41,398 nt of DNA from Patescibacteria group bacterium. GTDB taxonomy: Bacteria > Patescibacteriota > Patescibacteriia > Patescibacteriales > UBA12465. Positions within the stretch are counted from its first letter, which is position 1, and the number at the start of each line of letters is the position of its first letter. The stretch spans positions 1 through 41,398 of the forward strand of contig JAKLGM010000007.1 in the NCBI GenBank assembly GCA_022710685.1. The letters run 5' to 3'. The notes under the pieces were generated by a model. It saw only the letters and a program-made list of their open reading frames with translations. It searched no databases and had not been told where the DNA came from. The translations under genes were made by a program, and so were the position numbers. Of this stretch, positions 1 through 41,398 are shown in pieces.

Positions 1-53
1 GAGTCGAGGCGGACCATTAGACGATTAAACCCAAATTCAACTTCCGAATAGAG

Positions 54-125
54 CTGGGAGACTAGGAATCGAACCTAGATTTCGAGATCCGCAATCTCGC
101 GTTCTATCCGTTGAACTATGAGGAC
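54..125 (-). tRNA. tRNA-Arg(GCG)-like gene with unpaired acceptor stem
   Basis: On the minus strand a D-arm (GTTC/GAAC), an anticodon stem CGAGA/TCTCG around loop TTGCGGA (anticodon GCG, Arg) and a T-arm CTAGG-TTCGATT-CCTAG are all intact. The 5' acceptor strand is GTCCTCA, but the bases after the T-arm are TCTCCCA, which cannot pair with it; TGAGGAC would be expected. It is either a decayed or chimeric tRNA, or an assembly join close to the window edge. GCG is also an uncommon anticodon, since most bacteria read CGN with ACG (inosine). Confidence 0.6.
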
Positions 126-130
126 TAAAT

Positions 131-155
131 AATGCGAATGTCAGGCATTCGCATT
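131..155 (-). terminator. Perfect 10-bp hairpin between the 174-aa gene and tRNA-Arg
   Basis: AATGCGAATG at 131-140 pairs perfectly with CATTCGCATT at 146-155 around a 5-nt loop. It lies just downstream of the minus-strand gene ending at 184. The following tract is only weakly T-rich, so it is a probable 3' end or processing hairpin rather than a canonical terminator. Confidence 0.45.
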
Positions 156-183
156 ACATAATATCTGATTATTTTGATTTTGT

Positions 184-708
184 CTATAACTTCAACATCT
201 TGCCCAAACCCTCGGATAATGGGGCGTCATTGCGGGACAAATCCTCTTTCATATAGCGTAAAAGCTGAGAGCGGACTAGCATCGGGTCATTACCTTTGAG
301 CGGGATGGACAAATGGGGTCGGACAGAGTTATTGAAATTAATGTAGAGGTTACGGATGTCGTCCTGGGGGCGGAAAACCACGGAAAAGTTCTTGAACTTA
401 TCATATTCATAGAATTTCTGGCCTAAGCGGATACCGCCGTCTTCAATGGTAAAGCGGACTTTTAGCGGTGTTTGGCTATCGCGGGAGATAATAATGAAGG
501 CAATAATGACGATGATTAGGGCAAAGAGGTAATTGTGGGTGAATATGGCATAAGCGATTAAAGCCAGGCCGATTAAGGCGGCGATAATGTACCATTTGCG
601 GTCACGGACATGTTGTTCGTATTCCGGTACGTCCCAAGATAATCGCTTGGGAGCTTCATTTTGACCCATTTTTTTACTTTTTTTGGACATATGTTTGGTT
701 GACAACAT
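184..708 (-). CDS. Two-TM membrane protein with cytosolic PH-like tail, unknown function
   Basis: The 174-aa product has a lysine-rich N-terminus, a conserved-looking stretch RLSWDVPEYEQH before the membrane, two adjacent hydrophobic segments (about residues 40-56 and 60-74), then about 100 residues of alternating beta strands. This layout resembles bacterial PH-like (YdbT/DUF304-type) membrane proteins, but I do not see a diagnostic motif. An in-frame ATG at 690 (residue 7) is an equally good start, and neither start has a ribosome binding site. The gene is followed by a perfect hairpin and the tRNA-Arg-like gene on the same strand. Function unknown. Confidence 0.8.
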   Translation of the reverse strand: MLSTKHMSKKSKKMGQNEAPKRLSWDVPEYEQHVRDRKWYIIAALIGLALIAYAIFTHNYLFALIIVIIAFIIISRDSQTPLKVRFTIEDGGIRLGQKFYEYDKFKNFSVVFRPQDDIRNLYINFNNSVRPHLSIPLKGNDPMLVRSQLLRYMKEDLSRNDAPLSEGLGKMLKL

Positions 709-763
709 TTGTTATATTTTATATTATTATAGCATGTTTTTTGGATTTTACCAAATTCAAGAA

Positions 764-854
764 GGAGAGGTGGCTGAGCGGCTGAAAGCGGCAGGTTGCT
801 AACCTGTTATAGGGGTTTAAATCCCTATCCGGGGTTCGAATCCCCGCCTCTCCG
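764..854 (+). tRNA. tRNA-Ser(GCT)
   Basis: Acceptor GGAGAGG (764-770) pairs with CCTCTCC (847-853), with discriminator G at 854. The anticodon loop TTGCTAA gives GCT. A long class II variable arm and a T-arm with TTCGAAT are present. CCA is not encoded. A terminator follows directly, so it is a single-gene unit. Confidence 0.95.
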
Positions 855-867
855 CAGTTGGTAAATA

Positions 868-887
868 GCCCCAGTTGGGGCTTTTTT
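868..887 (+). terminator. Terminator of tRNA-Ser(GCT)
   Basis: GCCCC-AGTT-GGGGC stem-loop followed by six T residues. Confidence 0.9.
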
Positions 888-915
888 AGTATCAGTTTGT
901 CGCTTTCAAATAGCA

Positions 916-924
916 TGATATAAT
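916..924 (+). promoter_or_regulatory. Extended -10 promoter for the 105-aa gene
   Basis: TGA-TATAAT (TGn extended -10) lies 28 nt upstream of the ATG at 953. No clear -35 box. Confidence 0.6.
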
Positions 925-952
925 TGTTAGATAAGATATTAATATTAATTAT

Positions 953-1270
953 ATGAAAAATTCAACCTTAGTTAAGTGGGGCGTGGCTCATGCTTTCGGT
1001 GTTTTGGTTTACATTTTTTTGCTGGCCACCTTCTTTGACCAGGCTAATAGCTGGTTCGGCCAGGCTGACAAAAAAATTATCACCCCAATGGCCGCTTTGA
1101 TGCTTCTAGTTTTTTCGGCTTTGCTGACTGGCGGATTAGTCTTAGGCAAACCGATTATGCTCTATCTTGATGGCCACAAAAAAGAGGGGGTAAAATTATT
1201 GTTTTTTACCGGCATCAGTCTGTTTGTGTTTATGGCCCTGACCTTTACAGTTTTGTTGATAATGAGGTAA
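953..1270 (+). CDS. Three-TM membrane protein, unknown function
   Basis: The 105-aa product consists almost entirely of three hydrophobic segments (about residues 12-27, 45-66 and 80-103). Short polar loops contain FDQANSWFGQADKK and DGHKKEG. No signal-peptide cleavage site or catalytic motif is visible. It has its own extended -10 promoter and is followed by a hairpin at 1314, so it is probably monocistronic. It could be a small conserved CPR membrane protein; I cannot assign a role. Confidence 0.75.
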   Translation: MKNSTLVKWGVAHAFGVLVYIFLLATFFDQANSWFGQADKKIITPMAALMLLVFSALLTGGLVLGKPIMLYLDGHKKEGVKLLFFTGISLFVFMALTFTVLLIMR

Positions 1271-1313
1271 GAAGTTTATATTTTTACAATTAAGCCCTGT
1301 TATAGCTATATTC

Positions 1314-1350
1314 AGAAGCACCTTGAAAAAACAAGGGGCTTCTGTTATTA
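1314..1350 (+). terminator. Hairpin downstream of the 105-aa gene
   Basis: AGAAGC-A-CCTTG pairs with CAAGG-G-GCTTCT around an A6 loop, followed by a weak GTTATTATT tract. Likely a transcription end. Confidence 0.6.
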
Positions 1351-1381
1351 TAGGCGAATATAATAAATCGCTTATATTATT

Positions 1382-2074
1382 ATGAACCAAGCTTGTATTA
1401 TCGGCCGGGGCCGTTGGGCCAGTCGCCTGCAACGTAAATTTGCAGCTGATGACAAGGCTGTGGACTTGATTAATCCGCGTCAAGACGAGATTGACGTTTC
1501 GGCTTACCCCGAAGTCATTATTTGTATTCCCGCTTATTGCGTGGATGAAGTTTTAGCTAAGGTCAATTGGGGGCCAGTCAAAAAGGTGGTTACCTCTTGC
1601 GTTAAAGGCTTAATGAACAATGGCATTTCAGCGTGTAATTATTTAAACGAGAAATTAGTTGATACTTTGCATTCCCCGGTTAATTTTTTGGGGGGCGCTA
1701 ACATCGATGATGGTCAGGAGATTGTGGAGATAGTCCAAGACTACAATTTAGAACTGGCTTGCATCCTAAAGAACGTCTATGCCATCGGTTTCGGTCTAGC
1801 CTTGAAACAAGGAGAAAATTTCGCTTCGCATGAGCTGAGCAGTTATTTAGAGGAATATAAAAAATTGGGAATAATGGAAAAATATTGGGCCGATCTCTTG
1901 GTGAGCTGTTATTCTGACAAGAGCCGCAACAAGACTTTTGGTCGGAAGTTCTCAGCTGATGAGCAATATGATGAAAAGACAATTGAAGGCCTAAATACCG
2001 CCAAGATTATTGAAAAATATAATTTGTTTCCTGACTTGCCTAAGTTACGAGAAATTACGAAAGCTATTTGCTAA
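1382..2074 (+). CDS. Short GpsA-like NAD(P)-dependent glycerol-3-phosphate dehydrogenase
   Basis: At 230 aa it keeps the key landmarks of GpsA, which is usually about 330 aa. The N-terminal beta strand and glycine turn IIGRGRW (residues 6-12) bind the dinucleotide. CVKGL (73-77) matches the ATKGL motif. KNV (130-132) carries the likely catalytic lysine, SRN (181-183) matches the LSRN element, and EGLNTA (202-207) matches EGVxTA. The enzyme would reduce dihydroxyacetone phosphate to sn-glycerol-3-phosphate for phospholipid synthesis. The glycine motif is unusual (GRGRWA) and the protein is about 100 residues short, mostly between the Rossmann part and the C-terminal helices. A diverged dehydrogenase of the same fold is possible. 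A TATAAT lies at 1359-1364. Confidence 0.72.
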   Translation: MNQACIIGRGRWASRLQRKFAADDKAVDLINPRQDEIDVSAYPEVIICIPAYCVDEVLAKVNWGPVKKVVTSCVKGLMNNGISACNYLNEKLVDTLHSPVNFLGGANIDDGQEIVEIVQDYNLELACILKNVYAIGFGLALKQGENFASHELSSYLEEYKKLGIMEKYWADLLVSCYSDKSRNKTFGRKFSADEQYDEKTIEGLNTAKIIEKYNLFPDLPKLREITKAIC

Positions 2075-2086
2075 TATTAATATCAT

Positions 2087-2566
2087 ATGGATTGGGCCAA
2101 GCCGACGAGAATTCTCCTGCGTTCCATGATCAAGGAAAGTTTTCCGGAGTTATCAGTGAAGAGAATCGTGCTATGGTCTTTCGGTCTAGGCCCCTTTTGG
2201 GGCACTTCCTGGTGGCTTTTGCCTTGGGTCAGGATTATAATCGTTACTCATAAAAGCCGGGATATTTCCCATATGGCCCTAATGGGTCTTTTGGCACACG
2301 AGTTGAGTCATCAGGTAGTGTATCGTCGTTATTTTTGGATTAGGTATGTTTTTCGGACCCCCTGGATTTATATCTTTCGCAAAGACTTAATCAAAGGAGA
2401 GGAGGCCCAAGTTGATAAGGTGGTGATGGAGCGTGGTTTCGGCCGCCATCTTTGCGTTCTGACAAAAATTATTGATCAGGATCCGGACCACGAGCGGGTC
2501 AAGAAATATTATTTTACTCCGACTGAGATTGAGGCGTATTGCCAAGAAAATAAATTTAAGTTTTAA
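2087..2566 (+). CDS. Minimal HExxH zinc metallopeptidase-like protein
   Basis: The 159-aa product has HELSH (residues 71-75), an HExxH zinc-binding helix, preceded by small hydrophobic residues (MGLLA) as in peptidase active-site helices. GEEAQVD (104-110) follows about 30 residues later and offers the E/D third ligand of gluzincin-type peptidases (ExxxD). It has no signal peptide. A hydrophobic or aromatic stretch at residues 28-53 (WSFGLGPFWGTSWWLLPWV) could be a membrane hairpin or re-entrant segment. The gene starts 12 nt after gpsA and shares its terminator, so the two are probably co-transcribed. The substrate is unknown; it resembles the compact zincin domain of M48 or SprT-type proteins rather than a full family member. 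Confidence 0.7.
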   Translation: MDWAKPTRILLRSMIKESFPELSVKRIVLWSFGLGPFWGTSWWLLPWVRIIIVTHKSRDISHMALMGLLAHELSHQVVYRRYFWIRYVFRTPWIYIFRKDLIKGEEAQVDKVVMERGFGRHLCVLTKIIDQDPDHERVKKYYFTPTEIEAYCQENKFKF

Positions 2567-2569
2567 ATA

Positions 2570-2598
2570 AAAAAACAGGGATTAACTCCCTGTTTTTT
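2570..2598. terminator. Bidirectional terminator between the metallopeptidase gene and adk
   Basis: AAAAAACAGGGA (2570-2581) pairs with TCCCTGTTTTTT (2587-2598) around TTAAC. The A-tract/T-tract symmetry serves both convergent genes. Confidence 0.92.
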
Positions 2599-2602
2599 AT
2601 TT

Positions 2603-3169
2603 CTATAATAAATGTTTTTTGATTTCCGCGAATACTTCTTCAATACTCTTGTTCCCATCCAGTTCTACTAGCTTATTTTTCTGGCGATAGTATTCCAGGA
2701 GCGGCACTGATTCTTGGGCAAAGACATCTAGGCGATTTTTGACTACGGCCGGATCTTTGTCATCGGGCCGATTTTCAATTTCAGCGCGAGCGGTAATTCT
2801 CTGGACTGCCAGTTCGGTGCTGATTTTTAAGTAGAAGAAGCCGGCTAATTCAATATCCATTTCCTGCATCACTTGGTCTAGCATTTTAGCTTGAGAAATC
2901 ATGCGCGGGAAGCCGTCAAAGATAATGCCTTGGGCTTTGGCTTTGTCGCCGACATTCTTGATGACTTCCGCCATCAATTCGTCCGTGATTAATATGCCTT
3001 GATCAACATAGGTTTTTACCTTTTGCCCCAATTCGGAGCCGGACTGGATTTCAGCGCGTAGGCGGTCGCCCATGCCAAATTGCCAGAAGCCTAATTCTTT
3101 AGATAGTTTTTCCGCTTGGGTAGTCTTACCGCAAGCCGCTAAACCGTAGAGACAGATGATTTTTCCCAT
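2603..3169 (-). CDS. adk: Adenylate kinase
   Basis: The 188-aa product interconverts AMP + ATP and 2 ADP. It has a P-loop G9-LAAC-GKT16, the AMP-binding region FGMGDRLR, the signature DGFPR (85-89), arginines in RITAR (124-128), and a short LID with RPDD (134-137) and no zinc cysteines. The P-loop reads GLAACGKTTQ instead of the usual GxPGxGKGTQ, so Leu and Cys replace the common Pro and Gly, although the G-x4-GKT spacing is kept. It has its own promoter (TGGCAA at 3219-3224 and ATTATA at 3196-3201, read on the minus strand with 17-bp spacing). purB lies upstream on the same strand, and the two act in sequence: PurB makes AMP and Adk phosphorylates it. Confidence 0.92.
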   Translation of the reverse strand: MGKIICLYGLAACGKTTQAEKLSKELGFWQFGMGDRLRAEIQSGSELGQKVKTYVDQGILITDELMAEVIKNVGDKAKAQGIIFDGFPRMISQAKMLDQVMQEMDIELAGFFYLKISTELAVQRITARAEIENRPDDKDPAVVKNRLDVFAQESVPLLEYYRQKNKLVELDGNKSIEEVFAEIKKHLL

Positions 3170-3195
3170 AGTTATGATTACTTATTAAAAAAGAT

Positions 3196-3224
3196 ATTAT
3201 ATAGCTATTTTTGCCTTTTGGCAA
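3196..3224 (-). promoter_or_regulatory. adk promoter
   Basis: Minus strand: TTGCCA (3224-3219), 17 bp, TATAAT (3201-3196). Predicted leader about 20 nt. Confidence 0.75.
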
Positions 3225-3238
3225 TATGTTGAATAAAA

Positions 3239-3262
3239 AACTGCTCCTAGGGTGGAGCAGTT
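3239..3262 (-). terminator. purB terminator
   Basis: AACTGCTCC (3239-3247) pairs with GGAGCAGTT (3254-3262). Read on the minus strand it is followed by a T-rich tract. Confidence 0.9.
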
Positions 3263-3269
3263 TCGGTTT

Positions 3270-4709
3270 TTAGTTCATTATTTGTTCTCGGACCTCGTCG
3301 GCATGGTTGGCTATTTGGATAGCCTTTAAACTAGCCTGACCAGTGTAGTCTCCTGGGTGAAGGAACATGTCCTTTAGTCCCAGGGGAATACTTTCATAGA
3401 GTTGTTTGAGGCCTTCATCTTCCTGCCCTAATTCTTCCAAGATGGTGATGAGGGGCTTCTTTGTTTTTTGACAAATTGGTACCAAGCGGCGATTGACCAA
3501 TTCGTGGGCGTCGCCTTCATAGCCAGACATTTGCAGGGCGATGTAGAGCGGTTCAGCTAAGATCAGCTCAGCGCTTTGTTCAAAGTTTTTTTGACACCTT
3601 TCAGCGTCGACTTTGATGCGCGAGAGGAAGGGAATGCCAGCCTTGTTAGTTTTGGTTAGCGCGTTTAATTGCTGTTGCAGGTTGACGATGATGATGGGGA
3701 AATCGCGCATGATGGAGCTTCCCACCAAATCTCTTTGGTGTTCGCTGATCATGGTGTCCAAAACTTTTCCGAATTCACTTTTGGTTTTTAAATATGTGCC
3801 TTCCAGATTTTCAAAAGTGATGGGGTTCCTTTTGTGGGCCATGGTCGATGATCCGACCTGGGTGCTTTCAAAAGATTCCGTGATTTCGGCGATTTCACTT
3901 CGCATTAGATGGCGGCAGTCCCGGCCGAATTGGGCCAAAGAAGCTGACAGGCAAGTAGCACTGAAAAGGAAATAGGCTAATGGTTCCGGCGGCAATATCT
4001 GCGTGCTTATAGGAGCCGGTTCCAGGCCTAATTTTTTCAAGACCAATTCCTCAAAGCCTTCGCCGTCGGTGCGGGAAATGAATCCGAGCGCCAGTTGGGC
4101 GTTGTAGGCGCCGACAGCGCCGCTGATTTTGCCTTTCAAAGCCTTGCTGGCAGCATCCATCATTTCCCAGTTATAGACTATGCGGGAAAGGATAGTCGCG
4201 AGCCAGAAGCCGACAGTGATTGGCAGGGCATGTTGACCGTGGGTCCGGCCCACTTGCAGTTTTTGGGAGTTTTCCCGGACCAACTTAGACATCAAGCCCA
4301 CAACGGCAGCAGTGGAAATCTTGGTGGCCTGTTCATAGGCTTCCAAAAATTGGAGGGAACGAGCGGTGTCCAAGGGGTCATAGCTGGTGAGAGGAATGTG
4401 AACCCAACGGGCTATACCTTTTTCCATGCGGCTTTGCATGATTTGGACTAAAGCTCTCACATCATGATGGGTTGTCTCTCTTTCCACTTTGTCTACCATA
4501 GTGGTAGTAATTTGGCGCAAGCTTTTTTTGACTTCATCAGTCAGAAGCTTGAAGTCAGCGGTTGGGATAACTTCGATTTCGTGCAGGGTTTTCAGGGTGG
4601 CAATTTCAACTTCAATCGCTTTGCGGTAGAGGTTGTCGTAGCCAAAAATAGATTTTAATTCTTTCGGTTGATACCGAGGGTTTCCTGGTAAATACAGATT
4701 TTCTTCCAT
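3270..4709 (-). CDS. purB: Adenylosuccinate lyase
   Basis: The 479-aa product belongs to the fumarase/aspartase superfamily. Diagnostic blocks in order: ETTHHDV (78-84), TSYDPLDTA (108-116), GRTHGQHALP (154-163) with the catalytic histidines, and the mobile signature loop GSSTMAHKRNP (286-296) with the catalytic serine. PurB cleaves adenylosuccinate to AMP and fumarate (and SAICAR in de novo synthesis). TTHHDV and the TSYD context separate it from argininosuccinate lyase and fumarase. Length is normal. No other pur gene is in the window, so a role in IMP-to-AMP conversion during salvage is as likely as de novo synthesis. Its promoter is back to back with that of the CDF transporter gene. Confidence 0.93.
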   Translation of the reverse strand: MEENLYLPGNPRYQPKELKSIFGYDNLYRKAIEVEIATLKTLHEIEVIPTADFKLLTDEVKKSLRQITTTMVDKVERETTHHDVRALVQIMQSRMEKGIARWVHIPLTSYDPLDTARSLQFLEAYEQATKISTAAVVGLMSKLVRENSQKLQVGRTHGQHALPITVGFWLATILSRIVYNWEMMDAASKALKGKISGAVGAYNAQLALGFISRTDGEGFEELVLKKLGLEPAPISTQILPPEPLAYFLFSATCLSASLAQFGRDCRHLMRSEIAEITESFESTQVGSSTMAHKRNPITFENLEGTYLKTKSEFGKVLDTMISEHQRDLVGSSIMRDFPIIIVNLQQQLNALTKTNKAGIPFLSRIKVDAERCQKNFEQSAELILAEPLYIALQMSGYEGDAHELVNRRLVPICQKTKKPLITILEELGQEDEGLKQLYESIPLGLKDMFLHPGDYTGQASLKAIQIANHADEVREQIMN

Positions 4710-4753
4710 GGGCTCTATGTTTTTGGTTTATAAAAAAGGACAATTTCAGCCTT

Positions 4754-4781
4754 ATCTTAACAGATAATGGCTTTATGTCAA
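4754..4781 (-). promoter_or_regulatory. purB promoter
   Basis: Minus strand: TTGACA (4781-4776), 16 bp, TAAGAT (4759-4754). The -35 box abuts the divergent -35 of the next gene in the palindrome TGTCAATTGACA (4776-4787). Confidence 0.75.
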
Positions 4782-4810
4782 TTGACAATTACCCCCTGAT
4801 TTTATATAGT
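4782..4810 (+). promoter_or_regulatory. Promoter of the CDF transporter gene (predicted leaderless)
   Basis: TTGACA (4782-4787), 17 bp, TATAGT (4805-4810). The ATG at 4817 is 7 nt past the -10, exactly where transcription should start. Confidence 0.82.
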
Positions 4811-4816
4811 AGTCAT

Positions 4817-5827
4817 ATGTCGGAAAATTATAAAATCAAAGGATTCCTGCCGGTTTTAGCGGCATTAATTGGCAATACCTTCATTGCCATTATTAAGTTT
4901 GTGGCCTTTTTATTTTCTGGTTCGGTGGTTATGTTTTCCGAGGCTATTCATAGCGTGGCTGATACTAGCAATCAGTTGCTCCTGATGGTCGGAATCAAGC
5001 GTTCGGTCCGGAAGCCGGATCGGGAATTCATCTATGGCTATGGCCGGGAGAGATTTTTTTGGGCCTTGATTTCCGCTTGCGGCATTTTCTTTTTTGGCGC
5101 CGGCGCTATCATTTATAATGGTGTTACTTCTTTGATAGAAAAAAGAGCCATGTTACATCACCCGATCGTTTATATCGTCTTAGCTCTGTCTTTAGTGATT
5201 GAGTCTATTACTTTTTTGGTTGCTGTCAGGGAATTGCGGCGCCATTACCCGAATCAGAAATTTAAGGACATCGTGAGAATCGCCGACCCTTCTACTTTAG
5301 CAGTTGCTTTTGAGGATGGTTTGGCTGTCATTGGCGTCTTTACCGCCTTCATAGCTATTTTCTTGTCCCATATCACTGGCAAATACTATTGGGATCCTAT
5401 TGGCTCTATTATGATCGGTTTGTTCTTGGCCGCCATTGCCATTATCCTCATCGCCAAGAATCGTCAATTCCTACTAGGAAAAGCAATCCCGGCTGACTTA
5501 CAAGACAAGATTGTCCGGATGTTGGAGGCTGACCCGGCGATTGAGACCGTTTTGGGATTTAAGTCGTCAACCTTAGATATCGGCATCTATCGCATCAAGT
5601 GTAGCATTGAATTTAATGGTAGCGCTTTATTGGCCGAGGCCTATAAAAATCGTTCGCTCCATGAGCAGTATGAAGATATTAGGGAGAATTATGAAGAGTT
5701 TAAAAAATTCTGCGTTGACTATGCTGATCGCGTGCCACGCTTAGTGGGGAAGAAGATTGATGAGATTGAGACTAGGATTCGGACCCAGAATCAGGGGGTA
5801 AAATATATTGATATTGAAATCAACTAG
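4817..5827 (+). CDS. Cation diffusion facilitator (CDF) family metal transporter
   Basis: The start at 4817 (336 aa) is chosen over an in-frame ATG at 4775 because a consensus promoter occupies 4782-4810. The protein has about five to six hydrophobic segments. SEAIHSVADT in the second segment carries the H-x3-D metal site, and FEDGLAVIG in a later segment carries the paired acidic residue. Both are typical of CDF antiporters that export Zn2+, Fe2+ or Mn2+ in exchange for protons. GYGRERFFW after the second segment is also a family hallmark. The C-terminal cytoplasmic domain (from about residue 220) is longer and more charged than usual (REVNYEEFKKF-like helices). Metal specificity cannot be read from the sequence. 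Confidence 0.9.
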   Translation: MSENYKIKGFLPVLAALIGNTFIAIIKFVAFLFSGSVVMFSEAIHSVADTSNQLLLMVGIKRSVRKPDREFIYGYGRERFFWALISACGIFFFGAGAIIYNGVTSLIEKRAMLHHPIVYIVLALSLVIESITFLVAVRELRRHYPNQKFKDIVRIADPSTLAVAFEDGLAVIGVFTAFIAIFLSHITGKYYWDPIGSIMIGLFLAAIAIILIAKNRQFLLGKAIPADLQDKIVRMLEADPAIETVLGFKSSTLDIGIYRIKCSIEFNGSALLAEAYKNRSLHEQYEDIRENYEEFKKFCVDYADRVPRLVGKKIDEIETRIRTQNQGVKYIDIEIN

Positions 5828-5841
5828 ACAGATTAAATAAA

Positions 5842-5928
5842 GGAGAGGTGCCAGAGCGGTTTAATGGAACAGTCTTGAAAACTGTCGAAGATGAAAGTCT
5901 TCCGCGAGTTCGAATCTCGCCCTCTCCG
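5842..5928 (+). tRNA. tRNA-Ser(TGA)
   Basis: Acceptor GGAGAGG (5842-5848) pairs with CCTCTCC (5921-5927), discriminator G. Anticodon stem ACAGT/ACTGT around CTTGAAA gives TGA. Long variable arm (GAAGA...TCTTC). CCA is not encoded. Confidence 0.95.
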
Positions 5929-5941
5929 CATAGGGGCAAAA

Positions 5942-5965
5942 AATAGAGTTAAAACTCTATTTTTT
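5942..5965 (+). terminator. Terminator of tRNA-Ser(TGA)
   Basis: AATAGAGTT (5942-5950) pairs with AACTCTATT (5953-5961), followed by T residues. Confidence 0.88.
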
Positions 5966-5973
5966 GTTATCTC

Positions 5974-6002
5974 TTGACAATAATGTTATATTTTTCTAAC
6001 AT
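5974..6002 (+). promoter_or_regulatory. Promoter of the DUF2178/HTH operon
   Basis: TTGACA (5974-5979), 17 bp, TAACAT (5997-6002). Predicted leader about 24 nt. Confidence 0.72.
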
Positions 6003-6032
6003 AGAGATAGTTAGAAATAATTAACAAACTAT

Positions 6033-6425
6033 ATGACTCTAAAGACATACAAAAAAATAAGGTTAGGGGTGGTTGTTATTACCGCCTTAATATTCAGCCA
6101 ATCTTTGGTTCTCCGTAATTTTTTTATTCCAATCATGGTTCTGGGCCTGTCATCTCTTTTGCTTCTTTATTTTAGGAAAAAAGTAACTGGGGTTATAGCA
6201 GACGAAAGAGACTATCAGGTCGGCGGCCGGGCCGCCCTCCTCGCTATCCAGGCGACATCTTGGATTGGAGTAATTGTTATGTTTGTCTTGTATTCCTTGG
6301 GCGCCGCCAATCCGCTCTATCAAGCTATCGCCATGACTCTGGCTTTTTCGGTCTGCGCTTTGATGTTAATATATTCGGCTCTCTTCAAATATTACAGTAA
6401 ACATAATTTCAAAGATGGAAAATAA
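6033..6425 (+). CDS. DUF2178-type four-TM membrane protein
   Basis: The 130-aa product has four hydrophobic segments arranged as two hairpins. Between them lies [20 protein letters not shown], matching the DERDxxIxxKA signature of DUF2178-type proteins. These usually sit directly beside a very small Xre-type regulator, as here, where the last 11 nt overlap the next gene. Biochemical function is unknown. The pairing suggests the membrane protein and regulator form one sensing or regulatory unit, by analogy with other membrane-protein/HTH pairs. Confidence 0.82.
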
Positions 6426-6606
6426 TATTAAAAAAATAAGGACCAGTTGCGGCATCACGCAAGAAGATCTGGCCCGTAAAGTCGGGGTAAGGCGAGAAAC
6501 CATTGTCTTTTTAGAGCAGGGGAAATATAATCCTTCTCTTAAATTGGCGCTGAATATCGCGAAAGAGCTGAAAACTCCGATTGATAAATTATTCTCTTTA
6601 TCATGA
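6415..6606 (+). CDS. Minimal Xre-family HTH regulator
   Basis: The 63-aa product is a single helix-turn-helix domain: [28 protein letters not shown] is the classic Xre/Cro core, followed by [17 protein letters not shown]. It has no effector or dimerisation domain, which matches the small partners of DUF2178 proteins. It overlaps the end of the membrane gene by 11 nt, implying translational coupling and tight stoichiometry. Probably controls its own operon. Confidence 0.9.
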
Positions 6607-6616
6607 AGGGCTTTGT

Positions 6617-6625
6617 TGCTATAAT
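6617..6625 (+). promoter_or_regulatory. Extended -10 promoter before the 59-aa ORF
   Basis: TGC-TATAAT, with the ATG at 6637, so the predicted leader is only about 5 nt. Confidence 0.65.
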
Positions 6626-6636
6626 ATTAAAAGCAT

Positions 6637-6816
6637 ATGAATATAAAAAATAAAATTCTATATTGGGTCCCTAAAATCCTAGCTATATTATTTGGAGCAT
6701 TTTTGATTGTGTTTGGTGGCTATGATGATAGTCCGGGAGCGCAAGGACTCGGTCTAATATTGATTATTGCCACGGTTGTTCTGACAGTCAGAAACAGGAA
6801 AAGAAAACGACTATAA
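6637..6816 (+). CDS. Small two-TM protein (59 aa)
   Basis: ATG at 6637 to TAA at 6814-6816. The product begins MNIKNKILYWVPKILAILFG. It has two hydrophobic segments (about 9-27 and 37-51), a short acidic turn GGYDDSPG between them, and a very basic tail ending RKRKRL (positive-inside). The KILYWxPKILAI opening resembles small CPR membrane proteins with a W-P-R/K-I-LAI motif. The extended -10 immediately upstream and the next ATG 2 nt after its stop argue that it is a real gene, translationally coupled to the 388-aa gene. Function unknown. Confidence 0.72.
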   Translation: MNIKNKILYWVPKILAILFGAFLIVFGGYDDSPGAQGLGLILIIATVVLTVRNRKRKRL

Positions 6817-6818
6817 TT

Positions 6819-7985
6819 ATGACCTTCGAACACTCAGCAAAAAATAAGAAAGTCTTGTTATTTATATCCCTCATTATTTTAATGGCGGGTATTTTTTTAG
6901 TTTTCTATTCGTCGGTAGTTTTTCAGGAAGGTAATCCTTGGCCGCAGATAAAAGGGATAGTACGACTCAATCTAGGAGGTGAAGCTGTGGTGAAATTGGA
7001 TATTGGAGAAAATAAATATATTACCAAAAGCAATAATTCGGAGATAATCAAGTCTTTTATGGAAGACAGGGGTTATAAATTTACGGAGCAGATGGGGTCG
7101 GGCTATTTTTTTGAATCAAAGACTGGGGCTGGCGCTACTGCGACTCATAGATATTACAGCCGTTTTTATTCGCTTTGGACTATCAATGAAACCGAAAGCC
7201 AGATTTCTTGGCTTGATTATAAGAACGATGAATTCGGCTTTGCTTTCCGTTACCCCTCTTTGGCGGTTGATAACCAATTATGGGGTAATTTGACAGAAAT
7301 TTTGCCGGCGGCAGAAGTTTTGTTGCCGAACCAGGTGTTAAGCCAAGATAATAATTTTTATCGGCACCAGAAATATAGTTTAGCGCGAGATGAGTATACT
7401 GGAAAGATATTGAAGACGGAGAATACTTTTATGCCAGAATATGATGGCTCTCATGGGTATCCGACGCCTTGGCACATTGTCATCTTTGATGTGAAAGATA
7501 TGGTTGAGCTGGATAAAATCATCAAAACTAAACTCGGTTCCGGCTGTAGTTATAAAAATCAAATCCCCATGGAATTTAAGGGCAATTATCGGGTGGAGAT
7601 AAATGGCGACGGTAAGGATTTAGGAGAAACTCAGTGCCCGGTAAATTATGCTAATTACATAATCTATAGTCCTGATTGGGGCAAGGTCGCTTTTTGGAGC
7701 ACTGGACAGGAATGCCAGATTGGCTTGGGGTTTATGGCGGAGAATTGTTTTGATCAGGAAATTTCCGAATCATTCCATTTCTTCCAAGCCGGAGCTGCTA
7801 AAAAGATATTAGCCGATGAGCTTAAATCATGTTTGCCTAAAAGCGATTTAGACAGCCAGGAAAAATGTGCCAGACTGTTACGGCAAATAATTAATTTTGA
7901 TTCTTGCGTGGAGGCTGGTTTTTTAATTATGAAGTCAAATCCTTCTCAATGCTCTACGCCTGATGGCCGGACTTTCGTAGAGTAG
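6819..7985 (+). CDS. Membrane-tethered extracytoplasmic protein with a C-terminal TPDGRTF module
   Basis: The 388-aa product has an N-terminal signal anchor (about residues 12-32). Then comes a region of about 70 residues, followed by WLDYKNDEFGFAFRYPS, a motif common at the start of PsbP-like or lipoprotein-like extracytoplasmic domains. The C-terminal 40 residues form a compact module FDSCVEAGFLIMKSNPSQCSTPDGRTFVE with two cysteines, which I recognise as recurrent in CPR secreted proteins. Several further cysteines (SGC, TQCP, QECQ, ENC) suggest disulfides outside the cell. It starts 2 nt after the 59-aa gene. No enzymatic motif is seen; a surface or binding role is inferred. Confidence 0.78.
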   Translation: MTFEHSAKNKKVLLFISLIILMAGIFLVFYSSVVFQEGNPWPQIKGIVRLNLGGEAVVKLDIGENKYITKSNNSEIIKSFMEDRGYKFTEQMGSGYFFESKTGAGATATHRYYSRFYSLWTINETESQISWLDYKNDEFGFAFRYPSLAVDNQLWGNLTEILPAAEVLLPNQVLSQDNNFYRHQKYSLARDEYTGKILKTENTFMPEYDGSHGYPTPWHIVIFDVKDMVELDKIIKTKLGSGCSYKNQIPMEFKGNYRVEINGDGKDLGETQCPVNYANYIIYSPDWGKVAFWSTGQECQIGLGFMAENCFDQEISESFHFFQAGAAKKILADELKSCLPKSDLDSQEKCARLLRQIINFDSCVEAGFLIMKSNPSQCSTPDGRTFVE

Positions 7986-8023
7986 AATCACAGGTTGAGC
8001 CTTATAATAATGAATTATTTTAT

Positions 8024-8052
8024 TTGCTTGAAGGGGGTAAAAAAGGTATAAT
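8024..8052 (+). promoter_or_regulatory. Promoter of the pilin-FISUMP gene
   Basis: TTGCTT (8024-8029), 17 bp, TATAAT (8047-8052). Leader about 29 nt. Confidence 0.75.
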
Positions 8053-8087
8053 ATTGGTAGCAATATCCTATAATTGGCTTTATTTAT

Positions 8088-9227
8088 ATGGAATCCAACA
8101 AAAAAGCTTTTACTTTATTGGAAATACTCTTAGTAGTGGCGGTTTTGGCTATCTTGGCCGGAATTGTGATTTTAGCTGTAAATCCTTCTCGCCAACTGTC
8201 TAGCGTCAGGAACGCGCAGCGCTATTTGGACGTTAATACCATCCACAAGGCGGTCTATCAGTATAATATCGATACTGGTTTGTTGCCGCCGACAGTCAGC
8301 TCCACGCCGATTGAGATTTGCCGTACGGGGGCGAGTGATTGTACCGGCTTGATTGATTTGTCGGTTTTAAGTTCCAGTACCAGATATTTAGTTTCTTTGC
8401 CGATTGATCCGATGACTTCGTCGGCTAACGGCACCGGCTATATGATTTATAAGACAGATTCTGGCCGACCGGTAGTCTATTCAAATTTAGCGGAGTTAGA
8501 TTATGAAATTCAGGCAGGCACGCCGCATAGCGGAGCGACGCCTTCTTTTGTTTGTGGCGACTCAATTTCCTATAGCGGTGAAAGCTACCCCACTGTCTTA
8601 ATTGGAAGTCAATGCTGGCTAGCTAAAAACCTGAATGTCGGCTCGATGCTCTGTGCGGGGAGTCCTGATAATTCCATTTGCAATGAATCGCCCAGCGATC
8701 CTTTTGACGCCAATAATATTGAAAAGTATTGTTATTACAACAATGAAATTGCCAATGGCAATGGCGGTTGCAGCACGGATGGGGCATTATATACCTGGTC
8801 TGAGGCCATGGCTCTTCCTAGCGTCTGCCAAAGCCATGACACCTCATCGCCTTGCATCGTCAATAATCCACATCAAGGTGTTTGCCCATCTGGATGGCAT
8901 ATTCCCTCCGATGCCGACTTTCATGCTTTGGAGTTAGTCTATTCTACTAGCCAATGCGATGCTGACCGCTATGACTGGCAATGCTCTCCGGCTGGCACTG
9001 CTCTCAAGGTGGGAGGCGCCTCCAATATGAACATCAACTTACCTGGAAGACGCAGATTTTTTGATAATGCTTTTGCTCAGCGTGGCGCTAATTCCTATCT
9101 CTGGGCTAGCGACACTATTACAAATGATGCTAACGGCATCCGTATCTTCGGTTGGGGCGATTCTGGCATAACCCGAGGCTCGGATTATCGCACGAATGCT
9201 TTTGCGGTTAGATGTGTCAAAGATTAG
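8088..9227 (+). CDS. Type IV pilin-like protein fused to a FISUMP (Fibrobacter major paralogous) domain
   Basis: The 379-aa product begins with a class III signal: KKA|FTLLEILLVV with Glu at +5, cut by prepilin peptidase, then a hydrophobic helix to about residue 30 and a pilin-like head (to about 145). From about residue 153 it carries a FISUMP/TIGR02145-like domain: CGDSISYSGESYPTVLIGSQCW, LAKNLNVG, YYNNE, ALYTWSEAM, GVCPSGWHIPSDADFHALE and the closing FAVRCVK. Such domains adopt a C-type-lectin/FGE-like fold and occur in surface proteins. This would put a folded binding domain on a pilus or pseudopilus tip. It stands alone, about 7 kb upstream of the pilus operon. Confidence 0.88.
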   Translation: MESNKKAFTLLEILLVVAVLAILAGIVILAVNPSRQLSSVRNAQRYLDVNTIHKAVYQYNIDTGLLPPTVSSTPIEICRTGASDCTGLIDLSVLSSSTRYLVSLPIDPMTSSANGTGYMIYKTDSGRPVVYSNLAELDYEIQAGTPHSGATPSFVCGDSISYSGESYPTVLIGSQCWLAKNLNVGSMLCAGSPDNSICNESPSDPFDANNIEKYCYYNNEIANGNGGCSTDGALYTWSEAMALPSVCQSHDTSSPCIVNNPHQGVCPSGWHIPSDADFHALELVYSTSQCDADRYDWQCSPAGTALKVGGASNMNINLPGRRRFFDNAFAQRGANSYLWASDTITNDANGIRIFGWGDSGITRGSDYRTNAFAVRCVKD

Positions 9228-9267
9228 CTAAAAAATTAAAATATTTTATGGAAGTATAAAATAGGTG

Positions 9268-9290
9268 CGGGCCGCCCGGGAACTTTTTTT
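9268..9290 (+). terminator. Weak terminator after the pilin-FISUMP gene
   Basis: CGGG-CCG-CCCG (9268-9278) is followed shortly by seven T residues. The short stem makes this tentative. Confidence 0.35.
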
Positions 9291-9312
9291 AGCGGGTTGT
9301 CTAAGAGATTAA

Positions 9313-9318
9313 TATAGT
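9313..9318 (+). promoter_or_regulatory. -10 box of the 440-aa gene (predicted leaderless)
   Basis: TATAGT sits 6 nt before the ATG at 9325, the same spacing as at 4817, 22691 and 23962. No clear -35 box. Confidence 0.45.
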
Positions 9319-9324
9319 ATTTAT

Positions 9325-10647
9325 ATGAAATTAGAAGCAAAATTTTCCAAAGAGCTAACCCCAGATTTGAGACGGGAAACGGCTGAAAAATTAAAAGCGG
9401 CGCGGCGAGAGTCAGCTACTTTTAATGATTTAAAAAATAATTTGCCCGAAGATTATCGCCAGTACCAGAATATTGAGGACAGCTTTGAGTCATTGAAAAA
9501 AAATGTTTGGGGGAAAATTTTCAAGACCGAAAAATATCGCCAGGCCGAGGCTATGCTAAATGAATCGTTGGGCGAAATCAAGCAGCACAAGATTGACCAA
9601 ATCAGGAGCGACTACCAGAAAAAATTTAATGAGATTATGAGTAATTGCCCCTTGACGTCAGCCGAAAGAGAAAAATATCTGTCTACGGCAGCCTTAGAGA
9701 GGATGCCCCTAGATGATTATCTAGTCTTGTTGCGCCGTTTATCCGGAGAAGCTTTTTATCACGTGACCAGGTATGGCGTCAGGGAAAACACTTTTATGTC
9801 TACCGGCGGCGGCCATACTGCTGGCGCTGGCCAGTTTATTGATAGCTTCACGCCGCTGTTAAAGGATGGCAATATTAATTCTTGCACGGCGACTATAATT
9901 TCCGACCAAACTAGGGCCAAAGAAGCCATTAATAGCGATTTTTTGAAAGAAGCCAAAGCGAGCGGTCTGTCCGTGTCTGAAGTGGTTGATAAGATTATTT
10001 CCAGTTATGGTTCGGTTAATTTTCTGGACAGGGAATCAGCCCATTTTTCTTATGGCCGGGAACTTCATGGCATGTATGGCAGCGAAGATAATTATAAGTT
10101 TTATTTTTATTATCCGGCTGAGTACATTCTGCAAAACGATTTCTTTATTTCTACCAGGGAAAGCCAATTGAATGTTGGCCGGGGCTATTATTATAATGCT
10201 GGCGGAATTGAACAGCAGTATAATGATTTTGAAGTCTTTAACTTTGGCCAAGGCGTCCCTATCAATGCCGGCATCCTATGCATCAGCAGCGATATCCCAG
10301 TTGATCCGGAAACGGGATCGCAGTACCTATTGGAAAATGGCCAGCCGGCGAGAGATGAGGCGGGCGGATTTAAAAAACCCGATAACACAATTTCCAGCCA
10401 GGAATATTGGGAAAACTATTTTAAATTGCATCCAGAATTAAAGCCAAGCAAAGTGGTTTACGGCAGTTTTTACTCCAGCAGCTACAAGGTTGATCCCGAT
10501 TTAGAAAATTGGGCCAGACAAAAGAATATTCATCGGCAAGCTGATACTAAGATTGATGAATTTAAAGATTATAGAAGCAGTTCTTTGGAGGCGCTGAGAG
10601 GAATTTTTACCGATATTGTTACCGCAGAATTTAATTCCAAATCTTAA
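9325..10647 (+). CDS. Unknown 440-aa cytosolic protein
   Basis: I do not recognise this protein. Residues 1-130 are highly charged and helical (likely coiled coil, many K/E/R). From about 140 a globular region follows with AFYHVTRYGVREN, FMSTGGGHTAGAGQF, SCTATIISDQTRAKEAI, and later tyrosine/glycine-rich YYFYYPAEYILQND and NVGRGYYYNAGG. It has no signal peptide and no TM segment. The YHVT....FMSTGG pattern is faintly like the start of ADP-ribosyltransferase folds, but no catalytic Glu motif can be placed with confidence, so no function is assigned. The next gene begins 9 nt after it. A bioinformatic fold search of residues 135-420 would be informative. Confidence 0.7.
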   Translation: MKLEAKFSKELTPDLRRETAEKLKAARRESATFNDLKNNLPEDYRQYQNIEDSFESLKKNVWGKIFKTEKYRQAEAMLNESLGEIKQHKIDQIRSDYQKKFNEIMSNCPLTSAEREKYLSTAALERMPLDDYLVLLRRLSGEAFYHVTRYGVRENTFMSTGGGHTAGAGQFIDSFTPLLKDGNINSCTATIISDQTRAKEAINSDFLKEAKASGLSVSEVVDKIISSYGSVNFLDRESAHFSYGRELHGMYGSEDNYKFYFYYPAEYILQNDFFISTRESQLNVGRGYYYNAGGIEQQYNDFEVFNFGQGVPINAGILCISSDIPVDPETGSQYLLENGQPARDEAGGFKKPDNTISSQEYWENYFKLHPELKPSKVVYGSFYSSSYKVDPDLENWARQKNIHRQADTKIDEFKDYRSSSLEALRGIFTDIVTAEFNSKS

Positions 10648-10656
10648 TAAAAAAAT

Positions 10657-11130
10657 ATGGAAAACCAAAAGTCAGAGTGCTGTCCTAAATTTAATCCCGC
10701 TCCTTGGGATGCTAAGGATTTCAGTTGGGATGGCAAGAGATTTATCAAGGGTAAGGTTCGCACTTTCTTTTTTATGCCGCTCAATTTTGGCGGCGCCATA
10801 ACCCGGTTAATGAAAAAAGCCGGTCAGGCTGGGGCCCAGATTCCGGATTATGTTTGTCTGTCCGACCATACTTCCAAATGGAATATGGATATATATTTGG
10901 CGGTTGATCGGGAAATTCCCGGAGCTGAGAACATTACTTTCAGCGGCAGATTCGTCAGCAAGGTCTATGAAGGTAATTTCAAGGATACGGATAAGTGGTG
11001 TCAGGATTTTGCCGCTTATGTTAAGAATCGGGGGCTAACAACCAAGAAGATGTACATGTGGTATACAACTTGTCCAAAGTGCGCTAAGAAGTATGGCAAG
11101 AATTACGTGGTAATCATTGCCCAGGTTTAA
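10657..11130 (+). CDS. Conserved hypothetical protein with CC and CPKC motifs
   Basis: The 157-aa product starts with ECCPKFNPAPWDAKDFSWDGK and ends with TTCPKCAKKYGKNYVVIIAQV. In between are RTFFFMPLNFGGAI, CLSDHTSKWNMDIYLAVD and GRFVSKVYEGNFKDTDKWCQDF. I recognise this as a strongly conserved family, often labelled only hydrolase or hypothetical, whose alternating strands and helices suggest a GyrI-like small-molecule-binding fold. The C-terminal CPKC and N-terminal CC could bind a metal. It starts 9 nt after the 440-aa gene and ends in a strong terminator, so the two form an operon. Confidence 0.75.
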   Translation: MENQKSECCPKFNPAPWDAKDFSWDGKRFIKGKVRTFFFMPLNFGGAITRLMKKAGQAGAQIPDYVCLSDHTSKWNMDIYLAVDREIPGAENITFSGRFVSKVYEGNFKDTDKWCQDFAAYVKNRGLTTKKMYMWYTTCPKCAKKYGKNYVVIIAQV

Positions 11131-11154
11131 TTTATCAAATTATTTTGTTGATAA

Positions 11155-11178
11155 AACAGCCCATTTCGGGCTGTTTTT
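11155..11178 (+). terminator. Terminator after the CPKC protein gene
   Basis: AACAGCCC-ATTTC-GGGCTGTT followed by T residues. Confidence 0.92.
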
Positions 11179-11191
11179 GCTTGGGATAATC

Positions 11192-11200
11192 TGTTATAAT
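11192..11200 (+). promoter_or_regulatory. Extended -10 promoter of the Cys-rich protein gene
   Basis: TGT-TATAAT, 26 nt before the ATG at 11227. Confidence 0.65.
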
Positions 11201-11226
11201 ATAAATATAAAAGATAAGATAACAAT

Positions 11227-11775
11227 ATGCCTTACAATAAAAATTTAGTCGTAGCTTTTGGCGCGGCCGCTTTAGTAGTTTTGATAATTGTCCTTTTGGC
11301 CTCTTGGCCCGACGAAAAAAAAGTTGATAATTTACCTCCCGCTAATCCGGAGATTGTTTGCACTGATTATGGCGCCGAGGATTGCCCGGCTGCTTGTGTG
11401 GTCTGTCCACCTTGTCCGGAATGCAGTTCTATTTCTTGCCAAAGCGAGGAGTTTTGCGCTCAGAAGGGGATTGACCGGAGTTGGTATGAGGGCATCAAAA
11501 AAACTTTAGGCGATGGTACTAGCGCGGTTTGCGCTGTGGAAAATTGTCATGGCTTAGAGATTAAATGTGGCCCTAATCCAGCCGAGGTTTGTACGGCCAT
11601 GTATCAGTTGGGCGACAAGTGTTTGCAGTATGCCAGTTGCGGCTTAGTTGACAATCAATGCCAGCCGACTTTAAGCGCCAAATTTGTAAGCTGCAAAGCT
11701 TGCGTGGATAAATGCTCCGAGGATTATCGGGGCGATGTCGTCCAGATGTTTAATTGTGAAGCTCAGTGCCAATAA
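11227..11775 (+). CDS. Membrane-anchored cysteine-rich extracytoplasmic protein
   Basis: The 182-aa product has an N-terminal signal anchor (about residues 8-26) and an outside domain with about 20 cysteines, many in close pairs: CPAACVVCPPCPEC, CAVENC, CKACVDKC. The density suggests a disulfide-knotted or metal-binding ectodomain. Between the cysteine clusters, residues QKGIDRSWYEGIKKTLGDG look like a small globular insert. No family recognised. pgeF starts 2 nt after its stop, so they are co-transcribed. Oxidative folding would need a thiol oxidase; the only DsbA-fold protein in this window lacks its cysteines. Confidence 0.72.
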   Translation: MPYNKNLVVAFGAAALVVLIIVLLASWPDEKKVDNLPPANPEIVCTDYGAEDCPAACVVCPPCPECSSISCQSEEFCAQKGIDRSWYEGIKKTLGDGTSAVCAVENCHGLEIKCGPNPAEVCTAMYQLGDKCLQYASCGLVDNQCQPTLSAKFVSCKACVDKCSEDYRGDVVQMFNCEAQCQ

Positions 11776-11777
11776 TT

Positions 11778-12491
11778 ATGAAATTAGATTTTGTTGATAG
11801 CAAAGAACTGGTTTTAGTCTTGTCCCAAAAATCAGATTCTAGTCTGCGGGTTTTTCGGGATGATAATAATCAGCCGACAGAAGGGGATAGAAGAAAGTAT
11901 TTTTCAGCCCAAGGAATTGATTATAGTCAGGTGGTAGCGGCTGATTTGGTTCATGGTGATAATATTGCTTTAGTGACGGAAGAGAATAAGGCTCGAGTTA
12001 TCCCTGATTGCGATGCTTTGGCTACAAATGTTCCCGGTATTATTCTGGCGATTACCGTGGCTGATTGTTTGCCGCTTTATTTCTTTGATTCTGATAAAAA
12101 GGCTGTCGCCTTGGCTCACGCTGGCTGGCGCGGCGTTAAAGCGGATATTGCCGGAAAGGTAGTAAGGTTTATGGCCAAAAACTATGGTTCTAATCCTGAG
12201 GATATCGCTGTTCTGGTCGGACCGCATATTGGCCTCTGCCACTTTGAAGTCCAATCTGACGTGGCGGAAGAGTTTGCCCTTTGGCCAGATTATATAGAAA
12301 CCCGTGCCGGAAAGACTTTTATTGATCTAGCCGGTATTGTTAGAGCTCAATTACTTGAAGTTGGGATTAACCCAGAGAGTATTAATATTAGCTCAGAATG
12401 TACTTATTGTTTGCCTAATAAATATTTTTCCTATCGGCGCGATCACCCGGAAGAATTTGAGGTGATGGCGGCTGGTATTGGGATAAGATAA
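11778..12491 (+). CDS. pgeF: PgeF/YfiH (LACC1-type) purine nucleoside enzyme / peptidoglycan editing factor
   Basis: Start placed at the ATG at 11778 (237 aa) rather than an in-frame GTG at 11766 inside the previous gene. The zinc-site triad is visible: H59 (LVHGDN), C97 (VADCLPL) and H114 (AHAGWRG), with PDCDA (77-81), GPHIGLCHFEV and FSYRRD. Family members act on purine nucleosides (phosphorolysis and deamination of adenosine) and remove misincorporated residues from peptidoglycan precursors in E. coli. Length is normal. The former label polyphenol oxidase/laccase is outdated. It is tightly coupled to the Cys-rich gene upstream and 4 nt before the next gene. Confidence 0.9.
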   Translation: MKLDFVDSKELVLVLSQKSDSSLRVFRDDNNQPTEGDRRKYFSAQGIDYSQVVAADLVHGDNIALVTEENKARVIPDCDALATNVPGIILAITVADCLPLYFFDSDKKAVALAHAGWRGVKADIAGKVVRFMAKNYGSNPEDIAVLVGPHIGLCHFEVQSDVAEEFALWPDYIETRAGKTFIDLAGIVRAQLLEVGINPESINISSECTYCLPNKYFSYRRDHPEEFEVMAAGIGIR

Positions 12492-12495
12492 AAAT

Positions 12496-12897
12496 ATGTC
12501 TGATTTTGATCATCAAGCTTTAAATTTAGCCGGAGACAAGCCTCTAATTTATACGGCGGCCTCCAAGCACCTTTTTTATTACCGCATGTTCATCTCGAAG
12601 TTTGTCTTGGAACGTGGTGGCGTGCCGCTCAACCCTTTTATGATCTTTGACTATTTTCTGCTGGATGCGGTAGAGCGCGATGCTGTTAGGTCCGGTAATA
12701 ATAGCCTAGTTAAGCGCTGTGATGAAATCTGGGTTTTTGGACCAGTCAGCGATGGCGTCTTGGCGGAGATTAAGCTAGCTAAGAATATGGATAAGCCGTT
12801 AAGGTATTTTCAGATTGAAAAAAATAATATCAGTGAGATTAGCCGCGATCAAGTTATTCTGGAGGATGATGTGGCTGGTTATAGAGATGAGTTATAA
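12496..12897 (+). CDS. Nucleoside 2-deoxyribosyltransferase-like Rossmannoid protein
   Basis: The 133-aa product follows pgeF by 4 nt. Its core CDEIWVFGPVSDGVLAEIKLAKNMDKPLRYF matches the second half of nucleoside deoxyribosyltransferase/DUF4406-type folds, where a strand ends in a small-residue loop and an acidic residue (E91) sits at the start of the next helix. The N-terminal strand LIYTAAS corresponds to the first strand. The typical catalytic arrangement is only partly recognisable, so substrate and activity are open. Its placement beside pgeF suggests nucleoside metabolism. Confidence 0.65.
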   Translation: MSDFDHQALNLAGDKPLIYTAASKHLFYYRMFISKFVLERGGVPLNPFMIFDYFLLDAVERDAVRSGNNSLVKRCDEIWVFGPVSDGVLAEIKLAKNMDKPLRYFQIEKNNISEISRDQVILEDDVAGYRDEL

Positions 12898-12940
12898 TAT
12901 CTTTTGATATCGTTATCCGTTGCATTATTTTTATCAAAAA

Positions 12941-12960
12941 AAACCGTCCGGAGACGGTTT
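12941..12960. terminator. Terminator between convergent genes
   Basis: AAACCGTC (12941-12948) and GACGGTTT (12953-12960) around CGGA. A long T tract on the minus strand makes it the end of the 194-aa gene. Confidence 0.88.
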
Positions 12961-12963
12961 AAT

Positions 12964-13548
12964 TTAATCAAGTTCTAAAACAGACATGTAGACTGGGCCG
13001 GACCAGGTCCAGGAAGCTTTCAGGATTTCTACTTTGTTGCCCTTGGATTTTTCCCAAGCGCGTAGTTTTCTGAGATCTTCTTTAATCCATTTGCGGCGGT
13101 TTCTGATGTCGCGGAATAATTCTTTCATGATCCCAGGAATATTGGCGAGGCTATAGGGCCGGCCATTTCCTTTAAAGCGGTTAGTTTCTGCTTCCCAAGA
13201 ATATTGTCCGCGCGCCCACCATCTTTTAATGCGGGGTAGCCAGAATAAAATTTGGGCAAAAGTACTAACTCTGATGTAGGTAATCATGTCGTACTTTCCG
13301 AGTGGCAGAATCGCATTGTTCTTCGTAGCATGGATGTCCTCAATGATAAAGACTTTGTCCGAAGGGAAGATATAAGGCAGCTTAGACAGGAGATCCTGGT
13401 CTAAGGGGTGTCTAATTTCCCTGAACTTGTCCGCATCATAGTGCTCTACTTTGTCTTTGTAGGCATCAAGGGTTTCAAATAAGGCTTTTTTCTGTCGGCG
13501 TAGCGTGGACTTGCCGACAATTCCAATTCCGGTAATAAGTATTAGCAT
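12964..13548 (-). CDS. P-loop NTPase, kinase-like, unknown substrate
   Basis: The 194-aa product begins with strand LILITG and a Walker A GIGIVGKST (residues 7-15). A second strand KVFIIEDIHAT ends in acidic residues that could serve as Walker B. It lacks the DGFPR or LID features of adenylate kinase. The middle is basic and tryptophan-rich (FWLPRIKRWWARGQYSW), followed by long charged helices with IRNRRKWIKEDLRKLRAWEK, suggesting nucleic-acid or nucleotide binding. It is flanked by two deoxyribosyltransferase-like genes. It has its own TTGACA-17-TAATCT promoter. A small-molecule kinase is most likely; the substrate is unknown. Confidence 0.68.
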   Translation of the reverse strand: MLILITGIGIVGKSTLRRQKKALFETLDAYKDKVEHYDADKFREIRHPLDQDLLSKLPYIFPSDKVFIIEDIHATKNNAILPLGKYDMITYIRVSTFAQILFWLPRIKRWWARGQYSWEAETNRFKGNGRPYSLANIPGIMKELFRDIRNRRKWIKEDLRKLRAWEKSKGNKVEILKASWTWSGPVYMSVLELD

Positions 13549-13591
13549 GATTTATCTGTTTTTTAGTAATGAACATTAGTATTACTGGGGA

Positions 13592-13620
13592 AGATTATCA
13601 CATATTATTATTTATGTCAA
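13592..13620 (-). promoter_or_regulatory. Promoter of the P-loop NTPase gene
   Basis: Minus strand: TTGACA (13620-13615), 17 bp, TAATCT (13597-13592). Leader about 37 nt. Confidence 0.75.
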
Positions 13621-13627
13621 ATAACTT

Positions 13628-14071
13628 ATGAAAATCACTATCTGCGGCAGTATTGCCTTCTATGAAGAAATGCTTAGCAAAAAGAAAGAATTAGAAGCCT
13701 TAGGGCATGAAGTATTAGTCCCGCCATCCGAGGTGAGGGGAGCTAACGGCGAGTTGATTCCGGTGAGTGAGTATTATGCTTTGCGCAAAGCCGCGGCCGA
13801 TGATGTAGCCTGGATTTGGGATAATAAGGAGCGGGCGATGCGCGACCATTTTGCCAAGGTGGTGGTGGCCGATGTTATCCTGGTTTTGAACTGTGACAAG
13901 AAAGGCGTTGCCGGTTATATCGGCGCTAATACTTTGTTAGAGATGGGCCTAGCTTTTTATCTGAACAAGAAAATATATCTCTTTAATCCTATTCCCTCTA
14001 TGGATTACCGGGAAGAGATTTTGGGAATGCGCCCGCAGATAATAAATGGCGATCTGAATTTGATAGTATAA
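13628..14071 (+). CDS. Nucleoside 2-deoxyribosyltransferase-like protein
   Basis: The 147-aa product starts with KITICGSIAF, the phosphate or sugar-binding first strand of the nucleoside deoxyribosyltransferase superfamily. It contains ADVILVLN (81-88) and GANTLLEMGLAFYLNKKIYLFN (99-120), where E105 sits at the position of the family's nucleophilic glutamate at the start of a helix. The enzyme class exchanges or hydrolyses the base of deoxynucleosides or deoxynucleotides. It is divergent to the P-loop NTPase and is the second member of the fold within 1.2 kb. Exact substrate unknown. Confidence 0.78.
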   Translation: MKITICGSIAFYEEMLSKKKELEALGHEVLVPPSEVRGANGELIPVSEYYALRKAAADDVAWIWDNKERAMRDHFAKVVVADVILVLNCDKKGVAGYIGANTLLEMGLAFYLNKKIYLFNPIPSMDYREEILGMRPQIINGDLNLIV

Positions 14072-14093
14072 ATAAAAAATATTATTGTTAAAC

Positions 14094-14121
14094 AAAAAAT
14101 CACCCTAATGGGTGATTTTTT
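14094..14121. terminator. Bidirectional terminator
   Basis: AAAAAATCACCC (14094-14105), loop TAAT, GGGTGATTTTTT (14110-14121), between two convergent genes. Confidence 0.93.
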
Positions 14122-14145
14122 GTTATATCAATCTAGAGAATGATA

Positions 14146-14415
14146 TTAGCGGCGAGGTCTCGGACCTTCGGTCATAGGGCGGGCAATGCTGACGTTCAAA
14201 CGTCTGCCTTCCACCTCATTACCGTTCATCGCGGAGATCGCTTTTTCAGCTTCGGCTTCAGAGGACATTTCCACGAAACCAAAACCTTTGGAGCGGCCAG
14301 TCATGCGATCTTTAATGATCACAGCAGACTCTACAGTGCCGTAATCGGCAAAAAGAGCGCCCAAAGCAGCGTCATCGAAGCTGTAAGGGAGGCCGCCAAC
14401 GAATAATTTCTTCAT
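14146..14415 (-). CDS. Single-RRM RNA-binding protein
   Basis: The 89-aa product is one RNA recognition motif: RNP2 LFVGGL (4-9) and RNP1 KGFGFVEM (43-50) with the two aromatic RNA-stacking positions, then a short basic tail ending RPMTEGPRPRR. Such proteins bind single-stranded RNA; in cyanobacteria the relatives are cold-inducible chaperone-like proteins. A consensus promoter (TTGACA-17-TATACT) lies about 115 nt upstream, so the mRNA has a long leader unlike its neighbours. This suggests post-transcriptional or cold-dependent control, as for csp genes (inference). Confidence 0.92.
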   Translation of the reverse strand: MKKLFVGGLPYSFDDAALGALFADYGTVESAVIIKDRMTGRSKGFGFVEMSSEAEAEKAISAMNGNEVEGRRLNVSIARPMTEGPRPRR

Positions 14416-14531
14416 ACTTTTCTTGGCGAATTTACTTTGTAAAGGTAAGTCGACTTTTTCTTTTTAAGCCGCCTTTCTTGGCCAAATAATTAATTCGCCT
14501 GAGAAAAAGCACACGAAAAGAAAACTTACTG
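14416..14531 (-). promoter_or_regulatory. Long 5' leader of the RRM gene
   Basis: About 115 nt between the predicted transcription start and the ATG, purine/pyrimidine-tract rich, with the 10-bp palindrome AAGTCGACTT and repeated GGCGAATT-like segments. It contains no ORF. Possible autoregulatory or thermosensitive leader. Confidence 0.4.
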
Positions 14532-14537
14532 TCTGGT

Positions 14538-14566
14538 AGTATAGTCCATATTGGGCGAATTGTCAA
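14538..14566 (-). promoter_or_regulatory. Promoter of the RRM gene
   Basis: Minus strand: TTGACA (14566-14561), 17 bp, TATACT (14543-14538). Confidence 0.85.
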
Positions 14567-14576
14567 TAGAAAAACA

Positions 14577-14605
14577 AAAAAACGCCATTTTAATTGGCGT
14601 TTTTT
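14577..14605 (-). terminator. Terminator of the propeller gene
   Basis: AAAAACGCCA and TTGGCGTTTTTT arms with an AT-rich loop; A/T tracts on both sides. Confidence 0.9.
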
Positions 14606-14619
14606 AGAGAAAAAATTTT

Positions 14620-15882
14620 TTATTCCAAGTCAATTTTGTAGATGCGGCCAGTGGTTTTGTCGGTAAAAAATAGTTGATTTTGATTGTCGGTGACCATCAA
14701 GCTGGAAATGTTGTATTTGCCGTCGGGCACGGCTACCAGCTCTCTAGCGCCGGTGGCAGTATTTATCTTGTACAGGCTATCTTTAGTCTGGTCAGCCATT
14801 TCCGGGAACAGCCCGGCACCGCGTTCCAATTCGTCCGGTACGGCGCAATAGACTTCGTTAGCTGAAGCAAAGGTGCATTTGTTGGCCCAGGTATTTATTT
14901 CTAGGCTCTTGCGGTTGACGCCGATATTGTCGCCTTGAGCGTTGACTATCCAAAGCTTAGGTTTGAGATCGGAGTTGTTGTTATAGGCGCTGTAGAGCAG
15001 GCGATCGCCTTTGTCGGTCCATTGGGTTTGGATGCCGCGGCCCTCAATGATGGTAGATTTGAAATTTTCTTCGTTTAGGCCGACAAAGAATAGTTCTTGG
15101 CGATTGAAATCTACCCCCTTGGTGTACATGGCTATGCTTTGATTATTTGGGGACCAGGATGGGATGACTTTGTCAGCATTCTCGCCAATGAATTCTAGGG
15201 CTTGGGCTTTGGAGCCGTCGCTGTTTGAAACTACCAGCCAGCGGTTATCCGGGTCATTACCAATACTCTTGGAAACTAATTGGTTGCTGTCAGTAGAAAA
15301 ATCAAAACCTTCCCAGTGCTTAGGTAGGGTGAACTGGCGCTCAGAGTTGAAGTCGTAGACGATATTAGATCCGTCCGGATATTCCAGAACCGCCTTGCTG
15401 GTGTTGGGAGCCCAGGTGACAGCGCTGACATCATGGAAAACTTTGTCGGAGAGGGGGACAGCTTCGCCGTTAGCGTCTATTTTGTAGAATTTTCCATCGG
15501 TCTTGTTGTAGTATTGGACGTCCTTGCCGTTGCTGCTCAATATTGCCCCGACTGACGGAGTGTTATTGAGAGCGGTGACTTTAGTGAGGCCGCCTTGGGC
15601 GACGGCGCTAACCGCAGCTTGCGGTGATTGGGGGGAAACCGGGCCAGTGACTCCGGGGGTTGTCGGTATTCCCACACCGCCGGTGGTGGTAGACACTTGC
15701 TGGCCACCTTCGCCCGCCGTGGGCAGACCGCTAGGCTCGGTTACTTCGCCCGGGGTTGTCACCGGAGGGGTAACGGTCACGGGTTTAAAGAAGAAACTGT
15801 AGATAAGGTATCCCAAAAGGACAACTATGCCTAAAAAGGCGACAATCAGTATTATTTTTTTGTATTTAGCCGGCAAGTTCAT
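14620..15882 (-). CDS. Membrane-tethered beta-propeller (TolB/WD40-like) protein
   Basis: The 420-aa product has a short cytosolic start, one TM anchor (about residues 9-31) and a proline/threonine/glycine-rich linker (about 33-95) rich in VTPPVT- and GVG-type stretches. The remaining about 320 residues have repeated strands such as SAVTWAPNTSKAVLEYPDG, PSWSPNNQSIAMYTKG, TQWTDKGDRLLYSA and SLMVTDNQNQLFFTD. The W-(S/A)-P-(N/D) plus strand pattern is typical of TolB/PD40-type propellers. It would sit outside the membrane on a flexible stalk. It is divergent to the pilus operon, so it may belong to the same surface programme. No enzymatic residues are evident. Confidence 0.82.
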   Translation of the reverse strand: MNLPAKYKKIILIVAFLGIVVLLGYLIYSFFFKPVTVTPPVTTPGEVTEPSGLPTAGEGGQQVSTTTGGVGIPTTPGVTGPVSPQSPQAAVSAVAQGGLTKVTALNNTPSVGAILSSNGKDVQYYNKTDGKFYKIDANGEAVPLSDKVFHDVSAVTWAPNTSKAVLEYPDGSNIVYDFNSERQFTLPKHWEGFDFSTDSNQLVSKSIGNDPDNRWLVVSNSDGSKAQALEFIGENADKVIPSWSPNNQSIAMYTKGVDFNRQELFFVGLNEENFKSTIIEGRGIQTQWTDKGDRLLYSAYNNNSDLKPKLWIVNAQGDNIGVNRKSLEINTWANKCTFASANEVYCAVPDELERGAGLFPEMADQTKDSLYKINTATGARELVAVPDGKYNISSLMVTDNQNQLFFTDKTTGRIYKIDLE

Positions 15883-15903
15883 TTGGTTTATTTTTAATTT
15901 TAT

Positions 15904-15932
15904 GTTATAATTATCTTATAATATTTAGGCAA
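15904..15932 (-). promoter_or_regulatory. Promoter of the propeller gene
   Basis: Minus strand: TTGCCT (15932-15927), 17 bp, TATAAC (15909-15904). Leader about 15 nt. Confidence 0.65.
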
Positions 15933-15938
15933 AAACTA

Positions 15939-15967
15939 TTGTGGCTTTTGCTCTAATATTATATAAT
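15939..15967 (+). promoter_or_regulatory. Probable promoter of the pil operon
   Basis: TATAAT (15962-15967) with a poor -35 (TTGTGG, 15939-15944) at 17 bp. Predicted leader about 87 nt before pilM. Confidence 0.5.
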
Positions 15968-16060
15968 ATAATCATAAATAAAACAACTTTTTTCGGTTTT
16001 AAGCCCAAAGATAAGGGGCAGATCTCTTAGATAAATAATAAAATTTCAATACTAAAACAT

Positions 16061-17113
16061 ATGGGGTTATTCTCTTCGGCCGAGAGCACGTACTTAGGTA
16101 TAGATATTGGCGACTCTTCTTTAAAAATGGTAGAGTTAGCCAAAAAAAATAAGAAGATTGTTTTGAACAATTATGGTTTTAGCGAAGACATGGGTGACAT
16201 CAAATTGACCAGTTTGGACGATCCGGATTATGTCGCTAAGGTTATAAATAAAGTCAAAAAAGATATCGGTATCGTTTCTGGCTCGGCTAGCGTTTCTTTG
16301 CCGAGTTTTTCGGTTTTTTCTTCCGTTATCAATCTTTATAATGTCAACAAAAAAAATATCGCCGAGCATGTCAACGAAGAAGCCCGCAAGGTTATCCCTC
16401 TGCCGCTCGAGGAGATGGTGCTTGATTGGAAGGTGATTCCGCAATTAAATCCAGATCCGAATAACCCAAATAATAATACTAAGATATTTTTGACTGGCAG
16501 CCCGAAGAAGCTAATTAAAAAATATATTAATATTTTTAATGCCGCTAAGATTAATCTAGTCAGCCTGGAGACTGAAACCTTCTCTCTAATCCGTTCACTT
16601 TTAGGCAACGACAAGTCAACGGTAATGATTGTGGATTTGGGCGCAAACAGCACCGACATCTGCATCGTCAAGGAAAGCATCCCGTATTTGAACCGCAGCA
16701 TTAATGTTTCTGGCCATACTATTACTGAGGCTATCAGCCAGAAGTTGGGAATCAGTTTAGAAAAGGCTAGCCAATTGAAATTTGATCTTGGCATTTCAGC
16801 CTTGGGAGAAAAGCAGGTTGATGTGCCCCAGATAGTAATGAATGCCGTAGCCCCGATAATCAATGAAATCAAGTATATGGTTGATTTGTTTGAGGGTAGC
16901 AACAATGAAAAGGTAGAAAAGATTATCCTTTCCGGCGGCGGCGCGATGCTGATTAATTTGGCTAATTACTTGGAAAATACATTGAATATCCAGGTGATTA
17001 TTGGCAATCCTTGGTTCCGCGTTTCCTATCCCAAGGAATTGCAGCCGGTTTTAGCTGAAGTTGGCCCACGCTTGTCAATTGCAATCGGCCTAGCTATGCG
17101 GAGTATTGAGTAA
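16061..17113 (+). CDS. pilM: Type IV pilus assembly actin-like ATPase PilM
   Basis: The 350-aa product has the actin/FtsA-like phosphate-1 motif YLGIDIGDSSLKMVEL (about 12-27), a central VMIVDLGANSTDICIV (phosphate-2, about 189-204) and IILSGGGAMLINL (adenosine motif, about 288-300). PilM is the cytosolic ring component that binds the PilN N-terminus and links it to the motor. First gene of a co-directional operon through pilC (gaps 3-17 nt). Length is normal. Confidence 0.95.
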   Translation: MGLFSSAESTYLGIDIGDSSLKMVELAKKNKKIVLNNYGFSEDMGDIKLTSLDDPDYVAKVINKVKKDIGIVSGSASVSLPSFSVFSSVINLYNVNKKNIAEHVNEEARKVIPLPLEEMVLDWKVIPQLNPDPNNPNNNTKIFLTGSPKKLIKKYINIFNAAKINLVSLETETFSLIRSLLGNDKSTVMIVDLGANSTDICIVKESIPYLNRSINVSGHTITEAISQKLGISLEKASQLKFDLGISALGEKQVDVPQIVMNAVAPIINEIKYMVDLFEGSNNEKVEKIILSGGGAMLINLANYLENTLNIQVIIGNPWFRVSYPKELQPVLAEVGPRLSIAIGLAMRSIE

Positions 17114-17130
17114 ATATTAATTTTCATATT

Positions 17131-17892
17131 ATGTCTCAGATCCCAGAGAAAAAAACTACCACGCCAATCCCTTGGTATAAAAAGAAACTCGATTTCAGAA
17201 GTCTTTTAAATCGTTTTTCTCATCCGGCTGTTAAGGCTGAGGTTGTTAAGGATACGGCCCCAAAGCGAGTCATCAAGGATATCAGGGCCAAAGCCGCCGC
17301 CAGCGATGACACGTCAACTGTCAAGAATCCGGATATTTTGGATATTGATTTGATTAAAGATGAAGTACCGGTCATTTTTGACAGCAAGAAACATCTTTAC
17401 GCTTTAGCGGCTTTCATTATGCTTTCCTTTTTTCTGGTTTTTGAAGTTTATTTTTTCCTCTATTCTTGGGAGAAACAGGAAATTAGCAAAAAAGCCGATG
17501 CTTTGACGGAGGAGATAACCCGTTTGGACGGGCAGATAATTGAATTGAAAAAAGAAGCGGCATCCGCCACTGATTGGCGGAACCGGATGAATTCTATTAC
17601 CCCGGTTTTTAATAATCATGTTTATTGGAGCAACTTGTTGCGCTATCTAGAAAATAATACCCTAGCTGACGTCTATTATTCCGGATTGAGCGGCGATACG
17701 GGCGGTTCCTATTTGCTTCATTCTTGGGTCAAGGATTTTAGAGCCATTAGTTTCCAGCTAAAAACTATTTTGGCTGATAACCTGACAGCTAGCGCCAAGA
17801 TTAGCAACGAAAAAGTTAATAATGGCGACCAGAGCCAGGGGGTTTTGTTTGATTTAAATTTGTCAGTCAAGCCTAGACTTTTTACCGAATAA
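17131..17892 (+). CDS. pilN: Type IV pilus alignment protein PilN
   Basis: The 253-aa product has a long cytosolic N-terminus of about 85 residues, one TM segment (about 89-110), a coiled coil (KKADALTEEITRLDGQIIELKKEA) and a ferredoxin-like C-terminal half. Position between pilM and pilO and the topology identify it. The cytosolic extension is longer than the short PilM-binding tail of proteobacterial PilN (INLLP-type motif not seen), and may carry a lineage-specific contact. Confidence 0.85.
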   Translation: MSQIPEKKTTTPIPWYKKKLDFRSLLNRFSHPAVKAEVVKDTAPKRVIKDIRAKAAASDDTSTVKNPDILDIDLIKDEVPVIFDSKKHLYALAAFIMLSFFLVFEVYFFLYSWEKQEISKKADALTEEITRLDGQIIELKKEAASATDWRNRMNSITPVFNNHVYWSNLLRYLENNTLADVYYSGLSGDTGGSYLLHSWVKDFRAISFQLKTILADNLTASAKISNEKVNNGDQSQGVLFDLNLSVKPRLFTE

Positions 17893-17908
17893 TTATAAAT
17901 CATACTAT

Positions 17909-18658
17909 ATGGAAAATTCTTTAGATAATGAGTTGAAGAAAGATCTGCACCCGACAGGGAAGTTGGGTTCTTTGCAGCCGTTACGGGAATTGACGCCGCA
18001 AGAAAAACATCGCCAGAATCAGATTAATAAAGCCCTGAATAATTATTTCCCCTTTTTGATTATCGCGGCGGTTATAGCGGTTCTAGCCTTGTCTTATTTT
18101 TTCATTATTAGGCCTAAATATCGTAAAATAGTCTCCACTATCAACACTACTTTTTATGAGAAGAATCAATTAGCGCCAAAATATAATGAATTAAGCGGCT
18201 ATCAGGACCTGCTAGAGGCTTATAACAAGCTTGATCCGGTGGCTGTGGCCAAGGCGACGGATTTGATCCCGGGAGAATATTTGAAAGAAGATCTATTTAC
18301 AGAAATGGTTTATCTAGCCTCGCAAAAAGGCCTGACTATGGGCTCATTAGTGGTCGTAAAAGATGTCGATCAGGTGGCACCGTCAGATACAACCGGCACT
18401 AATAATAATTCCCGGCGTCCCAGTAATGCTCCAGCAACGCCAACAGCGCCTAGCGCTCCAGCCTTGAACCTGCCCGCTAATGTCGGCAGCTTTAATGTCA
18501 AAATGACTTTGAATAAAGTTGATTATTCGGCCTTAAAGAGTTGGCTGGCGGCGGTGGAAAATAGCTTACGCCTGATTGATATCCGGACGCTTAATTTTGA
18601 TCCTAAAACTAGTTCAGTTTCTTTGGAGATGGTCACCTATTATTTGAAAAATAACTAG
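17909..18658 (+). CDS. pilO: Type IV pilus alignment protein PilO
   Basis: The 249-aa product has a cytosolic N-terminus, a TM segment (about 50-67: FPFLIIAAVIAVLALSYFF), then coiled coil, a serine/threonine/proline-asparagine-rich insertion (about 155-190) and a terminal beta region SFNVKMTLNKVDYSALKSWLAAVENSLRLIDI, typical for the PilO ferredoxin-like domain. It pairs with PilN in the inner alignment complex. Confidence 0.87.
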   Translation: MENSLDNELKKDLHPTGKLGSLQPLRELTPQEKHRQNQINKALNNYFPFLIIAAVIAVLALSYFFIIRPKYRKIVSTINTTFYEKNQLAPKYNELSGYQDLLEAYNKLDPVAVAKATDLIPGEYLKEDLFTEMVYLASQKGLTMGSLVVVKDVDQVAPSDTTGTNNNSRRPSNAPATPTAPSAPALNLPANVGSFNVKMTLNKVDYSALKSWLAAVENSLRLIDIRTLNFDPKTSSVSLEMVTYYLKNN

Positions 18659-18663
18659 CCTAT

Positions 18664-19023
18664 ATGAAAAAAGTTTTTAAATTTCTAGCTTATACTTTTA
18701 TTTCGGCCTTGATAGTCTTCAGCGCAGTGCTGGTTTCCTACCGGAAAACTATTTTTAATTACCTTAACTCCGTTAATAATTTAAATCGCCCGACTGAAGC
18801 GATGTTAAATGATATTCGGCGCGATGGCGAAGTTGGTGGCACTGGTTTGAGCGTTGATATTCTGTCCAACCCTAAATTCCAACGTCTGGTTAAGACCGAG
18901 GTTGACTTGACCGGGTTGAACTTGTCTACCAGCACTGAACCCGTTACTTCGGGCGAACCTAGCGTTCCGGCGGAAGCCCCGACATTTGATGTCGGCAATC
19001 CTAATCCTTTCCGCGCTTTCTAA
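18664..19023 (+). CDS. Small membrane-anchored pilus operon protein (PilP position)
   Basis: The 119-aa product has an N-terminal TM segment (about 6-25), a short linker, SVDILSNPKFQRLV and a Ser/Thr/Pro-rich tail ending FDVGNPNPFRAF. It occupies the place where pilP lies in diderm operons, but it lacks the PilP beta domain and has no lipobox. It starts 5 nt after pilO and ends 15 nt before pilB. In a cell without a visible secretin it could cap or anchor the PilN/PilO complex; this is inference. Confidence 0.75.
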   Translation: MKKVFKFLAYTFISALIVFSAVLVSYRKTIFNYLNSVNNLNRPTEAMLNDIRRDGEVGGTGLSVDILSNPKFQRLVKTEVDLTGLNLSTSTEPVTSGEPSVPAEAPTFDVGNPNPFRAF

Positions 19024-19038
19024 GTATAAAGAAAAATT

Positions 19039-20802
19039 ATGTACAAACCAGAAGAGCTCCTGGCTCTATTGGAAAAAAAGAATATAATTACTCCCGCTAA
19101 GGCCCAGGAGATAAATAATGCTCTAAGCAAAGATAAGAACGCTTTAGAGCCTTTTTTGCTTAAGAACGGTATTTTAGATGCTGAAAAAATAACTGAGCTT
19201 AAAGCGGAATTATATCATTTGTCATATAAGAACTTGCAGACCGAGACCATCAAGGATGAGTGGTTGAATTTTATCAGCCGCGATATCGCCCGCAATTATT
19301 CGGTGGTTTGTTTTTATAAAGATACGGCCATTGCTAAAGTCGGCATCCTTAAATATGACATCAAGTCTATGGAGGCCGTTAGCTTTTTGGCCAAAGGACA
19401 GAATTTGAAGGTGGAATATTATTTGATTTCCGATAAAAGTTTTCGCGAGGTTTTTCGCAAGTATGACAAGTTAGAAGAGGAAGTTTCTACCGCCTTGGAG
19501 GTTAAGGCTAAGGCGGAGGGCGAGGACTTAATCCAGGTGGAGGAGAAGAGCGATGTCCTAAGCGAAGAAGACGTCAATTCAGCCCCGATCGCCCGGATCG
19601 TTTCAGTTATCATCCGTCACGCTGTCGAGAGTCGGGCTTCCGATATCCATATTGAACCATACTTAAATGAAAGCCGTGTCCGCTATCGTGTCGACGGCAT
19701 CTTACATAATTCTTTGGTCTTGCCGAAGACCGTTCATAATTCTGTGATCGCTAGAATCAAGGTTTTGGCAAAGTTAAAATTAGATGAAACTAGAATCCCG
19801 CAGGATGGTCATATTAGGCTGATAATTGATGGTCGGGAAATTGATTTTCGTATTTCCACCTTGCCTTTGGGAGCGTCAGAAAAGGTAGAAATGAGAATTT
19901 TGGATCAAGCTAAGGGCCTGACTTCATTAGAAGATTTGGGCTTTAATCAGCATGTATTGGAAGTTTTGCGTGAAAGCATTAAAAAAACCAGCGGTATCTT
20001 GTTACTGACCGGTCCGACTGGTTCTGGCAAGACCACAACTTTATATTCAGTCTTGAATGTTTTGAACAAAGAAACCGTTAATATTTCTACTTTGGAGGAT
20101 CCGATTGAATATCAGATTAAAGGCGTTAATCAGTCTCAGATTCGCCCGGAGCTTGGCTTCGATTTTGCCACCGGCCTAAGATCATTCTTACGCCAAGATC
20201 CTAATATTATTATGGTCGGCGAGGTCCGCGATGAAGAAACGGCTGAGTTGGCGGTTCATGCCGGTTTGACCGGCCATTTAGTGCTTTCTACTTTGCATAC
20301 TAACGATGCCTTGGGCGCTATTTTCCGTCTTTTGGATATGAAGATTGAGCCTTTCCTCTTGGCCTCTACTTTGCGCTTGGTTATTGCCCAACGTTTAGTC
20401 CGCCGCCTCTGTCCTTATTGTAAGAAAGAGGGCAAGTTGCCGGAGAAGGTGATACAGGAGATGATGAGTTCTTTGTCGGAATTGCCGATTGATGTCGTTC
20501 AGAAAGAAGTTGCCGGTCTTAATAATTTTGAAGATATCAAGAATTTCAAATTCTATGATCCCGTGGGTTGCGTCCGCTGTTCCAATACCGGATTCTTGGA
20601 ACGCTTGGCCATAGCAGAAGCAGCCCTAGTTACAGAAGATTTGAAGGAGATGATCATCAATCGCCGCCAGGCGTTAAATGTCGGCGCTTTAAAAAATAGC
20701 CAATTATTTATTTCTCTCAAGCAGGACGGCATCTTTAAAGTGCTTTCCGGGGTAACCAGTATCAATGAAGTGATGCGGGTGGTTGAGATTGAAAACTTAT
20801 AA
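19039..20802 (+). CDS. pilB: Type IV pilus extension ATPase PilB
   Basis: The 587-aa product is a GspE/PilB ATPase: an N-terminal MshEN/T2SSE_N domain, Walker A GPTGSGKT (about 325-332), Asp box STLEDPIEY, Walker B IIMVGEVRDEETAE (about 390-403), His box GLTGHLVLSTLHTND, and a tetracysteine zinc site CPYC (about 458-461) and CVRC (511-514) marking the extension motor rather than PilT. No PilT is seen in the window. Starts 15 nt after the small gene and 2 nt before pilC. Confidence 0.97.
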   Translation: MYKPEELLALLEKKNIITPAKAQEINNALSKDKNALEPFLLKNGILDAEKITELKAELYHLSYKNLQTETIKDEWLNFISRDIARNYSVVCFYKDTAIAKVGILKYDIKSMEAVSFLAKGQNLKVEYYLISDKSFREVFRKYDKLEEEVSTALEVKAKAEGEDLIQVEEKSDVLSEEDVNSAPIARIVSVIIRHAVESRASDIHIEPYLNESRVRYRVDGILHNSLVLPKTVHNSVIARIKVLAKLKLDETRIPQDGHIRLIIDGREIDFRISTLPLGASEKVEMRILDQAKGLTSLEDLGFNQHVLEVLRESIKKTSGILLLTGPTGSGKTTTLYSVLNVLNKETVNISTLEDPIEYQIKGVNQSQIRPELGFDFATGLRSFLRQDPNIIMVGEVRDEETAELAVHAGLTGHLVLSTLHTNDALGAIFRLLDMKIEPFLLASTLRLVIAQRLVRRLCPYCKKEGKLPEKVIQEMMSSLSELPIDVVQKEVAGLNNFEDIKNFKFYDPVGCVRCSNTGFLERLAIAEAALVTEDLKEMIINRRQALNVGALKNSQLFISLKQDGIFKVLSGVTSINEVMRVVEIENL

Positions 20803-20804
20803 CT

Positions 20805-22013
20805 ATGCCAATTTATCGCTACAAGGCCGTTAATGCCAAACAACATAAGAGCTACGGGCAAGTCATTGCTTTTAATGATAATGATGCTAAATACCGGATC
20901 AACCGTTTAGGTTTGGATCCGATTTGGATAGTGGATGCTACTGATAGTTTATATAATCGAATTTGGCTCTGGCTTAACCGCGTCCGCGGTAAGGATTTGG
21001 TGGTTTTTTCCCGTCAGTTTTCTTTATTAATATCTTCCAATGTCGGCGTGGTTGAAGCTTTGGTTACGGTGCAAGAACAGACCGCCAACATTAAACTGAA
21101 AAATATCATGTCGCAAGTGGCCTTTGAGGTCGACGCCGGCATGCTTTTATCCGAAGCGATGCGCAAGCATGGCGGCCGGATTTTTTCTAATTTTTTTATC
21201 AATGTTATCCATGCCGGTGAAACTTCGGGCAAATTAGATGAAGTGTTGAATTATTTGGCGGACGAAATGGAAAAGGACTATGATTTAACCAGCAAATTCA
21301 AGAGCGCCATGATTTATCCGACTATCGTTTTGATCGGCTTGGTCGGTGTCGGTTTTATCATGATGCTTTTTGTGATGCCGCAGTTGACCGCGATATTGCA
21401 AGAAACTGGAGCGACTTTGCCTTGGGCCACGCGAGCGGTTATCTGGGCGGTAGATTTCTTGCAGAAATATATTGTCGGCATCTTGATCTTCATTGTCCTG
21501 TTCTTTCTGGGCTTGCGTTTCTTTATGCGTTCCGATTTTGGCCGCCTCAAGGTAGATTATTTCAAGTTGCATGTGCCGGTAGTCGGCCAGCTGTTCCGCT
21601 TGGTTTATCTGGTCCGTTTCTGCCGTTCTTTCAGTACCTTGCTCCGCGGTGGTGTTAACCTGACCCGGAGTTTGGAAGTCAGTTCGGATATCGTCCGCAA
21701 CCGGATCTACCAGCGCTTGATCGCCGACAGTATTAAGGAGGTTAATGAGGGAAATTCGGTTTCGTCGGTCTTTATGGCAAGCCGGGAAATCCCGAAAATG
21801 ATACCGCAAATGATGTCAATCGGAGAAAAGACCGGTAATCTGGATACGGTGCTGGACAAGATCAGCGTTTTCTATAGCCGAGAATTGTCAGCCAAGTTGA
21901 ATAATTTAGGGGTAATATTAGAGCCTTTGGTGATGGTGATTCTGGCTATCGGCGTCGGCATCATGGTCGCAGCCATCATTTTACCGATGTATAATATTGC
22001 TACCAGTTTCTAA
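20805..22013 (+). CDS. pilC: Type IV pilus platform protein PilC
   Basis: The 402-aa product has two GspF domains, each a helical bundle preceding TM segments (about 166-190, 217-238 and 375-398). Hallmarks are FSRQFSLLISSNVGVVEAL, GETSGKLDEVLNYLADEME, FCRSFSTLLRGGVNLTRSLE and GEKTGNLDTVLDKIS. It anchors the pilus base in the membrane and is turned by PilB. Full length. Last gene of the operon, with the pilin gene following under its own promoter. Confidence 0.96.
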   Translation: MPIYRYKAVNAKQHKSYGQVIAFNDNDAKYRINRLGLDPIWIVDATDSLYNRIWLWLNRVRGKDLVVFSRQFSLLISSNVGVVEALVTVQEQTANIKLKNIMSQVAFEVDAGMLLSEAMRKHGGRIFSNFFINVIHAGETSGKLDEVLNYLADEMEKDYDLTSKFKSAMIYPTIVLIGLVGVGFIMMLFVMPQLTAILQETGATLPWATRAVIWAVDFLQKYIVGILIFIVLFFLGLRFFMRSDFGRLKVDYFKLHVPVVGQLFRLVYLVRFCRSFSTLLRGGVNLTRSLEVSSDIVRNRIYQRLIADSIKEVNEGNSVSSVFMASREIPKMIPQMMSIGEKTGNLDTVLDKISVFYSRELSAKLNNLGVILEPLVMVILAIGVGIMVAAIILPMYNIATSF

Positions 22014-22016
22014 TAG

Positions 22017-22025
22017 TGGTATAAT
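22017..22025 (+). promoter_or_regulatory. Extended -10 promoter of the pilin gene
   Basis: TGG-TATAAT just after the pilC stop. A second TATAAT at 22052-22057 is an alternative start. Leader about 75-107 nt. Confidence 0.6.
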
Positions 22026-22065
22026 ATATAAAGATAATATAAAGATTATTTTATAATAATTTGAT

Positions 22066-22119
22066 ACCTCTTAAGGTTGTTGCGTTAATCCCCGGGATTA
22101 AATTAATAACTTAGAGGGT
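22066..22119 (+). ncRNA. Structured leader of the major pilin mRNA (cis-regulatory)
   Basis: Nested pairing: outer CCTC/GAGG and TAAG/CTTA (22067-22075 with 22110-22117) encloses an inner hairpin TTAATCC-CCG-GGATTAA (22085-22101). It lies immediately before the strong ribosome binding site. It may stabilise the mRNA or gate translation. Confidence 0.5.
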
Positions 22120-22126
22120 AAATAGA

Positions 22127-22135
22127 AGGAGGTGA
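22127..22135 (+). promoter_or_regulatory. Strong Shine-Dalgarno of the pilin gene
   Basis: AAGGAGGTGA (from 22126), near-full complement to the 16S rRNA 3' end, 6 nt before the ATG at 22139. Almost all other genes in the window lack such a site. Confidence 0.9.
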
Positions 22136-22138
22136 ATT

Positions 22139-22576
22139 ATGAAAAATAAAAAAGCATTTACTCTAATCGAGTTATTGGTAGTTATCGCCATCATCGGCTT
22201 ATTGGCTACCTTGTCCGTTTTAGCTCTGAACAACGCTCGTGCTAAAGCTAGAGACGCTAAACGCGTGGCTGATATCAAACAGATTCAGACCGCTTTGGAA
22301 CTTTACTTTAACGACGCTCAGACTTATCCGTCTGAATTAAATACTGGCCAGTCTATTCAGAGTACTACCTCTGGTACTAGCACTTACATGCAGGTTATCC
22401 CGTCCTCTCCGACCCCTAACGTTTCTGGCGTTACCGGTTGCGGCGGCACTGATTATACCTACACTTGGGTCAACGAAGGTAGTTATACTTTGCAGTATTG
22501 TTTAGAGGGTAATGTTGGCTCTATTCCAGGCAAAGAATTGAATATCGCCACCAATGCTCAGCTTTACATTCCGTAA
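22139..22576 (+). CDS. pilA: Major type IV pilin
   Basis: The 145-aa product has a short leader MKNKKA cut before FTLIELLVVIAIIGLLATLSV, Glu at +5, a 21-residue hydrophobic helix and an ARAKARDAKRVADIKQIQTALELYF alpha-spine continuation, then a small head with one cysteine pair (GCGG...QYCLEG), likely a disulfide loop. It is the simplest of the pilin-like proteins and has by far the strongest ribosome binding site, an own promoter and a 12-bp UUCG-capped terminator, all as expected for the abundant subunit. Confidence 0.92.
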   Translation: MKNKKAFTLIELLVVIAIIGLLATLSVLALNNARAKARDAKRVADIKQIQTALELYFNDAQTYPSELNTGQSIQSTTSGTSTYMQVIPSSPTPNVSGVTGCGGTDYTYTWVNEGSYTLQYCLEGNVGSIPGKELNIATNAQLYIP

Positions 22577-22601
22577 TCAAATTTTTTAGTTTGAATACTA
22601 T

Positions 22602-22636
22602 AGAAAGCCCCTGTTCGCAGGGGCTTTCTGTTTTTT
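22602..22636 (+). terminator. Strong terminator of the pilin gene
   Basis: AGAAAGCCCCTG and CAGGGGCTTTCT form a perfect 12-bp stem with a TTCG tetraloop, then GTTTTTT. Confidence 0.97.
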
Positions 22637-22675
22637 ATTTAGCCATCATGGCCGCCTCTTTTTTTTGGGGAAATA

Positions 22676-22684
22676 TGGTATAAT
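22676..22684 (+). promoter_or_regulatory. Extended -10 promoter of the FemAB-like gene (predicted leaderless)
   Basis: TGG-TATAAT with the ATG at 22691, 6 nt after the -10. Confidence 0.75.
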
Positions 22685-22690
22685 GACAAT

Positions 22691-23566
22691 ATGAATAATA
22701 AAACGATAAAATTTCAAGAATATCCTTCTTTTTTGCAGTCTAAAGAATGGTTGGATTTCGAGCGTCAGAATGGCCACCAGGTGTCTCAAATCGGGTCTAG
22801 TTATTTTATCCAGAAACATCTTTTCGGCCGTAAACATTATTTATACGGTCCGCGGATAAATGGTGATGATATTACCAAAATGAAGCTGTCTGATCCGGCC
22901 GCTGTTTTTGTTCGTTTTGAGCCAAATTCATCGTCCTGGACAGGTCCAGGGAGGAGAACTATTGACGTTCAGCCCAAAGAAACCATCGTTTTGGATTTAA
23001 GTTTATCAGAGGAAGAGATTTTGGCCGGTATGCATCAGAAGACTAGGTACAATATCAGGTTGGCCGAAAAGAAGGGGGTCAGGATAGTGATTGACAATGG
23101 CCGGATTGAAGATTTTTTGCATCTTATGGAAGAGACAACTAATCGGGATAATTTTTCCGCCCATAGCGATGATCATTATCGCGCCATGGCCCGGTTCAAC
23201 CCTGATTTTATCCAACTGATCCTGGCTGAATATGAGGGCCGAGTGATAGCGGCCGGTTTATTTTGTTTTTCTGATTCAGTCGCAACTTATCTGCATGGCG
23301 CTTCGGCGAACGAATTCCGCCAAGTCATGGCGCCGTATCTCTTGCAGTGGACAGCTATCAAGAAAGCTAAATCGGCTGGCTTAAAATATTATGATTTCTA
23401 TGGCATCAGTGCTGTGAAATGGCCCGGAGTCACTCGCTTCAAGCAGGGCTTTGGCGGTCAGGCGGTAGAATATGCCGGGACTTTTGACCTGCCCTTGTCC
23501 CCAATTTGGTATCTAGTTTATCGTGTCTTGCGTTTTGTTAACCGCTTAATAGTCAAAAAAATATGA
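22691..23566 (+). CDS. FemAB/FemX-like aminoacyltransferase (peptidoglycan bridge formation)
   Basis: The 291-aa product has the twin GNAT-like fold of FemABX proteins: SFLQSKEWLDFERQNG (strand 1 entry), MHQKTRYNIRLAEKKGV (the QKxRYNIRxA signature), MEETTNRDNFSAH, GLFCFSDSVATYLHGAS, and YYDFYGISAVKWPGVTRFKQGFGG followed by YAGTFDLPLSPIWYL. Family members transfer amino acids from aminoacyl-tRNA to lipid II. It is shorter than FemA (about 420 aa) and lacks the inserted coiled-coil arm that contacts tRNA in some members, resembling FemX-like minimal forms. Its 3' end overlaps ybeY by 4 nt (ATGA). Confidence 0.88.
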   Translation: MNNKTIKFQEYPSFLQSKEWLDFERQNGHQVSQIGSSYFIQKHLFGRKHYLYGPRINGDDITKMKLSDPAAVFVRFEPNSSSWTGPGRRTIDVQPKETIVLDLSLSEEEILAGMHQKTRYNIRLAEKKGVRIVIDNGRIEDFLHLMEETTNRDNFSAHSDDHYRAMARFNPDFIQLILAEYEGRVIAAGLFCFSDSVATYLHGASANEFRQVMAPYLLQWTAIKKAKSAGLKYYDFYGISAVKWPGVTRFKQGFGGQAVEYAGTFDLPLSPIWYLVYRVLRFVNRLIVKKI

Positions 23567-23949
23567 TTGAGATTAATAATACTACTAAGGTCAAAATTAA
23601 CAGCGTCAAGTTAAAGCGAGTAATTGAAAAATTCATTGAGTCGAAGCGCTTAAAGGATTTTTCTGTTTCTGTGGCGCTTATTGGCGACGCCAAGATGACG
23701 GAATTAAATTATCGTTATCGGGGCCTAAAGAAGCCGACTGACGTCCTGTCTTTTACTGCTGTTAATGAGATTATTATCAATATCAAGCAAATTGAACGGC
23801 AGGCCAAGGAGCAGGGGCAGAGCCGGGAAGCCGAACTGATTTTTATCCTAGTGCACGGACTGCTGCATTTGATTGGCTATAATGACAATACTGAGCCAAA
23901 GCGGCTTAAAATGATCGCCCTGGGGGAAGATTTTATCCGCCGTTTATGA
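23563..23949 (+). CDS. ybeY: Endoribonuclease YbeY with altered zinc site
   Basis: The 128-aa product includes the N-terminal sensing of LNYRYRGLKKPTDVLSF, the invariant YbeY block, and the zinc motif HGLLHLIGYND (98-108). The canonical motif is H-x3-H-x5-H; here the first two histidines (H98, H102) are present but the third is Asp108. YbeY is a single-strand-specific RNase in 16S rRNA maturation. Start at 23563 overlaps the femAB-like stop. The following pilin promoter overlaps its own stop codon. Confidence 0.92.
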   Translation: MIEINNTTKVKINSVKLKRVIEKFIESKRLKDFSVSVALIGDAKMTELNYRYRGLKKPTDVLSFTAVNEIIINIKQIERQAKEQGQSREAELIFILVHGLLHLIGYNDNTEPKRLKMIALGEDFIRRL

Positions 23950-23955
23950 TATAAT
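23947..23955 (+). promoter_or_regulatory. Extended -10 promoter of the minor pilin cluster, overlapping the ybeY stop
   Basis: TGA-TATAAT: the TGA is the ybeY stop codon and doubles as the TGn element. ATG at 23962, 6 nt after the -10. Confidence 0.75.
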
Positions 23956-23961
23956 GGAATT

Positions 23962-24513
23962 ATGAAAAAAGGGCTAAAAAAAGAGGCGTTTACCATTATT
24001 GAGCTTTTGGTGGCTATGGCGATTATTGCTATTGTCACTGGTATTTTTTTGACTAACTATTATGGCAGCGAGGGGCAATCTCAATTGATTAATGGCACTC
24101 AGTCTTTGGTGCGTGACTTGCGTGTTGCCCAGAACAAGAATATCGCCGGGACTAGATATGGCGGCACCATGCCTTATGGCTGGGGCATCAGCATGTCCAG
24201 CGGTTCGGACTATTATGTCTTGTTCGCCGACATTAATGGCAATTATTTTTATGATAGCGGCGAGGAATTAGAGTCTAAAGGCGGCCGGATTATTTATCTG
24301 CCGGCTAATGTCATCATCTCTTCTTTTAACCAAACCAATCAAGCCGATGTCTTGTTTTATAATGATTATGATGTACCGCAAGCTAATATGAGCGATCCGA
24401 TAAACCTCATTAGCTTTGAGGATGATTTGACTATTGTCTTAGCAGATACGAACACTGGCGCTACTAAAGAAGTCTATGTTAATAGATTCGGTTTAATTAG
24501 TTCTAATTTATGA
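23962..24513 (+). CDS. Minor pseudopilin, GspH/FimT-like
   Basis: The 183-aa product has a prepilin leader ending KKEA before FTIIELLVAMAIIAIVTGIF, with Glu at +5. The head contains LVRDLRVAQNKNIAG, typical of GspH-type minor pilins that begin such clusters, then beta strands with WGISMSSGSDYYVLFADING (a GspH hallmark). First of a four-gene set overlapping by 4, 14 and 11 nt. It probably helps prime pilus assembly at the tip. Confidence 0.9.
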   Translation: MKKGLKKEAFTIIELLVAMAIIAIVTGIFLTNYYGSEGQSQLINGTQSLVRDLRVAQNKNIAGTRYGGTMPYGWGISMSSGSDYYVLFADINGNYFYDSGEELESKGGRIIYLPANVIISSFNQTNQADVLFYNDYDVPQANMSDPINLISFEDDLTIVLADTNTGATKEVYVNRFGLISSNL

Positions 24514-25049
24514 AGTTAGTTCTAAACAAAAAACAACCCGCTTTTTCTTTACTGGAAACCATTGTGGTTCTTTTTATCGTAGCCGTTGGCTTGGTCAGTA
24601 TTCTATCGCTAACGGTTGATAGCTTGCGGGCGCAGAATTTGAATCGTTCTAACTTGGTAGCTTATAATTTAGCAATTGAGGGAATAGAACTAGTCAAGAA
24701 TATTCGAGACACTAATTTTATTTTGAATTCTTCCACGACGCCGGTATTTTGGAATAAAAATATTGAAGGCAGTGTGGCGGGTATGAGATACAAAGTTGAT
24801 TATGCTAATTACACCCCGGTCAATGTATCTAATATTTCCGAGTGCCGTTTGCAGTTGACAACCGGTGCTGATCCTAATTTTTATATTCACCAGGCCGGCC
24901 TGCCCGATAGCGCTTATAGCCGGATGATTACTGTCACCTCGGCTGACTCTGATCCTGCTTCATCGACGGTTTCATCGTTGGTTGAGTGGCTGGACGGCGG
25001 TCAAACATATCAACTGGAATTAACTACCATGCTCTATGATTGGGAATAA
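24510..25049 (+). CDS. Minor pseudopilin, PilV/GspI-like
   Basis: The 179-aa product has the prepilin site KKQPA|FSLLETIVVLFIVAVGLVSI, Glu +5. LAIEGIELVKNIRDTNF after the helix is characteristic of PilV-type minor pilins of this group. C-terminal beta region with one internal WLDGG turn. It overlaps the gene before it by 4 nt and the next by 14 nt, so all four are translationally coupled. Confidence 0.9.
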   Translation: MKLVLNKKQPAFSLLETIVVLFIVAVGLVSILSLTVDSLRAQNLNRSNLVAYNLAIEGIELVKNIRDTNFILNSSTTPVFWNKNIEGSVAGMRYKVDYANYTPVNVSNISECRLQLTTGADPNFYIHQAGLPDSAYSRMITVTSADSDPASSTVSSLVEWLDGGQTYQLELTTMLYDWE

Positions 25050-25581
25050 AAAGCCAGCTTTTACTTTGATTGAAGTCATCGTTTCGGTGGCAATTTTTGC
25101 CGTTATTATAATTACTTCTTCCCAGATCTTTCAGGCCAGCCTTAATGCCCAAATAGAGAATATTGATGAAGTCGCTCTGCAGGAGGATGTTAAGTATGCC
25201 TTAGAATTCATGTCCCGCCAGGCCCGTGGCGCTATCAAGAATACCAGCGGCTCAACTTTGTGCGGCGTTGATGCTGGCTACACTTATGCTACTGATGGTT
25301 CTACTTTATATTTTCAAGATGCTTATTCTGCTTGCGTTACTTACACCACCGCGGTTGATGTTAATGGCGTCCAGCGAATCTTGGCGAGCCAAGCCAGCTT
25401 AAGCCATTATATCACTTCGCCTCGGACTGATGTGGGAAGCTTGAAATTTATCGTCGCCGACGATCCGAGCACAGTCAAGCCATTGTTAACTTTGAATTTT
25501 CAAGCTAAATCTAAAGCTGATATTAATTTGCCGGCTTTGTCGGCCCAGATTAGCGTCAGCTCTAATTGGTATGCGCCTTAA
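25036..25581 (+). CDS. Minor pseudopilin, PilW/GspJ-like
   Basis: The 181-aa product has the site NKKPA|FTLIEVIVSVAIFAVIIITSSQIF with Glu +5, then EEDVKYALEFMSRQARGAI-type helix, typical of GspJ/PilW. Two cysteines at CGVD and SACVTY may bridge. It overlaps the preceding gene by 14 nt and the next by 11 nt. Confidence 0.9.
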   Translation: MIGNKKPAFTLIEVIVSVAIFAVIIITSSQIFQASLNAQIENIDEVALQEDVKYALEFMSRQARGAIKNTSGSTLCGVDAGYTYATDGSTLYFQDAYSACVTYTTAVDVNGVQRILASQASLSHYITSPRTDVGSLKFIVADDPSTVKPLLTLNFQAKSKADINLPALSAQISVSSNWYAP

Positions 25582-26539
25582 TATCCCTTTGAACAAAAGA
25601 AATTTATCAGCCAGCGCCTTGTTGGTCTCGCTTTTTATTTTAACTGGCCTGTTTATTATCGCTTTCGGTGTCGGCTATTTATCTTTTTTTAATACTAAAA
25701 CTTCTGACGTTTATCAGCAAAGCGCTAAAGCCCGCGCAGCGGCCTTAGCTGGAGTGGAGAAGTTCAAGTGGGAGAAGCGGCAAAATAATTTTGATTTGGC
25801 TACGGGTTGCGAACCTCATTTTATGGAAGTCCACCAGGCTGACGGTTCTTATTTCTACTTGAAATGCACTCCCGATATCAACGGCTGGCCGACGGTCCAA
25901 GCCGTCGGGGTTTATAAAAGTTCTAACGTAACATTGGGCACCGGTTATGCCTATGATATCACCTGGGAATGTAATGCTAATTTTGCCATTGGTTCCTTGT
26001 GCGGTGGTGGCGTATTATTTGCAGTCAATCCGATGCTTGTGGCCGCTCCTTCGGGCTGTACTGATCCGGATGGGGCTGGCTGTGATAATTCTTATCAAGC
26101 AGTTGATACCTTGGTTAAGGTTTGGGACAACACCGATCCCGGCGTCCAGACAGACGCTTTGGACGAGGAAGATGGCCGGAATAATGCCGCTCTATTAGTG
26201 GGCGAATCGCGCTATGAAGCGGCAGTTTATTGCGACTCCCTTTTTGTTAATAATTATGGTGATTGGTATTTGCCGGCTAAAAATGAGTTATTTAATTTGT
26301 ATTTAAAAAGTAATTATTGTGATGATTTTACGGTGGGCGGCGAGCCGGTAGGTTGCAGCCAAGGTGATAACGCTCATCCGGTAGTCGGTGGCTTTAATCC
26401 GGACACATATCAAACTTCCAATGAATCTAATGATTATCCTTTGGATCAGAACTGGTGGGTAAGTTTTTATGATGGTTCTTTGGTTACTAATGGCAAGATG
26501 AAAGATGTTTATGTCCGTTGTGTTCGCCGTCCCTCTTAA
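25571..26539 (+). CDS. Pilus tip protein: PilX/GspK-like N-terminus fused to a DUF1566/Lcl-like domain
   Basis: The 322-aa product starts with a prepilin-like helix lacking Glu +5 (SASALLVSLFILTGLFIIAFGV), followed by KARAAALAGVEKFKWEK, as in PilX/GspK, the subunit placed at the tip. From about residue 130 it carries a DUF1566-like domain: DGRNNAALLVG, EAAVYCDSLFVNNYGDWYLPAKNELFNLY, TYQTSNES, WWVSFYDG and the closing VYVRCVRR. This class of domain adopts the C-type-lectin/FGE-like fold. The final gene of the minor pilin cluster. The absence of Glu +5 fits a terminal subunit. Confidence 0.9.
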   Translation: MRLNIPLNKRNLSASALLVSLFILTGLFIIAFGVGYLSFFNTKTSDVYQQSAKARAAALAGVEKFKWEKRQNNFDLATGCEPHFMEVHQADGSYFYLKCTPDINGWPTVQAVGVYKSSNVTLGTGYAYDITWECNANFAIGSLCGGGVLFAVNPMLVAAPSGCTDPDGAGCDNSYQAVDTLVKVWDNTDPGVQTDALDEEDGRNNAALLVGESRYEAAVYCDSLFVNNYGDWYLPAKNELFNLYLKSNYCDDFTVGGEPVGCSQGDNAHPVVGGFNPDTYQTSNESNDYPLDQNWWVSFYDGSLVTNGKMKDVYVRCVRRPS

Positions 26540-26545
26540 TTTTAA

Positions 26546-28663
<2,118 letters not shown>

Positions 28664-28664
28664 T

Positions 28665-28958
28665 ATGAGTTTAAATAGCGCCGACATCAAACACGTGGCC
28701 GCTTTGTCTAAGTTGAGCTTGAGTGCCAAGGAGTTGAAGAATTATGGCTCGCAATTGGGGGCGATTTTAGATTATGTCGGCCAATTAGCCGCAGTTGATA
28801 CTGACAACGTGGAAACGGCTTTGCGTTTAGGCGATAGCAATAATGTCTGGGGCGAGGACAAGGTACACGAGTGGGATCAGGCTGAGGTAAAAATTGCTTT
28901 GTCCCAAGCCTTAGGAGAACAGCAGGGCCAGATAAAAGTGCCGCGAGTTTTAGAATAA
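28665..28958 (+). CDS. gatC: Glu/Asp-tRNA amidotransferase subunit C
   Basis: The 97-aa product contains HVAALSKLSLSAKEL, LGAILDYVGQLAAVDTDNVE and the terminal IKVPRVLE, the standard GatC landmarks. It is the scaffold of the GatCAB complex that converts Glu-tRNA(Gln) and Asp-tRNA(Asn) to the amides. gatA follows by 7 nt. gatB is not in this window. Confidence 0.93.
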   Translation: MSLNSADIKHVAALSKLSLSAKELKNYGSQLGAILDYVGQLAAVDTDNVETALRLGDSNNVWGEDKVHEWDQAEVKIALSQALGEQQGQIKVPRVLE

Positions 28959-28965
28959 AATTATT

Positions 28966-30426
28966 ATGAATCTTAACCAGCTTACAATTGAAGAGGCGCG
29001 CTTGCTCTTGGATAGCGGTAAAATTACTTCCTTGGAATTGGCCCATGATTGCTTGAAGCGTATCAAGTCTTTAGACAAGAAAATTAAAGCTTTGATTACT
29101 TTGGGTGAGCCGGAAGCTTTATCCCAAGCTCGGTTAGCGGATGAGAGAATCGGTCGAGGTGAGAAGGGAACTCTTTTAGGCATACCATATTTAGCTAAAG
29201 ATAATTTATTGACTAAAGGCATTCGGACTACGGCTGCTTCTAAAATGTTAGAAAATTATATCGCTCCATATAATGCGACGGTCATCGCTAAGTTGGAACA
29301 GGCCGGGGCAGTGCTGTTAGGTAAGACAAATTTGGATGAATTCGCCCATGGCGCCTCAACTGAGAATTCCGCCTTTTTTACCACTAAGAATCCTTGGGAT
29401 CTAAAACGAGTTCCGGGCGGTTCTTCCGGCGGTTCGGCCGCGGCGGTAGCGGCCGATTTCTGCCTTTTTGCCTTAGGCAGCGATACCGGCGGGTCAATCC
29501 GCCAGCCAGCCAGTTTTTGTTCCGTGGCCGGATTCAAGCCTAGTTATGGCCGGGTATCGCGCCATGGTCTGATGTCTATGACTTCCTCAACTGATGTTAT
29601 CGGCCCTTTAACTAAAACCGTAGCCGACGCCGCATTAGTGATGAGTGTTATTGCTGGCGCTGACAAGTTTGATTCTACAGCCAGTAGCGTCAAGGTAGAA
29701 GATTACCAGGCTGGAATTAAGAAAAATATAAAAGGGATGAAGCTGGCTTTGCCGCAAGAATGTTTCGGTGACGACTTATCACCTGAAGTTCGGAAAGTGA
29801 TGGACCAGGCTATAGCAGATTTCAAGAAGATGGGAGCAGAGGTGGAAACTGTCAGCTTGCCTCACATGAAATATGGTATCCCAGTATATTATATCATCAC
29901 TCCTTCCGAGGTCAGCTCTAACCTGGCTCGCTTTGACGGTTTACGCTATGGCTATCGGGCGCAAAATAAAAAAACAGATACTTTAAATGATATTTATTTG
30001 AATAATAGAGGTGAAGGGTTTGGGCCGGAGGCTAAGCGCCGCATTATGCTTGGAACTTACGCGTTGTCTGCCGGTTACTATGACGCCTATTACAAAAAAG
30101 CTCAAGCCGTCAGAATATTGATTACCAAAGAATTAGAAGAAGCCTTGGCTAAATATGACGCTATCCTTACCCCGACTTCGCCCCATACCGCTTTCAAAAT
30201 TGGGCAGCAGGACCAAGATCCACTTCAGATGTATTTGGAAGATATTTTCGTTTCCGGTCCGGCCCTAGCTGGCCTGCCGGCTTTGTCAGTCCCGGCCGGA
30301 TTTATCGAAGGTTTGCCAATTGGGATTCAGATTATTGGTCCTAAGTTTCAGGAGGCTAAGATTTTGGGGCTGGGAGCTAAATTTCAGGAAGCAACTTCCT
30401 GGCATAAAACTAAAGCTAAAATTTAA
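28966..30426 (+). CDS. gatA: Glu/Asp-tRNA amidotransferase subunit A
   Basis: The 486-aa product is an amidase-signature enzyme with the Ser-cis-Ser-Lys triad: K78 (LAKDN), S153 (GGSSGGS) and S177 (DTGGSIRQPA). Also typical are GKTNLDEFAHGAS, NPWDLKRVPGGSSGG, SYGRVSRHGLMSM and the GPALAGLPALSVPAGF block. It liberates ammonia from glutamine for GatB. Length is normal. Confidence 0.97.
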   Translation: MNLNQLTIEEARLLLDSGKITSLELAHDCLKRIKSLDKKIKALITLGEPEALSQARLADERIGRGEKGTLLGIPYLAKDNLLTKGIRTTAASKMLENYIAPYNATVIAKLEQAGAVLLGKTNLDEFAHGASTENSAFFTTKNPWDLKRVPGGSSGGSAAAVAADFCLFALGSDTGGSIRQPASFCSVAGFKPSYGRVSRHGLMSMTSSTDVIGPLTKTVADAALVMSVIAGADKFDSTASSVKVEDYQAGIKKNIKGMKLALPQECFGDDLSPEVRKVMDQAIADFKKMGAEVETVSLPHMKYGIPVYYIITPSEVSSNLARFDGLRYGYRAQNKKTDTLNDIYLNNRGEGFGPEAKRRIMLGTYALSAGYYDAYYKKAQAVRILITKELEEALAKYDAILTPTSPHTAFKIGQQDQDPLQMYLEDIFVSGPALAGLPALSVPAGFIEGLPIGIQIIGPKFQEAKILGLGAKFQEATSWHKTKAKI

Positions 30427-30449
30427 TTTATTATAATTAAAAAAATCAT

Positions 30450-31187
30450 ATGAAACGTTATCATTTTCTTCTTATCGGCTTGATTTTTGCTGTCATTCTG
30501 GCAGTCGTGCTCATTGTCAGTAATGGCACCAAGCTGGAAACTTCTTTGGGCGTAAACCATAGCCCGAGTGAAACTGAATCTTTGCTTAATTCCAACAATC
30601 CGGCCATTGCTAGTGCCAATGCTCAGACTAATGCAGCCATTCCGGCGATTAGTGAGAGTGATTATGCTTTAGGCGATGCCACCAAAGCCATGGCGCAAAT
30701 GGTAGTCTATGAAGATTTTACCAATCCCTATAGCCGCAGCTATTATGAAATATTGACCCAGGTGCAGAAAGAATTTGGCGACCAATTAGCGCTTTATGTC
30801 CGCCCCTATTTTGAAGCCGACAATGACTTGGCGCTTTTAGCCCAGACAGCCGCGGTTTGCGCCGGCGAACAGCAGAAATTTTTGGAAATGCGTTCTTGGC
30901 TGATGACCCAGGATTTGTTGTCCGAGATGACGATGGTTGACGGAGCTAAGGAAATAGGCTTAAATGAGTCTAAGTTTTCCACCTGCTTGAATAATTCTGA
31001 AGTTCAGGGTAAAATAAGTCGGTCCGTTGAGGCAGTGAGGGGCAATGTCGTCTATGGCGCTCCGACCAGCTTCTTAAATGGCGAAATTATCATCGGCGCC
31101 AGAGCTATGGAAGAAACGACTAGCAGCGCCGGGGAAAAACTGGAAGGCCTGAAAAGCATCGTTAATCGGAATATTATCAAAAAATAA
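30450..31187 (+). CDS. Membrane-anchored DsbA-fold protein lacking the CxxC active site
   Basis: The 245-aa product has a signal anchor (about residues 7-24), a Ser/Ala/Asn-rich linker (about 40-75), then a thioredoxin/DsbA-like domain: MVVYEDFTNPYSRSYYEIL (83-101) and LYVRPYFEADNDLALLAQTAAVC, plus a C-terminal YGAPTSFLNGEIIIGA, where the cis-Pro-like segment TS is kept. The position of the CPYC motif reads NPYS (92-95), so both redox cysteines are missing. It probably acts as a binding or chaperone-like partner rather than an oxidase. A TATAAT at 30432-30437 gives a short leader. Confidence 0.82.
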   Translation: MKRYHFLLIGLIFAVILAVVLIVSNGTKLETSLGVNHSPSETESLLNSNNPAIASANAQTNAAIPAISESDYALGDATKAMAQMVVYEDFTNPYSRSYYEILTQVQKEFGDQLALYVRPYFEADNDLALLAQTAAVCAGEQQKFLEMRSWLMTQDLLSEMTMVDGAKEIGLNESKFSTCLNNSEVQGKISRSVEAVRGNVVYGAPTSFLNGEIIIGARAMEETTSSAGEKLEGLKSIVNRNIIKK

Positions 31188-31197
31188 TCCGACCAAA

Positions 31198-31284
31198 GGA
31201 GAGTTCGCATAGTGGTCGAGTGCGCTCGCTTGGAAAGCGAGTATACCCTAACCGGTATCGAGGGTTCGAATCCCTCACTCTCCG
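31198..31284 (+). tRNA. tRNA-Ser(GGA)
   Basis: GGAGAGT (31198-31204) pairs with ACTCTCC (31277-31283), discriminator G. Anticodon loop TTGGAAA gives GGA. Long variable arm. CCA is not encoded. It is the last core gene before the AT-rich island, hence a candidate integration landmark. Confidence 0.95.
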
Positions 31285-31312
31285 CAACATCGTGCTAGCA
31301 CGAGGTACTAAG

Positions 31313-31340
31313 AAATAGAGCTTATTTAGGCTCTATTTTT
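31313..31340 (+). terminator. Terminator of tRNA-Ser(GGA)
   Basis: AAATAGAGC (31313-31321) pairs with GCTCTATTT (31330-31338), followed by T residues. Just before it lies the 12-bp palindrome CGTGCTAGCACG at 31291-31302. Confidence 0.87.
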
Positions 31341-31449
31341 TGTTTTGTTAAAAATTGACCTTTACTTTTTGGCTATTTTAAGTTATATTTAAAGAGCTAA
31401 ACCGTAATCAAATATTTGTGAAGTCGCTCCTATTTATTGGGCAGCTTTG

Positions 31450-31556
31450 GCTTATTTGCATACAGGAACGGACATACCGACCCTTATGCAAGTAAGCGTC
31501 TTCACGGACACTGATTGCGGTTTAGCGACCGGGTCGGGTGTCCGTTTTTGTTTTTT
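31450..31556 (+). ncRNA. Candidate structured RNA / leader with alternative hairpins
   Basis: Within the 313-nt gene-free gap 31285-31598. A: GCTTATTTGCAT (31450-31461) pairs with ATGCAAGTAAGC (31486-31497). B: AACGGACA-TA-CCGACCC (31467-31483) pairs with GGGTCGG-G-TGTCCGTT (31531-31546). C: ACGGACAC (31504-31511) pairs with GTGTCCGT (31538-31545). B and C compete for the same 3' arm and A overlaps B as a pseudoknot. A T-rich tract (TTTTTGTTTTTT, 31545-31556) follows, so C or B would be a terminator. The PH-domain gene starts 43 nt later. Confidence 0.55.
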
Positions 31557-31598
31557 ATAAATCGGTCCTGACTGATTATAAATTAATAATTTAAAACT

Positions 31599-32045
31599 AT
31601 GGACTATCAAAAAGTCTGGGACAAAGTCCTCAGCAAAGGAGAGGAAGTAAAACACAGCTTCTCTATCGGGGAAAAGTACATAAAATTTAGCCTCATCGTT
31701 TGGGGTATAATTAGCTTGCCTCTATTGTTTGCTTTTGGGGCAGGGGTTGTTGTTTTTTTGATTGCTCTTTTTTATTTCGCATATTATTTAAGAGTAGCCA
31801 ATGTTTACGCCTTTACTAATAAAAGGGTGCTCATTCACCAAGGATGGCTTTCAACTCACACTATTAGTATTGATTATCCGAAAATAACGGATGTCAGGGT
31901 TAGGGAGCCATTCTTTGATAAAGTTCTAACCAAAACTGGAGATATTGCAATTAACACTGCTGGTACAGGTTATACAGAAGTAGTCTTAAGACATGTTGAA
32001 AGGCCTTATGAGATTAAAAAGATTTTAGATGAAATGAAGGATTAA
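31599..32045 (+). CDS. Bacterial PH-domain (DUF304-like) two-TM membrane protein
   Basis: The 148-aa product has two close TM segments (about 29-47 and 50-66), then a bPH2-type domain: YAFTNKRVLIHQGWLSTHTISIDYPKITDVRVREPFFDKVL and GDIAINTAGTG ... VLRHVERPYEIKKIL. These proteins are common near membranes; their role is unknown. It sits downstream of the alternative-hairpin leader, so it may be under transcription attenuation. A terminator follows it. Confidence 0.82.
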   Translation: MDYQKVWDKVLSKGEEVKHSFSIGEKYIKFSLIVWGIISLPLLFAFGAGVVVFLIALFYFAYYLRVANVYAFTNKRVLIHQGWLSTHTISIDYPKITDVRVREPFFDKVLTKTGDIAINTAGTGYTEVVLRHVERPYEIKKILDEMKD

Positions 32046-32056
32046 TAAATATTTGT

Positions 32057-32081
32057 AAAAAGGGTGATTTTCACCCTTTTT
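32057..32081 (+). terminator. Terminator of the PH-domain gene
   Basis: AAAAAGGGTGA-TTT-TCACCCTTTTT, positions 32057-32081. Confidence 0.93.
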
Positions 32082-32122
32082 ATTTTATTTACAAATATGC
32101 TATTCTTTGGTAAAGTTATAGA

Positions 32123-32148
32123 TGTAAAGTTTTACATATAATTATGTA
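32123..32148 (+). promoter_or_regulatory. Operator dyads over the -10 of the RM-operon repressor
   Basis: TGTAAA-GT-TTTACA (32123-32136) and TACATA-TAAT-TATGTA (32133-32148) overlap each other and the -10 TATAAT at 32137-32142. They are placed to let the downstream Xre protein block its own promoter. Confidence 0.65.
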
Positions 32149-32152
32149 ATTT

Positions 32153-32362
32153 ATGAAAAAAGAAAAATATAGCATTGGTGAAATTATTAAAAAATTAAGA
32201 TTAGAAAGAGAAATGTCTCAAGACGCTTTGTCTAAAAAGGCTGATTTAGCATTTTACACAATTTCAAAAATAGAAGCAGGTTCTACGCCAAACCCAACTA
32301 TAGATACAGTTAAAAAAATAGCTGATGCTCTTGGCGTTTCAATTGATTACTTAATTAAATAG
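32153..32362 (+). CDS. Xre-family repressor, control protein of the RM operon
   Basis: The 69-aa product is a single HTH: MSQDALSKKADLAFYTISKIEAGSTPNPTIDTVKKIADALGVS. It lies 4 nt before mod and is preceded by two inverted repeats over its own -10. This arrangement matches controller (C) proteins, which time the expression of methyltransferase and endonuclease after entry into a new cell. The leader is about 4 nt. Confidence 0.88.
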   Translation: MKKEKYSIGEIIKKLRLEREMSQDALSKKADLAFYTISKIEAGSTPNPTIDTVKKIADALGVSIDYLIK

Positions 32363-32366
32363 AATT

Positions 32367-34238
32367 ATGGCTAAAAAAGATTATGCTAAATGGGATCGAT
32401 ACGAATTAATAAAAGAAATTGAACAACTTCGTAAACGAAAAAAATACGGACTCGTTTGGGAAGATAAACCGGAAAATGTAGTTGAGCAATGCAAGACAGA
32501 GCTGCCAGTTTTGCAAGAGATAAAAAGCAAAGAGATAACTACCGACTCTAATAAACCGGTTAATTTATTAATTGAGGGTGACAACTATCACGCCCTTTCA
32601 GTTTTAAACTATACTCACAAGGGTAAAATTGATGTAATTTACATCGATCCACCTTATAATACAGGGGCTAAAGACTGGAAATATAATAATGATTATGTTG
32701 ACGGAGAGGATCCATATAGACATACTAAATGGATTTCTTTTATGAGCCATCGTTTAAATATAGCAAAAAATCTACTTAGTGCTGATGGAATTATTTGTAT
32801 AACAATAGATGATTATGAAATGCCTCGCCTTTGGTTATTAGCGGAGGAAATATTTGGCGAGTTTAATCATCTAGGAACTGTCGCAATAAGGAATAATCCT
32901 AAAGGAAGGATGACAAAGCGGAAAGTGTCATTAGTACATGAATATGCAGTTTTTTTTGGCAAATCACCGAATTCATTTATTAAAAAATTAAGTGTTGACC
33001 CGTCAGAAAAAACGCATAATTACAAACAAGATGAGAACGGGAGTTGGTATTTGCCAGTTAATTTAAGAAAGCAGGGTGTTGATAGTAATGCAGTTAATAA
33101 AAAGGGTAAGTTGTCAGATAGGTATTATCCAATTTATTTAGATAAAAAAACTGGCAGAATAAGTTCAACTAAAAAATTAGATATTGAAATCCTCCCAATT
33201 GATAGTCGTGGCGAAAAAAGAATTTGGAGGCGATCAAAGGACGTAATTAATCAGATGTATGAAAGTGGCGATCTTATCGTTAAACATACAAATAATGATT
33301 ATCAAATATACTTTAAATTTAGAGGTGGTTTAGATGGAAAAATGACACAATCTTTATGGATTGAACCTGAATTTTCAGCAAGTGACTATGGCACAAAAAT
33401 TTTAGACAATATTCTAGGGGAACGGGAATTGTTTCAATATCCAAAAGCTCCAGCTGCAGTCGTACAAGCCATCCAGGCAATGAGCAATAAAAAAGATTGT
33501 ATAGTCTTAGATTTTTTTGCAGGGTCAGGTACAACCGGTCAAGCTGTTTTAGAATTAAATAAAATAGATAAAGGCAGTAGAAGGTTTATAATTTGTACAA
33601 ATAACGAGAACAATATCGCAGAAGAAATTACACATACAAGATTAAAAAATGTAATTAATGGTTATAAATTTTCTGGACAAGATAAATATATTATATTTGA
33701 ACAAAAACTCAGTGAAAAGATTTTAGAGGATATTGATGTTATTTTAAGCGATTTGGAAAAAGTAAAAAATGAAAATAAGGCAAATTATGATAAGCTGGAG
33801 ATAAAAATAGAAGATAGCGTGTTGCGATTATATGGTCTAAAAAAATCTAATGGTAAAAAAGAGGGTCTAGGTGGAAATCTAAAATATTTTAGAACTTCCT
33901 TTGTTCCAGCTGAGCCTACAGATAAAAATAAGATTGCTCTAACTGAAAAAGTTACAGAAATGCTTTGCATAAAAGAAGATACTTTTGATGAAGTAAAGTC
34001 AACTAAACAGTATAAGATTTTTAGGAATAAAAAGCGGTATACTGCTATTATCTTTGATCATCAAGTAATAGACGATTTTAAAAAGGAAATCGTTAAGATA
34101 GATGGTAAGTTTAGCCTTTATATTTTTTCGCTTGGTGATGATACTTTTGAGGAAGAGTTTGAAGATATAAAGAAAAAAATAAAATTATCACCAATACCAG
34201 AGGCAATACTTCGGGTATATCGCAGAATATTTAAATAA
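32367..34238 (+). CDS. mod: Type III restriction-modification methyltransferase (Mod)
   Basis: The 623-aa product is an adenine-specific (N6) beta-class methyltransferase: catalytic DPPYN (94-98) comes before the AdoMet motif LDFFAGSGTTGQAV (about 380-393), the order expected for the beta class. The N-terminal region EGDNYHALSVLNYTHKGKIDVIYI and TDDYEMPRL-like segments match Mod proteins. The target-recognition domain lies between about 150 and 340. It methylates one strand of an asymmetric site and guides Res. Starts 4 nt after the repressor and 12 nt before res. Confidence 0.93.
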   Translation: MAKKDYAKWDRYELIKEIEQLRKRKKYGLVWEDKPENVVEQCKTELPVLQEIKSKEITTDSNKPVNLLIEGDNYHALSVLNYTHKGKIDVIYIDPPYNTGAKDWKYNNDYVDGEDPYRHTKWISFMSHRLNIAKNLLSADGIICITIDDYEMPRLWLLAEEIFGEFNHLGTVAIRNNPKGRMTKRKVSLVHEYAVFFGKSPNSFIKKLSVDPSEKTHNYKQDENGSWYLPVNLRKQGVDSNAVNKKGKLSDRYYPIYLDKKTGRISSTKKLDIEILPIDSRGEKRIWRRSKDVINQMYESGDLIVKHTNNDYQIYFKFRGGLDGKMTQSLWIEPEFSASDYGTKILDNILGERELFQYPKAPAAVVQAIQAMSNKKDCIVLDFFAGSGTTGQAVLELNKIDKGSRRFIICTNNENNIAEEITHTRLKNVINGYKFSGQDKYIIFEQKLSEKILEDIDVILSDLEKVKNENKANYDKLEIKIEDSVLRLYGLKKSNGKKEGLGGNLKYFRTSFVPAEPTDKNKIALTEKVTEMLCIKEDTFDEVKSTKQYKIFRNKKRYTAIIFDHQVIDDFKKEIVKIDGKFSLYIFSLGDDTFEEEFEDIKKKIKLSPIPEAILRVYRRIFK

Positions 34239-34250
34239 AAGGGAAAAAAT

Positions 34251-36464
34251 ATGCAATTAAAAGACTATCAAAACGTAGCTGTTAGAAAACTTCTCACAAG
34301 AAGTAAGGAATTATTAATCCAAGGTGGCAATAAGAAAGTTATTTTTAAAGCACCAACTGGTTCCGGCAAAACTATAATGACGGCAGAATTTTTAAAACAA
34401 CTGATCAATGACAGAGAAATTAAAGAACCTCTCTCATTTATTTGGACCGCTCCAAGAAAATTACATACGCAAAGTAAGGAGAAATTGGAAAAATATTATG
34501 AAGATACAAGAGCTTTGGAGTGTTCAAATTTTGAAGATTTAACAGATAAACTAATAAATGAAAATGAAATTTTGTTTTTAAATTGGGAAAGTATAAATAA
34601 AAAAGATAAAAACACAATAGTTAAAGAAAACGAAAAAGAATTTTATCTTAGTAAAATTGTTGAAAATACCAAAGAAGATGGGCGAGAAATCATTTTAATT
34701 ATTGATGAAAGTCATCACCATGCAACGAGTGAAATTTCACAAGATCTAATTTCTGATATTGCTCCCAGGCTTACAATTGAGGTTTCTGCCACACCTATTA
34801 TTTCTAGTCCAGACGAGATTGTTTCCGTGCCATTGGAAGATGTAAAGTTGGAAGGCATGATCAAAAAATCTGTTATTCTTAACCAAAATTTTAAAAATGT
34901 TTTGTCTGGAGACAGTTTAAAAACAACTCTTGCTGATGGGACGGATGCCATGGTATTGGAAGAAGGTATAAAAAAAAGAGCGGAAATTGCAAAAGCATAC
35001 AAAGACGCCGGGATTGATATAAATCCACTTTTACTGATTCAATTGCCTGACAGAAAAACACAAGCAGAGGATCAAGTTAAAAATGATGTTGAGCGTATTT
35101 TGAAAGATAAATATGGAATGACTACAGAGAATGGCAGACTAGCTATTTATCTATCAGAAGAAAAAGAGAACTTAAATAATATTGCAAAAAATAACCACGA
35201 AACTGAAGTTTTAATTTTTAAACAAGCAATCGCTTTAGGTTGGGACTGCCCTCGCGCTCAAGTTTTAGTTTTATTTAGAGACTGGAAAAGTCTCGCATTT
35301 TCGGTTCAAACAGTTGGCAGAATTATGCGTATGCCAGAACCTGATAATGGGCACTATAAACAGGAGATTTTAAATCATGGTTTTGTGTTTACTAACCTGG
35401 CTGATATTGAGATAAGGGAAGATGTTGCGAGAAATTATGTAACGATTTATACCAGCAAAAGAATTGAAAATTATCAGCCAATTAAACTTGAATCGGTGTA
35501 TCGTTTGCGACAAAGAGAAAAAACTCGTTTAAGTCCGAAGTTTCTTAATATTTTTTTAGATGAGGCTGTAAGATATGATCTAGAAAAGAAGATTGAAACT
35601 AAAGGACAAAAAATTGAACTATCTTTAATTTCTGACTATGAAGCAGATGGAGTTGATAAATTAACAAATGCAGAAATTAAGGGTGAGGCAAAGATTAATA
35701 CTGAAAATGAAACAGATTTACAAAAACTTTATGATTTCTTTGTAAAAAATAATCTCTCACCTTTTTATCCGGAAGATCGTTCAATCGGTAGAATGAAAGA
35801 AGCAATTTATTATTTTTTTAGAATGCGTTTTGATATGGAATACACAAATCGCTTTACTGAGATTATAAATATTGTACTAAGCTCTAAAAACAGCCAACAT
35901 TTTTGTAATGTTATTGATATTGCAAAGGAAAAATACATTACCGAAACTCAAAAACGAGAAGATGAATTGAAAGAAACAGCCGATTGGGAATTACCAGAAA
36001 TTTTGAATTATGGCGGGAATTTTACAGAATTTAAAGTTAAATTTTCAGCGTTAAAACCTTTTTATTACGACAATAAATGGAAAACGGAGGAATCATTTAT
36101 TAAATTTCTTGAAAAATCTAGTCAAATTGAATGGTGGTTTAAGAATGGCGATAGAGATGCTACATTTTTTGCCTTGCCCTATGTTGAAAATAATGAAAGG
36201 AAACCATTCTATGTTGATTTTATTGTGAAATATAAAAATGGTAAAATAGGTTTGTTCGATACGAAAAGCGGAAACACTATTAAAGATGCACGAGAAAAGA
36301 GTGATGGTTTACAAGAATATTTGAAAAAACATAAAAATCTTATAGGTGGGATCGTGACAAATACAAATTCTAAAGATTTTTCTGGTCGTTGGGTGTTTTA
36401 TAAAGGACGAGGAGACAGTCTTTATCCCGACGATTTCTCTAATTGGGAATTGTTAGAAATATAA
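34251..36464 (+). CDS. res: Type III restriction endonuclease (Res)
   Basis: The 737-aa product has an SF2 helicase core: Walker A APTGSGKT (34-41), the Walker B form DESH (about 152-155), SATPI (motif III), and ALGWDCPRAQVLVLFRDWKSLAFSVQTVGRIMRMPEP (motifs V and VI). The C-terminal nuclease is visible as D-FIVKYKNGKIGLF-DTK (about 656-672), a PD-(D/E)xK site. It cuts DNA after ATP-dependent translocation between two head-to-head sites. Intact, so the RM system is likely functional. Confidence 0.92.
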   Translation: MQLKDYQNVAVRKLLTRSKELLIQGGNKKVIFKAPTGSGKTIMTAEFLKQLINDREIKEPLSFIWTAPRKLHTQSKEKLEKYYEDTRALECSNFEDLTDKLINENEILFLNWESINKKDKNTIVKENEKEFYLSKIVENTKEDGREIILIIDESHHHATSEISQDLISDIAPRLTIEVSATPIISSPDEIVSVPLEDVKLEGMIKKSVILNQNFKNVLSGDSLKTTLADGTDAMVLEEGIKKRAEIAKAYKDAGIDINPLLLIQLPDRKTQAEDQVKNDVERILKDKYGMTTENGRLAIYLSEEKENLNNIAKNNHETEVLIFKQAIALGWDCPRAQVLVLFRDWKSLAFSVQTVGRIMRMPEPDNGHYKQEILNHGFVFTNLADIEIREDVARNYVTIYTSKRIENYQPIKLESVYRLRQREKTRLSPKFLNIFLDEAVRYDLEKKIETKGQKIELSLISDYEADGVDKLTNAEIKGEAKINTENETDLQKLYDFFVKNNLSPFYPEDRSIGRMKEAIYYFFRMRFDMEYTNRFTEIINIVLSSKNSQHFCNVIDIAKEKYITETQKREDELKETADWELPEILNYGGNFTEFKVKFSALKPFYYDNKWKTEESFIKFLEKSSQIEWWFKNGDRDATFFALPYVENNERKPFYVDFIVKYKNGKIGLFDTKSGNTIKDAREKSDGLQEYLKKHKNLIGGIVTNTNSKDFSGRWVFYKGRGDSLYPDDFSNWELLEI

Positions 36465-36520
36465 TAATGATAATAAGATATATTGCGGCTTAGAGTACCT
36501 TCGTTCAGAAAAATAAAAAA

Positions 36521-36895
36521 ATGGATGCCAATTTTAATCTACAATCAATATTAGACCAATTTATCCGAACAGCAGTTTCGGATTTTTGGTCTTTAGCCAA
36601 ACAGATATTTTTCATGTATTGGCCGTATATTATTGGATTTTTTGTTATCGTTATAGCTGGTGTGATATTACAGATATTTATGCTTAAAAGCGGTGGACGT
36701 AGTAAATTGTCCGCTGGGTTTAATAGTATGGTGGGGAGTTTAACCTACTCTTTGTTTTGTCTAATATATTTCAGTATCTGTTATTGGATATTTGGTACGC
36801 AGGTTGTAGATGATGTCTGGTTTGCCGTTATAGGGGCTATTTCATTTCCATCCACGGGTTGGTTTTTAAGAGCTATTGGATTTTGGTATTACTGA
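36521..36895 (+). CDS. Small membrane protein of the RM island, unknown function
   Basis: The 124-aa product has a soluble N-terminal stretch of about 25 residues, a TM segment (about 32-54) and a longer hydrophobic region (about 69-120) that could form two more. No conserved motif recognised. It is first of three small + strand genes after res; the next gene starts directly after its stop. It may belong to the defence cargo, but no assignment is possible. Confidence 0.62.
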   Translation: MDANFNLQSILDQFIRTAVSDFWSLAKQIFFMYWPYIIGFFVIVIAGVILQIFMLKSGGRSKLSAGFNSMVGSLTYSLFCLIYFSICYWIFGTQVVDDVWFAVIGAISFPSTGWFLRAIGFWYY

Positions 36896-36896
36896 T

Positions 36897-37082
36897 ATGA
36901 GTAAAGAATCATTAGAATTTCATATTAAGTCGGATGACTATTTTGGTACATTGGCAACTGTTTTAGATTTAATAAAACAACAAATTTTTGGTGATAAGAA
37001 GAATAAGCTGAAGAGTGCTATTGAATCAAAAGTATTAGAGTTAATGTATCTCCAGAATAATTATCGGATAGTAAAAAAATAA
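36897..37082 (+). CDS. Small soluble protein of the RM island, unknown function
   Basis: ATG at 36897 chosen over an upstream TTG at 36876, because it is 1 nt after the preceding stop. The 61-aa product (MSKESLEFHIKSDDYFGTLA...) is helical, with acidic and basic faces and a C-terminal KK. No motif recognised. Confidence 0.6.
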   Translation: MSKESLEFHIKSDDYFGTLATVLDLIKQQIFGDKKNKLKSAIESKVLELMYLQNNYRIVKK

Positions 37083-37092
37083 ATGGAGAGAA

Positions 37093-37758
37093 ATGAATTT
37101 AGAAAAAGCTATCATAAACATCAATCGCTCTTTAATCAAAAAACAACCAATTTCATTTAACCCAGTCTGGATAAAATATCGCTGCAAAGTATCTTATATA
37201 TTCATAATAAAAAATATTAAAAATGAATTTAATGATCCAGATTGGGATTACGTTGTTTCTCGGTTAGAAAGGTGCAATCAGAAACTTTGGCTAAAGACAG
37301 GAAGAAGAAATAAAAAAGATACACCGATATATAGTGACAAAGATGAATTAGATGTAATTTTAAAAAAGTATAATAGTAAATTATATACATTTCTGGCATG
37401 CCAAAATAAAGATGATAAATGTATATGTGACTGGATTAGTATTAGGCTGGTACGTATCGCTCAAAAAGGCAATTTATTGGCGAAAGATAAGATTATTATT
37501 CTGTTAAAATATCTTGTTGATCAATGGATTGAATATGATCGTAGCTTATTTGGCTGGAAGGGTTATAATGAATTAGTTATTGAGCATATAGAGGCTTGTA
37601 TCCGCCGTTTCCGTTATGCGGGGTCATTTCTAGGATATCTCTATAGAACGCTTGAATATTCTGGCAGAGGATTAGTTCCGTTAGAAAAGTTTTCTTTAGA
37701 TGATATATCAAATGTTTCAGGAAAAAGGATAATCGATATTTTTATAAAAAATAGTTAG
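37093..37758 (+). CDS. Unknown 221-aa helical protein
   Basis: Begins after a GGAG ribosome binding site (37084-37087), unusual in this window. The product is basic and helical: WIKYRCKVSYIFIIKNI, CQNKDDKCICDWISIRLVRIAQKGNLLAKDKIIILLKYLVDQWIEYDRS, HIEACIRRFRYAGSFLGYLYRTLEYSGRGL. The R-Y/aromatic-G-x-F-x2-Y pattern after two long helices is faintly like the core of sigma-factor region 2, but no promoter-binding residues can be placed, so function is open. Convergent with the recombinase gene, with only 7 nt between them. Confidence 0.6.
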   Translation: MNLEKAIININRSLIKKQPISFNPVWIKYRCKVSYIFIIKNIKNEFNDPDWDYVVSRLERCNQKLWLKTGRRNKKDTPIYSDKDELDVILKKYNSKLYTFLACQNKDDKCICDWISIRLVRIAQKGNLLAKDKIIILLKYLVDQWIEYDRSLFGWKGYNELVIEHIEACIRRFRYAGSFLGYLYRTLEYSGRGLVPLEKFSLDDISNVSGKRIIDIFIKNS

Positions 37759-37765
37759 AATTATT

Positions 37766-39049
37766 TTATCTAATTTCAACAATTTTATTCTTTAACAAAA
37801 TCTCCCCATTTAAACAAGTAAGTAATTCTCGCTTTTCTTGATCATCACCCTCTTTTAATAAAAATTTAATGTAGTTTTTAACATCGACGTCGCTGACGTC
37901 GATGTTTTGGTTTTTGCCAGTTGCCATCATTTGAAATTTTTTAAATCTTTTAATCTCTCCCTCAATCTTACTTTGAACAGACAATTTTTTAAAATCTAAT
38001 TTATCAATCTGTTTTTGTAATTGTTTAATTAAATCTTCCTCACTGATATAGCCTGATTTACAATTTTTATCTTTCGCTTTGGTGCAACCATAATAAATAT
38101 GACGGTTATAGCCGCCATTTTTTAATTTCTTAAATTTTTCGGTCGCTGATATTCCTGAACCGCATAAACCGCAGGTCATTATTTTAGTAAAGGCGAATTC
38201 AATATTTTCTCGTCTAACCAATTGGGAATTCTTCATTTGATCTTGAACTAAATCAAATAATTCCTTAGTTATCAGTGGTTCATGTTTTCCTTGATACCAA
38301 TTGCCACTGCCTCGTGGATATTCAAATGGGCCATAATAGAAGGTATTTTCTAATAGGCGGTAAATATTACCTAAACTCAAATGCTTTTTCCCTAGTGCCG
38401 TTCTAAAATTTAAGTCAAATCTTAACCAGTTGTATAGTTTTCTGCCAGACCATTTTTCATAAGCGACTTTTTCAAACATCTGTCTGATAACATGGCCTCT
38501 GTCAGGATCGATTAAACATTGTCCTTTGTGGTCAACTTGTTTTTCTTTGAAGTATCCTGTCGGCGGGCAAGTCGGCCATAAACCTTTTTCACATCTGGCT
38601 CTTAAACCCCTTTTTACGTTTATACCTCTGTTGTCATTTTCCAGTTTGGCTTGAGAGCATAAAATCATAAGTAAAAACTTTTCGTTTGGGGAATTGCTAA
38701 ATGTTTGACCGAAGGTGCGAATACTCATTAATTTTTTCTCATCCATTAAATCAACTAATGATCCTAAGTCGCCAGCATTTCTTGAAAGCCTATCAGGTGC
38801 CCAGGTTAAAATGGCGTTAAATTTTTCTTCGGCTATGTCTTTTAATAATTCCTTAAAGATAGGGCGATTGCCAGAATCTTTAGCAGACTTTGATTCTCGT
38901 CTAATATCGACGATTTCTAAATTTTCCCGCTCAGCGATTTGAAGCATTTCCTTAACCTGTGAATCAATTGATTGAACTTGTCGTTCGTCTGATTCAGTAC
39001 TTTTTCTAGCGTAAAGGCAATACTTTAGCTCAGTTTCTAATGGAGGCAT
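37766..39049 (-). CDS. Large serine recombinase (site-specific integrase)
   Basis: The 427-aa product has an N-terminal resolvase domain with YARKSTE (catalytic Ser17) and TWAPDRLSRNAGDLGSLVD (86-100, with the conserved DRLSR arginines), then a Recombinase domain (WPTCPPTGYFKEK, RHVIRQMFEKVAYEKWSGRKLYNWL), a four-cysteine zinc ribbon (CGLCG ... YYGCTKAKDKNCKSG), and a terminal coiled-coil-like basic stretch. It catalyses integration and excision of the element. Its start codon lies in the left arm of a 10-bp inverted repeat and a perfect GC-rich hairpin is inside its 3' coding part. Confidence 0.93.
   Translation of the reverse strand: MPPLETELKYCLYARKSTESDERQVQSIDSQVKEMLQIAERENLEIVDIRRESKSAKDSGNRPIFKELLKDIAEEKFNAILTWAPDRLSRNAGDLGSLVDLMDEKKLMSIRTFGQTFSNSPNEKFLLMILCSQAKLENDNRGINVKRGLRARCEKGLWPTCPPTGYFKEKQVDHKGQCLIDPDRGHVIRQMFEKVAYEKWSGRKLYNWLRFDLNFRTALGKKHLSLGNIYRLLENTFYYGPFEYPRGSGNWYQGKHEPLITKELFDLVQDQMKNSQLVRRENIEFAFTKIMTCGLCGSGISATEKFKKLKNGGYNRHIYYGCTKAKDKNCKSGYISEEDLIKQLQKQIDKLDFKKLSVQSKIEGEIKRFKKFQMMATGKNQNIDVSDVDVKNYIKFLLKEGDDQEKRELLTCLNGEILLKNKIVEIR
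37880..37906 (+). repeat. Perfect 12-bp hairpin inside the recombinase gene
   Basis: AACATCGACGTC (37880-37891) and GACGTCGATGTT (37895-37906) with a 3-nt loop, then TTTTGGTTTTT on the + strand. It may end transcripts of the + strand cargo operon that converges on the recombinase gene. Confidence 0.7.
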
Positions 39050-39092
39050 ATGATTTAATAGTTAATTATTAGTTAAATCTACGCCTCCATTA
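39038..39092. repeat. 10-bp inverted repeat flanking the recombinase start
   Basis: TAATGGAGGC (39038-39047) and GCCTCCATTA (39083-39092), perfect, 35 nt apart, with TAGTTAA repeated in the AT-rich interval. Read in the mRNA, it would fold the 5' leader on to codons 1-4, and could mask a GGAGG-like sequence. It may equally be a recombinase binding site. Confidence 0.65.
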
Positions 39093-39173
39093 ATGACACA
39101 CTTTTAAGCTTTTGTTAAGCAGCTAGCTGTTGGCAACTTGTCGATAACTTTCCTTGTAATATTAAAGGAAATA

Positions 39174-40646
39174 TTACCAATATATAGTATAAATTCTAGG
39201 TGGATTTGGGCGTTTATCCAACAAGCTGTGAGCTAAATTAACAAAAGCGTCAGCCAGGTCATCATGCTTTTCAACTCCAAAATGAACTATTTGTTGAATT
39301 AACTCTTCAGCTCCTTTTCTTGGAAATAGTATTTGTCCGTTTTTAATCATATTAGCAGTTAAGACAAGTCGGGTTCGTTTATCTTGGCTTCCTGGGTGTG
39401 TGGTCATAACATTATTAACCCCCTCAACTTTTAATTGTTGGGGAAGAGCTTTTTGATAAGCCACATCTTCCACAACCAATCTGACGAGATCATAATCTTT
39501 TTTATAACTTTCATACATCACTTTGCAGGTATCGATGGTTTCGGGGAAATTAAGACGTCTGTTGATTATCTTGGGTAAAATATAAATGTTATACCCTGTT
39601 TTAGTTTCAAATAGTAAGCCGGGAACCATAGCCGTATAATCAGCGACAGAACTTTGCGAAATAGCAGGATCAATGCCAATTCTAACTTCAAGATGTGATT
39701 TATATCCGCCATACATATTCATCCTTTCTGGAATTTCATCGTAATAATTAATCCACTCAGGATAAATAGCTTGATCATCACTGGGAACAATATTTAACAG
39801 ATATTCTTGTTGCCAAGTAATTTCATTTCCGACTTTTTTTCGCTCTGCTTCAATATCTTTATCGGTTGGATATTTGCCAGGCCATAAGCAAATACCTTTT
39901 TTATTGATTAAGGGGTAGAAAAGGAAATTGCCATCAATAATTTCTTTTTCCTTTTCTTCTTTTAATCTCATAAGCAAAGAATCTTCATGTAAGAGGTTGC
40001 CCACTATAACCAATCTTGTGTCCTTATCACCAGCAGGGATTACTTCGCCTTTAAGCCATTGATAGGTTTTATTGCGACCATCTCTGGTTTTGGTTGAGCT
40101 GATATCTTCGACGTCATCGCAGATTATTAAATCTGGTCGATTTTCGTAATGCCTAATACCTCTGATACTTTGATCAACAGAAGCGACGGTAATTCTAGCA
40201 TCGGTATTTGAGAAAACGATTGATTGGGCACCCCATTCATCGCTATTTTCCCTAAACGGACCAAGGTCTTTTTTAAGCAAGTCATTATCTTCTAATTCTC
40301 GACGTAAATTCATCATATGCTGTTTAGCTTGAGCTTGAGTTTGGCAGAAGATAACAACGAATTTCTTTTGCTGTTTACCAAGAATTGCCCAGATTGGATA
40401 AGCGGCGGTAATAATAGTTGATTTGCCTGAGCCTCTAAATGCCACCACAAACAGATTTTCTTTGTGGCTGGATTCAATTAAAGAAATTATGTTTTTCTGA
40501 AAATCTGCCGTTTCATACTTAACATAATGAGCGTAATAAAAGTGGAAGAAATAGGAAAAACTTTCTCTAGTTATCGCCGTTCTTATCTTCTTGTCTTGGG
40601 TCATCTGCTCCACCATTTCCTGGGGAATCATTTTGTTTACCATCAT
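39174..40646 (-). CDS. terL: Phage terminase large subunit (TerL)
   Basis: The 490-aa product has the packaging ATPase with FRGSGKST (70-77, Walker A), LIICDDVED (173-181, Walker B plus catalytic acid), and a C-terminal RNase H-like nuclease with RIGIDPAIS and the terminal KHDDLADAFVNLAHSL. It drives DNA into capsids and cuts concatemers. Other ATGs downstream (for example MTQDKK) are possible starts. It overlaps terS by up to 80 nt, as often in phages. Confidence 0.93.
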   Translation of the reverse strand: MMVNKMIPQEMVEQMTQDKKIRTAITRESFSYFFHFYYAHYVKYETADFQKNIISLIESSHKENLFVVAFRGSGKSTIITAAYPIWAILGKQQKKFVVIFCQTQAQAKQHMMNLRRELEDNDLLKKDLGPFRENSDEWGAQSIVFSNTDARITVASVDQSIRGIRHYENRPDLIICDDVEDISSTKTRDGRNKTYQWLKGEVIPAGDKDTRLVIVGNLLHEDSLLMRLKEEKEKEIIDGNFLFYPLINKKGICLWPGKYPTDKDIEAERKKVGNEITWQQEYLLNIVPSDDQAIYPEWINYYDEIPERMNMYGGYKSHLEVRIGIDPAISQSSVADYTAMVPGLLFETKTGYNIYILPKIINRRLNFPETIDTCKVMYESYKKDYDLVRLVVEDVAYQKALPQQLKVEGVNNVMTTHPGSQDKRTRLVLTANMIKNGQILFPRKGAEELIQQIVHFGVEKHDDLADAFVNLAHSLLDKRPNPPRIYTIYW

Positions 40647-41061
40647 ATGTGTTTTTATTATTAATTATTAATTGCTCGTCGGCTGGCAATAGTTTAGCCA
40701 GTTTTAAAGCGTGTTTTACTACTTCTGCCTGAGCAGGAGTTAACTCGTCGGTATCTTCCGTTTTGGAAGTTACCTCAATCTTATCTTTAAACCTCGGATT
40801 ACGATGCCTAAGCCAAAAGCTGATTGCTGACCAATTTTTTTCTTTAATCATTGTTAAGAGTTGGCTTTCGCTCATATCATTTACTAGAGCTTCGCCTTCA
40901 GCCAAAGCTTCATCCATCACTTTGGAAAATTCTTTATCTTCTCGTTTCCAGCGATAAACGCTATTGCGAGATATACCTGATTTTTCACAAGCGACTAAAA
41001 CGATTGGTACTTTTTTAAGCTCATTAAAGAAAGCTTCTTGCAATCGGCTTTTCTTAGACAT
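40567..41061 (-). CDS. terS: Phage terminase small subunit (TerS)
   Basis: The 164-aa product has an N-terminal helix-turn-helix (VACEKSGISRNSVYRWKREDKEF), as used to bind the packaging site, a helical oligomerisation region (MDEALAEGEALVNDMSESQLLTMIKEKNWSAISFWLRHRNPRFKDK) and an acidic Gly/Asn/Asp-rich C-terminal tail that contacts TerL in related systems. It overlaps the methyltransferase gene by 8 nt and terL by about 80 nt. Confidence 0.85.
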   Translation of the reverse strand: MSKKSRLQEAFFNELKKVPIVLVACEKSGISRNSVYRWKREDKEFSKVMDEALAEGEALVNDMSESQLLTMIKEKNWSAISFWLRHRNPRFKDKIEVTSKTEDTDELTPAQAEVVKHALKLAKLLPADEQLIINNKNTYDGKQNDSPGNGGADDPRQEDKNGDN

Positions 41062-41398
41062 GCTCCACCACCTCCTTTCTGCCTGTTAATTTTCGATATC
41101 TTGCTATCGCCAAATCACAGAAAACTGGTTCAAGCTCCATGGCATATACTTTTCTTTTTAATTGCTCACCAGCGATAATTGTACTGGCTGATCCTGAGAA
41201 AGAATCAAGAATAATATCGCCTGGCTTAGTACAGCGCCTTATAGCCTTTTCGTAGAGCTTTGGTGGCTTACTGGTGGCATGTTCGTAATCTTTGCCTGAA
41301 ATACGCTTGGTAAGCCAAATATCTAAAGAATCATAGATATCTTCAAACATTTCATTGCCAGTGCCAAGTTCCTTATTTAGCACCTCGTTATAGTTTTT
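41054..41398 (-). CDS. DNA methyltransferase, C-terminal part (cut by the window edge)
   Basis: The reading frame stays open to the edge and lacks its start, so only about 114 residues are seen. They contain YEHATSKPPKLYEKAIRRCTKPGDIILDSFSGSASTIIAGEQLKRKVYAMEL, the AdoMet-binding motif I of N6/N4-type methyltransferases (DSFSGSAST form) and the carboxy region CDLAIARYRKLTG. Placed upstream of terS and terL as in phages that carry ParB-like or orphan methylases. Confidence 0.88.
   Translation of the reverse strand, partial: KNYNEVLNKELGTGNEMFEDIYDSLDIWLTKRISGKDYEHATSKPPKLYEKAIRRCTKPGDIILDSFSGSASTIIAGEQLKRKVYAMELEPVFCDLAIARYRKLTGRKEVVEHV

What the first reader, a model, noticed from the sequence alone, without database searches (positions are those of the whole stretch)
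31450..31556. Mutually exclusive hairpins: candidate undescribed riboswitch, attenuator or sRNA
Two near-identical 5' arms (ACGGACA at 31468-31474 and 31504-31510) compete for one 3' arm (31538-31546) beside a T tract, and a 12-bp hairpin A (one G-U) interleaves with B like a pseudoknot. That is the architecture of a terminator/antiterminator switch or a pseudoknotted sRNA, not of random sequence. It lies in a gene-free gap just before a PH-domain membrane gene, on the border of a mobile region.
Basis: partly seen in the sequence, partly recalled or inferred. Interest (0 to 1): 0.75.

Follow-up and report, generated by a model that had tools for sequence, protein, structure and literature searches.

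The report
Pseudoknotted leader RNA of patescibacterial prophages
The odd hairpins are the 3' half of a ~160-nucleotide folded RNA, absent from Rfam, that sits directly in front of recombinase and accessory genes of phage-like mobile elements across the tiny Patescibacteria and probably controls whether those genes are expressed.

Summary
The repeats are real, but they are only part of the feature. The full element is 31361-31556: a sigma-70-type promoter, then a ~160-nt RNA with helices P1, P2, P3 and P4, a pseudoknot joining the P4 loop to the 3' arm, and a U tract 43 nt before the bPH2 start codon. I found about 70 relatives across Patescibacteria; none of those scanned matches Rfam. All 32 nested pairs show two-sided compensatory changes (0/500 shuffles). 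The pseudoknot, which the search model did not contain, is rebuilt with new sequence in each subfamily (0/100,000 permutations) and is strong in 69 of 70 members. In 63 of 70 an ORF starts within 60 nt after the 3' arm (14-18% at random positions). These ORFs are serine recombinases (23) or cargo genes of integrative, prophage-like elements: small membrane or zinc-ribbon proteins, bPH2, tRNA_anti-like, DNA methyltransferases. Six elements carry two copies, one for the recombinase and one for a cargo gene. Best reading: a new family of cis-acting leader RNAs regulating mobile-element genes, probably by premature termination at pseudoknot plus U tract. Signal unknown; transcription not shown.

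The parts
31361..31389 (+). Promoter: TTTACT (-35, 31361-31366), 17-nt spacer, TATATT (-10, 31384-31389)
   Evidence: In 70 members the -10-like box sits at a fixed offset (-9) and the -35-like box at -32 from the RNA start; 47/70 have at least 5/6 matches to TATAAT near -9, against 10/70 in a control stretch
31393..31557 (+). Leader RNA as matched by the covariance model; start of transcription inferred at about 31396
   Evidence: Matches to R1/R3; homologues
31396..31410 (+). P1 5' strand (GCTAAACCGTAATCA)
   Evidence: Helix 1: all 13 modelled pairs vary on both sides over 38 sequences, 96.8% of cells paired
31415..31423 (+). P2 5' strand (TTTGTGAAG)
   Evidence: Helix 2: all 7 modelled pairs covary, 93% paired
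31425..31445 (+). P3 hairpin, variable in sequence and length; missing in many recombinase leaders
   Evidence: Fold; absence seen
31450..31462 (+).
   Evidence: Helix 3: all 12 modelled pairs covary, 95% paired
31468..31483 (+). Arm 1 in the P4 loop (ACGGACATACCGACCC), 5' strand of the pseudoknot, preceded by the conserved purine-rich CAGGA
   Evidence: Pairs with 31531-31545; own-partner test 1/5040 over 7 arm types, 0/100,000 over 11; at or below -15 kcal/mol in 69/70 members, 2.7% of shuffles
31485..31497 (+). P4 3' strand
   Evidence: as P4 5' strand
31500..31508 (+). P2 3' strand (CTTCACGGA)
   Evidence: as P2 5' strand
31504..31511 (+). Arm 2 (ACGGACAC), alternative partner of the 3' arm (hairpin B)
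   Evidence: Strong local partner in 19/70 members, none of 23 recombinase leaders
31512..31526 (+). P1 3' strand (TGATTGCGGTTTAGC)
   Evidence: as P1 5' strand
31518..31531 (+). P5 hairpin CGGTT-TAGC-GACCG, mutually exclusive with P1; main clade and one divergent member only
   Evidence: 76/80 cells paired over 16 members against 67 shuffled, 0/2000
31531..31545 (+). 3' arm (GGGTCGGGTGTCCGT), 3' strand of the pseudoknot and of hairpin B
31545..31556 (+). U tract (TTTTTGTTTTTT)
   Evidence: Sequence; mean about 6 T in the 8 nt after the 3' arm over 70 members
31599..32045 (+). bPH2-domain membrane protein, the gene led by the RNA
   Evidence: PF03703 at 1e-12; a homologous gene follows the RNA in L009/L097
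31198..31285 (+). tRNA-Ser (GGA); a tRNA-Ser also lies about 110-170 nt upstream of the RNA in L005, L008 and L009, so this is a probable attachment-site neighbourhood
32367..36464 (+). Cargo: type III restriction-modification Mod (32367-34238) and Res (34251-36464)
   Evidence: PF01555, PF04851
37766..39049 (-). Large serine recombinase of the element
   Evidence: PF00239, PF07508, PF13408
39174..41061 (-). Terminase-like large subunit (39174-40646) and small-subunit-like HTH protein (40567-41061)
   Evidence: PF17289, PF13022 (the second is below its cut-off)

Best explanation
31361-31556 is the promoter and structured 5' leader of a cargo gene of a tRNA-integrated, serine-recombinase-encoding phage-like element. 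The leader belongs to a Patescibacteria-wide family that precedes both the recombinase genes and the cargo genes of such elements. Shown by sequence: the promoter lies at a fixed distance; the RNA folds as P1[P2[P3,P4]]; the P4 loop pairs with a 3' arm that adjoins a U tract; a start codon follows closely. Inferred: P1, P2 and P4 form as RNA polymerase proceeds and present the P4 loop. When the 3' arm emerges it pairs with that loop, making a ~10-14-bp helix next to the U tract. This acts as an intrinsic terminator whose 5' half is supplied by the loop of an earlier hairpin, so most transcripts end as a ~160-nt RNA. Anything that occupies the P4 loop or stops P4/P1 from forming (protein, RNA, ligand, stress) would let polymerase read into the gene. 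In recombinase leaders with short U tracts and a start codon 9-33 nt away, the same helix could block translation instead. In the main clade a local hairpin B/P5 adds a second way to end.
For: Homologues: own genome C6 at 80% identity, relatives, named Falkowbacteria/Komeilibacteria/Parcubacteria contigs, 29/381 class and 13/380 phylum genomes at E <= 1e-5. Nested helices: 32/32 pairs with two-sided changes, covariation score 0.706 against 0.209 shuffled and at most 0.156 slid. Pseudoknot, absent from the models. Promoter at fixed offset and start codon within 60 nt of the 3' arm in 63/70 members, against 14-18% at random positions. Downstream genes: 23 serine recombinases and 47 others or none called. 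Six loci carry one copy before the recombinase and another before a cargo gene. 26/38 regions of 6-20 kb hold a serine recombinase and 28/38 a recombinase, terminase or ParB-like marker. No Rfam match for the window or ten members.
Against: No transcript, termination or regulation has been measured. Some recombinase leaders have weak U tracts (e.g. TTTAGTTA), so termination cannot be the whole story. A 13-bp helix inside a ~22-nt loop is strained, so P4 may have to open. No signal or antiterminated structure was identified. Members with no recombinase nearby may be remnants.
Confidence: 0.55

Rival explanations
1. Riboswitch-like reading close to the reader's: the pseudoknot (with P1) is the antiterminator and hairpin B with P5 is the terminator; a ligand or protein tips the balance.
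For: P1 and P5 share the same bases and both covary. The purine-rich part of the P4 loop is conserved in the main clade.
Against: Hairpin B/P5 is missing from most subfamilies and from every recombinase leader, while the U-rich stretch remains. In the full RNA the P1-containing folds are more stable than the P1-free folds in all 26 homologues scored, usually by 5-15 kcal/mol (near-equal only in L009).
Confidence: 0.2
2. Trans-acting RNA: the terminated ~160-nt RNA is the product (antisense, protein-binding or antitoxin-like, as in IsrK, P4 CI or type III systems) and the downstream gene only shares its promoter.
For: A promoter plus terminator would yield a discrete stable RNA. Precedents in phages: IsrK (PMC4825925) and the AbiF RNA RCd22 (PMC12373285).
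Against: No second target of the 3' arm in the own genome above background. The two copies in one element have different arms. Downstream proteins are unrelated to each other and none of those scanned is a known toxin.
Confidence: 0.17
3. DNA element: an attachment or regulatory site for the recombinase that happens to be palindromic.
For: It lies near tRNA-Ser or next to a divergent recombinase gene in many loci.
Against: RNA-type covariation including G-U pairs, fixed promoter spacing, and copies at cargo genes far from the recombinase.
Confidence: 0.03

Closest known systems
IsrK RNA of Salmonella prophage Gifsy-1 (and the related P4 CI/SeqA RNAs)
   Same: Prophage leader with its own promoter and terminator; read-through gives the mRNA of a downstream phage gene; RNA structure decides expression (PMC4825925)
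   Different: No common architecture was tested; IsrK acts in trans on its own long form, whereas no trans target was found here
RCd22-abiF of Clostridioides difficile phage phi027
   Same: Phage ncRNA in the 5' UTR, sigma-A promoter, terminator just before the coding gene, limited read-through (PMC12373285)
   Different: There the RNA is an antitoxin of the encoded protein; here the downstream proteins are unrelated to one another
Terminator-type riboswitches and attenuators
   Same: Leader of an ORF, conserved fold, 3' strand beside a U tract, short distance to the start codon
   Different: No ligand known; the U-tract helix is a pseudoknot with a distant hairpin loop; linked to mobile elements, not metabolism
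IS110 bridge RNA (from general knowledge)
   Same: Structured RNA of similar length encoded upstream of a recombinase gene
   Different: Here the recombinases are serine recombinases, the RNA also precedes non-recombinase genes, and its loop matches its own 3' arm

Membership tests
Any described Rfam family | Match at or above the gathering score | tested here: not met
   No hit other than tRNA in the window, best chance hits E 0.5-6, none in ten member loci
Cis-acting leader RNA / attenuator | Conserved structured RNA between a promoter and the start of an ORF | tested here: met
Cis-acting leader RNA / attenuator | Conditional termination or translation block | not testable with these tools
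   needs transcripts or reporter assays
Riboswitch | Binds a small ligand that changes the fold | not testable with these tools
   no candidate ligand; downstream genes do not point to a metabolite
Riboswitch | Two mutually exclusive conserved folds | tested here: inconclusive
   P1 against P5/hairpin B covary in the main clade only
Type III toxin-antitoxin | Repeated RNA followed by an endoribonuclease toxin gene | tested here: not met
   RNA is not a repeat array; scanned downstream genes are bPH2, zinc ribbon, tRNA_anti-like or unassigned by Pfam, others are serine recombinases
T-box leader | Match to the Rfam T-box model | tested here: not met
   No Rfam match despite the nearby tRNA-Ser
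Bridge RNA (IS110) | Encoded with an IS110 DEDD recombinase | tested here: not met
   The window's recombinase is of the Resolvase/Recombinase family; many copies precede other genes

The most novel reading that the evidence does not exclude
A phylum-wide RNA control system of Patescibacteria mobile elements: one RNA architecture, with element-specific loop/arm codes, sets the expression of the integrase and of accessory or defence genes, so that the lysogeny or excision decision and cargo expression are made at the RNA level by a terminator whose 5' half sits in a distant loop.
Probability: 0.35. Interest if true: 0.9.

Novelty: new variant of a known kind. Interest (0 to 1): 0.76.

Why it matters
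Almost nothing is known of gene regulation in Patescibacteria or of how their prophages are controlled. A strongly covarying RNA class in front of serine recombinases and phage cargo genes gives a concrete, testable handle, links recombinase and cargo expression in one element, and suggests an unusual terminator made from a loop and a distant 3' arm. The covariance models and member list can be turned directly into a new RNA family entry.

Tried and rejected
Rfam at gathering and permissive thresholds: nothing beyond tRNA. IMG/VR by pattern: the strict pattern gave none and the looser ones only chance hits. Phage records by blastn: none. Second targets of the 3' arm in the own genome, to test a trans role: none above background. 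An isolated 3' arm plus U tract before the second gene in G052 was not repeated in the other loci examined. A first comparison of local and distant partners of the 3' arm was set aside because its distance cut-off missed the P4 loop of short members; the corrected run is. Ideas dropped: T-box, type III toxin-antitoxin, bridge RNA, attachment site. L042 and L043 look like chance hits.

Full report
Observation. The sequence facts are right. ACGGACA occurs at 31468-31474 and 31504-31510; both copies are complementary to the 3' arm GGTCGGGTGTCCGT (31532-31545), which runs into TTTTTGTTTTTT. Hairpin A is a 13-bp stem with one G-U pair (31450-31462 with 31485-31497).

Finding the whole element. A second copy at 80% identity lies on another contig of the same genome, and further copies over most of the length came from relatives by blastn. 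Reading them together shows that the conserved unit is longer than the finding. It has a promoter (TTTACT, 17-nt spacer, TATATT), a 5' strand that pairs with a segment just upstream of the 3' arm (P1), an inner helix P2, a variable hairpin P3, then P4 (= hairpin A). The first 16-sequence alignment already covaried strongly (20 of 32 pairs changed on both sides, 0/500 shuffles). Rfam has no matching family.

Extent. Models R1, R2 and R3 were built in turn. R1 hit 18 of 111 genomes of the order at E <= 0.01, a few of those matches being weak or chance. R3 at E <= 1e-5 hit 29 of 381 genomes drawn from the class and 13 of 380 drawn from the phylum. Named contigs are Candidatus Falkowbacteria, Komeilibacteria and other Parcubacteria/Patescibacteria group bacteria, and NCBI places Falkowbacteria in the Patescibacteria group. 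The distribution is patchy: neither of the two other genomes of the same genus has it.

Structure. On 38 sequences all 32 nested pairs show compensatory changes, 95.3% of cells pair, and the covariation score is 0.706 against 0.209 in shuffles and at most 0.156 when partners are slid. That alignment was fitted to the structure, so the pseudoknot, which no model contained, is the independent test. P4 loops and 3' arms differ completely between subfamilies (e.g. CGGACAUNCCGACC/GGUCGGGUGUCCG, CGGGCAUCUGAC/GUCAGGUGUCCG, GGGCAGUCCUG/CAGGGCUGUCC) but each matches its own partner: 1/5040 permutations over 7 hand-picked types, 0/100,000 over 11 types taken automatically. Over 70 members the distant duplex is at or below -15 kcal/mol in 69, against 2.7% of shuffles (the end of the 3' arm was chosen with knowledge of the duplex, so this control is slightly lenient). 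P5, a small hairpin exclusive with P1 and nested in hairpin B, covaries in the main clade (76/80 cells, 0/2000 shuffles).

Leader character. None of the following was in the models. A -10-like box sits at offset -9 and a -35-like box at -32 from the RNA start (47/70 with at least 5/6 matches to TATAAT near -9, against 10/70 in a control stretch), so the transcript should begin at the 5' strand of P1. An ORF of at least 40 codons starts within 60 nt of the 3' arm in 63 of 70 members and within 100 nt in 68, against 14-18% for random positions within 60 nt.

What it leads. In 23 members the gene is a serine recombinase (start 9-33 nt away), in the other 47 something else or, in two, no ORF was called: small membrane, zinc-ribbon, bPH2 and tRNA_anti-like (PF12869) proteins, a type III Mod (L086), a C5-methyltransferase judged by sequence (L137). 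Six loci carry two copies, one before the recombinase and one before a cargo gene (L061, L099, L102, L107, L148, L162), with different arm sequences. Of 30 recombinase loci fetched for Pfam PF07508 in the order, 8 have the leader directly before the recombinase by model, and three more look near-identical to one of these by eye. Surroundings are phage-like or defence-rich: serine recombinase in 26/38 regions, any recombinase/terminase/ParB-like marker in 28/38, restriction-modification genes, an apparent CBASS pair in L096 (from sequence), and tRNA-Ser immediately upstream in L001, L005, L008 and L009. In the window the RNA sits between tRNA-Ser and bPH2, followed by an HTH protein, type III restriction-modification, the serine recombinase and terminase-like genes.

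Mechanism. The universal parts are P1, P2, P4, the pseudoknot, the U-rich stretch and the nearby start codon. In the homologues scored, the nested minimum-energy fold keeps the 3' arm almost free and P1-free folds are usually about 5-15 kcal/mol worse (near-equal in L009, small in L004). The most economical reading is a terminator whose 5' half is the P4 loop; read-through would need the loop or P4/P1 to be engaged otherwise. Weak U tracts in some recombinase leaders (TTTAGTTA and the like, start codon 16 nt away) suggest that the same helix there blocks translation, as in RNA classes that use both kinds of expression platform. Which signal is read is open. The alternatives (pseudoknot as antiterminator; trans-acting RNA) are kept as rivals. 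My confidence that this is a real conserved structured RNA is above 0.97; that it is a cis-acting leader about 0.85; that the pseudoknot causes termination about 0.5.

Known relatives. No sequence relative was found outside Patescibacteria in the collections searched, apart from two contigs whose labels look wrong. Literature searches for such an RNA in Patescibacteria or before serine recombinases found nothing, with the limit that only open-licence papers are held. It works most like prophage leaders with an early terminator, such as IsrK or the AbiF RNA, but no membership is claimed.

Noticed in passing
L096 (G010 C1 about 148,000-151,000): A CD-NTase-like gene and a patatin-like phospholipase gene (CBASS-like, judged by sequence) with a type I restriction system directly upstream of the leader RNA: a defence hotspot in a patescibacterial phage-like element.
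   Followed up: partly
G052 C2:107120-107145 (L098/L024): An isolated copy of the 3' arm plus U tract directly before the second gene of an operon whose first gene carries the full leader; perhaps a decayed copy, perhaps a second target.
   Followed up: partly
L057, L063: Contigs labelled Tepidanaerobacteraceae and Planctomycetota carry main-clade copies with Falkowbacteria-like neighbours; probably mis-binned or mislabelled (L063 corresponds to G007, which is placed in the window's own family).
   Followed up: no
window 37766-39049: The window's own serine recombinase has no leader RNA hit, unlike many relatives.
   Followed up: partly
L097 (G045 C4): The bPH2 homologue behind the leader seems to have ATA instead of its ATG; possible decay of the element.
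   Followed up: no
window 27176-27244: ARAGORN reports a tRNA-Val inside the NAD-dependent DNA ligase gene; likely a false positive.
   Followed up: no
L109, L092 and other recombinase loci: A small ORF of about 50-60 codons often directly precedes the leader or the recombinase gene.
   Followed up: no
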